Source: Rhizobiales bacterium 62-17
GTDB taxonomy: Bacteria; Pseudomonadota; Alphaproteobacteria; Rhizobiales; Beijerinckiaceae
Length of the DNA stretch: 64,000 bases
Reading direction: 5' to 3'
Assembly: GCA_001898965.1 (NCBI GenBank)
Contig: MKVW01000005.1
Coordinates: 124,001 to 188,000 of the forward strand
Within the stretch, counting starts at the first letter, position 1. Each line of letters opens with the position of its first letter. Shown piece by piece: positions 1 through 64,000 of this stretch. The translations under genes were made by a program, and so were the position numbers. The notes below the pieces were generated by a model. It saw only the letters and a list, made by a program, of their open reading frames with translations, was not told where the DNA came from and searched no databases.

Positions 1-233
1 GACGGTTTCATGCCGTAGAAGACGCGTTGGCCAACCTTGGATGGGCCGCTTGAATCGGCGAGCCAGGCGATCGTGCCGCAGAGCGCACCGCCGCAATCGC
101 TGATGCGCACGCGGCTTTTGCCATTGTCGCGCAGCCAGACGCCCTTGGCGTCCTGGGCCTGGGCGGGCAGGGCGCCAGACAGAAGCAGAAGTCCCGCGCC
201 CCAGAGCAGATGTTTCGATGAAAAGACCGGCAT
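1..233 (-). CDS. DUF2147 family secreted protein, 3' part cut by window edge
   Basis: Reading the minus strand from ATG at 233 gives a Sec signal peptide (hydrophobic run of about 15 residues ending in AQAQ) followed by a mature start with GVWLRDNG, ISDCGGALCG and TIAWL. The paired Cys and the G-W...LCGTIAWL pattern are the hallmark of the DUF2147 fold, small periplasmic or secreted proteins of unknown function. Only about 77 residues are present; the family is usually 110-150 residues, so the 3' half lies outside the window. An overlapping frame from 238 is a shadow. Confidence 0.75.
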   Translation of the reverse strand, partial: MPVFSSKHLLWGAGLLLLSGALPAQAQDAKGVWLRDNGKSRVRISDCGGALCGTIAWLADSSGPSKVGQRVFYGMKP

Positions 234-355
234 GGCACATCCCTCCGTTTCGTACCGCGCCCAGCATAGCCGGACGGTGAACGGGCTCAAAGCGCGACGG
301 AGGGCGACCAAAGGATGAGCCGCGGTGCATCTTCTGATGCACCGCGGGAAGATTT

Positions 356-1732
<1,377 letters not shown>

Positions 1733-1791
1733 TTATCCCGTTTGGAGCGGGGCGGCAGGTCCTTCGTTCCGCCCGTGCCCAGGAGAGTCAG

Positions 1792-2055
1792 ATGCGCTCC
1801 CGAAATTGGTCCGAACCGAGTGAAAACAATGGCTTCAGCTACGCTATGCCGCCGGAGCTGGCGCAGCAGCAGTTGCGTATGTCGGTTCGGCTGGTGGCAT
1901 TGATGGCCTTTGCCATCGCCATTGCTTTGGTGGCGACCATGCGCGCGCCGCAGCCCGCCAAGGGACCGACCGAAGCGCATCGCAACGGTCCGCCGGTGAT
2001 GACCTTCGTTGCCGATAACGCGCCCGTGGGTTCAGCCACGGTTCATCTGCGCTGA
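1792..2055 (+). CDS. Small single-pass membrane protein, unknown function
   Basis: An 87-residue reading frame with a strong AGGAGAG ribosome site seven bases before ATG 1792. The first 30 residues are polar, then VRLVALMAFAIAIALVAT forms one transmembrane helix, followed by a short polar tail (RAPQPAKGPTEAH). I do not recognise a family. The good Shine-Dalgarno, the clean helix and its place between two real genes support translation; no function can be assigned. Confidence 0.55.
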   Translation: MRSRNWSEPSENNGFSYAMPPELAQQQLRMSVRLVALMAFAIAIALVATMRAPQPAKGPTEAHRNGPPVMTFVADNAPVGSATVHLR

Positions 2056-2116
2056 CTACAGTGAACGGTGTGATGTGCCCTTAGCTTTGGGCCTTCCGTT
2101 TTTACTGGAGACAGCC

Positions 2117-2524
2117 ATGAAGACCCGCATTCTTGCCGCTCTCGCATTCGCGACCGCCCTCACTGGCGCAGCTTTGGCGCAGGCGCCGGCTCCTTCAACG
2201 CAACCCGCCAAGCCCGTCATGCCGCCGCCGGCCGCAACGGCGCCAGCGACGACTGCTCCCGCCACCACAGCCAAGCCCGCAACACCTGCAACGGCGCCCA
2301 CGACCGCTGCCAAGCCAGCTGCCGCGACCGATCTTCTCGACATCAACACCGCCTCCGCCGCCGATCTGGAAAAGCTGAAAGGCATTGGCGCAGCGCGTTC
2401 GGCCGCCATCATCAAGGGCCGTCCGTATCGCGGCAAGAACGAGCTGCTCGACAAGAATATCGTGCCGAAGAATGTCTATGAAGACATCAAGGATCACATC
2501 ATCGCCAAGCAGGCAGCCCGTTAA
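2117..2524 (+). CDS. Secreted helix-hairpin-helix (ComEA-like) protein
   Basis: A 135-residue protein with a signal peptide (MKTRILAALAFATALTGAALAQA), a low-complexity Ala/Pro/Thr linker of about 55 residues, and a C-terminal helix-hairpin-helix domain recognisable from LLDINTASAADLEKLKGIGAARSAAII and a second hairpin ending in IKDHIIA. ComEA-type HhH domains bind double-stranded DNA without sequence preference; in Gram-negatives such proteins are periplasmic. No other competence genes are in the window, so a role in DNA uptake is only a family-based guess. ATG 2117 has a GGAG ribosome site. A strong terminator follows. Confidence 0.82.
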   Translation: MKTRILAALAFATALTGAALAQAPAPSTQPAKPVMPPPAATAPATTAPATTAKPATPATAPTTAAKPAAATDLLDINTASAADLEKLKGIGAARSAAIIKGRPYRGKNELLDKNIVPKNVYEDIKDHIIAKQAAR

Positions 2525-2550
2525 TCGATCAAGACATGAATTCCGTGGAA

Positions 2551-2580
2551 CGCGCCGCTCACTAGCGGCGCGTTTTTATT
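2551..2580 (+). terminator. Rho-independent terminator after the HhH gene
   Basis: A 9-bp GC-rich perfect stem (CGCGCCGCT / AGCGGCGCG) with a 4-base loop, followed directly by TTTTTATTTT, 26 bases after the stop codon at 2524. Confidence 0.9.
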
Positions 2581-2595
2581 TTGAGCCGAAACCTG

Positions 2596-2758
2596 GGTGT
2601 CATCCCGGACGCCTGCGCAGCAGGTGATCCGGGAACCAGGGGCAAACGGATGAGTGTCCTACTCGGCGACGTCGTATCTTCACCGCATCAAGATAAGCAG
2701 CATCCATCACACGCCCCTGGTTCCCGGATCGCGCTTTCAGCGCGTCCGGGACGACACC
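2596..2758. repeat. Long interspersed palindrome (RPE-like), copy 1
   Basis: The outer ends GGTGTCATCCCGGACGC and GCGTCCGGGACGACACC are inverted copies, and an inner pair (ATCCGGGAACCAGGGGC / GCCCCTGGTTCCCGGAT) continues the arms, leaving about 65 bases of unrelated loop in the middle. The same arm sequence occurs at 13280-13428 and 38407-38448. It is noncoding and sits between convergent genes, the usual place for REP/RPE-type elements. Confidence 0.85.
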
Positions 2759-2786
2759 AAGGCTGCGCACAATGCGTCCGACGTAA

Positions 2787-3146
2787 TCAGATCTTATCCT
2801 TGAAGATGAAGGCCGCGCCGGCCGCGATCAGGATGAAGCCGACGGCGTGATTCCAGCCGAGCTGTTCCTTGAGATAGAAGGTCGAGAAGCCGGCGAACAC
2901 GAGCAAGGTAATCACTTCCTGCATCGTTTTGAGTTCGGCAACGGAATAGAAGGCGCTGCCGTAGCGATTGGCTGGAACGGCGAAGCAATATTCGACGAGC
3001 GCGATGCCCCAGCTTGCGAGAATCGCCCAAAGCAGCGGGCTTTCCTTGTATTTCAGATGGCCATACCAGGCGAACGTCATGAAGACGTTCGACAGGATGA
3101 GCAGGATGGGGGCAAGCAAGGCCGGCGGGATTAAGTTCGATACCAT
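2787..3146 (-). CDS. DUF486 / DMT-family small membrane protein
   Basis: A 119-residue protein with four hydrophobic helices and the family signature ELKTMQEVITLLVFAGFSTFYLKEQLGW. DUF486 proteins are single-unit members of the drug/metabolite transporter superfamily, resembling half of an EamA transporter; substrates are unknown. ATG 3146 is preceded by GGAG at ideal spacing. Monocistronic, with its 3' end pointing at the palindrome. Confidence 0.85.
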   Translation of the reverse strand: MVSNLIPPALLAPILLILSNVFMTFAWYGHLKYKESPLLWAILASWGIALVEYCFAVPANRYGSAFYSVAELKTMQEVITLLVFAGFSTFYLKEQLGWNHAVGFILIAAGAAFIFKDKI

Positions 3147-3223
3147 TTCCGCTCCAGATAGGGCGTCTTCGTCATGTCGAGGGGTGACAGAGTTTTGCTT
3201 AGCACGAACGACGCGGCAAAGTT

Positions 3224-4444
3224 TTATGTCGTATTGGGATCAAGCTGCCCGGTGCTGCGTGGCGTGAAAAATCGCGCATTGAGAAGCCAAAATGCTAAGC
3301 CGGCCAAGGCGATGGCCCCCAGGATCAGGAAGGCGGCGCCATAGCTCCATCGGTCGGCGGCGAAGCCGGCGATGGTGGTGCTGAAGGCCGCGCCGATGCC
3401 TTGCACGGTCATGACGGCGCCGAGGCCGGCGTTGACATGGCCCGTGCCGGCCAGAACCCGGGCGACGAGGCCGGGCAGAGCGACGCCCAGAAGGCCGGCG
3501 CCGACGCCATCGAGAATCTGCACCGGGATGAGCGCGCCGGGTTCGGTGAACGACCAGGCGATGAGGCCCCGGATCGGCAGCGCGACAAGAGCGGCAATGA
3601 AAAGCGGGCTATAGCCGCGCACTTCGGCAATGCGGGCGGCAAGCAAAGCCGCCGGTATCATGGTGATTTGCGCAATCAGAATGGTCGCGGCCGTATAGGC
3701 GCTCGGATCCCATTGATCGCCGCGCGCCACCATGGCTTGGCCCAGAAGCGGCAGCATCGCGGCGTTGCCGAGATGAAACAGCGCCATCGTCACGGCGATG
3801 ACGATCAACGGGCGCGAGGTGAGCAAGGTGGAATAACTGCTGACAGCTGGCGCGTCCGCGCCGACATTTTCCCGCCCGCGCGCCGCTTCGTGGTCGATGT
3901 CGCCGCCCTTGATGGAGAGCACCGCGATGGCCGATGCCACGGCCATGGCGGACATCAAGACGAATATCGCGACGAAACCGAAGAGATAACCGAGAAGCCC
4001 GGCCAGCGCTGCGGCAGAGGCATTACCCGCATGGTTGAACGCTTCATTGCGGCCGAGCTGATGGGCGAAGCCTGCCTGTTTGACGAGGCCCAAGGTCAAT
4101 GCGGCGATGATGGGACCCATGGCGGCGCCGCCAATGGCGCTGATCGTCTGCGCCGCGGCGGTGATGGGAAATGTCGGATACAGATAGTTGATGGCGTTCG
4201 CCAGGATGACCGCGACAATGGCCGTGATCGCCAATGCCCGTTTGGCTTTCGTCGTGTCGACGAGAATGCCCGCCGGCGTCGTTGCGATCATGCCAGCCAA
4301 GCCGCCGATCGTCATGACGATCCCGATTTCCGAAGCGCTCCACTGCCGGTTCTGCAAAAAGACGCCGAGAAACGGGCCCAATCCGTCGCGGACATCGGCC
4401 ATGAAGAAATTGGCGGCGTTCAATGCCGTAATGGAGGTGGCCAT
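3224..4444 (-). CDS. Major facilitator superfamily transporter
   Basis: About 406 residues with 12 predicted membrane helices. N-terminal GLGPFLGVFL and the loop 2-3 segment GMIATTPAGILVDTTKAKR fit the MFS motif A region of the inner-membrane efflux type. The family is proton-linked export or import of small molecules; nothing here fixes a substrate. The frame can be opened at TTG 4465, but ATG 4444 (MATSITALNAANFF) is a more usual start; neither has a strong ribosome site. It lies 74 bases after the DUF1501 gene on the same strand, so co-transcription is possible. Confidence 0.82.
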   Translation of the reverse strand: MATSITALNAANFFMADVRDGLGPFLGVFLQNRQWSASEIGIVMTIGGLAGMIATTPAGILVDTTKAKRALAITAIVAVILANAINYLYPTFPITAAAQTISAIGGAAMGPIIAALTLGLVKQAGFAHQLGRNEAFNHAGNASAAALAGLLGYLFGFVAIFVLMSAMAVASAIAVLSIKGGDIDHEAARGRENVGADAPAVSSYSTLLTSRPLIVIAVTMALFHLGNAAMLPLLGQAMVARGDQWDPSAYTAATILIAQITMIPAALLAARIAEVRGYSPLFIAALVALPIRGLIAWSFTEPGALIPVQILDGVGAGLLGVALPGLVARVLAGTGHVNAGLGAVMTVQGIGAAFSTTIAGFAADRWSYGAAFLILGAIALAGLAFWLLNARFFTPRSTGQLDPNTT

Positions 4445-4518
4445 CGATGCGGGGCTCGCGAGCAATACAAGCGTGATCCAATCGATGGCATAATCCGTAT
4501 CGAAGGCAATTGGTTTCT

Positions 4519-5739
4519 TTATGCGATCAGGCCACGTAGCGGTTTGGCCGAAGTCGAATCCGGGAAAACGCCTTCGATCTGCGCCATGCCGATGTTGAGA
4601 TGATCGACCAGCAAGCCCTTGAGCACGGCGCGCAGATCGGTCGTCGCCTTCAGGTCGCGTTTTTCAAACAATTGTTCGTCGCGCAGGCCCGGCCAATCGG
4701 CGACCATCTTGCCGCCGGCCAAAGCGCCGCCGGCGAGGAAAGCGACGGTGCCGGTGCCGTGGTCGGTGCCCGTCGTGCCGTTGACCTTCGCCGTGCGGCC
4801 GAACTCGGTGATGGCGACGACGACCGTGTCCTTCCAGGCCGCACCGAGGCCGGTTTCGAATTCGGCGATGGCGGCATCGAGGCCCGCCAGCAACTGCGCC
4901 AGACGGCCGGTGGCGCCGCCTTCATTGGCATGGGTATCCCAACCGTCGAAGGCCAGCGCCGCGATGCGCGGGCCATCGTCGGCGGCGAGCAGCTTGGCGG
5001 CACCGCGCGCCGGCGTGCGCATGGCTTCGATCACATTGCCGCCGACGGGGCGCATGCCGCCGGCTTCGCGCTGGGCGATCTTCTCGATGTCGAGGCTTTC
5101 GGTGAGTACGGTGGCCAGCGCCTTGTCCCGTTCGCGGTAAAGCGCCAGCAGGCGCTGTTCGAGATCGTCCTGCACCGCCGGCAAAGTGCTTGGCGTCCAG
5201 CCGGTGACAGGGGCGCCACCGCGCAGGATGAGCGGCGTCGCCGGGCCGACGCCGAGTGCTTTGCCGCGCGCTGCAATCCGCTCGCCCTTCGGCAGAACGG
5301 AGACGGCGCGGTTGAGCCAGCCGGAATCGGTGCGTCCTGCACCGGCATAGCCGCTTTCCAACACGTCCTGGCCGTCGAAATGCGAGCGGTCGCGATAGGC
5401 GGTCGCCGTGGCGTGAACGATGGTCGCCTGCCGCGCGCCGTAGAGGCGGACGAGATTGGTCATCGAGGGATGCAGCGCAAAGAAACCGTCGAGCGGCAAA
5501 GCCGGTGTGTCGCCGGTGAGCGACAAAGCGATGGGGCCATGCAGGGCGGCATAAGAGGGATCGCCGATCGGGGGAACCGCGCCCAGGCCATCGAGTGCGC
5601 CGCGCAGGATGATGGCGATGAAGCGCGGATCGCGCGCGTCGGCGGCGCGGGCGAAATGCGGCAGATAGGACCAGGCGAACAGTGCGCCGCCGGTGACGAG
5701 CAATTGTCGGCGCGTGGCATGCGGGAGGTTGGAGGCCAT
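4519..5739 (-). CDS. DUF1501 exported protein
   Basis: A 406-residue protein with a twin-arginine-like leader (ATRRQLLVTGGALFAWSYL...ARAAD) and the DUF1501 pattern: AIILRGALDGLGAVPP, ALDGFFALHPSM-type segment, FDGWDTHANEG, a VVVAITEFGRTAKVNGTTGTDHGTG block and a C-terminal LKATTDLRAVLKGLL. The ITEFGR...GTDHG block resembles the metal-binding part of alkaline-phosphatase/sulfatase-fold enzymes. The protein should fold in the cytoplasm and be exported by Tat. It follows the DUF1800 gene with a 5-base gap, an arrangement seen in many bacteria; the biochemical role is unknown. Confidence 0.9.
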   Translation of the reverse strand: MASNLPHATRRQLLVTGGALFAWSYLPHFARAADARDPRFIAIILRGALDGLGAVPPIGDPSYAALHGPIALSLTGDTPALPLDGFFALHPSMTNLVRLYGARQATIVHATATAYRDRSHFDGQDVLESGYAGAGRTDSGWLNRAVSVLPKGERIAARGKALGVGPATPLILRGGAPVTGWTPSTLPAVQDDLEQRLLALYRERDKALATVLTESLDIEKIAQREAGGMRPVGGNVIEAMRTPARGAAKLLAADDGPRIAALAFDGWDTHANEGGATGRLAQLLAGLDAAIAEFETGLGAAWKDTVVVAITEFGRTAKVNGTTGTDHGTGTVAFLAGGALAGGKMVADWPGLRDEQLFEKRDLKATTDLRAVLKGLLVDHLNIGMAQIEGVFPDSTSAKPLRGLIA

Positions 5740-5744
5740 GACGG

Positions 5745-7205
5745 TTATCTCCTCTGGAATTCCGGCGACATCAGCACGAGGGCGATGGCCTGTTCGCGCG
5801 ACTCAGCGCGCCCTATCGTTTGTTTGAGATCGGCTGATGCGGCGGCGCCGGCGGCGGCATCGAGCGCTTCCTCCGGATCGGTGAGATTGCCGAGGCGCTT
5901 GGCGATCTGATTGGAAATTTCCAGCCGCGCCTTCATGCCATTGGGCGTGGCCCAGGCGAAATTGGTATCGGCGAAACCGTTCGGGCCGGGCGGTTGCCAG
6001 AGTGGTGCGCCCATCAGAGCAAGCGCGCCAAGATAACGCTGTGGCTGGTCGGGCGTGCGCGCGAACAGCCGTGAGGAGGCAACCAGGAATTCATAAGGAC
6101 TGCGGATTTTGGTGAGCGGCGTCGACCAGGATAGCGGATCGTTGACGAGTGCGGTCGAGACCGCTTTCAGGTCGCCGTCGCTGTCGCGAAACACGTTCGC
6201 CAGTTTGTCGACAAGGGCTTGAGGCGGATCGTCGGCGATGAAATGGCGCACCAGTTTGGTGGCGATGAATTTGGCGGTCGAGGGATGGCGCGCCAAATCG
6301 TCGAGCGCTTGTTCGCCCTGCGCCACGCCATCTTCCGCATAAGTCTTTCGCAGCAAAGTTTGAGCGCCGGGCTCATGCGCATTGGCGTTGAAGGTGAACG
6401 TGCCTGGCGTCCCCAGCCGCGCGGCTGGGCCGACGACCGTCCACCCCGTGATGATGCGGGCGAAGGCGGTGACATCGGCTTGGGTGTAGCCGCCGTCGAC
6501 GCCGAGCGTGTGCAACTCCATGATTTCGCGCGCCAGATTTTCATTGAGGCCGCGTTTGCCGTTTTGCCCGGCGCGGGAATTGGGGCCGATGGATTGCGCA
6601 TTGTCGAGATAGAACAGCATGGCCGGATGCTGTTCGACGGCGCGCAGCAGATCGGCGAAACGACCGAGCACATGCGGGCGGATCGCTTCGCGCTCGAAGG
6701 CGCCGGCCGTGACGCGCACGCCCGGACCTTTGATCGCCGAAATGCAGAAATGATTGGACCAGAAGGTGACGAGCCGTTCGACGAAGCCGCAGGCCGGCGC
6801 ATGGGCACGCTGGATGCGGGCCAGGGCTTCGGCGCGGAAGCGTTCGGCGATGACGTTGAAATTGGGTTGCGGTGGGAGTGGCGCGAATGGTTGCGGCGCG
6901 GGTGTTTCCGTTGGCTCGCTTGCCACTTGTCCGTTCGCGGCCTGCTGATTGGCGCTCTGTTGATTGACGGCGATGCGATAGGCGCGTTCCTGTTGTTGCA
7001 AGCCGTATAGCTCGCTCAGCAAGGCGTCGGTCGAGTGCAGGATTGGATTTTCGAGGCGCGTTGAGCGCGGGCTTGTCAGCTCAGCCAGGACGAAGCCGCG
7101 TGGGTCGCTTGCCGCGGCTGCAAGGTCGCCGGAGTTGCCGCCGCGTGCGCCGAAGCCGAAGCGGTTGAGCGCGACGAGCGCCTGTTGTGTCGAATCTGCC
7201 GCCAT
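5745..7205 (-). CDS. DUF1800 domain protein
   Basis: A 486-residue protein with the DUF1800 signatures LNRFGFGARGG at the N-terminus, VTFWSNHFCIS, YLDNAQSIGPNSRAG, NENLAREIMELHTLGVDGGYTQADV, ITGW and KFIATKLVRHFIADDPP. The family is always found next to DUF1501; the pair is thought to act together in the envelope but has no proven reaction. No clear signal peptide is present on this member, so it might be carried with the Tat-exported partner (inference). First gene of the pair; ATG 7205 has a weak GAG ribosome site. Confidence 0.9.
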   Translation of the reverse strand: MAADSTQQALVALNRFGFGARGGNSGDLAAAASDPRGFVLAELTSPRSTRLENPILHSTDALLSELYGLQQQERAYRIAVNQQSANQQAANGQVASEPTETPAPQPFAPLPPQPNFNVIAERFRAEALARIQRAHAPACGFVERLVTFWSNHFCISAIKGPGVRVTAGAFEREAIRPHVLGRFADLLRAVEQHPAMLFYLDNAQSIGPNSRAGQNGKRGLNENLAREIMELHTLGVDGGYTQADVTAFARIITGWTVVGPAARLGTPGTFTFNANAHEPGAQTLLRKTYAEDGVAQGEQALDDLARHPSTAKFIATKLVRHFIADDPPQALVDKLANVFRDSDGDLKAVSTALVNDPLSWSTPLTKIRSPYEFLVASSRLFARTPDQPQRYLGALALMGAPLWQPPGPNGFADTNFAWATPNGMKARLEISNQIAKRLGNLTDPEEALDAAAGAAASADLKQTIGRAESREQAIALVLMSPEFQRR

Positions 7206-7309
7206 CGCGTCGTCTCACGAATGATCGCGTTGAAGCTTCCCGACTATGTCCTGACAAACATGGCCGCAGGATGAACGGATCAGGGAGAATGCGCGGTCGA
7301 AGCTGACAG

Positions 7310-8437
7310 TCAGCTGAAACGAACGACCTGCCGGATGGCTTTGCCTTCCCGCAGCCGGTCAAAGCCGGCGTTGATGTCGTCAAGCGTGATCTGATCGGTC
7401 AGCAGCCGATCGACCGGCAGACGGCCGCGCCGGAAGAGATTGAGATAGCGCGGCAGATCGCGCGTGGGCACGCAGGTGCCGATGTAACTGCCCTTGAGCG
7501 TGCGCTCTTCGGCGACAAGGCTGACGGCGGGAATCTGCAACATCGCTGAAGGCGCGGGCAGGCCACCGGTGACGGTGGTGCCGCCACGTTTGGTGACCGC
7601 ATAAGCCAGTTCGAGCGCCTTCGCCGATCCGGCCAGTTCGATCACCGTGTCATAGCCGCCTTTGCTCGCGTCACGAATGTTGGCGATGGCATCGACGCTG
7701 CCGGATTCAAAAGTCTCCGTCGCGCCGAGTTGCCGTGCGACAGCGAGTTTGCCGGCATCGAGATCGATGGCGGCGACACGGTCGGCGCCGCAGGCGAGTG
7801 CGCCCAGCAAAGCCGAGAGACCGACGCCGCCGAGACCGACGATGGCGACCGTCGATCCCGCCGCGATCTGCGCCGTATTGATCACCGCGCCGACGCCGGT
7901 GAGCACGGCGCAGCCGAAGAGGGCCGCATGTTCGAGCGGAATATCCTTGTCGATGCGCACGAGCGAGCGGCGCGAGACCACCGCGTGATCGGCGAAGGCC
8001 GATACGCCCATGTGATGATTGATCGGCGTGCCGTTGCGGCTGATGCGCTTTTCGCCCGAGAGCAAAGTGCCGGCGCCATTGGCGGCAGCGGCCGGTTCGC
8101 ACAGCGCCGGGCGGCCTGTAGCGCAGGGCAGGCAATGGCCGCAACTCGGCACGAAGACCAAAACGACATGATCGCTGATGCTGAGATCATCGACACCAGG
8201 GCCCAGGGCTTCGACGATGCCGGAGGCTTCGTGGCCGAGTGCCATGGGCGTGGGGCGGGGTCGCGATCCATCGATCACCGAGAGATCGGAATGGCAGAGG
8301 CCGGCGGCGGCGATGCGCACCAGGACTTCGCCAGGGCCGGGTGGCGCGATCTCTACCTCGGTGATCGTCAGCGGGCGTGACGAGGCATAGGGCGGCGAAC
8401 GGCCCATATCTTCCAGAACGGCGGCGCGCACTTTCAT
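7310..8437 (-). CDS. Zinc-dependent alcohol dehydrogenase
   Basis: A 375-residue medium-chain dehydrogenase/reductase. Catalytic zinc ligands are visible as C48 (AAGLCHS), H69-E70 (ALGHE) and C176 (FGCAV); the structural zinc site is C99, C102, C105 and C113 (CGHCLPC...LC); the nucleotide-binding turn is GLGGVG at 201-206. It should oxidise an alcohol or reduce an aldehyde with NAD(P). It is the last gene of a minus-strand set (cupin, reductase, dehydrogenase; gaps of 14 and 36 bases), which suggests a step in the same catabolic route as the neighbouring aromatic genes. Confidence 0.9.
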   Translation of the reverse strand: MKVRAAVLEDMGRSPPYASSRPLTITEVEIAPPGPGEVLVRIAAAGLCHSDLSVIDGSRPRPTPMALGHEASGIVEALGPGVDDLSISDHVVLVFVPSCGHCLPCATGRPALCEPAAAANGAGTLLSGEKRISRNGTPINHHMGVSAFADHAVVSRRSLVRIDKDIPLEHAALFGCAVLTGVGAVINTAQIAAGSTVAIVGLGGVGLSALLGALACGADRVAAIDLDAGKLAVARQLGATETFESGSVDAIANIRDASKGGYDTVIELAGSAKALELAYAVTKRGGTTVTGGLPAPSAMLQIPAVSLVAEERTLKGSYIGTCVPTRDLPRYLNLFRRGRLPVDRLLTDQITLDDINAGFDRLREGKAIRQVVRFS

Positions 8438-8473
8438 GGAATCCCTCCTGTCAGGAGGGCATGGTAGCCAGTC

Positions 8474-9355
8474 TCAGCCCTTCACTTCAACGTTGGCGGG
8501 CCGTTCGAAATATTCGACGATGGAATTGTAGCCGCGCTTGGGGTTTTCTGCGTAGGCGCTGTTCCAGATGTCCATCACCGCCGCGCCGATGGGCGCGGGC
8601 AGGCCCATGGCCTCAATGGTTTCCATGTAGAGTTGCATGTCCTTGACGCCGATGCTCATCGGCGAGGCGAAATCGCGCGGTAGGATGGAGCGCGGGAATT
8701 TGTCCACCGTTGCGGAATTGCGGCCGCTGCCGTCGTTGAGGGCGTCGATCAAGGCGCTGGGGTTGAGGCCCGCTTTGACGCCCATGACGATGGCCTCGCA
8801 GGATACGGTGAGAGCGGTGATCGACAAGGCATTGTTGATCACCTTGGCGATCTGCGCCATGCCGGGCTCCGTGCCGACATGGTGAACGCGTGCCGTCAAA
8901 CTGCGCAGCAAGGGGTCGACCCGCGCGAAGATGTCATCGGATCCTGCGCAGACGAAGGCGAATGTGCCCGCATCGACGCCACGTGCGCCGCCGGCCGCGC
9001 CCGTGACCGGACAATCGAGCACGGCGATCTGGGCTTGCGCGAGATGATCGGCGATGTCGCGCATCGTCTTGACGCCAAGCGTCGAACATTCGACCAGGAT
9101 GCGCAGGCGCGTGGCACCGGCGATCTCCTCGGCGACGGCGCGGCTGATGGCTGGCGCGGGCAGGCAGACGAAGGCGATCTCGCACGCATCGGCAACCGCG
9201 CGGGCGGAGCTGGCAACGGTGGCGCCGGCTTCCGCCATCTGTTGCCGCCTCTTGGCATCGGCATCGTAGATGGTGAGGCGGCGCCCCGATTGCAGCAGTT
9301 TGCCCGCCAAGGCGCCGCCGAGTGCGCCGGTGCCGATGAAGCCGATTTCAAACAT
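8474..9355 (-). CDS. NAD(P)-dependent 3-hydroxyisobutyrate-dehydrogenase family reductase
   Basis: A 293-residue beta-hydroxyacid dehydrogenase: N-terminal Rossmann turn GFIGTGALGG, substrate-binding DCPVTGAAGGA near 117-127, and the catalytic Lys in AKVINNAL at about 171. Family members oxidise 3-hydroxyisobutyrate, tartronate semialdehyde or similar short hydroxyacids; which one is not readable. TTG 9361 also opens the frame, but ATG 9355 gives the normal family N-terminus. It starts 14 bases after the cupin gene, so it is probably translated from the same message. Confidence 0.88.
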   Translation of the reverse strand: MFEIGFIGTGALGGALAGKLLQSGRRLTIYDADAKRRQQMAEAGATVASSARAVADACEIAFVCLPAPAISRAVAEEIAGATRLRILVECSTLGVKTMRDIADHLAQAQIAVLDCPVTGAAGGARGVDAGTFAFVCAGSDDIFARVDPLLRSLTARVHHVGTEPGMAQIAKVINNALSITALTVSCEAIVMGVKAGLNPSALIDALNDGSGRNSATVDKFPRSILPRDFASPMSIGVKDMQLYMETIEAMGLPAPIGAAVMDIWNSAYAENPKRGYNSIVEYFERPANVEVKG

Positions 9356-9369
9356 GGTCAATCCGTTTT

Positions 9370-10230
9370 TCAGGCAGCGTGCGGGGCCGTTTGGAAAGCC
9401 GGCATATCCGCCAGGAAAAGATGAAGTGGGGCTTCAGCCTTGATGGTTGCGCTTTCGCCGGCTTCCAGCGCGAAAGCCGAATGGGTTCGCAGAGCGTTGT
9501 CACCAATGGTGCCCGTGCCGGACAATACGAAGCCGATGCGCCAGCCGCCTCGTGCCGAGAGCGCATGTTTTCGGTTTTCATCGAGGCGCAACACGGCAAA
9601 GGTGGTGCCGCGCGTGCCGAACTCGCCCAGATGTTTTGATGCGATCCCTGGCGTGAGGTTCGTCCACGGTTGCTCCTGCGGCTGCATCAAGACCGGTGCA
9701 TCCCAGCGCTTGGGTGCATAGGCGATGCGGCGGCCGCTGACGCTCTCCCAGATCGCCTCGAAAGCATCCTGATTGCGACGCGTCCCCTCCGGCGGATCGT
9801 CGGTGCGGCGATAGATGCCTTTCTCGAATGTACCGAGGCGTTGCAGCGTCGCCATGCCGTCGTTCATCTGCCGTTCGCTGATGAAGCCTTCGCCGCTGTC
9901 GCCGCCGAATTGAAGGGTGATGCCCAGCCGTTCATTGTCGGCTTCTTCCGGACCATAGGGCGTGCTTTCGGGGAAGTAGGCCAGTTCGCCGGGCCTGATC
10001 CAATGGTCCGGTCCATAGTTGATGTCGCCTTCGATGGCGAGGCGCAACTGATCGAAGTTGTGGCGATGGCGCGGCGTCGCAATCGGTCCGTTGGTGCGCA
10101 CGTAAACCAGGCGAAAATTATCGGGCTGTCCTTCGGTGCCGGTTAGCAGCGTGCGGAACAATTTGCCGCCGCCGCGAAATTCCGGTGTCGTCACCGCGCC
10201 TTCATGCGCATCCGCATGGCCGATCTTCAT
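9370..10230 (-). CDS. Cupin-fold protein, first gene of a catabolic operon
   Basis: A 286-residue protein with two beta-rich halves. The first half holds the cupin pattern PRHRHNFDQLRLAIEGDINY...PGELAYFPESTPYGP, with possible metal-binding His residues. The second half has GWRIGFVLSGTG, a weaker cupin-like stretch. Bicupin enzymes in aromatic degradation are often dioxygenases or isomerases, but no specific match is recognised. ATG 10230 has an excellent GGGAGGA ribosome site; the frame extends to 10497 but that extension has no support. It is divergent from the substrate-binding protein gene across 118 bases. Confidence 0.8.
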   Translation of the reverse strand: MKIGHADAHEGAVTTPEFRGGGKLFRTLLTGTEGQPDNFRLVYVRTNGPIATPRHRHNFDQLRLAIEGDINYGPDHWIRPGELAYFPESTPYGPEEADNERLGITLQFGGDSGEGFISERQMNDGMATLQRLGTFEKGIYRRTDDPPEGTRRNQDAFEAIWESVSGRRIAYAPKRWDAPVLMQPQEQPWTNLTPGIASKHLGEFGTRGTTFAVLRLDENRKHALSARGGWRIGFVLSGTGTIGDNALRTHSAFALEAGESATIKAEAPLHLFLADMPAFQTAPHAA

Positions 10231-10348
10231 ATCGTCCTCCCGGGACTTCGCGGGCGCTTGCGTGACCCTTGCGCCTATAGAACGCGTATTTACAGCTTCT
10301 GGGCAAGTCTCTAGGCTCTTACGCAATAAAAAATCTTCGGGAGGAGAC

Positions 10349-11311
10349 ATGGCGCGCTTTTTCATGGGGCGGGTTGCGGCGCTTATCGTTGGCCTGACAC
10401 TGGCCGGTATCGCCCAGGCCCAGACTAAATTGAAAGTCGGCAAATCCGGTGGGCCGATGATCCTGACCATCGTCGATGTCGGCAATGAGGCCGGCATCTG
10501 GAAGCAGTTCGGTCTGGAGGTGGAGTCGATCTATTTCGGTGGCGAGTCGCAAACGATGGTTGGTCTCGCGTCCGGTTCTGTCGATCTGGGTTTCGGATCG
10601 GGGCCAGGGCTCGCCTATCCGGTGAAGGGCGTGCCGGTCACCGCCATCGCTGCCGTCAGTGGCGCGCCCTATAACATGGTGGTGCTGGTGGCGAACCCGT
10701 CGCCGATCAAATCCCTGGCCGATCTGCGCGGCAAGAAACTCGGCGTGACGTCGGCCGGCTCGTTGACCGATTGGATGGCGCGCGAAATTGGCCGCGGCCA
10801 GGGCTGGGGCAATGACGGTGTGATCTCTTTCCCGACCGGTGCATCGCGCACCTCCATCGCCGCCATGCGTTCTGGCGATATCGACGGCGTGGTGATGGGT
10901 GCCGCGACGGCTTTCGATGCGCAGCTCAACAAGCAGGGGCAGGTGCTGGCGCCGCTCGGCGACATCGTGAAGGATTTCCATTCCAACGTTCTGTTCGCGC
11001 GCAACGAGCTGATCGCCAAATCGCCGGATGTGGTGCAGCGCTTCGTCGATGGCTGGTTCAAGGCGGTGGCTTTCGCCAAGGCCAATCCGGACGTCACCAT
11101 AAAAGTCAGCGCGGCCACTTTGCGGATCAGCGAGGAATCGGCGCGCGCCGCTTATGAGGATGAGATCACCCGCATGGTCCGGGATAAAGGCGGTTTCGAC
11201 AAAGGCGCCGTCGAAGTGATCCGCCGGTCGCTGCGCGAGATCGGCACGCTTGCCGATCCGCCGCCGGCGGAGAAGCTTTATGATGAACGGTTTCTGGCCC
11301 AGCATAAATAG
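10349..11311 (+). CDS. ABC transporter periplasmic substrate-binding protein (SsuA/NMT1-like), orphan
   Basis: A 320-residue protein with a signal peptide (MARFFMGRVAALIVGLTLAG, cleavage near AQAQ) and the NMT1/SsuA binding-protein fold: LKVGKSGGPMILTIVDVGNEAGIWK, then SQTMVGLASGSVDLGFGSG and the hinge block LADLRGKKLGVTSAGSLTDW. Family members bind nitrate, sulfonates, aromatic acids or pyrimidine precursors. ATG 10349 has a GAGGAG ribosome site. No permease or ATPase gene is adjacent, so it must share another transporter or act otherwise. The following reductase and lactonase genes suggest an aromatic-acid-type ligand (inference). Confidence 0.9.
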   Translation: MARFFMGRVAALIVGLTLAGIAQAQTKLKVGKSGGPMILTIVDVGNEAGIWKQFGLEVESIYFGGESQTMVGLASGSVDLGFGSGPGLAYPVKGVPVTAIAAVSGAPYNMVVLVANPSPIKSLADLRGKKLGVTSAGSLTDWMAREIGRGQGWGNDGVISFPTGASRTSIAAMRSGDIDGVVMGAATAFDAQLNKQGQVLAPLGDIVKDFHSNVLFARNELIAKSPDVVQRFVDGWFKAVAFAKANPDVTIKVSAATLRISEESARAAYEDEITRMVRDKGGFDKGAVEVIRRSLREIGTLADPPPAEKLYDERFLAQHK

Positions 11312-11379
11312 CTTCGCGCTGTCTGCGCCGCCTTGCAGCTTGGCTTCGTCACACGCTCGAAGCCCAAACAAAACCAAGT

Positions 11380-11414
11380 AAAATCGCCTTTCCATCGAAA
11401 CGCGATTGGCTCTG
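11380..11414. repeat. Interspersed palindrome family B, partial copy
   Basis: AAAATCGCCTTTCCATCGAA followed by ACGCGATTGGCTCTG is an imperfect palindrome that closely matches the second half of the larger element at 55302-55336 (AAAATCACGTTTC / GAAACGTGATTTGCTCTA). It lies in the 176-base gap between the binding-protein and reductase genes. Confidence 0.6.
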
Positions 11415-11487
11415 GGTTGTCAGCCTGGATCGGAATGTTTACGGATCATCGCCACGGATGACCCATTCAAAGACTAAGGGAACGCTC

Positions 11488-12306
11488 ATGTCCGGCAACA
11501 TTACACTTGGCATCATCGGTTTCGGTGAAGTCGGATCGACGTTCGCGCGCGAATTCCTCGCGCGTGGCGGTGTGTCGATTTCGACATATGACATTCTTTT
11601 CAATGATCCCCAGAAGGGGCCGGCGAAAATCGAACTGGCGAAAAGCCTCGGCGTGCGACCGGCCAAGAGTGCGGCCGATGCCAGCCGCGATGCGCGCATC
11701 GTCATCTCTGCCGTGACGGCCTCCAACGTTCTGGATGTGGCGGCCGAAGCAGCCGGCTATCTCAACCAGGGCCAGTTGTTCTTCGACATCAATTCGGCTT
11801 CGCCGGTGACGAAGAAGACAGCGGCGGGCAAGGTCAATGCCTCGCATGCCAAATATGTCGAAGGCGCGGTGATGGCGCCGGTGCCGGGGCCCGGCATTCA
11901 AGTGCCGATCCTGGCCGGTGGTCCGGCGGCGGAAGAAGCCGCCGCTTTGCTCAATGGCCTTGGCATGAACGTGACGCCGGTGACGACCGAGCCTGGCCGT
12001 GCTTCGGCGATGAAGCTCTGCCGTTCGATCGTCATCAAGGGCCTTGAAGCCATCATGGTCGATTGCGCCGCCGCCGCGAAGCAGTGGGGCGTGGAAGACG
12101 AAGTGTTCGCCAGCCTCGACGCCAGCTATCCGTCGATCGATTTCCGCCAGCTTGCGGAAACGATGGGCGGTCGTGTACGCCAGCACGGCATTCGCCGCGC
12201 CGCGGAAATGCGGGAGGCGGCGATGATGGTCGAAGATCTGGGCATGAACCCCGGCCTTTGCAGCGCCATCGCCGACGCACAAGAAAGAGGAGCCGACAAG
12301 AAATGA
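11488..12306 (+). CDS. NAD(P)-binding 6-phosphogluconate-dehydrogenase-like reductase (DUF1932 C-terminus)
   Basis: A 272-residue protein with the N-terminal Rossmann turn GIIGFGEVGSTFAREF and an all-helical C-terminal domain containing AMKLCRSIVIKGLEAIMVDCAAAAKQWG, typical of the DUF1932 group of the beta-hydroxyacid dehydrogenase superfamily. It probably oxidises or reduces a hydroxy/keto acid; substrate unknown. ATG 11488 has an AAGGGA ribosome site and is preferred over an upstream start at 11458. Its stop overlaps the next gene's start (ATGA at 12303-12306), implying translational coupling with the lactonase. Confidence 0.85.
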   Translation: MSGNITLGIIGFGEVGSTFAREFLARGGVSISTYDILFNDPQKGPAKIELAKSLGVRPAKSAADASRDARIVISAVTASNVLDVAAEAAGYLNQGQLFFDINSASPVTKKTAAGKVNASHAKYVEGAVMAPVPGPGIQVPILAGGPAAEEAAALLNGLGMNVTPVTTEPGRASAMKLCRSIVIKGLEAIMVDCAAAAKQWGVEDEVFASLDASYPSIDFRQLAETMGGRVRQHGIRRAAEMREAAMMVEDLGMNPGLCSAIADAQERGADKK

Positions 12307-13214
12307 GTGCGCTCGACAAGCATAAGAATCCGCCGAACGATTTCACGCCGACCATTCCGCCGCCGGATCGTGATACCAAGACGCCGAAGTTCAAACTGCC
12401 GCACAATGCGACGGACGCCCATTGCCATATCTTCGGGCCGGGCGACAAATATCCGTTCGCGCCGGATCGCTCCTATACGCCGCCGGATTCGGGCCTTGAG
12501 AAGTTCGCCGCCTTGCAGGCCAAGCTCGGCCTCACCCGCGCGGTGATCGTCAATGCGTCCTGCCACGGCAATGACAATACGGTGTGTCTCGATGCCATCG
12601 CGCAGTCGAACGGCCGTTATCGCGCCGTCGCCAATATCGACGACACGTTCAGCGAAGAGGCGATCGCGGAATTGCATAAGGGCGGCATTCGCGGCTGCCG
12701 GTTCAACTTCGTCGCCCATCTCGGCGGCGTGCCGGATATGCGCGTGTTCCACAATGTCGTCGACAAGATCAAGAATTTCGGCTGGTCGCTCGACGTGCAT
12801 TTCGACGCGATCGATCTGCCGGAATATGCGCCGATGCTCGCCAAGCTGCCGGTGATCTACACGATCGATCACATGGGCCGCGTCAAGGCGAGCGACGGCT
12901 TGCAGCAGAAGCCGTTCGAATGCCTCGTCAACCTGATCAAGGACGACGAGAAGTGCTGGGTGAAGGTGTGCGGTTCCGAGCGCGTGTCCTCGACCGGCTA
13001 TCCCTTCCACGATGCCGTGCCATTCGCCCGCCAGATCTGCGAACTGGCGCCCGATCGCATCATCTGGGGCACCGATTGGCCGCATCCGAACGTCAAGCAG
13101 ATGCCGAACGACGGCGATCTCGTCGACCTGATCCCGCTGTTCGCGCCGGAGCCGGAATTGCAGCAGAAGCTGCTCGTCACCAATCCGGGCCGGCTCTATT
13201 TCGACGAGAAATAG
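12303..13214 (+). CDS. LigI-like 2-pyrone-4,6-dicarboxylate lactonase family amidohydrolase
   Basis: A 303-residue amidohydrolase resembling LigI, which opens 2-pyrone-4,6-dicarboxylate to 4-oxalomesaconate in the protocatechuate 4,5-cleavage/gallate routes. Matching features are DAHCHIFGP (H40, H42), VIVNASCHGNDN, GIRGCRFNF, IDHMGR (H190) and IIWGTDWPHPN (D258), ending in LLVTNPGRLYF. LigI works without a bound metal, and the same motif pattern is seen here. Other members hydrolyse sulfomuconolactone or related lactones, so the exact substrate is open. Coupled to the preceding reductase; a terminator follows at 13239. Confidence 0.85.
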   Translation: MSALDKHKNPPNDFTPTIPPPDRDTKTPKFKLPHNATDAHCHIFGPGDKYPFAPDRSYTPPDSGLEKFAALQAKLGLTRAVIVNASCHGNDNTVCLDAIAQSNGRYRAVANIDDTFSEEAIAELHKGGIRGCRFNFVAHLGGVPDMRVFHNVVDKIKNFGWSLDVHFDAIDLPEYAPMLAKLPVIYTIDHMGRVKASDGLQQKPFECLVNLIKDDEKCWVKVCGSERVSSTGYPFHDAVPFARQICELAPDRIIWGTDWPHPNVKQMPNDGDLVDLIPLFAPEPELQQKLLVTNPGRLYFDEK

Positions 13215-13238
13215 GTTTGGCTTCGGTCTGATGATTTG

Positions 13239-13272
13239 ACGCCCGCATCGCAAGATGCGGGCGTTCTTGTTT
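13239..13272 (+). terminator. Rho-independent terminator after the lactonase gene
   Basis: Perfect 11-bp stem ACGCCCGCATC / GATGCGGGCGT with loop GCAA, then TCTTGTTT; 25 bases after the stop. Confidence 0.85.
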
Positions 13273-13279
13273 GGGCCTC

Positions 13280-13428
13280 GGTGTCATTCCCGACGCAGCG
13301 AAGCTGCGAGCGGGAATCCAGAGCCACCACTTCGATTTTTCAACCTGGGCTTACAAGTCCGTTTTGGCATTGTACCGCACGCCCCTGGATTCCCGCTCGG
13401 CCGCTACGCGGCCGTCGAGAATGACACC
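13280..13428. repeat. Long interspersed palindrome (RPE-like), copy 2
   Basis: Outer arms GGTGTCATTCCCGACG and GTCGAGAATGACACC, inner arms GCGGGAATCCAGAG and CCTGGATTCCCGCTCGG. About 150 bases overall with an unrelated centre; same layout as the copy at 2596-2758. Noncoding, between convergent genes. Confidence 0.8.
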
Positions 13429-13455
13429 AAGATTGAGCCATCGCTGAAGTGTCGC

Positions 13456-15075
13456 TTATCGCGATCCCGCCACCAGCTTACGCACGTCGCTGGCCAGCCT
13501 GGCGATATCGGCGGGTGAGCTGATCGTCGCCGCCGCCATCGCGTAGCGGTCCGGCCGCACGACGACGAGGCTGTCCTTCGTCACCGGCAACATCGCTTCC
13601 AGCAATCCGTCCACGTCGCGGCACGCCAGGATCGCCGGATCAGCGCGGCGGTCGATGTTGAGGCGCATGGGGCTGATGGCGAGCCGGCGCAGGTCCTGGA
13701 GGCCGAAGTCCTCGCGCTGTGCCTGCGCGATCGTCGCTTGCGCGCTCTCGCCATAGGCGATGAGCGCGAAGTGATTGCCGATCAGATCGTCCATCTTGGC
13801 GGTCGAGCGGTCCAACAGTTCGACCGTCGGCTGCGGGAACATGCGGCCGATGACCTTCGAGGCTGCATCTTCGACCAGGAAGCCGTGCTTGTAATAGGGC
13901 TTCGGCTTGAACTTCATCTGCGCGAAATAATTCTGCAATTTCGGCACGAAACGCATCAGGCGGAAGGCGCCTTGCACGAGAAAGGCCTGCACGGGCGAGG
14001 TCGGCATCATCACCCGGCCGATGTTGATGGCGAATTCGATCAGCGCCCAGGCGTGCGGCTTGCGCTCGGTCTGATAGGTGTCGAGCACGCCGGGGCCGAC
14101 ATTGCCCTTGGCGATGGCGGTGAAGCGCCAGGCGAGCGCATGGGCGTCGCGCACGCCGCTGTTCATGCCCTGGCCGGCGAAGGGCGGTGTCAGATGCGCG
14201 GCATCGCCAGCGAGATAGATGCGCTTGCTGTTCCACGTGTCGCAGACGCGCGCGTGGAAGGCATAGACCTGCCGGCGCACGATCTTGGCGTCGGCATCGG
14301 GACCGTAGGCCGCGAGCAGTTTCTTGACCGATTCTGGCGTGGCGATCTCTTCGTCGGATTCGCCTTCGCGCAGTTTGAATTCATAACGGCGCTTGCCGTC
14401 GGGGCCGGGCAGGCAGATGGCGGCGCGGGCCGGATTGCAGAGCACGCGGGTCTGGCGCAAACGCTCTTTCGTCTCTTCCATGTCGACGATGAGCCATTTG
14501 TCGGGATAGGTCGATCCCTGCAATTCGGCGCCGATGATCTTGCGCAATGCGCTGCGGCCGCCGTCGCAGGCGGCGAGATATTTGGCGCGGATCGTCAATG
14601 GCGTGCCGTCGAGGCACTTGATGACGACAGTGACACCGTCGGCATCTTCCACAACGCTTTCGAACGTATGTTGGAACAGCGGCTCGACGCTCGCCCAGCG
14701 CGACAGGCCCTGGCGCAAGGTGGCTTCGAGTTCCGGCTGGGTGAAGGCGCTGCGGCGCGGATAGCCATATTCGCGGGTCGTCGGTTCGACGCGGGCGAAA
14801 TTGATGCCTGACATCGACATGTAATGCGAGCCATAGTCGGGCGCGACATTGGCCATCACCTCATCGATCAGGCCGCAGGCCTGCATGGTGCGCAGGGATT
14901 CGTCGTCGATGGAGACGGCGCGCGGTGCCTGCACGGTCAGTTCATTGCGTTCGACGAGAATGGTCGAAACACCCGCGTCGCCGAGCAGATTGGCAAGGGT
15001 CAATCCGGTCGGGCCGGCGCCGATGATGAGGACGTCGCAGGTTTTGTCAGGCCGAGCCTGGTCAGGCGTAGTCAC
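13456..15075 (-). CDS. FAD-dependent aromatic monooxygenase (MhpA / PheA-TfdB group)
   Basis: A 539-residue class A flavoprotein hydroxylase. It shows the FAD dinucleotide-binding motif VLIIGAGPTGLTLANLLGDAG, the DG motif in LAACDGGRSALRK and the GD motif in YLAGDAAHLTPPFAGQGMN, followed by GVRDAHALAWR. Length and motifs fit 3-(3-hydroxyphenyl)propionate hydroxylase and related enzymes that add a hydroxyl ortho or para to an existing one using NAD(P)H and O2. With a gentisate-type dioxygenase next door, making a 2,5-dihydroxy acid is an attractive but unproven role. It lies 20 bases downstream of the iclR-type gene on the same strand. Confidence 0.9.
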   Translation of the reverse strand: MTTPDQARPDKTCDVLIIGAGPTGLTLANLLGDAGVSTILVERNELTVQAPRAVSIDDESLRTMQACGLIDEVMANVAPDYGSHYMSMSGINFARVEPTTREYGYPRRSAFTQPELEATLRQGLSRWASVEPLFQHTFESVVEDADGVTVVIKCLDGTPLTIRAKYLAACDGGRSALRKIIGAELQGSTYPDKWLIVDMEETKERLRQTRVLCNPARAAICLPGPDGKRRYEFKLREGESDEEIATPESVKKLLAAYGPDADAKIVRRQVYAFHARVCDTWNSKRIYLAGDAAHLTPPFAGQGMNSGVRDAHALAWRFTAIAKGNVGPGVLDTYQTERKPHAWALIEFAINIGRVMMPTSPVQAFLVQGAFRLMRFVPKLQNYFAQMKFKPKPYYKHGFLVEDAASKVIGRMFPQPTVELLDRSTAKMDDLIGNHFALIAYGESAQATIAQAQREDFGLQDLRRLAISPMRLNIDRRADPAILACRDVDGLLEAMLPVTKDSLVVVRPDRYAMAAATISSPADIARLASDVRKLVAGSR

Positions 15076-15095
15076 TTATCCCCCCTCATATGATC

Positions 15096-15863
15096 TCAGG
15101 CGACTTTCTGTGTCGCTTTGGCGGCGGCTTCGTAGCGGTGGCGCAGATCCTCGGCCAGCAGGCTGGCGGCGGAGACGACGAGCAGGATCAACCGGCGCCG
15201 TTGGCCTTCGTCGATGCCGGCATCATGGGCGACGATCGACAGCGAAGCGACGAGGCCGGCGTCTTTCAGGATGACCGGCGCGGAGATGCCGGCGAGCCCG
15301 GGATCGATCTCGCTCGCCGTCGAGCAGAAGCCGCGCTTGCGGATGTCGGCGAGTTCGGTGCGTAGCGCCTCGGCCTTGTTGTCGAGCCCGGCATTCTCGA
15401 TGAGCTTGTTGAACTGGCGCGTCGGCAGATGAGCGAGAATGACCTTCGAGGTCGAGCCGCGCACCAGCGGCATCGGCCGGCCGCGTTCGTAGCTCGAACG
15501 GAAAGGGGTGTCGGCGGCGGCCTCGTCGGCCACGCACATCACCGAGCCGTTGTAGAAGCGCGCCAGCATGGCGACGCAGGGCACATGCGCCTGCATCACC
15601 ACATCGTGCAAAACCGGACGGCCTGCGACCACCAGCGGGTCGGTGAGGCGCAGCGATCGGTCGAATTCGATGAAGGCTGGTCCCAGCCGGTAGGAGGCTT
15701 CTGCCGCCGGTTCGAGGAAGCCGCCGGCGACGAGATCGCGCACGGTGCGATAGACGGTACTGGCCGGCACGCCTGTCGCCTCGGCGAGGGCCGGCACGGT
15801 CCAGGCCGCGGTGTCCGGGGTGAACAGGCGCAGGACGCCGAGGAATCTGCTGAAGCCAGCCAT
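15096..15863 (-). CDS. IclR-family transcriptional regulator
   Basis: A 255-residue regulator: N-terminal winged helix (FLGVLRLFTPDTAAWTV...GVPASTVYRTVRDLVAGGFL) and C-terminal effector domain with the IclR features GRPVLHDVV, RGSTSKVILAHLP, IRKRGFCSTASEIDPGLAGISAPV and a final helix. ATG 15863 is chosen because AAGGAG lies 10 bases upstream; the longer frame to 15905 has no ribosome site. IclR proteins control aromatic catabolic operons through a small-molecule effector. Its position between the monooxygenase and the divergent aldolase/dioxygenase genes makes these its probable targets. Confidence 0.92.
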   Translation of the reverse strand: MAGFSRFLGVLRLFTPDTAAWTVPALAEATGVPASTVYRTVRDLVAGGFLEPAAEASYRLGPAFIEFDRSLRLTDPLVVAGRPVLHDVVMQAHVPCVAMLARFYNGSVMCVADEAAADTPFRSSYERGRPMPLVRGSTSKVILAHLPTRQFNKLIENAGLDNKAEALRTELADIRKRGFCSTASEIDPGLAGISAPVILKDAGLVASLSIVAHDAGIDEGQRRRLILLVVSAASLLAEDLRHRYEAAAKATQKVA

Positions 15864-15913
15864 CTGCCTTGCTCCTTTGTCAGAATTGTACTGACCTGTT
15901 CGCAATACCCATC

Positions 15914-15966
15914 ATGATTATTATTTTTTGAGAATATTGACAATCAAAATCGTGTACGATAATCAT
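15914..15966 (+). promoter_or_regulatory. Promoter with flanking inverted repeat, candidate IclR operator
   Basis: In an AT-rich stretch unlike its surroundings, TTGACA (15937-15942) and TAATCA (15960-15965) are spaced by 17 bases and read toward the aldolase and dioxygenase genes. An exact 8-bp inverted repeat, ATGATTAT (15914-15921) and ATAATCAT (15959-15966), brackets this promoter. Sequence is direct; assignment to the adjacent IclR protein is inference. Confidence 0.6.
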
Positions 15967-16071
15967 ATTTAGGTGAGGCGGTGGCAAATGCCTTGCCCGT
16001 GACGCGTTTGTGCGCGAGGGATTGCGGCAAGGCCTCGGCGCAGGGTCGGGCCATCGGGAGGAGCAAAGCGT

Positions 16072-16872
16072 ATGTGTGCACCGGGACATGGTCATTCGTT
16101 TGATCCGGCGAGCGCTGGGGGGGTGGCCTCCGCGGCGGCTGCGGCTGGTCCGAAAGCCGATGCCAGCCTCATCGATAATCTCGTCACAGCCAATCACATT
16201 CTCTACGGCGAGGGTATCGTCGATGCCTTCGGCCATGTCAGCGCCCGCCACGACAAGCGGCCCGACCGGTTCCTGTTGGCCCGTAATATGGCGCCGGCCA
16301 CGGTCGAAGCCGAAGACATTCTCGAGTTCGATCTCGATGGCGCGCCGGTCGATGCCCAGGGGCGCTCCGTCTATCTCGAACGGTTCATTCACGCCGAAAT
16401 CTACCGGGCGCGGCCCGATGTGATGGGCATCGTTCATTCCCATTCCATGTCGGTCGTGCCGTTCAGCCTGGTGCCGTCGTTTCCGTTCCGCGCCGTCACC
16501 CATATGGGTTCGTTCATCGGCACCTGCGCGCCGATCTTCGATCTGCGCGATGTGGTCGGCGACGACAACGATCTCCTCATCACCAACGGCATGCAGGGCC
16601 AGGCACTGGCGAAAGTCCTGGGCGATCTGAACGTGGTGCTGATGCGCGGCCATGGTTCGACGGCGGTCGGCAGCAGCCTGCGCGAAGCGGTGTTCCGCGC
16701 CGTCTATACCGAACAGAATGCCCGCGTGCTGTCCGATGCGGCGCGCCTAGGTGGCCCGATCACGTCACTGAGCGAAGCCGAAACACGCACCGCGACCCGT
16801 GTCATTGGCGGCACGGCTTCGCGGGCCTGGAATCTGTGGGCCTTGCAGGCGCAAGGCGACATGGAAGGTTGA
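16072..16872 (+). CDS. Class II aldolase/adducin family protein, probable aromatic-acid decarboxylase or aldolase
   Basis: A 266-residue protein with the class II aldolase fold: LVTANHILYGEGIVDAFGHVSAR, YLERFIHAEIYRARPDVMGIVHSHS with the metal-binding His residues, and VVLMRGHGSTAVG. Enzymes of this fold use a divalent metal to stabilise an enolate and include fuculose-phosphate aldolase, dihydroxyphthalate decarboxylases and catabolic hydratase/decarboxylases. The aromatic neighbours favour a decarboxylase or aldolase on a ring-derived acid over a sugar role. The first 25 residues are Ala-rich and probably disordered. Confidence 0.82.
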   Translation: MCAPGHGHSFDPASAGGVASAAAAAGPKADASLIDNLVTANHILYGEGIVDAFGHVSARHDKRPDRFLLARNMAPATVEAEDILEFDLDGAPVDAQGRSVYLERFIHAEIYRARPDVMGIVHSHSMSVVPFSLVPSFPFRAVTHMGSFIGTCAPIFDLRDVVGDDNDLLITNGMQGQALAKVLGDLNVVLMRGHGSTAVGSSLREAVFRAVYTEQNARVLSDAARLGGPITSLSEAETRTATRVIGGTASRAWNLWALQAQGDMEG

Positions 16873-16886
16873 AGAAGCCTGAAGCA

Positions 16887-16916
16887 TTGAATCAGCAGAC
16901 TTTGAATCAGCAGACT
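16887..16916 (+). repeat. Exact 15-bp tandem duplication before the dioxygenase gene
   Basis: TTGAATCAGCAGACT occurs twice head to tail (16887-16901 and 16902-16916) in the 64-base gap between the aldolase-type gene and the gentisate-type dioxygenase gene. It ends about 10 bases before the ribosome site. Confidence 0.9.
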
Positions 16917-16936
16917 TGCAACAGATGGAGCCTATG

Positions 16937-17983
16937 ATGTCGACAGCCACTGCAGTCGCGCCGGCCAAGGACCGGCAGAAGTTCTACGACCGCCTCGCGC
17001 CGCAGAATCTGGCGCCGTTGTGGGAAGTGCTCAAGGGCCTCGTGCCGCTCGAGCCGAAGAGCAAGTTCGTGCCGCATCTCTGGCGCTTCAAGGATTGCCG
17101 CGATTTCCTGATGGAAGCCGGCGATCTCCTGACGGCGGACGAGGCGGAACGCCGCGTGCTGGTGTTCGAGAACCCGGCCATGCCCGGTGGTTCGCGCATC
17201 ACCGCCACCATGTATTCGGGCATGCAGCTCATCCTGCCGGGTGAGATCGCGCCGGCGCATCGCCACACCGCTTCGGCGTTGCGTTTCGTGCTCGAGGGCA
17301 ATCTCGGTTACACGGCGGTGGCCGGCGAGCGCACTGAAATGGAGCGCGGTGACTTCGTCATCACGCCGAACTGGGCCTGGCACGACCACGGCCAGGAACA
17401 CGACAAGCCGGTGATCTGGGTCGATGGTCTCGATCTGCACATGATCAACTTCTTCGAGACGGCGTTCAGCGAGCATGCCAATGACAAGGCGCAGCTTGTG
17501 CAGAAGCAGATGGGTGAATCGCAAGCGCGCTGGGGCACCAATATGGCGCCGTTCCAGATGGCCTCGCCCTTCGGCCTGACGACGCCCATCTTCAACTACA
17601 AGTACAAGCCGAGCCGCGAAGCGCTGCTGGCGATCGCGGCGGCCGGCAAGCCCGATCCGCATCGCGGCCATGCGCTGCGCTACACCAATCCGATCGACGG
17701 CGGTTGGGCGATGCCGACCATCGCGACCTGGTTGTGGAACTTGCCGCAAGGCTTCGAAACCAAGCCGCTGCGCTCGACGGACGGCCAGACGGTCATCGTC
17801 GTCGAAGGCGAGATCGAAGTCGAAGCCGGCGACAAGACGTTCCGCGCCGGCGAGAGCGACGTCATCTCGATGCCGAGCTGGACGTGGCGGAAGTATCGCG
17901 CCTCCAAGGATGCGATCCTCTTCACCTTCTCCGACCGCAGTGCGCAGGAGAAGCTCGGCCTGTTCCGCGAGGAACTGCGCTAA
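16937..17983 (+). CDS. Gentisate 1,2-dioxygenase family bicupin
   Basis: A 348-residue bicupin with the gentisate/salicylate/1-hydroxy-2-naphthoate dioxygenase pattern: LAPLWEVLKGLVP, PGEIAPAHRHTASALRFVLEG carrying iron-binding His residues, FVITPNWAWHDHGQEH, and a second cupin with VIVVEGEIEVEAGD and SMPSWTWRKYRA. These non-haem Fe(II) enzymes open the ring between the carboxylated carbon and a neighbouring hydroxyl to give maleylpyruvate or an analogue. ATG 16937 (or 16934) sits behind GGAG; TTG 16916 is unlikely. Downstream maleylpyruvate isomerase and fumarylpyruvate hydrolase genes are absent here. Confidence 0.9.
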   Translation: MSTATAVAPAKDRQKFYDRLAPQNLAPLWEVLKGLVPLEPKSKFVPHLWRFKDCRDFLMEAGDLLTADEAERRVLVFENPAMPGGSRITATMYSGMQLILPGEIAPAHRHTASALRFVLEGNLGYTAVAGERTEMERGDFVITPNWAWHDHGQEHDKPVIWVDGLDLHMINFFETAFSEHANDKAQLVQKQMGESQARWGTNMAPFQMASPFGLTTPIFNYKYKPSREALLAIAAAGKPDPHRGHALRYTNPIDGGWAMPTIATWLWNLPQGFETKPLRSTDGQTVIVVEGEIEVEAGDKTFRAGESDVISMPSWTWRKYRASKDAILFTFSDRSAQEKLGLFREELR

Positions 17984-18008
17984 GCCGCATTGAGTTGAAC
18001 GGAATAGG

Positions 18009-18043
18009 GCGCCGCGGCTGAACTCAGCCGCGGCGCTTTTGTT
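18009..18043 (+). terminator. Rho-independent terminator after the dioxygenase gene
   Basis: Perfect 13-bp stem GCGCCGCGGCTGA / TCAGCCGCGGCGC with a 2-base centre, followed by TTTTGTTT, 26 bases after the stop. Confidence 0.92.
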
Positions 18044-18261
18044 TGCGCCTATATCTGTCCATGGCCTGCTATGTATGTTCTTCCATAGCGCCTCAAGGCG
18101 TTTCCCCTTGCCATAGACGCAGGCTGCTCCTCCCATAAACGACGGCGATTGGGCCAGTGCGGTCGGCATCGGGTGCTTCCGGTCAAACTGATTTGAACGC
18201 GCCGATTAGGGCTTGCGTTCGACCCCGATCGGCGGCAAGCGGGAGCGCAAATGGAGGAATC

Positions 18262-19512
18262 ATGGCTGGGCAGCGCGCACTTCTGGAAACGATGTTCCGA
18301 GCCGCCATTGCCGCAGCCGACCCAGCCCTCGCCATTCCCCGTCATCTGCCCGCCGCCCCACGTGGCCGCACCATCGTCGTGGGCGCCGGCAAGGCGGCGG
18401 CCAGCATGGCCAAAGCGGTCGAAGATCATTGGCAGGGACCGCTCGAAGGATTGGTCGTCACGCGCTATGGCCATGGCGCGCCCTGCCAGCGCATCGAAGT
18501 GGTGGAAGCAGCCCATCCGGTGCCCGATGCGGCCGGCCGTGCCGCTGCCGGGCGTATTCTCGAGAAGGTGCAAGGCCTCAGCGCCGACGATCTCGTCCTG
18601 TGTCTGATTTCCGGCGGCGGCTCGGCGCTGCTCAGCCTGCCGATCGAAGGACTGACCCTGCAGGACAAGCAGGCGATCAATTCCGCTCTGCTCAAAAGCG
18701 GCGCGCCGATCGGCGAGATGAACGTGGTGCGCAAGCATCTCTCCGCCATCAAGGGTGGCCGGCTGGCGGCGGCGGCCTGGCCGGCGCGCGTGGTGTCACT
18801 CGTCATCTCCGACGTGCCGGGTGACGATCCGGCGATCGTCGCTTCCGGGCCGACGGTCGCCGATCCGAGCACGGGCGCGCAGGCGCTGGAGATTTTGCGG
18901 CGCTATGGCATCGCCATTCCCGAAGCGGTGGCGCAACGCCTGGCACGCGGCGCGGATGAAACGCCCAAGCCCGGCGATGCGCGGCTGGCGCAGGCGCAAA
19001 CCCATGTCATCGCCACCGCGCAATTGTCGCTCGATGCGGCGGCCGACGTGGCGCGGCAGGCTGGATTCAATCCGGTGATGCTCGGCGATGCCATCGAAGG
19101 CGAGGCGCGCGATGTCGGTCGTGAGCATGCGGCGCTCGCCTTGCGCACCGCCGCGCAGAACGGACGCCCCTGCGCGCTCCTGTCGGGCGGCGAGACCACG
19201 GTGACCGTGCGCGGCAAGGGGCGCGGTGGCCGCAATGTCGAATATCTTCTGGCGCTGGCCTTGGCGCTCGAAGGCCGCGCCGGCATTCATGCCTTGGCCG
19301 GCGATACCGATGGCATTGATGGTGTCGAGGAGAGCGCCGGCGCTGTGATCACGCCCGATACATTGCAGCGCGCCGCGGCGGCGAAGCTCGATGCGCGGGC
19401 GATGCTCGACAACAACGATGCCTGGACCTTCTTCTCGGCTCTGGGCGACCTGGTGGTCACCGGGCCGACCCTGACCAATGTGAACGATTTCCGCTGCATC
19501 TTTATCGAATGA
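18262..19512 (+). CDS. Glycerate 2-kinase / hydroxypyruvate reductase (TtuD, DUF4147) family
   Basis: A 416-residue member of the MOFRL/DUF4147 family. Signatures are TIVVGAGKAAASMAKAVE, LISGGGSALLSLP, MNVVRKHLSAIKGGRLA, VISDVPGDDPAIVASGPT, LLSGGETTVTVRGKGRGGRN and a C-terminal DTDGIDG. Proteins of this family phosphorylate D-glycerate at C2 with ATP; older annotations call them hydroxypyruvate reductase. ATG 18262 has AATGGAGGAATC ahead of it. It begins after the aromatic operon's terminator, so it is probably transcribed separately, leading into the chromate transporter genes 10 bases downstream. The 225 bases before it hold no convincing gene. Confidence 0.9.
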   Translation: MAGQRALLETMFRAAIAAADPALAIPRHLPAAPRGRTIVVGAGKAAASMAKAVEDHWQGPLEGLVVTRYGHGAPCQRIEVVEAAHPVPDAAGRAAAGRILEKVQGLSADDLVLCLISGGGSALLSLPIEGLTLQDKQAINSALLKSGAPIGEMNVVRKHLSAIKGGRLAAAAWPARVVSLVISDVPGDDPAIVASGPTVADPSTGAQALEILRRYGIAIPEAVAQRLARGADETPKPGDARLAQAQTHVIATAQLSLDAAADVARQAGFNPVMLGDAIEGEARDVGREHAALALRTAAQNGRPCALLSGGETTVTVRGKGRGGRNVEYLLALALALEGRAGIHALAGDTDGIDGVEESAGAVITPDTLQRAAAAKLDARAMLDNNDAWTFFSALGDLVVTGPTLTNVNDFRCIFIE

Positions 19513-19522
19513 TGTGCATCGC

Positions 19523-20092
19523 ATGACCGCAACCACCGCCGACGAAAAACCGCCGATCTCGCTTCGGGAGATTTTCTCCGTCTTCTTCTGGATCGGCGTG
19601 TTCAGTTTTGGCGGCGGTCTCACCGGTTGGGTGTATCGCGAAGTCGTCACCAAGCGCGGTTGGATGTCGGACGATGAAATCCTGTCCGGCATTGCCTTGG
19701 CGCAGGTGTTGCCCGGCGCCAATGTCACCAATCTCACCGTCTTCGTCGGCAACAGGCTGCGTGGCTATGCCGGTGCCGCCATTGCGTTGACGGCGCTGAT
19801 CAGCCCGCCGCTGGTGATGTGCGTGCTGGCGCTCTGGGCTTACGGCTTCATCCAGCAGATCTCGCTGCTGCATGCGGCAGTGGATGGCGTCGCCGCTGCC
19901 GCCGTCGGTCTCAACATCCGGCTTGGCATCGTCGGTGCGGTGCGCGTGGTGCGGCGTGTGGGGCCGACCATCACCATGCTGGCGACCTTCATCGCGGTGG
20001 GCGTGCTCAACTGGCCGCTGGTGCCGGTGGTGCTCGTCATCGCGCCGCTGTCGATCGCCTCCGTCTGGCCGTGGAAGCGCAACAATGGATGA
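19523..20092 (+). CDS. Chromate transporter, N-terminal-type CHR subunit
   Basis: A 189-residue membrane protein with one CHR domain: FFWIGVFSFGGGLTGWVYREVVTKRGWMSDDEILSGIALAQVLPGANVTNLTVFVG. The FGGG and LPGP-like LPGAN segments are conserved across chromate ion transporters. It overlaps the next CHR gene by 8 bases, the two-gene layout of short-chain CHR proteins that are believed to function as a pair. In most bacteria such pairs export chromate or transport sulfate-like oxyanions; no resistance regulator (ChrB) is nearby. Confidence 0.88.
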   Translation: MTATTADEKPPISLREIFSVFFWIGVFSFGGGLTGWVYREVVTKRGWMSDDEILSGIALAQVLPGANVTNLTVFVGNRLRGYAGAAIALTALISPPLVMCVLALWAYGFIQQISLLHAAVDGVAAAAVGLNIRLGIVGAVRVVRRVGPTITMLATFIAVGVLNWPLVPVVLVIAPLSIASVWPWKRNNG

Positions 20093-20642
20093 TCACAGCA
20101 ATTCCAGCTTCGCGCCCCTGATGGCTCTGATCGCGGTTCTGGCGCCCTTCTCTCTGGTCGCCATCGGCGGCGGACCGGCGATTTTCGCGCCGTTGCAGCA
20201 TCAGGCAGTGGAAGTGCATCGCTGGCTCACGGCGCGCGAATTCATCGAACTGTTCGCGGTGGCGCGGGTGGCGCCGGGGCCGGGCTCGATGCTGGCGACC
20301 CTGATCGGCTGGAAAGTGGCGGCCTGGCCGGGCGCTGTGGTGGCGACGCTGGCGATCTTCCTGCCATCCTCCATCCTGTGCATCGGCGTCTCCCGGGTCT
20401 GGTCGCGGTATCGCGGCCGCGCCTGGCATCAGGCGCTGGAGGACGGGCTGGCGCCAATCGGCACCGGATTGATGTTCGCCGGTGCCGTGGCCATCTTCAA
20501 ACTGGCCAATGCCGGGCCGTTGGGCTGGGGCTTGGGCATAGCCGTAGCGGGATTGCTGACCCTGTGGCCAAAACTGCATCCTTTTCTGGTACTTGGCCTG
20601 GGTGCGGTGGTTTTCGTCGCCGTCGCCGCCGTGCCTCACTGA
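20085..20642 (+). CDS. Chromate transporter, second CHR subunit
   Basis: A 185-residue membrane protein with the second CHR domain: LAPFSLVAIGGGPAIFAPLQHQAVEVHRWLTAREFIELFAVARVAPGPGSMLATLIGWK. It shows the GGG and PGPG family signatures. ATG 20085 lies inside the end of the first subunit gene, so the two are translationally coupled and should be made in equal amounts. The complex is inner-membrane. Confidence 0.88.
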   Translation: MDDHSNSSFAPLMALIAVLAPFSLVAIGGGPAIFAPLQHQAVEVHRWLTAREFIELFAVARVAPGPGSMLATLIGWKVAAWPGAVVATLAIFLPSSILCIGVSRVWSRYRGRAWHQALEDGLAPIGTGLMFAGAVAIFKLANAGPLGWGLGIAVAGLLTLWPKLHPFLVLGLGAVVFVAVAAVPH

Positions 20643-20718
20643 CCGGTTGAGAGCCGGGGCCGCGACTGGTATGCAGCATGCACGGTTCGCGGCGGCGGTG
20701 ACGACGGAGTTTTTGAAG

Positions 20719-21045
20719 ATGTCTGGTCCAGTGGTGGAGAATGTCAGCTTGGACGAGCTGAAGCAGGGCCTGGCGAGCGGCAGCATTATCTTGATCGATA
20801 TCCGCGAGGCCAACGAATACGAGGCCGGGCACATCCCCGGCGCGCTGTTTCACCCGCTGTCGGGCTTCGACCCGGCGGCCTTGCCAAAAGAAGCCGGCAA
20901 AAAGGTCGTTCTGTCCTGCCGGTCGGGCCGGCGCACGCTGATGGCGCTGGAACAGGCCCAGAATGCCGGCCGTGGCGATATCACCGCCCATTTTGGTGGT
21001 GGCATGCTGGCCTGGGACGCGGCCGGCGAGCCGGTCGAAAGTTAA
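20719..21045 (+). CDS. Rhodanese-like sulfurtransferase
   Basis: A 108-residue single-domain rhodanese. LIDIREANEYEAGHIPGALFHPLS is the family's first signature and VVLSCRSGRRT carries the active-site Cys in a CRSGRR loop, fitting a thiosulfate-type sulfurtransferase that passes sulfane sulfur to cyanide or cell acceptors. No signal peptide, so cytoplasmic. It lies 76 bases after the chromate transporter pair and ends in a strong hairpin. Confidence 0.9.
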   Translation: MSGPVVENVSLDELKQGLASGSIILIDIREANEYEAGHIPGALFHPLSGFDPAALPKEAGKKVVLSCRSGRRTLMALEQAQNAGRGDITAHFGGGMLAWDAAGEPVES

Positions 21046-21049
21046 GGCT

Positions 21050-21080
21050 AAAGCGCGGTTCCCAGGAACCGCGCTTTACT
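21050..21080. terminator. Bidirectional terminator between rhodanese and HtrA-like genes
   Basis: Perfect 13-bp stem AAAGCGCGGTTCC / GGAACCGCGCTTT with a 2-base centre, followed by ACTTTA on the plus strand and preceded by a pyrimidine-poor stretch. It lies between the stops of two convergent genes (21045 and 21081) and could serve both. Confidence 0.8.
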
Positions 21081-22100
21081 TTAGGTGGCGTTGCGCTCGA
21101 TCGGCGCGATCCACAATCGGCGCATCTGCGAATTGCGCAGGAAGTCGACCGGCAGGGTTTTGTTGATCCGATCGGCATCAAGCAGGCGCACCAGATCTTC
21201 CGTGCCGGTCACGGAGTGACCGTCGACGGCGATGATCGTGTCGCCGGACATCAAGCCTGCCTGAGCGGCGGGCGAATCCTTCTCGACGACGGTGATCATC
21301 GAGGCCGTGCGCTGGGTCAGCGCCAGGCGCAGAATGGTCCGGCGCGGCAGCGGAATGGTGCTGGCGCCGATGCCGATCCAGCCGCGCCGCACGCGGCCGT
21401 GACGGATCATTTCACCAAGCACGAAATTCGCCGTGTTGCTGGCGACGGCGAAACAGATGCCTTGCGCGCCGGCGATGATGGCGGTGTTGATGCCGATCAC
21501 CTCGCCGGCCGACGAGACGAGCGCGCCGCCGGAATTGCCGGGATTCAGCGCGGCATCGGTCTGCACCACGTCGTCGATCATGCGCCCGCTGGTCGAGCGC
21601 AGCGAGCGGCCGAGCGCTGAAATGACGCCTGCCGTGACGGTGGTGTCGAAACCCAGCGGATTGCCGATGGCAATGGCGATCTGCCCGGCGCGTAGCCGGC
21701 TGGAATCGCCCAGCTTGGCGTGCGGCAAGGTCATGTCGGTTTCGATGCGCGCCAGCGCGAGATCGGTATCGGGATCGCGCGCCAGGATGCGGGCATTGAA
21801 ATGGCTGCCGTCGGGCGTGGTGATGTCGGCCGAACGGGCCGACTGCACCACATGGCTGTTGGTGAGCACGAGACCGTCGGGCGAAACGACGACACCGGAA
21901 CCCGAACCGCGCTTGCGGTTCTCGGCATCGCGGATGTCGAGACGCACCACGGCCGGGCTGACGCGCGCGGCCGCTTGCGACACCGTCAACGAATAGGCGT
22001 CGAGCAGCGTGTCGTCGGTGGCGGCGATCGGGGTGGCGGAACCTTCCGCCTCGTGAAGCACTTCATCATCCAGGATGAAGCGGGGATTTTCATCGAACAT
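21081..22100 (-). CDS. HtrA/DegP-type trypsin-like protease with PDZ domain, no signal peptide
   Basis: A 339-residue S1C serine protease. The catalytic triad is H83 (LTNSHVV), D113 (DTDLALARIE) and S190 (LNPGNSGG); a PDZ domain covers about 255-330 (SPAAQAGLMSGDTIIAVDG). HtrA enzymes degrade or refold damaged proteins, usually in the periplasm. This one begins MFDENPRFILDDEVLHE with no hydrophobic leader, and no upstream start offers one, so it is probably cytoplasmic or exported by an unusual route. Confidence 0.9.
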   Translation of the reverse strand: MFDENPRFILDDEVLHEAEGSATPIAATDDTLLDAYSLTVSQAAARVSPAVVRLDIRDAENRKRGSGSGVVVSPDGLVLTNSHVVQSARSADITTPDGSHFNARILARDPDTDLALARIETDMTLPHAKLGDSSRLRAGQIAIAIGNPLGFDTTVTAGVISALGRSLRSTSGRMIDDVVQTDAALNPGNSGGALVSSAGEVIGINTAIIAGAQGICFAVASNTANFVLGEMIRHGRVRRGWIGIGASTIPLPRRTILRLALTQRTASMITVVEKDSPAAQAGLMSGDTIIAVDGHSVTGTEDLVRLLDADRINKTLPVDFLRNSQMRRLWIAPIERNAT

Positions 22101-22286
22101 GGAACTCTCCTGGCCCAGGATATGGCGATGGCGGTGGTTTTTCGCCAGAGGGCGCCTAGAGAGCGGTTTTCACGGCATTTTCACGGGTTTTGCCTATGGC
22201 CGCCTTCACGAACTGTTGACACGAGCCGTACATGGTTTGCGATTAGAACAAATCCATTGTCTTGAAAGCTTGAAGGGAGCTTTTTG

Positions 22287-22727
22287 ATGAAATCGAATTG
22301 GATCGTTGCAGGTATTCTGATGGCGGGCGCGGCAATTGCAGCCGGTTCCGTCATGGCGCAGAGCGACCCGATTGCGCAGCGCAAAGCCATCATGAAGGCT
22401 ATGGGCGATGCCGGTCGCGCTCCTGCGGCGATGTTGAAGGGCGAACCCTTCGCGCTGGCGCCGGTTCAGGCGGCGTTGCAGGCGATGCAGGCCGCCGGCA
22501 AGCAGGGCCCGGCACTGTTCCCCGATACAAGCAAGACCGGCGACACCGCGGCGCTGCCGAAGATTTGGGAAACCCGGAACGATTTCAACGCCAAGTTCGC
22601 CAAGCTCGAGAAAGACGCGACGGAAGCGATGAGCACGATCAAGGACGAGGCGAGCTTCAAGGCGGTCTATCCGGCGCTGCTACGCGATTGTGGCGCCTGC
22701 CACAGCGATTACCGCGCGCGGCGCTAA
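22287..22727 (+). CDS. Cytochrome c' family protein
   Basis: A 146-residue protein with a signal peptide (IVAGILMAGAAIAAGSVMAQ), an all-helical body and a single haem-attachment site CGACH at 135-139 close to the C-terminus, the diagnostic position for cytochrome c'. The periplasmic four-helix haem protein binds NO or CO and can protect against nitrosative stress. ATG 22287 follows AAGGGAGC; a TTG three bases earlier is ignored. Monocistronic, with a hairpin terminator at 22749. Confidence 0.9.
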   Translation: MKSNWIVAGILMAGAAIAAGSVMAQSDPIAQRKAIMKAMGDAGRAPAAMLKGEPFALAPVQAALQAMQAAGKQGPALFPDTSKTGDTAALPKIWETRNDFNAKFAKLEKDATEAMSTIKDEASFKAVYPALLRDCGACHSDYRARR

Positions 22728-22748
22728 GCCGGACGCGATGCATGCGCG

Positions 22749-22778
22749 AAGGGCGGCCAAGGCCGCCCTTTGTTGTTT
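22749..22778 (+). terminator. Rho-independent terminator after cytochrome c' gene
   Basis: 10-bp stem AAGGGCGGCC / GGCCGCCCTT followed by TGTTGTTT, 22 bases after the stop. Confidence 0.82.
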
Positions 22779-22889
22779 GATGATCATACCGTCAAGATTT
22801 TGAGCCCAAGGTTTTGAGCTCAAGGTTCTGAGTCATGGCCGATCGTGGCATGATCGGTGGTGATCGGAAGTGTTCAGTTGGGGATTCTC

Positions 22890-23813
22890 ATGCGCAGGCT
22901 GCTGACCATCCTGATCATGCTTGGCGTGATCGCCGCTATTGCCGGCTGGTTTCTCTCGGCGCCGAAGCCGCTGTTTGCCGCCGGCGACAAATCGCTGGAG
23001 AGTGGCGGCAATGTCGAGCGCGGACGGCAGGTGTTCTTTGCCGGCGGTTGCGCCTCCTGCCATGCCACGCCCGGCCAGAGCGATCGTTTGAAGCTCGGCG
23101 GCGGTGTCGAAATGCCTTCGCCCTTCGGTTCGTTCTACACGCCCAACATTTCGCCTCATCCGACCGATGGCATCGGAAGCTGGACTGTTGCCGATCTCGC
23201 CAATGCGATGATGGCGGGCGTCGCACCCGACGGTTCGCATTTCTATCCGGCCTTCCCCTATACGAGTTATGCCGGCGCCAAGATTGATGACATCCGCGAT
23301 CTGATGGCCTTTCTGCGGACGTTGGAACCCGTGGCCGGCAAGGCGCGCGATCATGCGCTGCCATTCCCCTTCAATATCCGTCGCGGCCTCGGCCTGTGGA
23401 AGCTCGCTTTCTTCCGCCCGGAACCCGTGCGGGACGATCCGGCCCAGACGCCGGAATGGAACCGCGGTCATTATCTGGTGGAAAGCTTGGGCCACTGCGC
23501 CGAATGTCATTCGCCACGCAATTTTCTCGGCGCCATCACCGCCGCGCAGCGTTTCGCCGGTGGGCCGGACCCGGAAGGCAAGGGCTGGGTGCCCAATATC
23601 ACTCAATCGGAGAACGGTCTGAAGACGTGGGATAAGGCCGATTTCGTGCAACTTCTGGAATTCGGTCTGACGCCGGAAGCCGATACGGTCGGCGGTTCGA
23701 TGGGGTCGGTGGTCAAGAACATGGCCGAGTTGCCGAAGCCGGATCTGGAGGCCATGGCGACGTTTCTCAAGTCGCTGCCGGCGCGGGAAGGGCCGCCCAA
23801 GCCCGCCAAATAA
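22890..23813 (+). CDS. Membrane-anchored dihaem cytochrome c
   Basis: A 307-residue protein with an N-terminal uncleaved-looking helix (LLTILIMLGVIAAIAGWFL) and two class I cytochrome c domains, haem sites CASCH at 54-58 and CAECH at 203-207. The layout GGCASCHATPG...FYTPNISPHPTDGIGSWT and LGHCAECHSPRNFLG is that of the cytochrome subunits that accept electrons from quinoprotein or flavoprotein dehydrogenases. No dehydrogenase subunit is adjacent, so its donor is elsewhere. The 60 bases before it contain short repeated AAGGTTTTGAGC-like words. Confidence 0.9.
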   Translation: MRRLLTILIMLGVIAAIAGWFLSAPKPLFAAGDKSLESGGNVERGRQVFFAGGCASCHATPGQSDRLKLGGGVEMPSPFGSFYTPNISPHPTDGIGSWTVADLANAMMAGVAPDGSHFYPAFPYTSYAGAKIDDIRDLMAFLRTLEPVAGKARDHALPFPFNIRRGLGLWKLAFFRPEPVRDDPAQTPEWNRGHYLVESLGHCAECHSPRNFLGAITAAQRFAGGPDPEGKGWVPNITQSENGLKTWDKADFVQLLEFGLTPEADTVGGSMGSVVKNMAELPKPDLEAMATFLKSLPAREGPPKPAK

Positions 23814-23896
23814 AGCCCTGACGCTTGAAATCACGAGCTTGCAATCACGAGCTTGTCAGCGAAACATGGTTCCCATCTGATTCGGGTGGGGGCGAC

Positions 23897-24619
23897 ATGA
23901 CCAGCAATCTGCCGGTGGTGCAGCTAGACGAGCCTGATTTCGAAGCCATCGAAGCGGCGGTGATGGAAACCGCACGGGGGCGGCGGTTTCTGAGCGAATA
24001 TGCCCGGCGCATGCGAGCGGCCGAAACCAGCAAAGTGCTTGAAGCGATCGCGCGCATTGAGCGTTCCATGACGGCTGACAAGACGAAGGACGTCGCTGGC
24101 GGCTCACGCGGCGAGCTGGCCGATGCGGTGACGGTGATCGAACGGCGCCTCAGCGAAATTGCCTGGAGCCTGCGCGAACGTGGCTTCGATGGGCGAACCT
24201 GCGCCGAGATCGAAAATCAGGCGCGCGCCTTGCGGCAGCTGACCGGCTTGCCGCCGCCCGTGACTGCGAGTGTCGCGGCGGCTGTGCCACCGCCTGTTCC
24301 TATCGCGCCTGTCGTTGCCACGCCCGTCGCGGCAGCAAAGGTGCCTGTGGCAGCGGCCGCCGTCGTAGCGCCGGCGCCCGTTGTGGCTGCCGCCGTTGAG
24401 CGTCCAGCAACGGGTATCCCCCGGCCGCCGCTCGCCGTGCCGCCCGCGCGAAGCATGCCGTCTGTCGCCATGCTCAACACACGGGCATCGCAAATCCGCG
24501 AAAGCCATGGCGAGCGGACCAATACTGGCAATGCGACGTCCTTTGTCGGACGGGCCTTGCGCAGCCTCGCTGAAATCGATGCAATGGATGACCGTGCGCG
24601 TGCCCGTTTGTTTCGCTAA
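23897..24619 (+). CDS. Conserved-type alphaproteobacterial protein of unknown function
   Basis: A 240-residue soluble protein. The N-terminal 120 residues are helical and contain ETARGRRFLSEYARRMRAAETSKVLEAIARIERSM, a stretch I recognise as recurring in uncharacterised proteins of this class, some near chemotaxis genes. A low-complexity Ala/Pro/Val section (about 130-190) follows, then a short conserved-looking C-terminal helix. No enzyme motif is visible. ATG 23897 follows GGTGGGGGC and is preferred to the ORF start at 23825, which lies in a short imperfect duplication (AATCACGAGCTTG twice). Confidence 0.7.
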   Translation: MTSNLPVVQLDEPDFEAIEAAVMETARGRRFLSEYARRMRAAETSKVLEAIARIERSMTADKTKDVAGGSRGELADAVTVIERRLSEIAWSLRERGFDGRTCAEIENQARALRQLTGLPPPVTASVAAAVPPPVPIAPVVATPVAAAKVPVAAAAVVAPAPVVAAAVERPATGIPRPPLAVPPARSMPSVAMLNTRASQIRESHGERTNTGNATSFVGRALRSLAEIDAMDDRARARLFR

Positions 24620-24651
24620 TCTCGTCGTGTTGAGTGTGACGGGAGGCCTCG

Positions 24652-25599
24652 ATCCAGACGTCATCTAAGACCGTTCTCGGGATCGGCCTGAAGCTGACGG
24701 CCACGGCGTTTTTCTCGGTCATGTTTGTCCTGGCCAAGTCTTACAGCACGTATCCGGCGGCGCAGCTTGTCTTCTTTCGCTCCGCTTTCGCGCTCGTGCC
24801 GCTAATGATCTGGCTGCTGCTGCGCGGCGATTTTCCACGCGCGCTCTATACGTCGAGGTTCGGCGGCCATCTGCTGCGTTCCATCGCGGGCATCGGCAGT
24901 CTGTTCTGTTCCTTCGTCGCCTATTCGCTGCTGCCGCTCGCCGATGCGACGGCCATTGGCTATGCCGCGCCTTTGATGATCGTCGTGCTGGCTGGCCTTT
25001 TGTTGGGCGAGCGGATCAGTCTGTTCCGCTGGGGTGCGGTCTTGGTGGGATTCTGCGGCGTCCTGGTGATGTTGTCCGATCATCTGACGGCGGGCCTCGG
25101 TTCCGACAAAGGCGGCATCGGGGCGCTGATCGCTTTTGTCGGCGCCATGCTCGTGGCGATCGCGATGATCCAGACACGGCGGCTGACCATGTCGGAGGAT
25201 ACCGGGGCCATCACCTTCTATTTCCAGGCCACCACGACGGTCGCTGGCATTTTGGTTTTGATCGCCGCTGCCTGTTGGCCTTCGAACTGGCCGCTGGCAA
25301 CACTGATCCAGCCACAGGCCTGGGTCTGGCCGACCCTTGAGGATTGGGGACCGCTGATCCTGATCGGCATCTGTGGCGGCATCGGCCAGATTTTCATGAC
25401 CCAGGGCTATCGCTTCACCGATGCCTCGATCTTGGCTGTGTTTGATTATTCCTCGCTGCTGTTCGCCATCGTGCTGGGCTTCGTCGTCTTTGGCGATGTG
25501 CCGTCGCAGGTGGTGTTGGGCGGTGCCGCTGTGGTGATCGCGGCCGGTCTTGCTGTGCTGTGGCACGAACGCCGCAGGATGGGCAAAAAGGGCGGATGA
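24652..25599 (+). CDS. EamA/DMT-superfamily transporter, apparent ATC start
   Basis: A ten-helix EamA-type permease, about 315 residues. Conserved segments are AQLVFFRSAFALVPLMIW, LPLADATAIGYAAPLMIVVLAGLLLGERIS and a second half repeating the fold. The first ATG in frame (24721) falls inside the first membrane helix and has no ribosome site. Upstream the frame stays open to a TGA at 24637 and encodes QTSSKTVLGIGLKLTATAFF, the expected family N-terminus. The only well-placed start is ATC at 24652, five bases after GGGAGG. The substrate is unknown. Either a rare ATC start or a mutated ATG is possible. Confidence 0.78.
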   Translation: MQTSSKTVLGIGLKLTATAFFSVMFVLAKSYSTYPAAQLVFFRSAFALVPLMIWLLLRGDFPRALYTSRFGGHLLRSIAGIGSLFCSFVAYSLLPLADATAIGYAAPLMIVVLAGLLLGERISLFRWGAVLVGFCGVLVMLSDHLTAGLGSDKGGIGALIAFVGAMLVAIAMIQTRRLTMSEDTGAITFYFQATTTVAGILVLIAAACWPSNWPLATLIQPQAWVWPTLEDWGPLILIGICGGIGQIFMTQGYRFTDASILAVFDYSSLLFAIVLGFVVFGDVPSQVVLGGAAVVIAAGLAVLWHERRRMGKKGG

Positions 25600-25616
25600 T
25601 CTGTCGATGCCGGCTG

Positions 25617-25640
25617 ATTTGTTCTGTATTTCGAACAAAT
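25617..25640. promoter_or_regulatory. Inverted repeat upstream of the XRE-cupin gene, candidate operator
   Basis: ATTTGTTC (25617-25624) and GAACAAAT (25633-25640) form an exact 8-bp inverted repeat with an 8-base spacer, 44 bases before the regulator's start. A TATATT hexamer follows at 25644. Local base composition is strongly AT-rich. Autoregulation by the adjacent protein is inferred from position. Confidence 0.55.
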
Positions 25641-25683
25641 TTGTATATTATGCCAAACATGACGTCGTGCGGCGGGATCAAAA

Positions 25684-26301
25684 ATGGGTGTCGAGGGACG
25701 AGACCGGCAAAAAACTCTTGAGGCTGGCGCCCAAGCCCTGACCGGCCAGATGGGCAAGACCGTGCAACGGTTGCGCAAGGCCTACAATCTTTCGCTATCG
25801 GAACTGTCGGAACAATCAGGCGTTGCCAAATCGATCATCAGTCAGATCGAGCGCAATGAAACCAATCCCACTTTGGCGACGATCTGGCGGCTGTCGCAGG
25901 CACTCGACGTTTCCATCGAGCGCGTGTTGCAGACCGCCGAGGACGAGCCGTTTCTCGAAACGTCCACCAAGGGCGATACGCCCATCCTGGTCACGGACGA
26001 CGGCCGCTGCCGCCTGGCGATCATCGGCTGGATCAAGACGGTCGAATGGCTGCAGTGGTATGACTTCCATGCCGCTCCGGGCGGCGTGCTTGAGTCGGAA
26101 GCGCATCAGCGTGGGTCGGTGGAATGTCTTTCGGTGCTGGAAGGCGAACTCGAAGTGGAAGTGGCGGGCGTGATCGAAACGGCGAAGGCGGGCGATACGC
26201 TGCGTTATCGTTGCGACCGGCCGCATACGATCCGCAATCGGTCGGGAGAGCCGGCGCACGCCACCATGGTCTGCATTCTCAAAGCCGCGGTGATGGAATG
26301 A
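25684..26301 (+). CDS. XRE-family regulator with C-terminal cupin sensor domain
   Basis: A 205-residue regulator. Residues 24-80 form a lambda-repressor-like HTH (VQRLRKAYNLSLSELSEQSGVAKSIISQIERNETNPTLATIWRLSQAL); residues about 125-200 form a cupin (GSVECLSVLEGELEVEVAG...GDTLRYRCDRPHTIRNRS). This architecture (PuuR/SutR-like) senses small metabolites and usually represses a linked transport or catabolic gene. The EamA transporter just upstream is a possible target. ATG 25684 is in frame with a later ATG 25750 (MGKTVQRL) that would trim the leader. Confidence 0.88.
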   Translation: MGVEGRDRQKTLEAGAQALTGQMGKTVQRLRKAYNLSLSELSEQSGVAKSIISQIERNETNPTLATIWRLSQALDVSIERVLQTAEDEPFLETSTKGDTPILVTDDGRCRLAIIGWIKTVEWLQWYDFHAAPGGVLESEAHQRGSVECLSVLEGELEVEVAGVIETAKAGDTLRYRCDRPHTIRNRSGEPAHATMVCILKAAVME

Positions 26302-26336
26302 TCTTCGCTCGGGTCAACAGCGGCGGGATGCGGTGA

Positions 26337-27485
26337 ATGTTTTCGGCGACGACGGACAAGGACGCGCCAGCGCCGCAGATCGATGAGCGCGATGGCGCGC
26401 GCATCGCGCTGTCGGGTCCGTGGACGGTCGAGCATGGCGCCGAGATGGAAGCGGCGGTGGCGCAGATCGGCCGCAAGGCGGCTGGCGACGCGGCCGTCAC
26501 CATCGATCTGTCTGGTGTCGAGCGCCTCGATACGGCGGGTGCCTGGCTGATCGACAGTGCCCGTCAGCAGCTCGATGCCAAGGGTGTGAAGGCGACGTTC
26601 GTCGGCGCCAAGCACGAACAGGAAATCCTGCTCAAGGAAGCGCATTATCGCACCTTCGACGAAGGCAAGCCCGGTAGTGCCCATGCGGTCGTCGATCTGC
26701 TCGTGGACATCGGCAAGAGCGTCGTCGGCGCCCTGAAGGATTTTTACGCGGGCTTCGCCTTCCTCGGCGAAGTGGTCAGCGCGCTGTTGCGCTCGCTGAC
26801 CCATCCGCGCCGGCTGCGCTTCACCTCCATCGTCTATCACATGGAGAATTTCGCGCTGCGGGCGCTGCCGATCATCCTGCTGATCAATTTCCTCGTCGGC
26901 TGCATCGTCGCGCAGCAAGGCATTTTCCAGTTCACGAAGTTTGGCGCGACGGCTTTCGTCGTCGATCTGATCGGCGTTCTCGTGCTGCGTGAACTGGCCG
27001 TGCTGCTCACCTCGATCATGATGGCCGGCCGTACCGGCTCGGCGATCACCGCCGAAATCGGTTCGATGAAAATGCGCGAGGAGATCGACGCGCTGAAGGT
27101 GATGGGGCTCGATCCGATCGAAGTGCTGGTTCTGCCACGGCTGATCGCACTGATCATCGCTTTGCCGCTGCTGACTTTTTTGGCCGATCTTTCGGCGATC
27201 TTCGGCGGCATGCTGATCGCTTGGGGCTATGGCGACCTGTCGCCGGAGATTTTCACCGCGCGCCTGCGCGAGGCGATCGGCATGAACACGTTCCTGGTCG
27301 GCCTCATCAAAGCCCCGTTCATGGCCTTGATGATCGGCATGATCGCGGTGATCGAGGGCTTCGCGGTGCAGGGCTCGGCCGAATCGCTCGGTCGTCAGGT
27401 GACGGGATCGGTGGTGAAATCGATCTTCATGGTGATTTTCGTCGACGGCCTGTTCGCCATGTTCTTCGCGGCCATCAGATATTGA
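26337..27485 (+). CDS. mlaE: Mla-type ABC permease with N-terminal STAS domain
   Basis: A 382-residue protein: residues about 15-110 are a STAS-like domain (GPWTVEHGAEMEAAVAQIG...TIDLSGVERLDTAGAWLIDSARQ) and 150-382 the MlaE permease with VGCIVAQQG, LRELAVLLTSIMMAGRTGSAITAEIGSMKMREEIDAL and VIEGFAVQGSAESLG. In Escherichia coli the STAS part is a separate protein (MlaB); here it is fused, as is common in alphaproteobacteria. Inner-membrane part of a phospholipid-trafficking ABC system keeping outer-membrane lipid asymmetry. First gene of a four-gene operon. Confidence 0.93.
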   Translation: MFSATTDKDAPAPQIDERDGARIALSGPWTVEHGAEMEAAVAQIGRKAAGDAAVTIDLSGVERLDTAGAWLIDSARQQLDAKGVKATFVGAKHEQEILLKEAHYRTFDEGKPGSAHAVVDLLVDIGKSVVGALKDFYAGFAFLGEVVSALLRSLTHPRRLRFTSIVYHMENFALRALPIILLINFLVGCIVAQQGIFQFTKFGATAFVVDLIGVLVLRELAVLLTSIMMAGRTGSAITAEIGSMKMREEIDALKVMGLDPIEVLVLPRLIALIIALPLLTFLADLSAIFGGMLIAWGYGDLSPEIFTARLREAIGMNTFLVGLIKAPFMALMIGMIAVIEGFAVQGSAESLGRQVTGSVVKSIFMVIFVDGLFAMFFAAIRY

Positions 27486-27493
27486 GTTCAGCT

Positions 27494-28333
27494 ATGGCGT
27501 CCGATCCCGCTCCGGTTCCGCAACAGTCCCAAACCCGGTCGCTCAAGACCGGCGAGACCGATGGGCAGAAGGGCCAGTTGGCGATCCGCGCCCGCGGCGT
27601 GACGGTGGGCTTCGGCGATCGCGTCATCCTCAACGGTCTCGATCTCGACGTGAAACGCGGTGAGGTTTTGGGTTTCGTCGGCGGTTCGGGCACCGGCAAA
27701 TCGGTGCTGACGCGCACGATCCTCGGCCTTATTCAGAAGCGTGCCGGCAAGATCGAAGTGTTCGACGAGGATCTTGATACGCTGACGCGCGACCAGCATC
27801 GGGCGCTGGAGCGGCGCTGGGGCGTGTTGTTCCAGCAAGGTGCCTTGTTTTCGGGCCTGTCGGTCTTGCAGAACATCCAGGTGCCGATGCGCGAATATCT
27901 GCACCTGTCGCACAAGCTGATGGACGAGCTGGCCATGCTCAAAATCGAGATGGTCGGCCTCAAGACCGATGCGGCCGACAAGATGCCGTCGGAACTCTCG
28001 GGCGGTATGATCAAGCGCGTGGCGCTGGCGCGCGCCTTGGCGCTCGATCCGGAACTGCTTTTTCTCGACGAACCGACATCGGGCCTCGATCCGATCGGTG
28101 CCGCCGATTTCGACGATCTGATCGCCACATTGCAGAAGACCCTGGGATTGACCGTTTTCATGGTCACTCACGATCTTGACAGTCTGTACTCAATTTGTGA
28201 CCGCATCGCCGCGCTCGCCGGCGGCAAGGTCGCGGCGGAAGGAACGATCCAGGAAATGCTGGAATCTGAACAACCTTGGGTTCGTTCCTATTTCCATGGC
28301 AAGCGCGCATCGCGGATGAACGGCGGTGCGTAA
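27494..28333 (+). CDS. mlaF: Mla-type ABC transporter ATPase
   Basis: A 279-residue ABC ATPase: Walker A GGSGTGKS at 63-70, Q-loop FQQGALFSGLSVLQN, signature SELSGGMIKRVALARALALDPELLFLDEPTSGLDP with Walker B, and His-switch MVTHDL. The FSGLSV/QNI segment is characteristic of MlaF/Ttg2A. It energises lipid movement through the MlaE permease. Starts 8 bases after mlaE. The first 28 residues are a polar tail not seen in E. coli. Confidence 0.93.
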   Translation: MASDPAPVPQQSQTRSLKTGETDGQKGQLAIRARGVTVGFGDRVILNGLDLDVKRGEVLGFVGGSGTGKSVLTRTILGLIQKRAGKIEVFDEDLDTLTRDQHRALERRWGVLFQQGALFSGLSVLQNIQVPMREYLHLSHKLMDELAMLKIEMVGLKTDAADKMPSELSGGMIKRVALARALALDPELLFLDEPTSGLDPIGAADFDDLIATLQKTLGLTVFMVTHDLDSLYSICDRIAALAGGKVAAEGTIQEMLESEQPWVRSYFHGKRASRMNGGA

Positions 28334-28396
28334 GACGTCCGGGTGTTGGAAACAGGGATCGGTATCTATATCCTCGCCGGTCCGGAGCGGAATGAG

Positions 28397-29443
28397 ATGG
28401 AAACCAGAGCCAACTATGCCCTGATCGGCCTGTTTACCCTGGCGGTGATCGCCGCGGGCTTCCTATTCGTGTTCTGGTTCTCGCGCGGCGCCACCTCCGA
28501 GGGGCGGTTGAGCTATGATGTCGCCTTCACGACATCGGTGTCGGGCCTGTCGCGTGGCTCGCAAGTTCTGTTCAACGGCGTGCGCGTCGGCGAGGTGCTG
28601 CGCGTCGATCTCGATCCTCAGGATCCCACCAAGGTCGTGGCGCGCATCTCGGTTAATCCGCGCGCCCCGGTGAAGACCGATACCGGCGCCCGGCTGGAAT
28701 ATCAGGGGCTCACTGGTGTCGCCGCCATCGCGCTCACCGGCGGCACGGCGACCTCCAAGCCGCTGGAGACCTCCGACAGCAATCCGGCCGTCATCAATGC
28801 TGAGCGGTCCGACTTCCAGAACATCGTCGAGACCGTGCAGCGGTTGTCGACCCGTCTCGACGGCATTCTCGACAAGGCCGACAAACTTTTCTCAGAAAAC
28901 AGCGGTTCCATCGCCAATACGGTCCATAACGTCGAGACCTTCTCCAAGGCGCTGGCCGACAATTCCGGCGGCGTGAAACAGTTCCTCTCCGCCATGTCTG
29001 ATGTCGGGGCGGCCATCGGGCCGCTGACCCGCTCCATCGACGAGCGCGTCAAGGCCATCGATCCGCAGCGCGTGAAGTCGATCGTCGCCAATGCCGACGA
29101 TATTTCCGCCAAGCTGAACAAGTCGGCCGATCAGGTCGACAAGGTGATGAACAGTCTCGCCGGCTTCTTCGGCAGCGACGAGGGCAAGGGCGCGATGACC
29201 GATATCGGCGAAGCCGCCCGGTCGATTCGCAAACTGGCCGACAATCTCAATGTCCGCACCAAGGACCTGGCCGCCAATCTCAACCGTTTCAGCGGCGCGG
29301 GCTTGCGTCAGTACGAGGCTCTGGCCGCGGATGGCCGCAAGACCCTGGACGAGCTGAACCGGACGCTGCGCTCCCTGGAACGCAATCCGCAGCAGCTCAT
29401 TTTCGGCCCCAAACCGTCCATTCCCGAATATAGCGGTCGCTGA
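28397..29443 (+). CDS. mlaD: MCE-domain lipid-binding protein (MlaD-type)
   Basis: A 348-residue protein anchored by one N-terminal helix (YALIGLFTLAVIAAGFLFVFWF), with the MCE domain at about 38-115 (YDVAFTTSVSGLSRGSQVLFNGVRVGEVLRVDL...LEYQGLTGVAAIALTGG). A long helical C-terminal region (120-320) carries repeated SERVDK-like amphipathic helices. MlaD forms a hexameric ring in the periplasm that passes lipids between the permease and outer-membrane carriers. ATG 28397 with upstream GGAG is preferred over 28343. Confidence 0.92.
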   Translation: METRANYALIGLFTLAVIAAGFLFVFWFSRGATSEGRLSYDVAFTTSVSGLSRGSQVLFNGVRVGEVLRVDLDPQDPTKVVARISVNPRAPVKTDTGARLEYQGLTGVAAIALTGGTATSKPLETSDSNPAVINAERSDFQNIVETVQRLSTRLDGILDKADKLFSENSGSIANTVHNVETFSKALADNSGGVKQFLSAMSDVGAAIGPLTRSIDERVKAIDPQRVKSIVANADDISAKLNKSADQVDKVMNSLAGFFGSDEGKGAMTDIGEAARSIRKLADNLNVRTKDLAANLNRFSGAGLRQYEALAADGRKTLDELNRTLRSLERNPQQLIFGPKPSIPEYSGR

Positions 29444-29523
29444 CCGACGATATTGCTTTCACCCCCGTTTGTTGCTTACTCCGGATTGATCGTATGAGTT
29501 TTGAAGAATCGCGGGAGACGCGT

Positions 29524-30153
29524 GTGTCAGGATCAGACGGTTCGTTTGCAGCGGGCGCAGGAGGGGCATCCTTCCGTCGATCCAGACGGTTCGCCATTGT
29601 TTCCCTCTTTGCCCTGGCGGTGGCCGCCTGTGGCGGCTCTCCTTCCGCCACGTTCGATCTGAGCCCGGCGTCTGGTGCGACGGGCCGGGCGGGGCGGGGC
29701 CAACTGGCCGTGTCCGAGCCCGTGGCGATCTCGCCCTTCGATTCCGAGCGCATCGTGGTGCGCGCCGGGGCGGGGGCCGACCAGGTGGCCTATCTGAAGG
29801 GCGCGCAATGGACCGACCGGCTGCCGCGCCTCTTGCAGTCGCGTCTGGTGCAGACCTTCGAAAATGGCCGGTTGCTGCGGGCGGTCGGCCGCTCGGGCGA
29901 TAAAATCGCCGCCGATTATTCGCTGACATCGGAAATCCGCCACTTCGAGATCGACGTGGCGACCAGCACGGCGGTGGTCGAAATTTCGGCCAAGCTGGTC
30001 AGCGAGCAAACGGGCCGCATCCGCGCGGCACGCATCTTCCGGGCGCAGGTGCCGGGTTCGGCGGCGGACGGGGCGCAGGCCTCGGTGGCGCTCGATGCGG
30101 CGCTGAGCCAGGTCATGCGCGAGATCGTGCGCTGGGCCTCGGCGGCGATGTAA
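29524..30153 (+). CDS. ABC-type transport auxiliary lipoprotein (PqiC/DUF330-like)
   Basis: A lipoprotein of about 209 residues with a positively charged leader (FRRSRRF), a hydrophobic helix and lipobox LAVAAC, then a beta-rich domain with ISPFDSERIVVRAG, YLKGAQWTDRLPRLLQSRLVQTFENG and YSLTSEIRHFEIDV. These are signatures of the ABC-type transport auxiliary component, which accompanies MCE systems. GTG 29524 is chosen because GGGAG lies six bases upstream; ATG 29494, 10 codons earlier, lacks a clear ribosome site. It probably replaces MlaA/MlaC-like partners, neither of which is in this operon. Confidence 0.85.
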   Translation: MSGSDGSFAAGAGGASFRRSRRFAIVSLFALAVAACGGSPSATFDLSPASGATGRAGRGQLAVSEPVAISPFDSERIVVRAGAGADQVAYLKGAQWTDRLPRLLQSRLVQTFENGRLLRAVGRSGDKIAADYSLTSEIRHFEIDVATSTAVVEISAKLVSEQTGRIRAARIFRAQVPGSAADGAQASVALDAALSQVMREIVRWASAAM

Positions 30154-30174
30154 GACTGCCCCAAGCGAGTAACG

Positions 30175-30209
30175 AAAAAGGCGCAGCTTCCGCTGCGCCT
30201 TTTTGTTTT
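30175..30209. terminator. Bidirectional terminator between Mla operon and GPR-like gene
   Basis: Perfect 13-bp stem AAAAAGGCGCAGC / GCTGCGCCTTTTT with TTCC loop, T-rich on both strands; lies between the convergent stops at 30153 and 30226. Confidence 0.92.
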
Positions 30210-30225
30210 GGTCGGGCCTAGGGCC

Positions 30226-33200
30226 TCAGATCGCTTCGTAGCGCTCCGAGGCATGGGCGAACATCGTATAGACCTTGCCCGTGTCGGAGGTGAGGTAAGA
30301 GCGGGTCATCGTGCCGTCGCGATCGTCGCGGCCGACTTCGGTGAGCAGACGCTCGAACTCCTGCATGTAGCGATCCACCGTCTCGTGGAAATCCCGGTCG
30401 TCGCGATAGCGGCGGCGGATTTCGTCGAACGTCTGCTGGCCGGCGGCCGTATAGAGCCGGCGCGAGAAGATGTTCTGATCGCCCCGGTAGTAGCGATCCC
30501 AGAGGCTGGCGACCGCGTCATGGTCGACCATCCGCGCCACGTCATGGGAGATGGCGTCGAGCGAGTCGGCCGGGCGCTGCGGGATGCGGGGCGCCGGGGC
30601 CGGTGCGGCTGGACGAGCGGCCGGTGCCGGGGTCGGAGCGGGCGTCTCGTCGCGGGAGGCGCGGGCGAGCAGGTCCGACAGCCAGCCGGTGTTGTTGCCA
30701 CGGTTTTCGGCGGCGGGCGCAGCCGGACGGGCCGGGGCCGGCGGCGTCACCGTGGTGGCCGCTTGGCTCGGACGCGGGCGCGGGGCCGGCTCTTCACGCG
30801 GGGTCGGCGCGGCGGGGGCTGGAGCCGACGGGCGCGGCAGGGTCGGGCGCGTCGTTTCCATCCGCATGGGCTCGGTGCGGGCTGCCGGAGCCGGCTCAGC
30901 CGGGCGGGCCGCCGGCTCGGCGGCGCGACGCGGTTCGGCGATGTCATAGGCGCGGCCCGAACGGGTGACGATGTCAGTCAGTTCGTTGAGCGCCTTGATC
31001 TGCTCGGCGATGACACGGCGCATGGCCGAGGTCTGTTCGGCGGCCTCACGCGGCAGTTCGAGCGCGCCACGCTTGAGTTCCTCGCGGGTGCTGTTGATCT
31101 CGCGCTGGATCTCGGAGGCCATGTTGCGCATCTGGCCGGTGGCTTCCTTGAAGCGCTCGATCGACGAACCGAAGATGTTGCCCATCTCCGTATTGGCCTG
31201 TTCGTAGGCGGCGCGCAGCGCAGCGGCGGTGCGCTCGCGCTCCTTGCCGGTGGTGTCGCGCACCTGTTCGAACTGCTGGCCAATGAGATTGGTGACAGCC
31301 TGGGTCTCGTTGTTGAGCAGCGCGCCGATTTCGCGGGCACGGAACTCGGCCTTCTTGAACGCTTCCTCGACCAGCGAGGTGAAGGAGCGGGTGACCGCAT
31401 CGAAATCGTCGGTGCGGGTGTGGACCATGTGGAGCAGATGGTCGAGCGCCTTCTGGCGGCTCTCCAGCGTCTGATCGAGCTGGAGCTGCGTGCGCGCCAG
31501 TTCGCCGGCGCTGGCCGCCAGATCCGTGTTCTGCTTGTCGAGGCGGGTGGCGAGCTGGTCGGCGTTCTCCATGGTCTGGGCCGCCGAATTGTTCAGCGTC
31601 ATGACCTGGGTGGAGATCGTCGCCAGGGCGGTCTGGAATTCGCGCACGCGGTTGGTGAGCGCGCTTTCGACCGTGCTGAGGTTCTCGCCGGCATTGCCGA
31701 GGATGTTGTCGAGCGAGCCATTGGCCTTCGACAGGGCGTTGAGCACCGTCGACATCTCGCTCTTGATCTTGTCGCTGGCGTTGACCAGAGACGCGATGGA
31801 GCCGCTGGCGCTGGCTTCGATGACCGAGCGCAGGCCCGTCGACGAACGGTCGATCGCATCGGCGATCTGCACCTGGCGTTCGTTGAGGCCATCGATGATG
31901 GCGGCGCCGCGCTGGTCGATCGTCATGCTGACCAGTTCGCCGGCTTCCGACACCTGGCGGGCGATCTCGCTGCCGCGGGCCGAGAGCAATTCGACCAGCA
32001 TCGGACCCTTGCTGTCGAACAGCGTGTGCAGTTCGGTGCTGCGGCCCGAGAGCGTCTCGTGCAGATCCTTGGCGCGTTCGGCGAGCAGTTCGTTGATCTC
32101 GCGGACGCGGGCGGCCAGGCTTTCGTCGACGACGCGCGGATCGAGCGCGGCGTTGATTTCCTTGGCGCCTTCGGAGACGACACGGGCCACTTCGAGGGCG
32201 TTGCGGGCCAGCGTCTCGTTGATGGCGCGGGCGCGCGCATCGAGGCTGGTGTCGATCTTGGTGATGATGCCTTCGAGCGTGCCACTGACTTGCATCGACT
32301 TCGCCGTCGCCTTGTCTTCATAGGCGCGGATCTGCTGATCGAGGGCGGCGACGATTTCGTTGGTGCGGCGCGAGGCCAGTTCGTCGAACGACTTGGTGCG
32401 TTCGTCGAGGCCGGTCGACAGTTCGGCGAGACGCAGTTGCGCCATGGCGCCAAGCGCATCGGTGCCCGTTTGCAGCTGGGCCACCAGATCCTGCGTGCGG
32501 GCGTGGGCGAGCTGTTCCAGGCTGCGGGTGGCGGCCTCGATCTGCTCGACGATGTGATAGGTGCGGCTCTGCGCGACCTCTTCGAGAGCGGCCGTGCTCG
32601 ATTGCAGTTGCACGGTCATATCGCCGATGCGGGTGCGAGCCACTTCGTCGAGCGCGCGCGTGGTCGCTTCGATGCGTTCGACGATGTCGCGCGCATGGTT
32701 CTGCGTGACCTGTTCGAGCGCGCTGGTGCTCGACATCAGCTGCGAGGTGAGCTCGCCGATGCGGGTCTGGGCGACGCCGTCGAGGGCGCGGGTCGAGGCT
32801 TCGATCCGCTCGACGATGTCGCGGGTGTGGCTCTGGGCGAACTGTTCGAGCGCGCCAGTGCTGGATTGCAGCTGCGAGGCGAATTCGCCGGTGCTGGATT
32901 GCAACTGCGAGGTGAGTTCGCCGATGCCGGTCTGCAACTGCGAGGTGAGTTCGCCGATGCGGGTCTGGGCCACTTCGTCGAGCGCGCGGGTCGAGGCTTC
33001 GATGCGTTCGACGATGTCGCGGGTGTGGTCCTGGGCCACCTGTTCGAGCGCGCTGGTGCTCGACAGCAGGTTTTCCCGCATCTGGCCGATGCGCGATTGC
33101 GCCACTTCGTCCAGGCTGCGCGCCGTCGTCTCGATCCGCTCCAGAATGCCACGGGTGTGGTTCTGGGCGACCTGTTCGAGAACGCTGGTGCTGCTCTCCA

Positions 33201-36051
33201 TCTGCTCCTTCATCTCGGTGATGCGGGTCTGAGCCACTTCATCGAGCGCGCGGGTGCTGGCGGTGAGCTGTGTCGTGATGTCGGCGATGCGACGTTCGGC
33301 GATCTGCTGGAAGGCGCGAGTGCCGAGCGCGATCTTCTGCACCGCTTCGGTCGTGCGCGTTTCGGTGACTTCGGCCAGCGTGCGCGTGTTGGCGTCGATC
33401 TGCGCCGACAGCTCGGTGGTGCGCTCCTGCGCCACGTCGGCGAAGGTGCGGATGTGCTGTTCGATGGCCTGCGCGAGCTGTTCGGCGCGGGCCGTGGCGC
33501 TGCTGTCGAACTCGCGCACCTTCTCGTCGAGCAGGTTGGCGGTTTCGTTGGCGCGTTGCGACAATTGCTCGGTGAAGGCGCCGGCGTGGCCGCTGAAGGC
33601 CGCCTCGACCGCCTGGAGCTTTTCGTTGACGACGCCGGTGAAGCGATCCGAATGATCGGCGATCTGGGTCGTCAGGTTGTTGCCGTGCGACAGAACCATG
33701 TGTTCGAAGGCACGCAGGCGTTCGACCAGGGCTTCGTTGATACGGTCGCCATGCATGCCGACGGCGGCAATGGATTCGGCGGCCGTGTTCATGAAGCGGG
33801 CATGCAGATCGTTGGTGTGGCCGTCGAGCTGGTCGCGCACCAAAGCCTGGTGCTGTTCGAGGCGGATGGCGATCTCGTTGCCGGCGTTGTGGAAGAGGTC
33901 GTAAGCGGCCTGGGTGCGGTCGCTGATGATCTGGCCCATGCGGTCGCCGGTGGTGGCCAGCGCCCGCTCAAGGGTGTTGCCGTTCACATTGACGGTTTCG
34001 TCAATGCGGCTGGCAGTGGATTCGAGCGTCGCGATGAGGTGGTCGCCGCGCGAGGAAATCTTGTCGCTGATCGACGCGCCGGTTTCCTCGATCCGTTCGG
34101 CGGCTTCCTTGCCGCGGATCGAAATGTCGAAGACGAGCGCTTCGCCGGTGGTGCGCAGGCGATGGTCGACGCCATTGAGCTGTTCCGACAGGGCGCCGGT
34201 CACCTGCTGCGAGGTTTCGCTGAGCTGGCGGGTGAACTGTTCGCCGGTCTGGGTCAGATGGCCCAGGATGTTGGCGGAATGTTCGCTGATCTGGCCGACG
34301 ATGGAGTCGCCAATATTGGCGATCGAGCTCGTCACCTGTTCGGAGGAATCGGCCAGGCGCTGGCTGACGCCGTCGCCGGTTTCGGTCAGGCGCGCGACGA
34401 CATTCTCGCCGTGGCTGCCGATGTGTTCGATGACCGAATGGACCAAAGTCGAAATGGTCTCGGTGATGTGCGTCGAGGAATCGGTCAGACGCTGGGTCAC
34501 GCCATCGCCGGTCTCGGCCAGGTTGGTGACGATCGAGGTGCCGTGGCTGTTGATGCGCTCGACGACGTTTTCGCCGAGCGTCGCCAGCGAGGTGGAAATC
34601 TGCTCGGAGGATTCCGTCAGACGGCGGGCCACGCCTTCGCCGGTGTCGGCGAGATTGGTGACGATCGAGGTGCCGTGGCTGTTGATGCGCTCGACAATGT
34701 CTTCGCCGAGCGTCGCCAGCGAATTGGAAATTCGATCCGAGGATTCGCTGAGGCGGTTGGAGACACCGTCGCCCGTGTCGGTGAGGCTGGTGACGATGTT
34801 ATTGCCGTGGGTGCCGATGCGTTCGACGATGTCGGAGCCGAGGCTTGCCAGCGAGGTGGAAATCTCGCTGGAGGCGGCGGTCAGCTTCTGGGTGACGTCG
34901 TCGCCGGTGCGGCCCAGGGTGAGATTGATTTCCTCGGCCTTGCCGCCGAGCGAATTGGTGACGCGGGAACCGGCTTCGTTGACCGCGTCGGCCATTTTCA
35001 TGCCGGCGGTTTCGAGTTCGCGCGCCAGGTTTTCATGTGCGCCTTCGATGGCGGAACGCACGCGCTCGGCATTGCCGACGATGGCTTCGCGCTCGGAGGC
35101 GAGTTCGTCGACGAGAGCGCGGACGCGGCGCTCGTTGTCGGCGTGCGAGCGTTCGAGATTGGCGACCTCGGAGCGCATCACAGTTTCAAGTTCGCTGGCG
35201 CGCGCCAGCGCCCGCTCGATGCCATCGCCCATCGACGAGACTTCGCGGCGGATCGCCTGCGACAGGGTCACAACATGTTCGGCGGCGAAGGTCTCAGGCT
35301 GCGCGAGGCGGATCACCACCTGCGACATGGCATTGGCGGTGAGGCGCATCTCCTGCGCCCGGCGCACCAAGACGCTGGCGATCAGGAAGAACGCGATGGG
35401 GCCGACCGTCGCCAACGCGATCATCGCGGCGTGAACGGCCGACAGGTTGGCGAGTTCGCCGGCGCGCGACAGAGAATAGAGATAGGCCGCGGCGCCGCCG
35501 AGCCAGGCGAGCGAAGCGAGGATGGCCAAAGCAAGCGGCGTGCGGCTCGGGCGTGTCTGCAGCGATTGCAGGATCTGGCCGACCGATTGGCGATCGTCAT
35601 TGGCGGGCGCGCGTTGCGGCGAGGGGTCTGGTGTAGTCGCGCGCGGGGCCGGAGCTTCGCTGGCGGCCGGTGCGGGACGCGGCGGCGTGATTGCAATCTT
35701 CGGCGCTTCCGTCTTCGGCGGCTCGGCTTTCGGAGCCTCGACCTTGGGCGCTTCGCTTTTCTGTGCCTCGATTTTCGGGGCTTCCACCTTGGGTGGTTCT
35801 TTCGCCTTGTCCTTGGCCGGATCGGCCGTGAGTTCGTTGTCGCTGACCGAAGGCAGACGCGGCTGCGGCGTCATATCGAGGGCGAGATTGCCCACGGTCG
35901 CCGGCCCTTGCGGGGCCTGGGGATCGGGAGGCGTTTTGCTATCCTGGGGCTTGGCCGCCGTGTTTTCCGGTTCAAGACCGAGGTTCAGGGCCTGCTCGAT
36001 CGCGGACAGGGCTGCCGCTGCCGGGTCCTGGGCCTGGGGTTTCGTGGCCAT
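30226..36051 (-). CDS. Giant repetitive membrane protein, growth pole ring (GPR/RgsE)-like
   Basis: A 1,941-residue protein. The first 170 residues are disordered and Pro/Lys/Glu-rich, including five or so APK-V/I-E pentads. Two helices follow (about 173-193 and 206-229), leaving nearly all the rest on one side of the inner membrane. From about 240 to 1,620 the chain is almost wholly helical, with 44-residue repeats of two kinds. A Pro/Ala linker then leads to a compact end domain with HDVARMVDHDAVASLWDRYYRGDQ and TFDEIRRRYRDDRDF. Size and layout match the apolipoprotein-like GPR of Agrobacterium and RgsE of Sinorhizobium, which organise polar growth. ATG 36051 follows AGAGG. Confidence 0.82.
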   Translation of the reverse strand: MATKPQAQDPAAAALSAIEQALNLGLEPENTAAKPQDSKTPPDPQAPQGPATVGNLALDMTPQPRLPSVSDNELTADPAKDKAKEPPKVEAPKIEAQKSEAPKVEAPKAEPPKTEAPKIAITPPRPAPAASEAPAPRATTPDPSPQRAPANDDRQSVGQILQSLQTRPSRTPLALAILASLAWLGGAAAYLYSLSRAGELANLSAVHAAMIALATVGPIAFFLIASVLVRRAQEMRLTANAMSQVVIRLAQPETFAAEHVVTLSQAIRREVSSMGDGIERALARASELETVMRSEVANLERSHADNERRVRALVDELASEREAIVGNAERVRSAIEGAHENLARELETAGMKMADAVNEAGSRVTNSLGGKAEEINLTLGRTGDDVTQKLTAASSEISTSLASLGSDIVERIGTHGNNIVTSLTDTGDGVSNRLSESSDRISNSLATLGEDIVERINSHGTSIVTNLADTGEGVARRLTESSEQISTSLATLGENVVERINSHGTSIVTNLAETGDGVTQRLTDSSTHITETISTLVHSVIEHIGSHGENVVARLTETGDGVSQRLADSSEQVTSSIANIGDSIVGQISEHSANILGHLTQTGEQFTRQLSETSQQVTGALSEQLNGVDHRLRTTGEALVFDISIRGKEAAERIEETGASISDKISSRGDHLIATLESTASRIDETVNVNGNTLERALATTGDRMGQIISDRTQAAYDLFHNAGNEIAIRLEQHQALVRDQLDGHTNDLHARFMNTAAESIAAVGMHGDRINEALVERLRAFEHMVLSHGNNLTTQIADHSDRFTGVVNEKLQAVEAAFSGHAGAFTEQLSQRANETANLLDEKVREFDSSATARAEQLAQAIEQHIRTFADVAQERTTELSAQIDANTRTLAEVTETRTTEAVQKIALGTRAFQQIAERRIADITTQLTASTRALDEVAQTRITEMKEQMESSTSVLEQVAQNHTRGILERIETTARSLDEVAQSRIGQMRENLLSSTSALEQVAQDHTRDIVERIEASTRALDEVAQTRIGELTSQLQTGIGELTSQLQSSTGEFASQLQSSTGALEQFAQSHTRDIVERIEASTRALDGVAQTRIGELTSQLMSSTSALEQVTQNHARDIVERIEATTRALDEVARTRIGDMTVQLQSSTAALEEVAQSRTYHIVEQIEAATRSLEQLAHARTQDLVAQLQTGTDALGAMAQLRLAELSTGLDERTKSFDELASRRTNEIVAALDQQIRAYEDKATAKSMQVSGTLEGIITKIDTSLDARARAINETLARNALEVARVVSEGAKEINAALDPRVVDESLAARVREINELLAERAKDLHETLSGRSTELHTLFDSKGPMLVELLSARGSEIARQVSEAGELVSMTIDQRGAAIIDGLNERQVQIADAIDRSSTGLRSVIEASASGSIASLVNASDKIKSEMSTVLNALSKANGSLDNILGNAGENLSTVESALTNRVREFQTALATISTQVMTLNNSAAQTMENADQLATRLDKQNTDLAASAGELARTQLQLDQTLESRQKALDHLLHMVHTRTDDFDAVTRSFTSLVEEAFKKAEFRAREIGALLNNETQAVTNLIGQQFEQVRDTTGKERERTAAALRAAYEQANTEMGNIFGSSIERFKEATGQMRNMASEIQREINSTREELKRGALELPREAAEQTSAMRRVIAEQIKALNELTDIVTRSGRAYDIAEPRRAAEPAARPAEPAPAARTEPMRMETTRPTLPRPSAPAPAAPTPREEPAPRPRPSQAATTVTPPAPARPAAPAAENRGNNTGWLSDLLARASRDETPAPTPAPAARPAAPAPAPRIPQRPADSLDAISHDVARMVDHDAVASLWDRYYRGDQNIFSRRLYTAAGQQTFDEIRRRYRDDRDFHETVDRYMQEFERLLTEVGRDDRDGTMTRSYLTSDTGKVYTMFAHASERYEAI
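32475..33201 (-). repeat. 44-residue (132-bp) protein repeats, type B, within GPR-like gene
   Basis: Consecutive units of the type STSALEQVAQxHTRDIVERI...TRALDEVAQTRIGEL recur with a 44-residue spacing, about five to six times. 44 is four times 11, the hendecad period of long straight coiled coils. Units differ mostly at polar positions. Confidence 0.85.
32854..32952 (-). repeat. Three 33-bp tandem units inside the GPR-like gene
   Basis: Three near-identical 33-bp units (32854-32886, 32887-32919, 32920-32952) encode 11-residue blocks: STGEFASQLQS-type and GIGELTSQLQ-type. They interrupt the 44-residue register with extra hendecads and remain in frame. Confidence 0.9.
34195..34865 (-). repeat. 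44-residue (132-bp) protein repeats, type A, within GPR-like gene
   Basis: Units such as SLATLGEDIVERINSHGTSIV followed by TNLADTGEGVARRLTESSEQ recur five times with exact 132-bp spacing; for example GATCGAGGTGCCGTGGCTGT begins at 34531 and again at 34663. Two neighbouring units are nearly identical at DNA level, a sign of recent duplication or gene conversion. Confidence 0.88.
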
Positions 36052-36142
36052 TCTGCTGCCTCTCGCTTCGCATCCAAACGGCTTTCCAGCCGTGCGCATG
36101 CGCAAGGTTCACCGATGGGCCTCGGAACTCTACGCAAACGCA

Positions 36143-36228
36143 TTAACCAATTGGTAATCTACCGCGCCGGGGCACGGAATGAAACCAGTGCGGTCACGGA
36201 ATGGTAAACAGCGTTAACGCGCCTTTTA
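36143..36228. promoter_or_regulatory. Two CtrA-like sites between the GPR-like and Hpt genes
   Basis: TTAA-CCAATTG-GTAA (36143-36157) and TTAA-CGCGCCT-TTTA (36214-36228) each match seven of the eight defined bases of the CtrA consensus TTAA-N7-TTAA. They lie in the 272-base divergent region. The first also contains the palindrome ACCAATTGGT. CtrA binding is inferred. Confidence 0.45.
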
Positions 36229-36323
36229 CTTACCTGGCTAACACTTGCCATGATTGGTGCCGATATATCCGTCAGGCTGGCCCCGGAGCACCATCGGGAA
36301 TGGTTCGGCCAAAGCGATTTCAG

Positions 36324-36728
36324 ATGGATAGTGCCATGAATGTTGCAGCGCTGCGTAAACCGGAGATCGGTGTGGACCAGGGGGAAGGACGGCCGATCGA
36401 CCTTGTCCATCTGGCGCGCCAGACCCTCGGCGATCGGGCTCTCGAGGTCGAACTGCTGCAACTGTTCGATAAGCAGGCCGCCCAGATCATCACCCGTTTG
36501 GCAGGCGATACCGGCAACCCGGAGCGGCGCTGGCGGCAGGATCTGGCCCATACCCTCAAGGGTTCAGCCCGCGCGATCGGCGCCGGTCAGGTCGCCAATG
36601 CTGCGCAACACTATGAAAACGTTCTGGCTTCGACCCGCGATGAAGCCGAGATCACCACCGCGCGCGAGGCGCTGGTGACCGCCGTCGACCTCGCTCGGCA
36701 GGCGATTCGCCGCCTTCTGGCCGATTGA
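36324..36728 (+). CDS. Histidine phosphotransfer (Hpt) domain protein
   Basis: A protein of about 134 residues made of a single four-helix Hpt domain. The phosphorylatable His is H76 in LAHTLKGSARAIGAGQVA; preceding IDLVHLARQTLGDRALEVELLQLF is the usual first helix. Hpt proteins relay phosphate between receiver domains in multistep phosphorelays. No kinase is adjacent. ATG 36324 or 36336 are both possible; neither has a strong ribosome site. It is divergent from the GPR-like gene. Confidence 0.85.
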   Translation: MDSAMNVAALRKPEIGVDQGEGRPIDLVHLARQTLGDRALEVELLQLFDKQAAQIITRLAGDTGNPERRWRQDLAHTLKGSARAIGAGQVANAAQHYENVLASTRDEAEITTAREALVTAVDLARQAIRRLLAD

Positions 36729-36763
36729 TCGCACGGGCTATCCGCTCTCTTTCATTTGAATAG

Positions 36764-37168
<405 letters not shown>

Positions 37169-37206
37169 GGCGATCGGCGCCGCCGATTGTACGCATCTCC
37201 CGCGTG

Positions 37207-37222
37207 ATAAATTATAATTTAT
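37207..37222. promoter_or_regulatory. 16-bp perfect AT palindrome upstream of ferredoxin reductase gene
   Basis: ATAAATTATAATTTAT is its own reverse complement and lies 105 bases before the reductase start in an otherwise GC-rich region. It contains TATAAT. It could be an operator, a promoter -10 region, or both. Confidence 0.45.
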
Positions 37223-37224
37223 AG

Positions 37225-38364
<1,140 letters not shown>

Positions 38365-38406
38365 AGGCTCGGTGTCATCAAGTTGGGTGAATGCGCCGCA
38401 ACCTTC

Positions 38407-38448
38407 GTGTCATCCCGGATCGCGCCGGTGGCGCGTCCGGGATGACAC
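38407..38448. repeat. Interspersed palindrome (RPE-like), compact copy 3
   Basis: GTGTCATCCCGGA (38407-38419) and TCCGGGATGACAC (38436-38448) with inner GCGCC/GGCGC form a nearly continuous 42-base hairpin. It uses the same arm sequence as the copies at 2596 and 13280 but lacks their long loop. It separates two convergent genes and may act as a terminator. Confidence 0.88.
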
Positions 38449-38453
38449 CGAGA

Positions 38454-39719
38454 TCACGCGAACCGGCGTTGCGCATCGAGGCCAAGGCCGCGACCGACGG
38501 CGCCGAACATGTCGCCGGAGGCGAGATCGGTGCGCTTAAGTAGCCGCGACACTTCCTTTTGCACCGCGGGCATCAGCGAACTGCCGCCGGTCATGAAGAC
38601 CGTGTCGACCTGGTTGGGTTTCAAGCCGGCATCGGCAAGCGTTTGCGAAATCGTTTCGACGATGCGCTTGACGCCGGGCGCCACCGCCTTGGCGACACCC
38701 GAACGATTCAGGGGAATACGCAGCTCCGGCACGAAGCGATGCAGATCGACGACGGTTTGCGCGTTTTCCGTGAGATCGATCTTCGCGCGTTCCACTGTTT
38801 CGATCAGCCGATGGCCGTCATGCTGTTCGAGAACATGTAGCAGCCGGTCGAACTTGTCGCGCTCTTGCGCTTCGCGCCGCAGCGCCCGCACCGTCGCCAA
38901 GGTCGTCTGGCTGTAGAGGAAGTTGATCTGCGACCAGGTCGACAGATCGAGGAACAGCGCGCGCGGCACTTCCAGCTCTTTCTCGCCATAGGTCGAGCCC
39001 AGGCCGAAATGCGGCATCACATAGTGCATCGACAGCATGCGATCGAAGTCGGTGCCGCCGATGCGAATGCCGCGATTGGCGAGAATGTCGTCGCTGCGAT
39101 CGGATTTGCGGGCGCGTTCCGGCGAGACGCGGACCACCGAAAAGTCGGCCGTGCCGCCGCCGATGTCGACGATCAGAACCAGTTCCTCGGCTGTCACGCC
39201 GCTTTCATATTCGAGCGCGGCGGCGATCGGCTCATATTGAAAGCCGATATGTTTGAAGCCGCGCTTGCGCGTCGCCGCTTCGAGATCGTCCTGGGCTTGC
39301 CGGTCGGCGCCTGCATCGCCTTCGATGAATTGCACGGGCCGGCCGAGCACGACGGCCTCGATCTCTTCCCCCGCGCAATCCTCGCCGCGCGCTTTGAGAT
39401 GGCCGATGAACAGGCCAAGCACATCGGAGAGCGCGAGGTTCTGCTTGTGCAGCCGTGTCTTCTCGTGAAACAGGCCATAGCCGAGAATGCTTTTAAGGGC
39501 GCGCATCAACCGGCCTGGTTCGTGATCGGTATAATCCTGGATGGCGCGGCGGCCGAACAACGGTCCTTCGGCGAAGCTGAAGAAAATCGCGCTGGGGATT
39601 GTCAGTTGCGTGCCTTCGACGGGCGCCAACACGATGTCGTTGCCCTTGCGCACCGCGACCGTCGAATTGGACGTGCCGAAATCGATACCGCAATAGCGCG
39701 GCTGCGCCATCTTCGTCAT
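38454..39719 (-). CDS. Hsp70-family ATPase (YegD-like), no substrate-binding domain
   Basis: A 421-residue protein consisting of the actin-like ATPase domain: CGIDFGTSNSTVAV, LGRPVQF, VLIVDIGGGTADFSVV and VFMTGGSSLMPAVQ. The usual DnaK substrate-binding domain is missing; length and motifs fit the YegD group of divergent Hsp70s. The function is not established; such proteins are presumed ATP-dependent chaperone-like factors. ATG 39719 (MTKMAQPRYCG) is chosen over the open frame to 39869; GGGTGA lies upstream. Confidence 0.88.
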   Translation of the reverse strand: MTKMAQPRYCGIDFGTSNSTVAVRKGNDIVLAPVEGTQLTIPSAIFFSFAEGPLFGRRAIQDYTDHEPGRLMRALKSILGYGLFHEKTRLHKQNLALSDVLGLFIGHLKARGEDCAGEEIEAVVLGRPVQFIEGDAGADRQAQDDLEAATRKRGFKHIGFQYEPIAAALEYESGVTAEELVLIVDIGGGTADFSVVRVSPERARKSDRSDDILANRGIRIGGTDFDRMLSMHYVMPHFGLGSTYGEKELEVPRALFLDLSTWSQINFLYSQTTLATVRALRREAQERDKFDRLLHVLEQHDGHRLIETVERAKIDLTENAQTVVDLHRFVPELRIPLNRSGVAKAVAPGVKRIVETISQTLADAGLKPNQVDTVFMTGGSSLMPAVQKEVSRLLKRTDLASGDMFGAVGRGLGLDAQRRFA

Positions 39720-39881
39720 GATCACCCGAATGGCTGTTGCAGGCGCGCTGTTGCTCAGGCGTCGCCGCGAGAAGGACCGAATGCCAGTTCGGGCGCAGCG
39801 TGAGGTGCGCATGAGAACAGGCATCGCAAAAGGAGGGCAGGCTGTAGCCGATAGGCGGCGGTTTGACAACTTGGCTGCCCG

Positions 39882-40553
39882 TTAGGGGCCATCGTTGGGG
39901 GTGGTTTGCGGCCAGCGTTGCAGAGCTGCATGACCGGCTTCGGTCAGGATGTAAATGCCGCGTTCGGCGCGGTCGAACCAGCCGTAATAATTGTCACGCA
40001 GGATCTGCGCGGCTTTCGGTGCATTGGGTCGCAGGTCACGCGGTCGCAAAGGGCCGGCGACCAAAGCGGCCGCGCAGGCCAGGGCTTCCTGCCGGTAGGC
40101 CGTCATCACCGGCGCGCGGGTGCTGCCGCCGACGGCGGGATCGCCGCGCCGGCGCCGATGTTCCGCGACGAGCCGGCTGCGCTTGCGCGTGTCCTTGCGC
40201 GGCATGGGCGCGTCAGGGCTGACGATGACGCTGACGTCGCCCATTTCAGAGACGCCGAGCATGCCGAAGCCGAGCCGGCGGCAGAGGTTGCGGAAACGCT
40301 TGTCGCTTTCGCGGCCATTGCCGCGCCGGGAGATGCGGGCGGCGAGCCAGACTTCATCGGCGGCCGCGGCGCGATCGACCGCCTGCAGCACCAGTTCGAG
40401 GTTGAACGACAGTTTCATCTCGCCGATGACGACCAGCGGCGGCTCGCCCTCCTTCAGGGCGACCAGATCGCAATTGCCGATCTCGCCTTTGACCATAAAA
40501 CCCTGGTCTTCGAGAAAGCGCTTGATGGGCAGATAGAGCGACGTCTCGGGCAC
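39882..40553 (-). CDS. DUF2161 protein, PD-(D/E)XK nuclease-like
   Basis: A 223-residue soluble protein opening MPETSLYLPIKRFLEDQGFMVKGEIGNCDLVAL, the standard start of DUF2161. The core GNCDLVAL...PLVVIGEMKLSF has the D-x(n)-E-x-K pattern of PD-(D/E)XK nucleases. A basic middle section (RKDTRKRSRLVAEHRRRRGD) and a winged-helix-like C-terminal part follow. The activity is unknown; DNA or RNA cleavage or binding is a fold-based inference. Same strand as the Hsp70-like gene, 162 bases ahead of it. Confidence 0.85.
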   Translation of the reverse strand: MPETSLYLPIKRFLEDQGFMVKGEIGNCDLVALKEGEPPLVVIGEMKLSFNLELVLQAVDRAAAADEVWLAARISRRGNGRESDKRFRNLCRRLGFGMLGVSEMGDVSVIVSPDAPMPRKDTRKRSRLVAEHRRRRGDPAVGGSTRAPVMTAYRQEALACAAALVAGPLRPRDLRPNAPKAAQILRDNYYGWFDRAERGIYILTEAGHAALQRWPQTTPNDGP

Positions 40554-40641
40554 CGGCAGACCATGCGATCAGTGATGAAAGCCGGCGAGGCTCGCGAATC
40601 ACCGGCGCACAGAAAATATCATGCCAATCGATGGAAGATGC

Positions 40642-41742
40642 TTACGAGGCGCGGGCGCTGCGGAAACGGCGGCGTTCCTGGCCGGTCGGCAATACAACCG
40701 GCGGTGGCACGGCGTTCATCATATCGGAGGTGAACACGCGGAACGTGTCCCGGCCGCCGGCTTTCGCCGCATAGAGGGCGGCGTCGGCCTGGGTGAACAG
40801 CTCGCTGACCTGACGTGTGCCGATACGGGCGATGCCGACCGAGGCACCCATCTTGAACGACCACAGGCTGCGTTGGATCGGCTGACGGATTGCCGCGACG
40901 ATCCGCTCGGCCGTCATTTCGACAGCGCGGTCGCTCAAGCCGGCGTCGAGCAGAACGGCGAATTCGTCGCCGCCGATCCGCGCCACCAGGCGGGCGCTGG
41001 CGCAGACGGTTTGCAGGCGCTGGGCGGCTTCTTTCAGACATTCGTCGCCCAGCGCATGGCCGAATTGATCGTTGATCTGTTTGAAGCCATCGAGGTCGAT
41101 CAACAGCAGGGCGCTGAAGGGCGCCGGCGCCGCTTCGTCCTTGCCGAGGGTTTCCAGATGCGCCTGAAAGGTCGTGCGGTTGGCAAGGCCGGTCATGACG
41201 TCGAATTCGGCGAGATGGCGCAGGCGATCGGAGAGGATCTTTTCTTCGGTCACGTCCTGTTTCATGCCGAAGATGCGTACCGGCGCGCCATTCTCGCATT
41301 CGACGGTGGCGGTGATCCGGATCCAGCGGTGCCGTCCCTTGGCGGTGATGATTTCCGCATCGAGGCTGAAACCGCCCCGTTCGGCTATGGCGCGGCCACG
41401 CCGTTCATGCAGCAGGCGCAAGGATTCGGGCGTGTAGAATGTCAGCAGGTTCTGGCGGTCGAGCGGCGCGCCGCGGGGAATGTCGAAAAGGTCGTAGACC
41501 TGATCTGTCCAGGTCAAGGCTTCGTCGGCGAGATCGCATTCCCATACGCCAATGCGGGCGGCCTCCGAGGCGCGATCGAAGATTTTGCGGCTATGAGCTA
41601 AGGCGGCTGATTGTTCGCGAATGAACTGTTGCTGTGCTTCCAATTCGGCACGCAAACGGGAGATCGTCGCGGTCACGTCTTGCCGGCGGTTTTCGCCAAG
41701 TCTATCAGGCCAAGTTTGATCGGGCCTTGGGGCAATGGACAT
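40642..41742 (-). CDS. PAS-GGDEF diguanylate cyclase
   Basis: A 366-residue cytoplasmic protein: a short coiled coil (about 25-55), a PAS domain (about 58-165; IGVWECDLADEALTWTDQVYDLF) and a GGDEF domain with the catalytic loop RIGGDEF at 255-261 and DVMTGLANRTTF, LIDLDGFKQIND. It should make cyclic di-GMP from GTP. The inhibitory RxxD site that normally sits five residues before GGDEF is missing (A-S-A-R there), so product inhibition through that site is unlikely. No membrane helix. Confidence 0.92.
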   Translation of the reverse strand: MSIAPRPDQTWPDRLGENRRQDVTATISRLRAELEAQQQFIREQSAALAHSRKIFDRASEAARIGVWECDLADEALTWTDQVYDLFDIPRGAPLDRQNLLTFYTPESLRLLHERRGRAIAERGGFSLDAEIITAKGRHRWIRITATVECENGAPVRIFGMKQDVTEEKILSDRLRHLAEFDVMTGLANRTTFQAHLETLGKDEAAPAPFSALLLIDLDGFKQINDQFGHALGDECLKEAAQRLQTVCASARLVARIGGDEFAVLLDAGLSDRAVEMTAERIVAAIRQPIQRSLWSFKMGASVGIARIGTRQVSELFTQADAALYAAKAGGRDTFRVFTSDMMNAVPPPVVLPTGQERRRFRSARAS

Positions 41743-41925
41743 AGATCAGGGCTCGATAGCTGTGAGCAAGTGTTCGCGACGATAGACCAGGAGCCTTAAC
41801 GCTTCCTGCGCTGCGCAGCAGAAATCCACAATTTCAGCTATTTCTCAAGCGCGCTCACGGCAATTGTGAGACTGCGTGATGGGAAATTTCATGGCAATCG
41901 GTTGTGGGCCAACTAGACTATTTCC

Positions 41926-42801
41926 ATGGCCGACTTAGTTCTTCCGTCGTGGCTGCCTTTCACGGACCGTAATGGTCGTGTGCCGCCTCTCAAATTCATT
42001 GCCTTCGTTGTGTGCATCGCGCCTGTGGTGTGGATGGCCGTTCAATGGCAGGCGGGCTGGCTGTCGCCCAAGCCGGTCACCGACATTCTGCGCCAGACCG
42101 GCGATTGGGCGATGCGGTTCCTCGTCATCACCTTGGCAGTAACGCCACTGCGTTGGACGGCGCATTGGAACAAGGTCTATGCGGTCAGGCGCATGCTGGG
42201 CGTGACGGCACTCACCTATACGCTGGCTCATCTGGTGTTCTGGTTCTGGCAGCAGGATTTCGACTGGGGACCGATCGTGATGGAGATGGTGTTGCGCACC
42301 TATCTGTCGGTTGGTCTGGCCGCGACATTGATCATGGTGGCGCTCGGCATCACCTCGAACGATTGGGGCGTGCGCAAGCTGGGCTCGGTCGGTTGGAACA
42401 AGCTGCATTGGTGGGTCTATCCGGCGGCCATCGCCAGCCTCGTGCATTATTTCATGTTGATCCGTCTCAACGCGTTCGAGCCGGCTTTGATGGCGGGGTT
42501 GCTGGCGTTGAGCGCGGGCTTCCGTTTCCTGCGCAAGCGCGAGAGCGATTTTACGCCGCTCAGCCTCTTGGCGCTGGCGGTCTTGGGCGGGCTTGCCACC
42601 GCGCTCATCGAAGCGGGCTATTACGCTTATTCGACCGGCGTCGACGTGCATCGGCTGCTCGAAGCCAATCTCGATTTCACCTATGAGATTCGGCCGTCCT
42701 GGTATGTGTTCGGCGCTGGCGTGCTGCTGGCCTTGTTGCGCATTCTGCGCAAGCCAGCGGTGGTCGCCAAGCGTGTGGCGCGGGGCAGCCCGCGATCTTG
42801 A
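41926..42801 (+). CDS. msrQ: MsrQ haem-binding membrane subunit of methionine sulfoxide reductase
   Basis: A 291-residue protein with six to eight helices and the ferric-reductase-like domain. Haem ligands H102 (TLAHLVFWF), H161 (KLHWWVYPA) and H174 (LVHYFM) are spaced 59 and 13 apart, matching the E. coli MsrQ arrangement. Segments RQTGDWAMRFLVITLAVTPLR and VRRMLGV are family typical. MsrQ passes electrons from quinols to periplasmic MsrP, which repairs oxidised methionine. No msrP gene is in the window. About 80 extra C-terminal residues add two more helices. The 183 bases upstream hold no gene; CTCAC-N7-GTGAG there is a weak palindrome. Confidence 0.88.
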   Translation: MADLVLPSWLPFTDRNGRVPPLKFIAFVVCIAPVVWMAVQWQAGWLSPKPVTDILRQTGDWAMRFLVITLAVTPLRWTAHWNKVYAVRRMLGVTALTYTLAHLVFWFWQQDFDWGPIVMEMVLRTYLSVGLAATLIMVALGITSNDWGVRKLGSVGWNKLHWWVYPAAIASLVHYFMLIRLNAFEPALMAGLLALSAGFRFLRKRESDFTPLSLLALAVLGGLATALIEAGYYAYSTGVDVHRLLEANLDFTYEIRPSWYVFGAGVLLALLRILRKPAVVAKRVARGSPRS

Positions 42802-42833
42802 ACGTTCGGTTCAACAAGTGAAGGACTTCACGC

Positions 42834-43298
42834 ATGTCCGACATCATTTTCCGGCCGATTGGCTATGTCCGTGGAGGCCGCAAGGAGGCGACAAAAGACG
42901 GCTGGGGAAGCAATCGCAGTCGCATCGAATTGGACGCTGCTCGTTTCAAGCCCGATGCCCTGTTTGGGATTGACGCTCTGTCCCATATCGAAGTGCTGTT
43001 CTATTTTCATTTGCATGTCGATGAGCCGACCGAATTCGGGGCACGCCATCCGCGCGATCGGTCGGATTGGCCTGCGGTCGGTATTTTCGCTCAACGGGGC
43101 CGCATGCGTCCCAACAGGCTGGGTTTGTCCACTTGCCGTGTCGTCAAAGTGGAAGGGCTAGCGGTCGAAGTCGATGGGCTGGACGCCGTCGACGGTACAC
43201 CGATCTTGGACATCAAGCCCGTATGGAAAGGTAACGAGCCGAGAGGCGAAATTCATGAACCCGCTTGGGCTGGCGAAATCATGTCCAGATATTGGTAG
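42834..43298 (+). CDS. trmO: TrmO/TsaA-type tRNA methyltransferase
   Basis: A 154-residue protein of the TsaA/YaeB beta-barrel family, with FRPIGYVRGG at the start, ALSHIEVLFYFHLHVDE, HPRDRSDWPAVGIFAQRGRMRPNRLGLSTCRVVKVEG and the closing DIKPVW. These fit the family that adds a methyl group to N6-threonylcarbamoyladenosine in tRNA(Thr) using SAM. It is shorter than E. coli TrmO (235 residues), lacking the C-terminal domain, like archaeal and many alphaproteobacterial members. It starts 32 bases after msrQ. Confidence 0.85.
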   Translation: MSDIIFRPIGYVRGGRKEATKDGWGSNRSRIELDAARFKPDALFGIDALSHIEVLFYFHLHVDEPTEFGARHPRDRSDWPAVGIFAQRGRMRPNRLGLSTCRVVKVEGLAVEVDGLDAVDGTPILDIKPVWKGNEPRGEIHEPAWAGEIMSRYW

Positions 43299-43299
43299 A

Positions 43300-44328
43300 C
43301 TAATCCTTCTTCGCGCTGAACAGGAATGGCGCGACATCGCCGACACCCGGTGGATCGTCCACCGAGAAAGGCATCGGCCGGCACACCGCCATGGCTGAGA
43401 GGCCGACGCGGGCGGTCAACAGGCCGTTCAACACGCCTTCGCCGAGCCGCGCCGAAAGTTTCGCGGCGATGCCGTGGCCGAGCAACTGCTGCACCAGGGA
43501 ATCGCCCACCGCCATGCCGCCGGTGACGGCAAGATGCGCGCCGACCGATTTGGCGATGCGCAGAAAGCCGAGCAGGCCCGGCCGTCCGCCATAGATTTCC
43601 GCTGTGCGGCGCACGAGGCGGATGGCTTGCGCCACGACGAAGAGAACATCGAGCAGAGCACGCGGTGAAATGGCGGTGACGACCGAAACGCGCTTGGCCG
43701 CATTGGCGATCTCGCGCTGCACCTGTTCGTCGAGCGGATGAATAAGGCTGCGCTCGGCGATGTCGATGAGATCGCGGCCATCGACGATCTCGCGCGCCGT
43801 GCGCAAGACGACGGAACGACCCTGGGCCGTCTCCGGACGCTTCGTATAGAGCGAGGCAAGATCGCTGACGAGCGAGCGGGCGGCGTCGCGATCGTCCTTG
43901 ATGCGGGCTTCCGTGAGCGCCGCATGCAGTTTGGCGATATGGCGCTGACGCAGGACGCCGGCGATTTCGCGGCCCAGCAGAACGCCAAGCGCGAGAACAG
44001 CGAGTGCCAGCAAGGCAACGCCGACCCAGCCCAGGGTGAGCGAACGTGCGAACAGATCGTCGATCAGCGTGTTGAACCACAGGCCGAGCGCCAAGGTGAT
44101 GAGGCCGGTGATGGCGGTGCCGAGCACGCCACCCCAGGACAGGAACCGGCGCGCGATGATGCCGCGCGCCTGCGCATATTCGGTGACGGCGTTTTCCGTT
44201 TCCGGCGTCGCCGTCTCCAGTTCGTAAGCGTCGGGCTGCTCCTCGATGGTGGCGTGCGTCGTCGCGGGGGCGCCGTCCGGATCGAGGCGGAAAGCGCGGG
44301 GGCGGCGGGCGGGGGCGTCCTGGGTCAT
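43300..44328 (-). CDS. ycjF: YcjF-like inner-membrane protein (UPF0283, DUF697)
   Basis: A 342-residue protein: disordered N-terminal 60 residues, two helices at about 65-120 (WGGVLGTAITGLITLALGLWF and LGWVGVALLALAVLALGVLLG), and a DUF697-type C-terminal domain with EIANAAKRVSVVTAISPRALLDVLFV and GLLTARVGLSAMAVCRPMPF. It follows ycjX on the same strand, the usual pairing. The two are stress-linked in enterobacteria; the molecular function is unknown. Its stop abuts the trmO stop (43298 and 43300). Confidence 0.87.
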   Translation of the reverse strand: MTQDAPARRPRAFRLDPDGAPATTHATIEEQPDAYELETATPETENAVTEYAQARGIIARRFLSWGGVLGTAITGLITLALGLWFNTLIDDLFARSLTLGWVGVALLALAVLALGVLLGREIAGVLRQRHIAKLHAALTEARIKDDRDAARSLVSDLASLYTKRPETAQGRSVVLRTAREIVDGRDLIDIAERSLIHPLDEQVQREIANAAKRVSVVTAISPRALLDVLFVVAQAIRLVRRTAEIYGGRPGLLGFLRIAKSVGAHLAVTGGMAVGDSLVQQLLGHGIAAKLSARLGEGVLNGLLTARVGLSAMAVCRPMPFSVDDPPGVGDVAPFLFSAKKD

Positions 44329-44332
44329 GGGC

Positions 44333-44347
44333 TATAGCGTTTCACAG
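44333..44347. repeat. Fragment of interspersed repeat family B
   Basis: TATAGCGTTTCACAG matches the left end of the element at 55234. Only this end is present, in the 19-base gap between ycjF and ycjX. Confidence 0.5.
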
Positions 44348-45838
44348 CTAGAGAAGGCGGTCGCCGAGCAGGAATTCGAGCGCCCGGTCCATGCGGATAT
44401 GCGGCAAAGGCGCCGGGCGCCCGTCGATCAGTCCAACAATCGGTGGGCGGAACCGGACGAAACGCCAGTCGTTCTCGCCCTCCGGCAAGGCCAGGCCGTC
44501 GCCGCGAAACACCCGTTTCGGATCGGCCGGCAATTCGCCGGGGAAGATGGCGGCTTCCGCCTTGCCGTCGAAAATCTCGCCATCGACTTTTTCGCCGGCG
44601 AGCGGCACGCCGATGATGGCCTCCAGGCTCGTGCCGTTCTGCCGGATCGAGGCTTCGCGCGTCGCACGCACAGCCGCCAGCGCGATGACATCGACACCGG
44701 CGCCGACGCCTTCGGCGCGATGGATGGCGCGTTCGACGAGCAGTTTCAGAATGGCTTCCAGCCGGTCATGGTTGGAATGGTGCAGATGATCGGCCTTGGT
44801 GGCGGCGAACAGAATGCGATCGATGCGCGGACGGAAGATCGTCGAGATGAGCGACGAGCGGCCGGTGCGAAAGGCCGTCATCACATCGGTCATCGCCGTT
44901 TCGAGATCGCGCACCGCCGAGGGGCCGGAGTTGAGCGCCGACAATGTGTCGACGAGGACGATCTGCCGGTCGAGCCGGGCGAAATGATCGCGGAAGAACG
45001 GCCTGATCACATGGGACTTATAGGCTTCGTAGCGCCGCTCCATCATGGCGGCGAGCGACCCCGAGACGATGCCGGCGCCTTCGCTCAACGGCAGCGGCGC
45101 GAAGGTGAGCGCTGGCGAGCCTTCCATTTCGCCGGGCAGCAGAAAGCGGCCGGGCGGCAAGGTCGAGAGCGCCAGTGCGTCATCGCGGCAGGCTCTTAGA
45201 TAAGCGGTGAAGAGTTCGGCGGCGCGGCGCGCTTGTTCCTCGCTGGCGGGGCCCGAGGGATCGAGCGTGGCGAGGAAGCCGCGCCAGTCACTGGCCAGAT
45301 GGGCGCGCGTCGCCGATGTGCTTGCATCGATGGTTTCGCGCGACCATTGCGTATAATCTTTGGCGAGCAGCGGCAGATCGAGCAGCCATTCGCCGGGATA
45401 ATCGACAATGTCGAGCGCCAGCGAGGCCGGGCCCTTGCGCCAGCCCGTGGCGCGTTCGAATTCGAGGACGATGCGCAGTTCGGAAATGCGCCGGGTCGAT
45501 TGCGGCCATTTTCTGAGATCAGGGCCATCGGCGCCGCCGGTGAGATCGGCGAAATGATCCTCATAGGCAAAGCGCGGCACCGCATCGTCGGGCTGCGGAT
45601 CGAGGAAGGCGCGGGTCAGGCGTCCCTCGGCGTGGACGCGAAAGACGGGGAAGCTGCGCTGGGCGCGGGTCTCGGCCGAAAGGCGCAGCAGATGATGCAC
45701 CAGCGCCGTGATGAAAACGGTCTTGCCCGAGCGCGACAGGCCGGTGACGCCCAGGCGCAGCCCCGTGCCGGTGACATAGTCGGCGACGCTCTGCGTAGCG
45801 ATGCGGGCTTCGTTGAAGAGGTCCGAGAACAGGCTCAA
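44348..45838 (-). CDS. ycjX: YcjX-like P-loop GTPase/ATPase (DUF463)
   Basis: A protein of about 496 residues with Walker A GLSRSGKT (around 34-41), DIVDYPGEWLLDLPLL as Walker B/switch, and KADHLHH resembling a nucleotide-specificity motif. The frame is open to a TTG at 45904, but the first 22 codons read through a copy of interspersed repeat B. TTG 45838 follows GGAAAG at good spacing and gives MSLFSDLFNEARIA, the normal family N-terminus, so it is preferred. YcjX proteins bind guanine nucleotides and are linked to stress; they pair with YcjF, encoded next. Confidence 0.87.
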   Translation of the reverse strand: MSLFSDLFNEARIATQSVADYVTGTGLRLGVTGLSRSGKTVFITALVHHLLRLSAETRAQRSFPVFRVHAEGRLTRAFLDPQPDDAVPRFAYEDHFADLTGGADGPDLRKWPQSTRRISELRIVLEFERATGWRKGPASLALDIVDYPGEWLLDLPLLAKDYTQWSRETIDASTSATRAHLASDWRGFLATLDPSGPASEEQARRAAELFTAYLRACRDDALALSTLPPGRFLLPGEMEGSPALTFAPLPLSEGAGIVSGSLAAMMERRYEAYKSHVIRPFFRDHFARLDRQIVLVDTLSALNSGPSAVRDLETAMTDVMTAFRTGRSSLISTIFRPRIDRILFAATKADHLHHSNHDRLEAILKLLVERAIHRAEGVGAGVDVIALAAVRATREASIRQNGTSLEAIIGVPLAGEKVDGEIFDGKAEAAIFPGELPADPKRVFRGDGLALPEGENDWRFVRFRPPIVGLIDGRPAPLPHIRMDRALEFLLGDRLL

Positions 45839-45861
45839 GGGAACTTTCCGGCGGGTTGCAA

Positions 45862-45920
45862 AGTCTTCATTTTGACGCGTCTTTGTGGCGTTTGGCTCAG
45901 CCAAACTGCAAAACGCTATG
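45862..45920 (-). repeat. Interspersed repeat family B, copy at ycjX 5' end
   Basis: Read on the minus strand, CATAGCGTTTTGCAGTTTGG, then CCAAACGCCACAAAGACGCG and TCAAAATGAAGACT align closely with the element at 55234-55295. It includes the small palindrome CAGTTTGGCTGAGCCAAAC. Confidence 0.7.
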
Positions 45921-45955
45921 CCCTATGTAAGCGCAGCGGGGCGGAAATCCCAATT

Positions 45956-46963
45956 TCATTCGGCCGGGAGGCGGGCCGGCATGCTGTCCACCGCGCGCCG
46001 CACCAGATCGGTTTCGGCCCGATAGGGGCCGATTTCGACCGAGGCCATGTTGACGAGCGCGAGGAAGAAATTGGGCGTCGGGCGGCCTTCGGCGTCGAAC
46101 AGTTTGAGGTCGTCGGTCGCATTGGCGGTGATGCCCTCGCTCATTTTGGCAGCATAATTGCGGATGCGCACGGTTTCGCCGGCGCAGGCGACAAGCGGGA
46201 CCGCCGGGCCGGGCGAGGGGCCAAGCGCCGGCAGGCCGAGCGAAGCGATGCGCACGGGCGCCAGCGAAATGACGGGCGCAGTCCGTTCGCCCATGCCGAC
46301 GGCGATGGAGGGCGCGCGCATCATGGCGGGGCCACGGTCGGGCACGCGCGAGCGCACGATGAACGTGCTGTGGACGCGCTTGCCGCCGCGCTGGGCGCTG
46401 CGTTGACCGCCGCCTGAGCGATGAGAGGCGAGCCAGCGCGCCCGCAGCGTGTTGCCGAGGCCACGGGTGGTGAGGCCCTTCACATTGGCGCTCTGGCGGC
46501 GAACGCCACTTTTCGCGCCGCCCTTCGCACCACTCCTGCTGCTGCCGACGCTGGCCACGACAGGGCCGCCACATTCAGCCGGCGCCCACCGCGAGATGAT
46601 GGCCAGCGCGCTCTTGCGATTGAAGTCGAGATAATAGCGACGCAGCAATTGCGCGGCGACGGCGGCACCCTCATCGGCGGAGGAGAAGGCGACGTGGCCG
46701 GCATTGTCGGTGGCGATCTCGCCGCTCCAGCGGGCACTTTTGACACACCAGTAATTGTTGAGGCGGATGCAGCGCGGCAGATTGGCGGGCTCCTGCGCGG
46801 TCAGCATGCGCAGGCGGCGGGTGACGTCGGTTTCGAGATGCAAGAGCGCCTGCGCCCGCCAGTTGGACACGGCGCGGTCGGTCGGCAGGTACAGGGCCGG
46901 CGTCAGCGCCAATTGGGGCGCGGAGCCGACATTGAGCAGCAAGGCAAAAATCTCGGCCAACAT
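45956..46963 (-). CDS. Unrecognised protein with basic low-complexity linker
   Basis: A 335-residue reading frame with protein-like composition, ATG 46963. The N-terminus (MLAEIFALLLNVGSAP) is hydrophobic but short. An ordered section contains PRCIRLNNYWCVKSARWSGEI and GHVAFSSADEGAAVAAQLLRRYYLDFNRKSALAIISRWAP. A Gly/Ser/Arg/Lys linker (about 135-200) follows, then FIVRSRVPDRG and a compact C-terminal domain with CAGETVRIRNYAAKMSEGI. The YYLDFNRKSALAIISRWAP segment resembles a lysozyme-like helix but no catalytic motif is clear. It sits just upstream of ycjX, divided from it by the repeat. Likely a real gene of unknown function. Confidence 0.65.
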   Translation of the reverse strand: MLAEIFALLLNVGSAPQLALTPALYLPTDRAVSNWRAQALLHLETDVTRRLRMLTAQEPANLPRCIRLNNYWCVKSARWSGEIATDNAGHVAFSSADEGAAVAAQLLRRYYLDFNRKSALAIISRWAPAECGGPVVASVGSSRSGAKGGAKSGVRRQSANVKGLTTRGLGNTLRARWLASHRSGGGQRSAQRGGKRVHSTFIVRSRVPDRGPAMMRAPSIAVGMGERTAPVISLAPVRIASLGLPALGPSPGPAVPLVACAGETVRIRNYAAKMSEGITANATDDLKLFDAEGRPTPNFFLALVNMASVEIGPYRAETDLVRRAVDSMPARLPAE

Positions 46964-47059
46964 CTGCTGATCCGTTTTAAGCGTTCCGCGATCACAGGTT
47001 ACGAAAACGCATCAAACAAATGATTGACGGCAAAATGGTGTTTTGAGCGGAAATACCGC

Positions 47060-47587
47060 TCAATCGTCGCCGTCGTCGCTGTCGGGGCGCAGCAGCTTGG
47101 GCGTGGTGAAATAGGCCAAATGCGCCTTCGCCGCGTTCAAATCGATCCATTCCGGGGCATCGAAGGCAAAGACCGCCAGGGCCGCCGTCGGGAAATGATC
47201 AATCGTGTCGGGGGAACCGCTGAGGGTCGCCAGCGAATGGGCGAGTTCCCCCATGCCCGGGTTATGGGCGATGATCATGATGCGCTCGGCCGGCGGCGGC
47301 GTCTTCATGGCGGCTTTTAGAAGCGTGGCGCTGTCGGCCAGATAGAGCTCGGGATCGAGATGCTGTTCGATGGTCCGGTCGAACTGCGCGGTGACGATGT
47401 CGAACGTCTGGCGCGTGCGCTCGGAATCCGACACCAGCGCGAGGTCGGGGACGAGGCCGCGCTCGCGCAGATGCTTGCCGATGAGGGCCGCATCGCGTTC
47501 GCCGCGATCGGTGAGTTTGCGGCCATGGTCGCCGTTGGGCGAGGAGCGCTCCGTCTTGGCGTGGCGCAGGAGAATGAGCTGAAGCAT
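47060..47587 (-). CDS. sixA: SixA-type phosphohistidine phosphatase
   Basis: A 175-residue histidine phosphatase with the RHG-type motif LILLRHAKTE (catalytic H9), DRGERDAALIG, VSDSERTRQTFDIV and the second His in IIAHNPGMGELA. SixA removes phosphate from Hpt domains or phosphotransferase proteins. An Hpt protein is encoded at 36.3 kb, but no direct link is visible. The stop of MoxR upstream lies 9 bases before this start, so the two may share a transcript. Confidence 0.88.
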   Translation of the reverse strand: MLQLILLRHAKTERSSPNGDHGRKLTDRGERDAALIGKHLRERGLVPDLALVSDSERTRQTFDIVTAQFDRTIEQHLDPELYLADSATLLKAAMKTPPPAERIMIIAHNPGMGELAHSLATLSGSPDTIDHFPTAALAVFAFDAPEWIDLNAAKAHLAYFTTPKLLRPDSDDGDD

Positions 47588-47595
47588 GGTCGCTG

Positions 47596-48438
47596 TTACC
47601 GCTCACGCCGATTGAGGAAGACGAGGCGTTCGAACAGATGCACGTCCTGCTCGTTCTTGATCAGGGCGCCGTGCAACGGCGGGATGGTTTTCTTGGGATC
47701 GCGCTCGCGCAGGGTTTCGACGGTGACGTCCTCGTTGAGCAACAGTTTCAACCAGTCGAGCAATTCGGAGGTCGACGGCTTTTTCTTGAGGCCCGGGACA
47801 TCGCGGACTTCGAAGAAAATCCGCAGCGCCTCTTCCACCAGCCGCTTCTTGATGCCGGGGAAATGCACGTCGACGATCCGCTGCATCGTGTCGTGATCGG
47901 GGAAGCGGATGTAGTGGAAGAAACAGCGGCGCAGGAAGGCGTCCGGCAGTTCCTTCTCGTTGTTGGAGGTGATGACGACGATCGGCCGCTTGACGGCGCG
48001 GATGGTTTCGCCCGTCTCGTAGACATGGAATTCCATGCGGTCGAGTTCGAGCAGCAGATCGTTGGGGAATTCGATGTCGGCCTTGTCGATCTCGTCGATC
48101 AGCAGCACGGGCCTGACGTCGCTGGCGAAGGCTTCCCACAATTTGCCGCGCCTGATGTAGTTGCGGATGTCGGAGACTCGGGGGTCGCCGAGCTGGCTGT
48201 CGCGCAGGCGCGACACCGCGTCATATTCGTAGAGGCCCTGCTGGGCCTTGGTGGTCGATTTGATGTGCCAGGTGATCAGCGGTGCCTTCGTCGCCTGGGC
48301 GATCTCTTCGGCCAGCACGGTCTTGCCCGTGCCGGGCTCGCCCTTGACCAACAGGGGACGTTCCAAAACGATGGCCGCGTTGACGGCCACCTTCAGATCG
48401 TCGGTGGCGATATAATTGTCGGTCCCTTCGAAGCGCAT
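47596..48438 (-). CDS. MoxR-family AAA+ ATPase
   Basis: A 280-residue MoxR ATPase: Walker A GEPGTGKT near 34-41, Walker B VLLIDEIDKAD, sensor-1 VITSNNEKELPDAFLRRCFFHYIRFPDHDTMQRIVDVHFP. MoxR proteins act with von Willebrand-A proteins as chaperones that insert metals or activate enzyme complexes. A CoxE-like VWA protein is encoded 1.5 kb away on the other strand. ATG 48438 is preferred to GTG 48450. Confidence 0.92.
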   Translation of the reverse strand: MRFEGTDNYIATDDLKVAVNAAIVLERPLLVKGEPGTGKTVLAEEIAQATKAPLITWHIKSTTKAQQGLYEYDAVSRLRDSQLGDPRVSDIRNYIRRGKLWEAFASDVRPVLLIDEIDKADIEFPNDLLLELDRMEFHVYETGETIRAVKRPIVVITSNNEKELPDAFLRRCFFHYIRFPDHDTMQRIVDVHFPGIKKRLVEEALRIFFEVRDVPGLKKKPSTSELLDWLKLLLNEDVTVETLRERDPKKTIPPLHGALIKNEQDVHLFERLVFLNRRER

Positions 48439-48460
48439 CGCGCTGATCACCCTTTCTGTT

Positions 48461-48715
48461 TCAAGCTCGCTTTATCAACGTCACAATCGCCAGGATTATG
48501 ACAGCGCCAATGGTGGCGTGGACGATCGATCCGATGACACCGGCGCCGAGCGAAATGCCCAAACGGGGAAACAGCCATCCGGCGACGAAGGCGCCGACAA
48601 TACCCAGAATAATGTTGCCGAGAAGGCCGAAGCCCCCGCCGCGCACGATGACCCCGGCAAGCCAGCCGGCGATGGCGCCGATGATGAGCGTGGTGAGAAT
48701 TGCCGTTAATTCCAT
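48461..48715 (-). CDS. GlsB/YeaQ/YmgE-family small membrane protein
   Basis: An 84-residue protein with three Gly-rich helices: AILTTLIIGAIAGWLAG, GGGFGLLGNIILGIVGAFVAGWLF and GAGVIGSIVHATIGAVIILAIV. This is the transglycosylase-associated/YeaQ family, stress-induced inner-membrane proteins without known activity. It precedes moxR by 22 bases. Confidence 0.9.
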   Translation of the reverse strand: MELTAILTTLIIGAIAGWLAGVIVRGGGFGLLGNIILGIVGAFVAGWLFPRLGISLGAGVIGSIVHATIGAVIILAIVTLIKRA

Positions 48716-48905
48716 GAACAGCCTCCGTCCCGTGGTCCCAAGCCCGAAACCGGGCCAGACTCAACGAAACTAGTGCGCCCCCGCGACGATGGCGAGCGGT
48801 TTCTTGGGTCGGTTTCTTGGATCGCTTAGTGGGCGGTTTCGTTCGCTGGCCGGCTGCGCTATGGCCTTTAGAGAGAGTCTAGAAAAATCATTTGGAGGAA
48901 ACGAC

Positions 48906-49862
48906 ATGGCGCAAACCCGCCGCATCGACGTTCATCACCACGTCCTGCCGGAATTTTACAAGGACGTGCAGCGGCAGGCCGGCATCACCGGCAGCGCCTA
49001 TCAGGCCTTCCCGGAATGGACGGCGGAAAAGTCCCTCGCCTTGATGGACGAGACGGGCACCGCCACCAGTATCCTGTCCTTCACCTCGCCAGGCATTTTC
49101 TTCGGCGATGTGGCGCAGACGCGCGCCTTGGCGCGGCAGTTCAACGATTGGCTGGCGGAACTGGTGGCGCGTCACCCCAAACGTTTCGGCGCTTTCGCCT
49201 TTCTGCCTTTGCCGGATGTCGATGCGGCTTTGGCCGAGATCGCTCGTGTCTTCGACGATTTGAAGCTCGATGGCATTTGCCTGCTCACCAGCGTCGATGA
49301 ACGCTACATCGGCCATCCGGATTTTTGGCCGGTCTACGAGGAATTGAACCGGCGCAAGGCGGTGGTGTTCATCCATCCCTGCTATCCGCCGGGCACCGAG
49401 GCGCGCGGATGGGATATTCCGCGCATGCTGATCGACTATCCGTTCGAGACGACGCGCGTCGCCACCAATCTGATCTTCAATGGCGTCGCCGAGAAACTGC
49501 CGGATATCAAGTTCATCCTGTCGCATGCCGGCGGCACCTTGCCGATGCTGGCGCATCGCATCTCGCTGTTCGACAAGAAGACCAAGCAGCAAGGCAACTA
49601 TCCCAAAGGCGCGCTGCATTACATCGCACGCTTCTATTACGACACGGCGCTGAGCGGCCATGCGGCGCCGCTCGATGCGCTGGCCGCCTTCGTGCCGCCG
49701 TCGCAGATCCTGTTTGGCACGGACTATCCCTATGTCTCCGAGGATATCGCCATCGCCGAAACGAAGGGGTTTGAGGCCTATGGCAAGTTCGATGCGGCCA
49801 CCCGCGCCTTGATCGACCGCGGCAATGCGGAAGGGCTGTTTCCGCGCCTGAAGGGGCTTTAG
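48906..49862 (+). CDS. Amidohydrolase-2 (ACMSD-related) family protein
   Basis: A 318-residue TIM-barrel hydrolase/decarboxylase: HxH metal site in RRIDVHHHVLP (H10, H12), FGAFAFLPLPDVDAALAEI, VVFIHPCYPPG, FILSHAGGTLPMLAHR and ILFGTDYPY with the catalytic Asp. The group includes aminocarboxymuconate-semialdehyde decarboxylase, gamma-resorcylate decarboxylase and related zinc enzymes that act on aromatic acids or their ring-cleavage products. ATG 48906 has a perfect GGAGGA site. The 190 bases upstream hold repeated GGTTTCTTGG-like words and no gene. A CoxE-like gene follows after 40 bases. Confidence 0.87.
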   Translation: MAQTRRIDVHHHVLPEFYKDVQRQAGITGSAYQAFPEWTAEKSLALMDETGTATSILSFTSPGIFFGDVAQTRALARQFNDWLAELVARHPKRFGAFAFLPLPDVDAALAEIARVFDDLKLDGICLLTSVDERYIGHPDFWPVYEELNRRKAVVFIHPCYPPGTEARGWDIPRMLIDYPFETTRVATNLIFNGVAEKLPDIKFILSHAGGTLPMLAHRISLFDKKTKQQGNYPKGALHYIARFYYDTALSGHAAPLDALAAFVPPSQILFGTDYPYVSEDIAIAETKGFEAYGKFDAATRALIDRGNAEGLFPRLKGL

Positions 49863-49902
49863 GCGGTTGGACAGCGCAGGTGCGGAAGGTTAGGATCGCG
49901 CT

Positions 49903-51078
49903 ATGTTTCTGACCTTCTTCACGGCGCTCAAGGATGCGCAGGTGCCCGTCACCCTGCGCGAATATCTCGTGCTGATGGAAGCGCTCGATCAGGATTTGGC
50001 CGACAAGTCGGTCGACGAATTCTATTATCTGGCGCGCACCATTCTGGTGAAGGACGAGCGCAATCTCGATCGCTTCGATCGCGTGTTCGGCACCGTGTTC
50101 AAGGGGCTGGAGAGCCTCGTCGAGGCCATGGAAAAGGCCGAAATTCCTGAGGAATGGCTGCGCAAGCTCGCCGAGAAATATCTCACCGACGAGGAAAAGC
50201 GGCAGATCGAAGCCATGGGCTGGGAGAAGCTCATGGAGACCTTGCGGGAGCGGCTGCGCGAGCAGAAGGGCCGCCACCAGGGCGGCAATAAATGGATCGG
50301 CACCGCCGGCACGTCGCCCTATGGCGCCTATGGCTATAATCCGGAAGGCGTGCGCATCGGCCAGGATGGCAATCGCAATTTCCGCGCTGCCAAAGTGTGG
50401 GACAAGCGCGAGTTCAAGGATCTCGATGGCGATATCGAGCTTGGCACGCGCAACATCAAGGTAGCGCTGCGGCGCCTGCGCAAATTCGCCCGCACCGGCT
50501 CGCCCGACGAACTCGATCTTGATGGCACGATCCGCGAGACGGCGCAGCGCGGCTATCTCGACGTGCAGATGCGCCCCGAGCGGCGCAATGCGGTGAAAGT
50601 GCTGCTGTTCTTCGACATCGGCGGCTCGATGGACTGGCACATCAAGCAGGTCGAGGAATTGTTCTCGGCGGCGCGCACCGAGTTCAAGCACATGGAGCAT
50701 TTCTACTTCCACAACTGCCTCTACGAAGGCGTGTGGAAGCAAAACGTGCGCCGCTTCACCGATCGCACGCCGACCTGGGACCTGCTGCACACTTATGGGC
50801 ACGACTATAAGGTGATCTTCGTCGGCGATGCCTCGATGTCACCCTATGAGGTGACGATGCCGGGCGGTTCGGTCGAGCACAACAATCCGGAAGCCGGCGC
50901 CGTCTGGCTCGATCGCGTCACGCGCACCTATCCGCATGCGGTGTGGCTCAATCCGGTGCCGCGGAACCAATGGCGCTATACGCAATCGATCAAGCTGATC
51001 GAAGCGGCCATGGAAGGGCGCATGTTCCCGCTCACCATCAAAGGGCTGGAAGAGGCGATGCGGGAACTGGTGCGGTAG
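49903..51078 (+). CDS. CoxE-like von Willebrand factor A protein
   Basis: A 391-residue protein with N-terminal helical CoxE-type region (FLTFFTALKDAQVPVTLREYLVLMEALDQ) and a C-terminal VWA domain whose metal site reads D238-I-G-G-S-M (DxGxS rather than DxSxS), with IFVGDASMSPYEV later. CoxE-type VWA proteins partner with MoxR ATPases; in the CO dehydrogenase system the pair matures the metal cofactor. No coxLMS genes are here, so this is the general MoxR/VWA pair. A basic Gly-rich linker lies at 120-160. Confidence 0.88.
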   Translation: MFLTFFTALKDAQVPVTLREYLVLMEALDQDLADKSVDEFYYLARTILVKDERNLDRFDRVFGTVFKGLESLVEAMEKAEIPEEWLRKLAEKYLTDEEKRQIEAMGWEKLMETLRERLREQKGRHQGGNKWIGTAGTSPYGAYGYNPEGVRIGQDGNRNFRAAKVWDKREFKDLDGDIELGTRNIKVALRRLRKFARTGSPDELDLDGTIRETAQRGYLDVQMRPERRNAVKVLLFFDIGGSMDWHIKQVEELFSAARTEFKHMEHFYFHNCLYEGVWKQNVRRFTDRTPTWDLLHTYGHDYKVIFVGDASMSPYEVTMPGGSVEHNNPEAGAVWLDRVTRTYPHAVWLNPVPRNQWRYTQSIKLIEAAMEGRMFPLTIKGLEEAMRELVR

Positions 51079-51080
51079 GC

Positions 51081-52166
51081 TTAAGCTCTGATGGCGCCGG
51101 ACTTCACCGCGCCGCTGCGTGCCTTCACCGCCGCGCGGCTGTCGACGGCGATGCCGATCCACATGCCGGCGGCAATGGCCGCGATAGCGAGGAAGGAGCC
51201 GGGCGACAGGGTGGAGACGCCGGACAGGCCCTGGCCGGTGGTGCAGCCGAGCGCCATGACGCCACCAAAACCCATCAGAATGGCGCCGCCGAGATAGCGC
51301 AGCATCTGGCGCGGACCATCGAAGCCTTGCAGGCGGAAGCGGCCGCCGATCAGCGACGACAGGAAAGCGCCGCCGAGCGCGCCGGCGAGGAAGGCGACGC
51401 CGAAGTCGATCTTCGCGCCCGTATAGGTCATCAGATATTGCACGCCATTGGCCAAAGGCGCGATGAACGCGCCGCTCCACGGCTGCAATTTGTCGAAGCC
51501 GTCGTCGCCGAGCAGAACGGAAGCGCTCCAGCCCGCCGCAATGGTGGCGCCGATGGCGACGGCGGCAAAGCCGCGCCAAGCGCCGGCGAAAACGGCCAGC
51601 GCCAGAGCGGCGATCAGCGCGACAGCGGCGATCACATAACGGCCGATGGCGGCGAGCCCGGCAGTGGTGGCGAGATCGGCGGCCGGGGCTTCAGGGCGGG
51701 CGATGGCTTCGATCGGCAGGCGCGGTGGCGCCAGGATGCCGCGCATGGTGGCATAGGCGGCAACGCCAGCGACGAGAATGACGACCATGGCGCGCAGATT
51801 GCCGCTGGCGGCGAGCACGGTGAGACGGCCGGCGCAGCCGCGCGTCATCGCCGCGCCGAGGCCGAAGATCAGGCCGCCGACGATGAGGCCGATGAGGCCG
51901 TTGGTGTTGGAGAGATAGACCGAAGCCGACAGATCGAGCACGCCGGCGCCGACGAGAATCTGGGTGAAGGCGAGCGCGGCCAGCACGCCGGCGAAATAGG
52001 CGGTCAGCCGGCTGTTGGAGCCCTCGTTGCGCGCTTCTTTCAGGCCGCCGAGCAGGCAATATTGCGAACTCTCCGACAAAGCGCCGAAGACGAGGCCGAT
52101 GAGCGCGGCGGCCAGCGCCACGGCGAGGCGCGGTTCGCCAGCAAAGGATTGGATCTGTTCGAGCAT
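51081..52166 (-). CDS. YeeE/YedE (TsuA-like) sulfur-compound transporter
   Basis: A 361-residue membrane protein with the YeeE/YedE repeat. The hallmark cysteines appear in ESSQYCLLGG (C37), AMTRGCAGRL and MALGCTTGQG. TsuA-type members move thiosulfate by passing it between conserved Cys residues. ATG 52166 has a GGAG site ten bases upstream; GTG 52187 is less likely. Its stop is 3 bases from the convergent CoxE-like stop. The promoter region carries a well-formed palindrome (52235-52259). Confidence 0.9.
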   Translation of the reverse strand: MLEQIQSFAGEPRLAVALAAALIGLVFGALSESSQYCLLGGLKEARNEGSNSRLTAYFAGVLAALAFTQILVGAGVLDLSASVYLSNTNGLIGLIVGGLIFGLGAAMTRGCAGRLTVLAASGNLRAMVVILVAGVAAYATMRGILAPPRLPIEAIARPEAPAADLATTAGLAAIGRYVIAAVALIAALALAVFAGAWRGFAAVAIGATIAAGWSASVLLGDDGFDKLQPWSGAFIAPLANGVQYLMTYTGAKIDFGVAFLAGALGGAFLSSLIGGRFRLQGFDGPRQMLRYLGGAILMGFGGVMALGCTTGQGLSGVSTLSPGSFLAIAAIAAGMWIGIAVDSRAAVKARSGAVKSGAIRA

Positions 52167-52207
52167 GACACGCTCCGCCGGATGCACCGGCAGTTGACAT
52201 CTGCCTC

Positions 52208-52259
52208 GTATATAGGCGCATCGGTGATGGATAACAATGTGATTTAAGTATAATCACAT
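52208..52259 (-). promoter_or_regulatory. Promoter and adjoining 25-bp palindrome of the YeeE/YedE gene
   Basis: On the minus strand TTGTTA (plus 52231-52236) and TATATA (plus 52208-52213) are spaced by 17 bases. Abutting the -35 box on its upstream side is a 9-bp perfect inverted repeat AATGTGATT / AATCACATT (52235-52243, 52251-52259) with a 7-base spacer. This is the position expected of an operator or activator site. Confidence 0.65.
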
Positions 52260-52332
52260 TATTAATTTGTATTATACGGGAGCCGGCGCGGCTGATCTGC
52301 CGGCTCATCGGTCTTGAACTTGGTTGTTTGGT

Positions 52333-55002
<2,670 letters not shown>

Positions 55003-55233
55003 CTTGGGAAACTAAACCTCACCCGTCGTTGCAATTGGCTGCGGCCCCAAGCAGGCGGCATGCCGGGCGGGCTTGCGCTGATCATGGTCGCAGGGGTGCT
55101 TGGCGGAGCCTGGCACCGCCGGAAGCGGCCCGTTCTAGCGTGGTTTGGAGGAAAATGAAAAGGCCGCTGTTTCGGGGCTGCCGGGCCGGTGGCTCAGAGG
55201 CGGAGGCTGGCGCCGGCCGTCTCAAAAAGGCCT

Positions 55234-55336
55234 ATAGCGTTTCACAGTTCGGCGGAATCGCCGAACGCCATGAAGACGCGTCAAAATAAGAGAATCTAAG
55301 CAAAATCACGTTTCTAACGAAACGTGATTTGCTCTA
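55234..55336. repeat. Interspersed repeat family B, full-length copy
   Basis: Two palindromes in series: GTTCGGCG/CGCCGAAC (55247-55254, 55259-55266) and AAATCACGTTTC/GAAACGTGATTT (55303-55314, 55319-55330). They are joined by AAGACGCGTCAAAAT and end in GCTCTAG. Parts recur at 11380, 44333 and 45862. It lies in the 575-base gap between recA and alaS (55003-55577), which holds no convincing gene. Confidence 0.8.
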
Positions 55337-55386
55337 GCGGATCAGGTCGGAGGAGGAGGGCGTAGAAGGCGTAGAAGAAGGAGGGG

Positions 55387-55438
55387 GCGAAACGGGAGCA
55401 CGCCGGACATACGCTCCGGCGACGCGCTCCCGTTTCGC
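55387..55438. other. Nested hairpin in the recA-alaS gap
   Basis: A 13-bp perfect outer stem GCGAAACGGGAGC (55387-55399) / GCTCCCGTTTCGC (55426-55438) encloses a 6-bp inner stem GCCGGA/TCCGGC (55402-55407, 55415-55420). There is no T-run on either side, so it is not a classic terminator; it would fold in an RNA read from either strand. Confidence 0.7.
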
Positions 55439-55577
55439 AAGACGGGTGGGACAGGGAGTGGCCTGTAGAGGGGACCGTTCCACAAAACCGATGCGAAAAC
55501 GTGATGGCGGCACTGCTTCACGTTCTCGATGCGACCCTGCCCGCGCCCGTATTCAGCGCAAAGGGGATCTCTTTGCC

Positions 55578-56645
<1,068 letters not shown>

Positions 56646-56714
56646 GGGTCTGCTCCTTCTGGCACGATGCCGGCAAACAGCGCAACGGCGGGCGTTTCTT
56701 TGTCTGTGGAGGAG

Positions 56715-56757
56715 ATTGTACGCTGTTTGTTCTCACCCGCAAGTTCTTTTTTTGTTC
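56715..56757 (-). promoter_or_regulatory. recA promoter with alphaproteobacterial LexA (SOS) box
   Basis: On the minus strand GAAC-AAAAAAA-GAAC (plus 56743-56757) is a perfect alphaproteobacterial LexA box (GAAC-N7-GAAC). It directly abuts a -35 TTGCGG (plus 56737-56742) followed after 16 bases by TACAAT (plus 56715-56720), about 70 bases before the recA start. The rest of the 358-base gap 56646-57003 holds one palindrome, CCTGACA/TGTCAGG (56770-56788), and the marR start region. Confidence 0.88.
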
Positions 56758-57003
56758 CTGCCACTTGCTCCTGACAGGAAGTGTCAGGATATGGTTAAGG
56801 CTGAGCGTGTCATTGGGACTAAACCGCCCCGCACATGTGGTCTCGCGGCGCCAAGGCTGCAATCCCGGCCCGGTGATTTTGCCGGCCAATCCTGCATCTT
56901 CATGCGGCGGTCCCTAGCGCGTCGTCCCAAGCTCCGGTAGGTCGATCCGCTGACCTGCATCTTGGCCCTTCTGGTTCCCCGCCCGCCTGCCTTGGACAGA
57001 AAC

Positions 57004-57495
57004 ATGTACGCCCGCACACGCTCGCTCGGCTTCGTCGTCAATCAGGCCGCCCGGCTCATGCATAAGGTCATGCGGGCGCAGCTCGACATGAAGGGCATGC
57101 AGCCGGCCTTCGTGCCGGTGCTGCTGTGGCTGTCGGAAAGCGATGGGCTGACGCAGATGGAGCTGAGTCGGCTTGCCGCCGTCGAACAGGGCTCGATGGC
57201 CGAGATCGTCAAGCGCATGGAAAGCGAGGGCTTCATCGAGCGGCGGCAGGACAAGAGCGACGGCCGCAAGCAGACCCTTCATCTCACCGCGCGGGCCAAG
57301 CGGCTCAATCCGAAGGTGAAGGATTGGCTCGATGCCAATAATGCGAGCCTGTCCGTCGGCGTGTCCGAGAAAGATCTCGACACCTGTTTCGAAGTGTTGG
57401 GCCAGATCATCGGCAATCTTGAAGCGCAACTGCCTGCCGCCGACGCTGGCAAGGCGAAGACGGCGCGCAAGCGCCGCGCGCCTGAGGCCGATTAA
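57004..57495 (+). CDS. MarR-family transcriptional regulator
   Basis: A 163-residue winged-helix regulator: SLGFVVNQAARLMHKVMRAQL, MELSRLAAVEQGSMAEIVKRMESEGFIERRQDKSDGRKQTLHLTARAK with the DxRxK-like wing (DKSDGRKQ). MarR proteins usually repress and are released by aromatic ligands. It overlaps the convergent Rieske oxygenase gene by 4 bases, so it probably controls that gene and the binding-protein gene upstream of it. The C-terminus is basic (KAKTARKRR). The ribosome site at ATG 57004 is weak. Confidence 0.9.
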   Translation: MYARTRSLGFVVNQAARLMHKVMRAQLDMKGMQPAFVPVLLWLSESDGLTQMELSRLAAVEQGSMAEIVKRMESEGFIERRQDKSDGRKQTLHLTARAKRLNPKVKDWLDANNASLSVGVSEKDLDTCFEVLGQIIGNLEAQLPAADAGKAKTARKRRAPEAD

Positions 57496-58475
57496 TCAGC
57501 CTTGTGCCGTTCGGCCATGATCGCCTGTGCGCGGGCAATGGCCTGATCCTGGCGCAGGTTCATGTCGCGCATGTCAGGGAAGGCCAGGATGGTCTTGTGC
57601 TGCGCTTCGACCATGTCGCGGTCTTCGTCGTGCACCTTCGTGTTTTCCGCATCGAGCTTTTGCGTGAGTTCGGCGTCGTCGATGAGGAAGTTGCGCGAGA
57701 TGGCGACGAAATAGTGATGGCTTGTCGCGCTTTCGGGCGTGATGAAATGATCGAAGCGCAGATCGAGCGCGCCATCCGCATCTTCATTACGCACGAGGAT
57801 CAAAACATTGCCCGGCGGCTGCCATTCGGAGATCGAGCTGCGATCGACGAGACCCTTGAAGTCGCGCCAGATGCGATGGGCGGGCGGCGGTTCCACATCC
57901 TTGAAGATGCGCGTGCAGCGGACGCGGTCGGCGAAAGCTTCGACGACCAGCGGGTCTTCGGCCAGGCGATTCTGCGCGAAGGCGATGGTGCGCGCATGGA
58001 CGAAAGCGACATGGGAGAGATCGAGCAGATTGTTGGTGACGAGTTCGCCCGGTGCCCGCACATGCAGATATTGCGCGAGGTCGGCATTCCACGTTTTGTC
58101 CTCGCGCCACGGCAGCGCGGGGAGATCGGCTTCAGGTTCGCTCGCGCCGGGCCAGATCCAGATCAGGCCGTAGCGTTCGATCACCGGAAAGGCGCGCGCC
58201 TTGAGCGTCGAGGGAATGCGGCTTTGCGCGGGGATATGTTCGCAGGTGCCAGCGCCGGAAAACTGGATGCCGTGATAGGGGCAAGCGATGGTCTCGCCGA
58301 TGACATGACCCATCGACAAAGGCGAGCGTCGATGCGGGCACACGTCGGCCAGCGCTGCGACACGGCCCGTCTCCGTGCGGAAGAGAACGATGGCTTCGCC
58401 GAGAATGGTGCGCGCCAGCGGCTGAGCCGCAAGTTCGCGGCTGGTGGCGGCGACATACCAGTAATTCTTCAACAT
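57492..58475 (-). CDS. Rieske-type aromatic ring oxygenase, VanA-like alpha subunit
   Basis: A 327-residue oxygenase. The Rieske 2Fe-2S site is C46-x-H48 (CPHRRSPLS) and C65-xx-H68 (CPYHGIQF); the mononuclear iron site shows NLLDLSHVAFVH with H155 and H160. Length and motifs fit vanillate O-demethylase oxygenase (VanA) and phthalate/phenoxybenzoate types, which need a separate reductase. No reductase gene is adjacent. It follows the binding-protein gene by 2 bases, so uptake and attack of the same aromatic acid is likely. Confidence 0.9.
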   Translation of the reverse strand: MLKNYWYVAATSRELAAQPLARTILGEAIVLFRTETGRVAALADVCPHRRSPLSMGHVIGETIACPYHGIQFSGAGTCEHIPAQSRIPSTLKARAFPVIERYGLIWIWPGASEPEADLPALPWREDKTWNADLAQYLHVRAPGELVTNNLLDLSHVAFVHARTIAFAQNRLAEDPLVVEAFADRVRCTRIFKDVEPPPAHRIWRDFKGLVDRSSISEWQPPGNVLILVRNEDADGALDLRFDHFITPESATSHHYFVAISRNFLIDDAELTQKLDAENTKVHDEDRDMVEAQHKTILAFPDMRDMNLRQDQAIARAQAIMAERHKAD

Positions 58476-58477
58476 GA

Positions 58478-59461
58478 TCAGCCGCCGACGAATTGATTGG
58501 TGAAGAGATCGGCGACGGGCGTCGTCTTCTCGATCAGGCCATTGGCGAGATAGAATTCTTGCACTTTGGCGATGCGGGCTGGATCGAACCGGCCCAAGGG
58601 AATGCCGTTGCTCGCCGGATAGACCTTCTGCGCATAGAAATTGAGGATCTTGGCGATCGATGGCAGTTCGCTGTCGGGCCGGCCGATTTCCTTCAAATAT
58701 GCCGCGGCGCCGTCCTGCGGGTCGGCGGCGACAGCAGCGACGCCTTTCAGCACGGCGCTGACGAAACGCCGTACGAGATCAGGCCGCGCCTTGATCGTCG
58801 CGTCGCTGGTGAGGATGGCTTGCGCCATGGCGGGAAAGGCGCTGTCGATCTGATAGGTCTCGATCTCGACCGCATTGTTCTCAAGCGTCACGGCCCATTC
58901 GGGCGCGCCGACGATGGCTTGTAGATTGCCGCTCGCCATCAAGGCGGTGATGCCTGTCGGCCCCACGGCCTGAATATCGGCGGCGCTCTTGTCGAGGCCG
59001 ACGCTGGCGAGCACGCCGAGCAGATTGTAGAACGACGTATCCTGATAGCTGACGACGCCGAGCTTCTTGCCTTTCAGGTCGGCGAAGGTGCGGATGCCTG
59101 AATCCTTGCGGACGATGAGCTGATGCAGGGCGCGCCCGCCGAGCAGCGCCACGGCGCGCACGGGAATGCCGTTCGGGCGCAGGATGATCGACGTATCGCC
59201 GATGCCACCGGCAAGATCGGCATTGCCGGCGCCGACCTGTTTGGCGCCATCGACGCCGCCCTTGGCCGCTTGAAAGGTGACGTCGAGATTTTCCGCGGCG
59301 AAGAAACCCTTGGCCTTGGCCACTTGAAAGGGCGCGAAGGCCGGCAAAGTCGGAATCGTCGGGAACAAATAAAGCAGCTTGTCGGCGGCAAAAGCCGGCC
59401 GCGTGCTGAGGCAGCCCGCGGCCAGGAGGCCGCCCGTGAATGTTCTTCTGTTCATGTCCAT
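58478..59461 (-). CDS. ABC substrate-binding protein (NMT1/SsuA-like), second orphan
   Basis: A 327-residue periplasmic binding protein. The leader MDMNRRTFTGGLLAAGCLSTRPAFAAD has a twin-arginine-like RRTFTGG. The mature fold shows FQVAKAKGFFAAENLDVTFQAAKGG, GAGNADLAGGIGD and FADLKGKKLGVVSYQD. No permease or ATPase gene lies nearby. ATG 59461 follows GAGG; TTG 59476 is less likely. It is the first gene of a two-gene set with the Rieske oxygenase. Confidence 0.88.
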   Translation of the reverse strand: MDMNRRTFTGGLLAAGCLSTRPAFAADKLLYLFPTIPTLPAFAPFQVAKAKGFFAAENLDVTFQAAKGGVDGAKQVGAGNADLAGGIGDTSIILRPNGIPVRAVALLGGRALHQLIVRKDSGIRTFADLKGKKLGVVSYQDTSFYNLLGVLASVGLDKSAADIQAVGPTGITALMASGNLQAIVGAPEWAVTLENNAVEIETYQIDSAFPAMAQAILTSDATIKARPDLVRRFVSAVLKGVAAVAADPQDGAAAYLKEIGRPDSELPSIAKILNFYAQKVYPASNGIPLGRFDPARIAKVQEFYLANGLIEKTTPVADLFTNQFVGG

Positions 59462-59512
59462 GACGCAGCCTCGCAAGGGGGAGGCTCAAAAATGATCATG
59501 AGACTAATTCTA

Positions 59513-59529
59513 AGTCAATAGGGCCCTAT
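59513..59529 (-). promoter_or_regulatory. Palindrome overlapping the -35 region of the second binding-protein gene
   Basis: ATAGGGCCCTAT (59518-59529) is a perfect 12-bp palindrome. On the minus strand it runs directly into TTGACT (plus 59513-59518), a good -35 hexamer, with TCATTT 17 bases further as a weak -10. This places it 57 bases before the start codon, a natural operator position for the neighbouring MarR protein (inference). Confidence 0.5.
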
Positions 59530-59625
59530 GTATTTTGGCGGACGCCTCATTCCATGCGGCAGCGGCGGCGTTTCACCGCCGCGCTGGAGGGCATCGAAGA
59601 TTGAAAAAGTCCGACGATCGCGCGG

Positions 59626-60003
59626 TTAGCGGCCGCTCTTGATTTCCCGGAAGCCGACATAGTCCTGCGGCGCGGCGCGTTCGATTTCGCGGAAAGCACC
59701 CTGCGGTGCTTGCTGTTGCGGCGGGTGCTGCACGGGCATCGGGCGGATCGAGCCGATCGGAATGGGATCGGGCGTGGTCGGGCGTCGGTCCGCAGTCGCG
59801 GCGGCGGGCACGGGAATGAGTTTGATGGTGTGCCGAGTTGGCCCGTTCGCGGGCGTCGGGCGGACCAGCAGGAGGGCGGCGACCGTGCCCAGCACGGCGA
59901 AGCTGATCAGCGCCAGCTTTGCCCGCGCGCCGGCGGGCGGATGGCGGCGCGTGCTCTGGCGTGGCCGGGGCAATTCCTGAAAGAAGACGGGCAAGGCGTT
60001 CAT
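59626..60003 (-). CDS. Small Pro-rich single-pass membrane protein, unknown
   Basis: A 125-residue reading frame: basic N-terminus (RPRQSTRRHPPAGARAK), one helix (LALISFAVLGTVAALLLV), then a Pro-rich periplasmic or cytoplasmic tail with QHPPQQQAPQG. No family is recognised. The ribosome site at ATG 60003 is weak (CCAGG). The clean helix and position beside cckA suggest it is real. Confidence 0.5.
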   Translation of the reverse strand: MNALPVFFQELPRPRQSTRRHPPAGARAKLALISFAVLGTVAALLLVRPTPANGPTRHTIKLIPVPAAATADRRPTTPDPIPIGSIRPMPVQHPPQQQAPQGAFREIERAAPQDYVGFREIKSGR

Positions 60004-60091
60004 CCTGGCGGCGCGTGTGACACGCAGGCCGCCAGAGCTTCCCGCAACATGGTGAATAAAGCCTTGCCGAGGCGTCGATCGCGTTTTGACG

Positions 60092-62668
60092 CTAGCCCAT
60101 CGCGGCTTTCACCGTCTCGATGAGCTGTTTCAGCGGGAAGGGCTTCGGCAGGAAGCCGAAGTCCTCGCCGGCCGGCAGGTTGCGGGCGAAGGCATCTTCC
60201 GCATGGCCGGACATGAAGACGATTTTCGCCGTCACGCCGCGCTTGCGCAGTTCGCCCAGCATGGTCGGCCCGTCCATCACCGGCATCACCACGTCGGAGA
60301 CGATGAGATCGATCTGGCCGCCGACCTCGCTGACGATGTCGAGCGCGTCCTCGCCATTGCTGGCTTCATGCACGGTATAGCCGCGCGAGGCCAGCGCCCG
60401 CGAGGCGAAGGCACGCACGGCTTCCTCATCCTCGACCAGCAGAATGGTGCCGTGGCCGGTGGCATCGGCGGCCGGGCTGCTCGCCTTGGCCTCTTCGCGG
60501 CGCGCGTTTTCTTCCTCGGCGGTCGGGATGTGACGCGGCAAATAGATGCGAAACAGCGCGCCCTTGCCGGGTTCTGAATCGCAGAAGATGAAACCGCCAG
60601 TCTGTTTGACGATGCCATACACCGTCGACAGGCCAAGGCCGGTGCCCTTGCCGACTTCCTTGGTGGTGAAGAAGGGTTCGAACATCTTCTCCTTCACCTC
60701 GGGCGGGATGCCGGAGCCGGTGTCCTGCACTTCCACCACCACGTAATCGGCGGGCACGAAGCCGGGCTCGGTGACATGGGCGGCTTCGGCGGCGGTGATG
60801 TTCTTGGTCGCCAGCATGATCTTGCCGCCATCGGGCATGGCATCGCGCGCGTTGACGACGAGATTGACCAGCACCTGTTCGAACTGGTTGATGTCGGCCT
60901 TGACGAACCACAGGTCGCGGCCGTGACGCACGTCGATCTCGACCTTCTCTCCGACCAGGCGGCGCAGCAGGATTTGCAGGTCGGACAAGGCGTCGTTGAG
61001 TTGCAGCACCTGCGGCCGCAGGGTCTGGCGGCGCGAGAAAGCTAGAAGCTGCCGCACGAGGCCGGCGGCGCGATTGGCGTTCTGCTTGATCTGCATGATG
61101 TCCTGGAAGGACGGATCGGTCGGCCGGTGACGGGCGAGCAGGAGATCGGAAAAGCCGATGATCGCCGTCAGCACGTTGTTGAAGTCATGCGCGACGCCGC
61201 CGGCGAGCTGGCCGATCGCCTGCATCTTCTGCGCCTGGGCGAAGCTTTCCTGCAGGGTCTTCTGTTCGGTCGTGTCGAGGGCGAAGATCACGGCGCTCGT
61301 GTCCTCGTTGGTGTCTTCGCCGGGCGTGACGAAGAAACGGGCGGAGCGCGGCGGTTCGCCGCCAAGACCCGCGTCGACGGGCTCGGTGTCGGTGCGATGG
61401 GCAAACGCGTCGGCGATGGCCTTGCGCAAGGTCTCGCGGTCGCGATCGACGATGCCCGAGAAGATCGAGCGGCCGGTGTCCGTGGCGCCCGACACCGCCT
61501 GCGGCATCAGGCGGGCGAAGCTGGCATTGGCGTTGAGGATGGCGCCGTTGCTGTCGATGGTGGCGATGGCCATCGGCGTCTGGTTGAAGAAGCGGGCGAA
61601 GCGCACTTCCGCGGCGCGCAGATTTTCCGCCGGCTCTTCGCCGGCCGCGCGGTTGATCACCAAGGTGCGCGAGGGGCCTTGCGTGCGGTCCTGCGCGAAA
61701 GCGACGCGATGGATGACACGCACCGGCAGGCTCTGGCCGTTGCGGCGCTTGAAATCGACGTCGAAGGTTTCGGTGCGCACCTCGCTGGCGCGGCCGGCTA
61801 CGGTGCCGATCAGATGGGCGCCATCACCGGCGACGATATCGGCCAGCCGCAGACCGCCGGACCCATATTGGGCGAGATCGTAATCGAGCCAGCCCGCCAG
61901 GGTGGCGTTCATATAGTTGATCTTGCCGTCGGCGCCGCAGGAGAAGAAACCGGCCGGCGCGTGATCGAGAAAATCGATGGCGTGTTGCAGTTCCTGGAAG
62001 ACGTTCTCGTGGCGGGCGCGTTCGCGGGTGACGTCGGCGACGGTCCACAAAGTGGCGCGCTTCTGGCCGAAGCGTTCGAGGGGGCGCACGCGAATGCGAT
62101 ACCAGCCGACGGCGCCTTCGCCCGACAGCGGCGGGCTCAGACGCAGTTCCTCCGAACCGCGTTTGCCGTCACGCGCGGCTTGCGCCAGGCGATAGATCGC
62201 CTCGGAGACTTCAGGGGTGCCGGAGAACAGGCGCTCCACGGTGCGCAGGTCGGCCAGGTCGTTGGCGCCGGCGAGCGCCATATAGGCTTCATTGGCATAG
62301 AGGACGCGGGTGTCGCCCTCGGTCACCAGCATGCCCTCGACGCCGGTATCGGAGACGAGCTTGGTGATGTCGTTCTTGGCCGCCTGTCCCGACAATTGCA
62401 GGAAGCCGACCGCATAGGCGAACAGGCCGATGACGCCGATGATCGCCAGGAGCGCCAGCAGGCCGAGGGTCAGCCGGCCAGCGTCTTCCGGGCTCAGAAA
62501 GGAGAAGGAGGCGGCGGTGCCGACCAGCACCAAGGCCAGGACGAGGACCATGCCGGGGCTGCCGGTCCGTTCTGTCCGGTCGACGACGCTGCTCGAAGCG
62601 TTCGGCGCGGCATTGGCCGTGGGGCTCGGCGAAGCGCTTGGGGTGGATCCCTGGCTAACCTGGGTCAT
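60092..62668 (-). CDS. cckA: CckA hybrid histidine kinase
   Basis: An 858-residue membrane kinase: two helices (about 40-57 and 68-90), two to three PAS domains (about 100-470), a DHp domain with the phosphorylated H494 in GGVAHDFNN, a CA domain (NARDAMPDGG, DTGSGIPPEV, GLGLSTVYGIVKQTGG) and a C-terminal receiver with phospho-acceptor D792 (IVSDVVMPVMDG). CckA phosphorylates ChpT, which activates CtrA and CpdR to control the cell cycle and motility. It has the standard architecture. A perfect CtrA box lies 166 bases before its start. Confidence 0.95.
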   Translation of the reverse strand: MTQVSQGSTPSASPSPTANAAPNASSSVVDRTERTGSPGMVLVLALVLVGTAASFSFLSPEDAGRLTLGLLALLAIIGVIGLFAYAVGFLQLSGQAAKNDITKLVSDTGVEGMLVTEGDTRVLYANEAYMALAGANDLADLRTVERLFSGTPEVSEAIYRLAQAARDGKRGSEELRLSPPLSGEGAVGWYRIRVRPLERFGQKRATLWTVADVTRERARHENVFQELQHAIDFLDHAPAGFFSCGADGKINYMNATLAGWLDYDLAQYGSGGLRLADIVAGDGAHLIGTVAGRASEVRTETFDVDFKRRNGQSLPVRVIHRVAFAQDRTQGPSRTLVINRAAGEEPAENLRAAEVRFARFFNQTPMAIATIDSNGAILNANASFARLMPQAVSGATDTGRSIFSGIVDRDRETLRKAIADAFAHRTDTEPVDAGLGGEPPRSARFFVTPGEDTNEDTSAVIFALDTTEQKTLQESFAQAQKMQAIGQLAGGVAHDFNNVLTAIIGFSDLLLARHRPTDPSFQDIMQIKQNANRAAGLVRQLLAFSRRQTLRPQVLQLNDALSDLQILLRRLVGEKVEIDVRHGRDLWFVKADINQFEQVLVNLVVNARDAMPDGGKIMLATKNITAAEAAHVTEPGFVPADYVVVEVQDTGSGIPPEVKEKMFEPFFTTKEVGKGTGLGLSTVYGIVKQTGGFIFCDSEPGKGALFRIYLPRHIPTAEEENARREEAKASSPAADATGHGTILLVEDEEAVRAFASRALASRGYTVHEASNGEDALDIVSEVGGQIDLIVSDVVMPVMDGPTMLGELRKRGVTAKIVFMSGHAEDAFARNLPAGEDFGFLPKPFPLKQLIETVKAAMG

Positions 62669-62833
62669 GGAGGCTCGATCTGGCGCAGCCCGTTCGCCGG
62701 GATGACAGTTGGAGAATCAGGCCGGAATAGTGCGAATTCAAGTTAATTGCACGAAAATCGAATGAAATCATCAGGGCGTTGTTTCCGTCGGCCGTCTACG
62801 GTTCTATGAGACCTCAGCCAACGGTCATCGTGG

Positions 62834-62848
62834 TTAACCATTTCTTAA
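62834..62848. promoter_or_regulatory. Perfect CtrA box between cckA and fliO
   Basis: TTAA-CCATTTC-TTAA matches the CtrA consensus TTAA-N7-TTAA at all eight defined positions. It lies in the divergent region, 166 bases before cckA and 116 bases before fliO. The rest of this 295-base gap holds no gene. Confidence 0.75.
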
Positions 62849-62963
62849 CGTCACGAAATATCGCGTTGTCAGCCGTGCTACAGTATTGGCAGATGATAAG
62901 GCATATGGCTTTGGTTGGTTGTTTGCTTTTGGTTTGCTTGGGGCGAGCGGAGTGTAGGCGGCG

Positions 62964-63920
62964 ATGCAGTATCTGACCACTCTTTTGGGCGACGGAAAGC
63001 CGTTGCTGCAAATCGTATTGGGGCTCGCTGCCGCGCTTCTGGTGCTGCTGATCGCCGTGGCGCTCTATCGCGCGATCCTGGGGCGTCGCATTCGTGGAAC
63101 CGCTGGTGGACGGGCGCGGCAGCCGCGTCTGGGCGTCGTCGATGCCTATGACCTCGACCGGCAGCGTCAGCTCGTGCTGATCCGGCGCGACAATGTCGAA
63201 CATCTGGTGATGATCGGCGGTCCCAACGACATTCTGATCGAATCGACCATTTCCCGTGTGCCGGTGGCCGCCGATCTGCGCCAGCCGAAGGACTTCGCCA
63301 CCGCCGAGCCGGTGGGGGATCTGCCGGCCCCGCCGATGACGCCGCCGGTGATCGCCGTGGCGCCGTCCGCGCCTGCGCCAGCCCCCGTGGCTCCGCCGCC
63401 ACCCGCGCCGCCGCCCGTCGTCCACGCGCCGCCGCCTCCGCCCGCGCGTCCGGCTCCGGCCGCTCCCGCGGTGACGCCGCAGGCTCCCGCGCCGCAGGCC
63501 TCGGCCGCGCCCGCCGTCGCACCGCCGCCGACCCGTCCGGGCCCCTTCGTGCCGCCGCCACCGCCGCAGCCGCGCCCATTGACCCCGCGTCCGCTGACAC
63601 CGTCATCCGTATCGCGCGCCGGCCCGACCTTGCCGCCGCGGGTCGATCCCGCCGCCAAGCCCGCTCCGGCGCCGGCCCCGGCTCCCGCCCCCAAGCCCGC
63701 GCCTGCGCCTGCGCCCACCGTGCCGCCGCCGCCTAAGCCTGAGGCGAAGGCCGAGCCGAAACCGGTTCCGCCGCCCGAAAACAAGCCCGCTGCTCCGCCG
63801 CCGGCGGAGCCGAAGCCCGCGCCGCCGCCGGCGCAGGCGGCGCAGAACGAGCCCGATCCGCTCGATGCGCTGGAAGAGGAAATGGCGAAGCTGCTTGGCC
63901 GGCCGACGGAAAAGAGCTGA
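62964..63920 (+). CDS. fliO: FliO-like flagellar biosynthesis protein with long Pro-rich tail
   Basis: A 318-residue protein. One N-terminal helix (LLQIVLGLAAALLVLLIAVALYRAIL) and a small domain with PRLGVVDAYDLDRQRQLVLIRRDNVEHLVMIGGPNDILIES match the FliO core, which helps assemble the flagellar export gate. About 190 residues of Pro/Ala/Lys repeats follow, ending in an acidic helix DPLDALEEEMAKLLG. E. coli FliO is about 120 residues, so the tail is a large extension. ATG 62964 lies after a purine-rich GGAGTGTAGG. Confidence 0.82.
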   Translation: MQYLTTLLGDGKPLLQIVLGLAAALLVLLIAVALYRAILGRRIRGTAGGRARQPRLGVVDAYDLDRQRQLVLIRRDNVEHLVMIGGPNDILIESTISRVPVAADLRQPKDFATAEPVGDLPAPPMTPPVIAVAPSAPAPAPVAPPPPAPPPVVHAPPPPPARPAPAAPAVTPQAPAPQASAAPAVAPPPTRPGPFVPPPPPQPRPLTPRPLTPSSVSRAGPTLPPRVDPAAKPAPAPAPAPAPKPAPAPAPTVPPPPKPEAKAEPKPVPPPENKPAAPPPAEPKPAPPPAQAAQNEPDPLDALEEEMAKLLGRPTEKS

Positions 63921-63953
63921 GCCCAGCGTTTCAAAACACCGCAACGAACATTA

Positions 63954-63982
63954 AAAAAGGCCCGGATGACGGGCCTTTTTCT
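63954..63982 (+). terminator. Rho-independent terminator after fliO
   Basis: 11-bp stem AAAAAGGCCCG / CGGGCCTTTTT with GATGA loop, followed by a short T-rich run, 33 bases after the stop. Confidence 0.9.
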
Positions 63983-64000
63983 ATTTCGTGATCGCTTCTG

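Follow-up and report, generated by a model that had tools for sequence, protein, structure and literature searches.

The 1,941-residue protein encoded in the window (the whole 64-kb stretch of DNA analysed here) is, by its sequence, an orthologue of the polar growth proteins GPR and RgsE, and its hendecad (11-residue) periodicity is confirmed. We suggest that it forms a hendecad coiled-coil rod that is anchored in the membrane and ends in a conserved helical domain, and that such rods likely serve as a scaffold for polar growth. Computation establishes the family membership, the periodicity and the continuity of its register, the conserved ends, and a variation in rod length that is quantised by helical turns. 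Published work on the family, in the parts available to us, describes polar localisation, a ring of six foci and round cells on loss (PMC8262873, PMC7327166). GPR/RgsE is among the leading candidates for the scaffold of unipolar growth in a large bacterial order. The family itself is already known, and we offer the hendecad rod as a sequence-based description that replaces "apolipoprotein domains".

Identity and layout of the protein

The coding sequence lies on the minus strand and runs from an ATG at 36051, which is the assumed start, to a stop at 30226; a TTG at 36105 is the earliest start codon in this open frame. The protein is laid out as follows.

30226-36051, minus strand: GPR/RgsE orthologue, 1,941 aa (translation, spread of the C-terminal domain, alignment to the Sinorhizobium protein)
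35356-35541, minus strand: two predicted membrane helices, residues 171-192 and 203-232 (hydropathy)
35002-35355, minus strand: N anchor after the membrane hairpin, residues 233-350, conserved (alignment to relatives)
32143-35028, minus strand: in-register hendecad rod, residues 342-1303 (rows of 11, phase analysis)
34237-34896, minus strand: kind A 44-residue repeats, residues 386-605 (autocorrelation, 132-bp DNA array)
32389-33312, minus strand: kind B 44/22-residue repeats, residues 914-1221 (autocorrelation, 132-bp and 33-bp arrays)
31732-32139, minus strand: register shift at Pro1305 and second hendecad stretch to about residue 1440 (rows of 11, phase)
30934-31491, minus strand: C anchor of the rod, residues 1521-1706, conserved (alignment to relatives)
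30568-30933, minus strand: Pro-rich linker, residues 1707-1828 (sequence)
30229-30567, minus strand: C-terminal helical domain, residues 1829-1941, conserved (142 of 150 genomes of the order; all helical in an AF2 model)

A preliminary description of this DNA had assigned the protein to the GPR/RgsE family, and the assignment is borne out by the ends of the protein, which align with a 2,089-aa Sinorhizobium protein at 41-56% identity. Specifically, 92 of 189 positions are identical over residues 161-350 (membrane region and N anchor), 56 of 135 over the C anchor and 62 of 110 over the C-terminal domain, and the long helical alignment has 24% identity. We took this S. meliloti protein to be RgsE by its organism, its family and the published length of 2,089 aa, as given in the part of PMC7327166 available. 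The 113-residue C-terminal domain is matched in 142 of 150 genomes of the order, at one place in each except for a single genome with two, and is thus order-wide and essentially single copy. Because of the anchor and C-terminal identities to the S. meliloti protein and this order-wide domain, we identify the gene from its sequence as a GPR/RgsE orthologue. Among four loci from a scan of named genomes, the nearest is from Roseiarcaceae (L002; 63% in the best segment). Relations to ZorA, SpiroCoCo and similar proteins were dropped, since the five NCBIfam matches are all below their cut-offs and were taken as generic helix similarity. The 2,089-aa protein comes from a record deposited as S. meliloti plasmid pSymB (L144, CP090106.1); the fetched stretch carries folP and cytochrome bc1 genes besides this rgsE-like gene, which is annotated as a kinesin.

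For family statistics, 100 regions were fetched from the 142 matching genomes and one (L133) was dropped for want of a C-terminal tblastn match; the remaining 99 loci, together with proteins P0001-P0003, give 102 proteins. Parts of both anchors are recognisable throughout this set. Columns 20-90 of the N anchor can be aligned in 102 of 102 relatives (lowest score 141), as can the second half of the C anchor, for example columns 125-155 (lowest score 110), and the first half of the C anchor, except for its first columns, can be aligned in 86-100 of the 102. At the level of the class, a profile built from five C-terminal domains matches 112 of 289 genomes, among them members of the window's own family. 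The open frames of these 112 matches have 205 to 2,752 residues, and outside the order, too, some reach about 2,000 residues or more.

The two N-terminal helices of the preliminary description correspond to the hydrophobic segments in the list above, where AF2 places helices at residues 172-196 and 206-248 with low confidence. Its model of residues 160-900 is nearly all helix, with the two hydrophobic helices followed by helices of 261, 162 and 206 residues; it comes from a single-chain predictor and, with a mean pLDDT of 50.9, is too low in confidence to rely on. The C-terminal domain is modelled as all helical (mean pLDDT 67.6) and has no match in the PDB at E 0.001 or better, for which reason a known fold was dropped.

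An antisense frame of 1,999 codons (30208-36207, plus strand) mirrors the whole gene in codon register. The gene has no TTA, CTA or TCA codon, with 11.9 expected from ten window frames; the P of 5e-6 for this absence assumes independent codons, an assumption that the repeats violate. In L002, the in-register antisense frame (register by arithmetic) is split into 1,135, 408 and 309 codons. Because it is broken in this closest relative, the long frame is ruled out as a gene and probably reflects codon bias.

Hendecad register and rod length

The preliminary description had claimed periods of 11 and 44 residues, and the evidence for both turned out stronger than the claim. Autocorrelation of the whole protein under BLOSUM scoring peaks far over shuffles at both lags, with z values of 27.8 at lag 44, 21.9 at lag 22, 15.9 at lag 11 and 14.9 at lag 33 (maximum in 300 shuffles, 4.1). 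For V/I/L/M/F in residues 266-1690, the Fourier spectrum has its maximum at 3.668 residues, with a power of 84 against at most 13 in shuffles. At a period of 11/3, the phase stays between -56 and +2 degrees in windows centred from 331 to 1277, and this near-constant hydrophobic phase means that there is no register shift over ~86 hendecads (~950 residues). Residues 342 to ~1303 fall into a single register when laid out in rows of 11, with V/I/L/M/F at positions 1 and 5 in 100% of hendecads in residues 361-640 and in 95% and 56%, respectively, in residues 861-1290. Both of the two kinds of 44-residue repeat described earlier are visible. In kind A (~386-605), hendecad position 9 is mostly Gly or Ser; in kind B (~914-1221), LxxVA hendecads alternate with I/LxxxL hendecads. 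Tandem DNA arrays of 132 bp at 34475-34874 and 32524-32894 overlap kinds A and B, and an array of 33 bp at 32859-32960 lies within the kind B region. From Pro1305 on, the hendecad register is shifted. Within residues 1291-1690, the 44-residue period was not found (z 1.2), lag 11 persists (z 8.8), and the local helical period wanders between 3.54 and 3.725. The protein thus has the 11/3 hydrophobic periodicity in a kept register that is expected of a hendecad coiled coil, and a long continuous helix, as proposed earlier, is the most economical reading of its hendecad/44 periodicity.

These properties extend to the family. With rod limits set by simple rules (the end of the hydrophobic segments and the first Pro-rich window), the 102 rods have 475-2,404 residues with a median of 1,453; as an alpha helix rises 0.15 nm per residue, this would correspond to ~71-361 nm. 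The lag-11 z exceeds 4 and is higher than that of lag 7 in every one of the 102 rods. The hydrophobic period is 3.64-3.69 in 80 rods; the remaining 22 all have periods of at most 3.64, and 18 of them have fewer than 880 residues. Rods below 880 residues show a period of 3.556-3.627, not 3.667, in 17 of 22 cases. Across the 923 of 1,371 windows passing our register criterion, V/I/L/M/F occupy position 1 in 88% and position 5 in 94%, partly by selection because these two positions define the criterion. At positions unused in the selection, the same windows have A/G/S/T in 74% and D/E in 1% (position 9), and K/R in 37% and D/E in 3% (position 8). The stripe of strong hydrophobicity takes up two of the 11 positions. 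Every one of the 102 rods has a net negative charge (median -6.2 per 100 residues), the median Lys content is 2.2%, and there are 19 Trp in a total of 140,543 rod residues.

To compare lengths, we measured each rod from a fixed column in one anchor to a fixed column in the other; one rod lacks an anchor column, leaving 101 rods, of which 94 were placed in 47 pairs that are disjoint yet still related. The members of a pair differ by 0 residues in eight cases, by 1 in one and by 8 or more in 38. Among these 38 differences, 13 are multiples of 11 (3.5 expected, p 1.8e-5), and 29 are 0, 4 or 7 mod 11, a class chosen after the residues were known. Independently of this choice, a blind scan of periods from 2.2 to 60 peaks at 3.670 residues (R 0.736; at most 0.604 in 2,000 jittered controls), in agreement with the independently measured hydrophobic period. 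Neither the N-terminal tail (3 of 28) nor the linker (3 of 21) has an excess of differences divisible by 11. Four species of one genus have 1,292, 1,413, 1,589 and 1,655 residues between the anchors, and all differences among them are multiples of 11. In a pair with its own period of 3.607, the difference of 36 residues amounts to 9.98 turns, and whole helical turns rather than elevens therefore seem to be conserved in rod length; a difference of 40 residues at a period of 3.655 is 10.94 turns, and one of 62 at 3.658 is 16.95 turns. Nine of the 38 pairs fall outside the 0, 4 or 7 class, among them the window protein and L002, the nearest relative identified, which differ by 124 residues or 33.80 turns. 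A difference of 153 residues (10 mod 11) separates the proteins of Sinorhizobium and Shinella, a comparison outside the 38 pairs. Aligned gaps of at least 3 residues in 19 related pairs are 0 mod 11 in 27 of 38 cases, 7 in seven, 4 in two and 3 in two, with no other class; by construction, alignments with several gaps tend to place these in register, and some proteins sit in two of the 19 pairs.

Such lengths could also arise by mutation alone, through recombination among 11-based repeats and no selection on the helical face. This would compete with the length part of our explanation and not with the rod. Consistent with it, 17 of 36 gaps of at least 8 residues resemble tandem copies of the neighbouring block, and the window itself contains the 132- and 33-bp DNA arrays. 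However, the other 19 gaps are less than 50% identical to their neighbours, and blocks that are not multiples of 11 (36, 40 and 62 residues) still lie near whole turns. We regard a purely mutational origin as a serious possibility but lean against it; as judged from the sequences, the quantised lengths agree with slippage of repeats as well as with selection for a continuous face, and the two are not fully separable.

The same length data bear on the proposal, made in the preliminary description, that a nearly straight coiled coil sets a fixed distance or ring radius at the growing pole. A molecular ruler of this kind would be in line with the single register over ~950 residues and with the identical anchored length in eight of the 47 pairs. 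As a rule for the family it fails because rods span 475-2,404 residues in 102 relatives, and even within one genus four species range from 1,292 to 1,655; a family-wide fixed ruler is thus ruled out. Since lengths vary between species, a fixed length could hold within a species only. We therefore consider it quite improbable that a fixed length sets one ring radius or distance, though length might be set species by species. The natural length series of ~71-361 nm, including four lengths within one genus, offers a direct way of asking whether rod length sets ring size.

Apolipoprotein match and gene neighbourhood

The whole protein matches the Pfam family Apolipoprotein A1/A4/E (PF01442) at 1.5e-56 with 191.5 bits (cut-off 90) in eight stretches, so that the protein shares with GPR/RgsE a very large size, a mainly helical make-up and multiple matches to this family. 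Single stretches peak at 52.4 bits, below the cut-off, and none in the genome passes it; sub-cut-off matches also occur in seven of 14 unrelated control genomes. PDB sequence searches match ApoA-IV, at best with 1.7e-8. Apolipoproteins A1/A4/E have amphipathic helices based on 11 residues. We permuted the residues of 40 hendecads (440 residues) inside each of the 11 columns. Both of two column-shuffled copies still pass the cut-off (161.3 and 100.4 bits; original, 140.4), and one fully shuffled copy matched no family. Because column shuffling keeps the score and full shuffling abolishes it, the match needs hendecad composition only. The likeness to Apolipoprotein A1/A4/E thus consists in a whole-protein profile score over the cut-off, with no similarity beyond periodic composition by the column-shuffle control, and gives no evidence for common descent. 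Apolipoprotein ancestry is ruled out as the meaning of the Pfam match, and the "apolipoprotein similarity" already published for GPR (PMC8262873, in the part available) requires no common ancestry. This result bears on descent, and contact of the rod with lipid would be compatible with it.

Three features of the neighbourhood recur at other loci.

36201-36728, plus strand: divergent Hpt-domain gene, start codon assumed (Pfam Hpt, 1.6e-8)
26337-30153, plus strand: convergent STAS-MlaE / ABC / MlaD / ABC_trans_aux operon, Mpc-type lipid transport (Pfam)
36143-36157, plus strand: one-mismatch CtrA-like site in the promoter region between the divergent genes (motif match)

A divergent Hpt gene lies at most 1.3 kb from gpr in 74 of 99 loci, and an Hpt match is found somewhere in the stretch in 77, of which 69 have an HxLKG-like motif. 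The gene also adjoins the S. meliloti and Sphingomonas copies, and its product is a possible phosphorelay partner of GPR. A ferredoxin-type gene is present in the stretch in 94 of 99 loci. At the 3' side of gpr, a convergent MlaE/F/D operon with an auxiliary lipoprotein, whose gene content matches the Brucella MpcEFDA lipid transporter, is found in the window and in L002. A short distant relative (L005) has the same operon type with one gene between, where MlaE/F/D were recognised by eye and only the lipoprotein was profile-scanned. Some Mpc part is near gpr in 45 of 99 loci and none was found in the other 54, counts that depend on fetched stretches of limited length; the neighbours scanned in L003 also have none. 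In 38 of 99 loci, the gene of MlaD type lies 3' of gpr in convergent orientation; four loci have it 3' of gpr on the same strand, and two on the 5' side. The sequence TTAA-N7-TTAA, which we take to be a CtrA-like motif, occurs close to the start of gpr in 20 of 97 loci, several of these being the same site in close relatives. The mean in shuffles, which average over an AT-richer gap, is 1.4 (maximum 6 in 100), and among 753 other starts, most of which are not known to lie between genes, three have the motif. A second site in the window lies at 36214-36228, and the three matches in 64 kb are within chance. Together, these links hint at connections of gpr to the cell cycle and to lipids.

The Agrobacterium authors proposed a lipid role for the apolipoprotein-like domains (PMC8262873, in the part available). 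In its full form, GPR would be an apolipoprotein-like lipid handler with helices lying on membrane or lipid and sorting polar lipids together with the neighbouring transport operon. The PF01442 score, the matches to ApoA-IV and the convergent Mpc-type operon, found in part at almost half of the loci, point in this direction. By contrast, hendecad composition suffices for the Pfam score, no single stretch exceeds the cut-off, and half of the unrelated control genomes also have sub-cut-off matches. Moreover, the stripe of two positions is narrow, the rods are uniformly acidic and poor in Lys and Trp, and no Mpc part was found in 54 of 99 loci or among the L003 neighbours scanned. A lipid handler therefore appears unlikely to us.

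Proposed mechanism and known systems

In the scaffold model that we favour, the membrane hairpin would fix the N-terminus in the inner membrane. The following ~1,470 residues would form one long cytoplasmic alpha-helical rod of ~220 nm at 0.15 nm per residue, along which a narrow hydrophobic stripe would run in hendecad register. Rods would associate via this stripe, probably in coiled coils that are right-handed or almost straight, and the Pro-rich linker and the conserved helical end domain may act as a docking or assembly head. Such rods may build the ring. Rod length would evolve by gain and loss of blocks that leave the stripe on the same face. In a more far-reaching version, GPR rods would be species-tuned spacers that change by whole turns only and set the geometry of the ring or growth zone, and a gpr-hpt CtrA module would couple growth to a phosphorelay and to Mpc lipid supply. 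We put this forward as a speculation that is more probably wrong than right by a wide measure.

The explanation of the apolipoprotein match, the range of rod lengths, the turn-quantised differences and the recurrent neighbourhood are new here. In the GPR/RgsE literature searched, the 2019 PNAS GPR paper aside, we found neither the hendecad architecture nor this explanation of the match nor turn-quantised lengths, and in the main text of the 2021 GPR paper, as available, the words "repeat", "periodic" and "hendecad" have 0 occurrences (PMC8262873). According to the Conclusions of the same paper, a helix of 1,700 residues would reach 600 nm; a rise of 0.15 nm per residue gives ~255 nm. At ~255 nm rather than 600 nm, the argument for a folded-up protein, as it stands in the available part of that paper, is weaker than given.

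By its published description, GPR of Agrobacterium tumefaciens (2,115 aa) resembles the window protein in having two membrane segments, a long helical part and a Pro-rich region, and its C-terminus is required for function (PMC8262873, in the part available). The S. meliloti Ak57 protein that we took as RgsE has, like the window protein, two N-terminal hydrophobic segments, homologous anchors and the C-terminal domain, and its autocorrelation at lags 11, 22 and 44 has z values of 14.6, 19.7 and 15.6. A divergent Hpt gene and a (2Fe-2S) gene adjoin this copy as well. It differs in having 29- and 40-residue lags with a period of 3.654, and in the fetched stretch no Mpc-type gene is annotated within ~10 kb downstream. 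Two short relatives, L004 (705 aa) and the Sphingomonas protein (774 aa), share the membrane hairpin, the helical rod and the C-terminal domain. Because their rods have 350 and 537 residues, with a period of ~3.57 and without the 44-residue repeat, the long hendecad rod may have developed from a shorter one.
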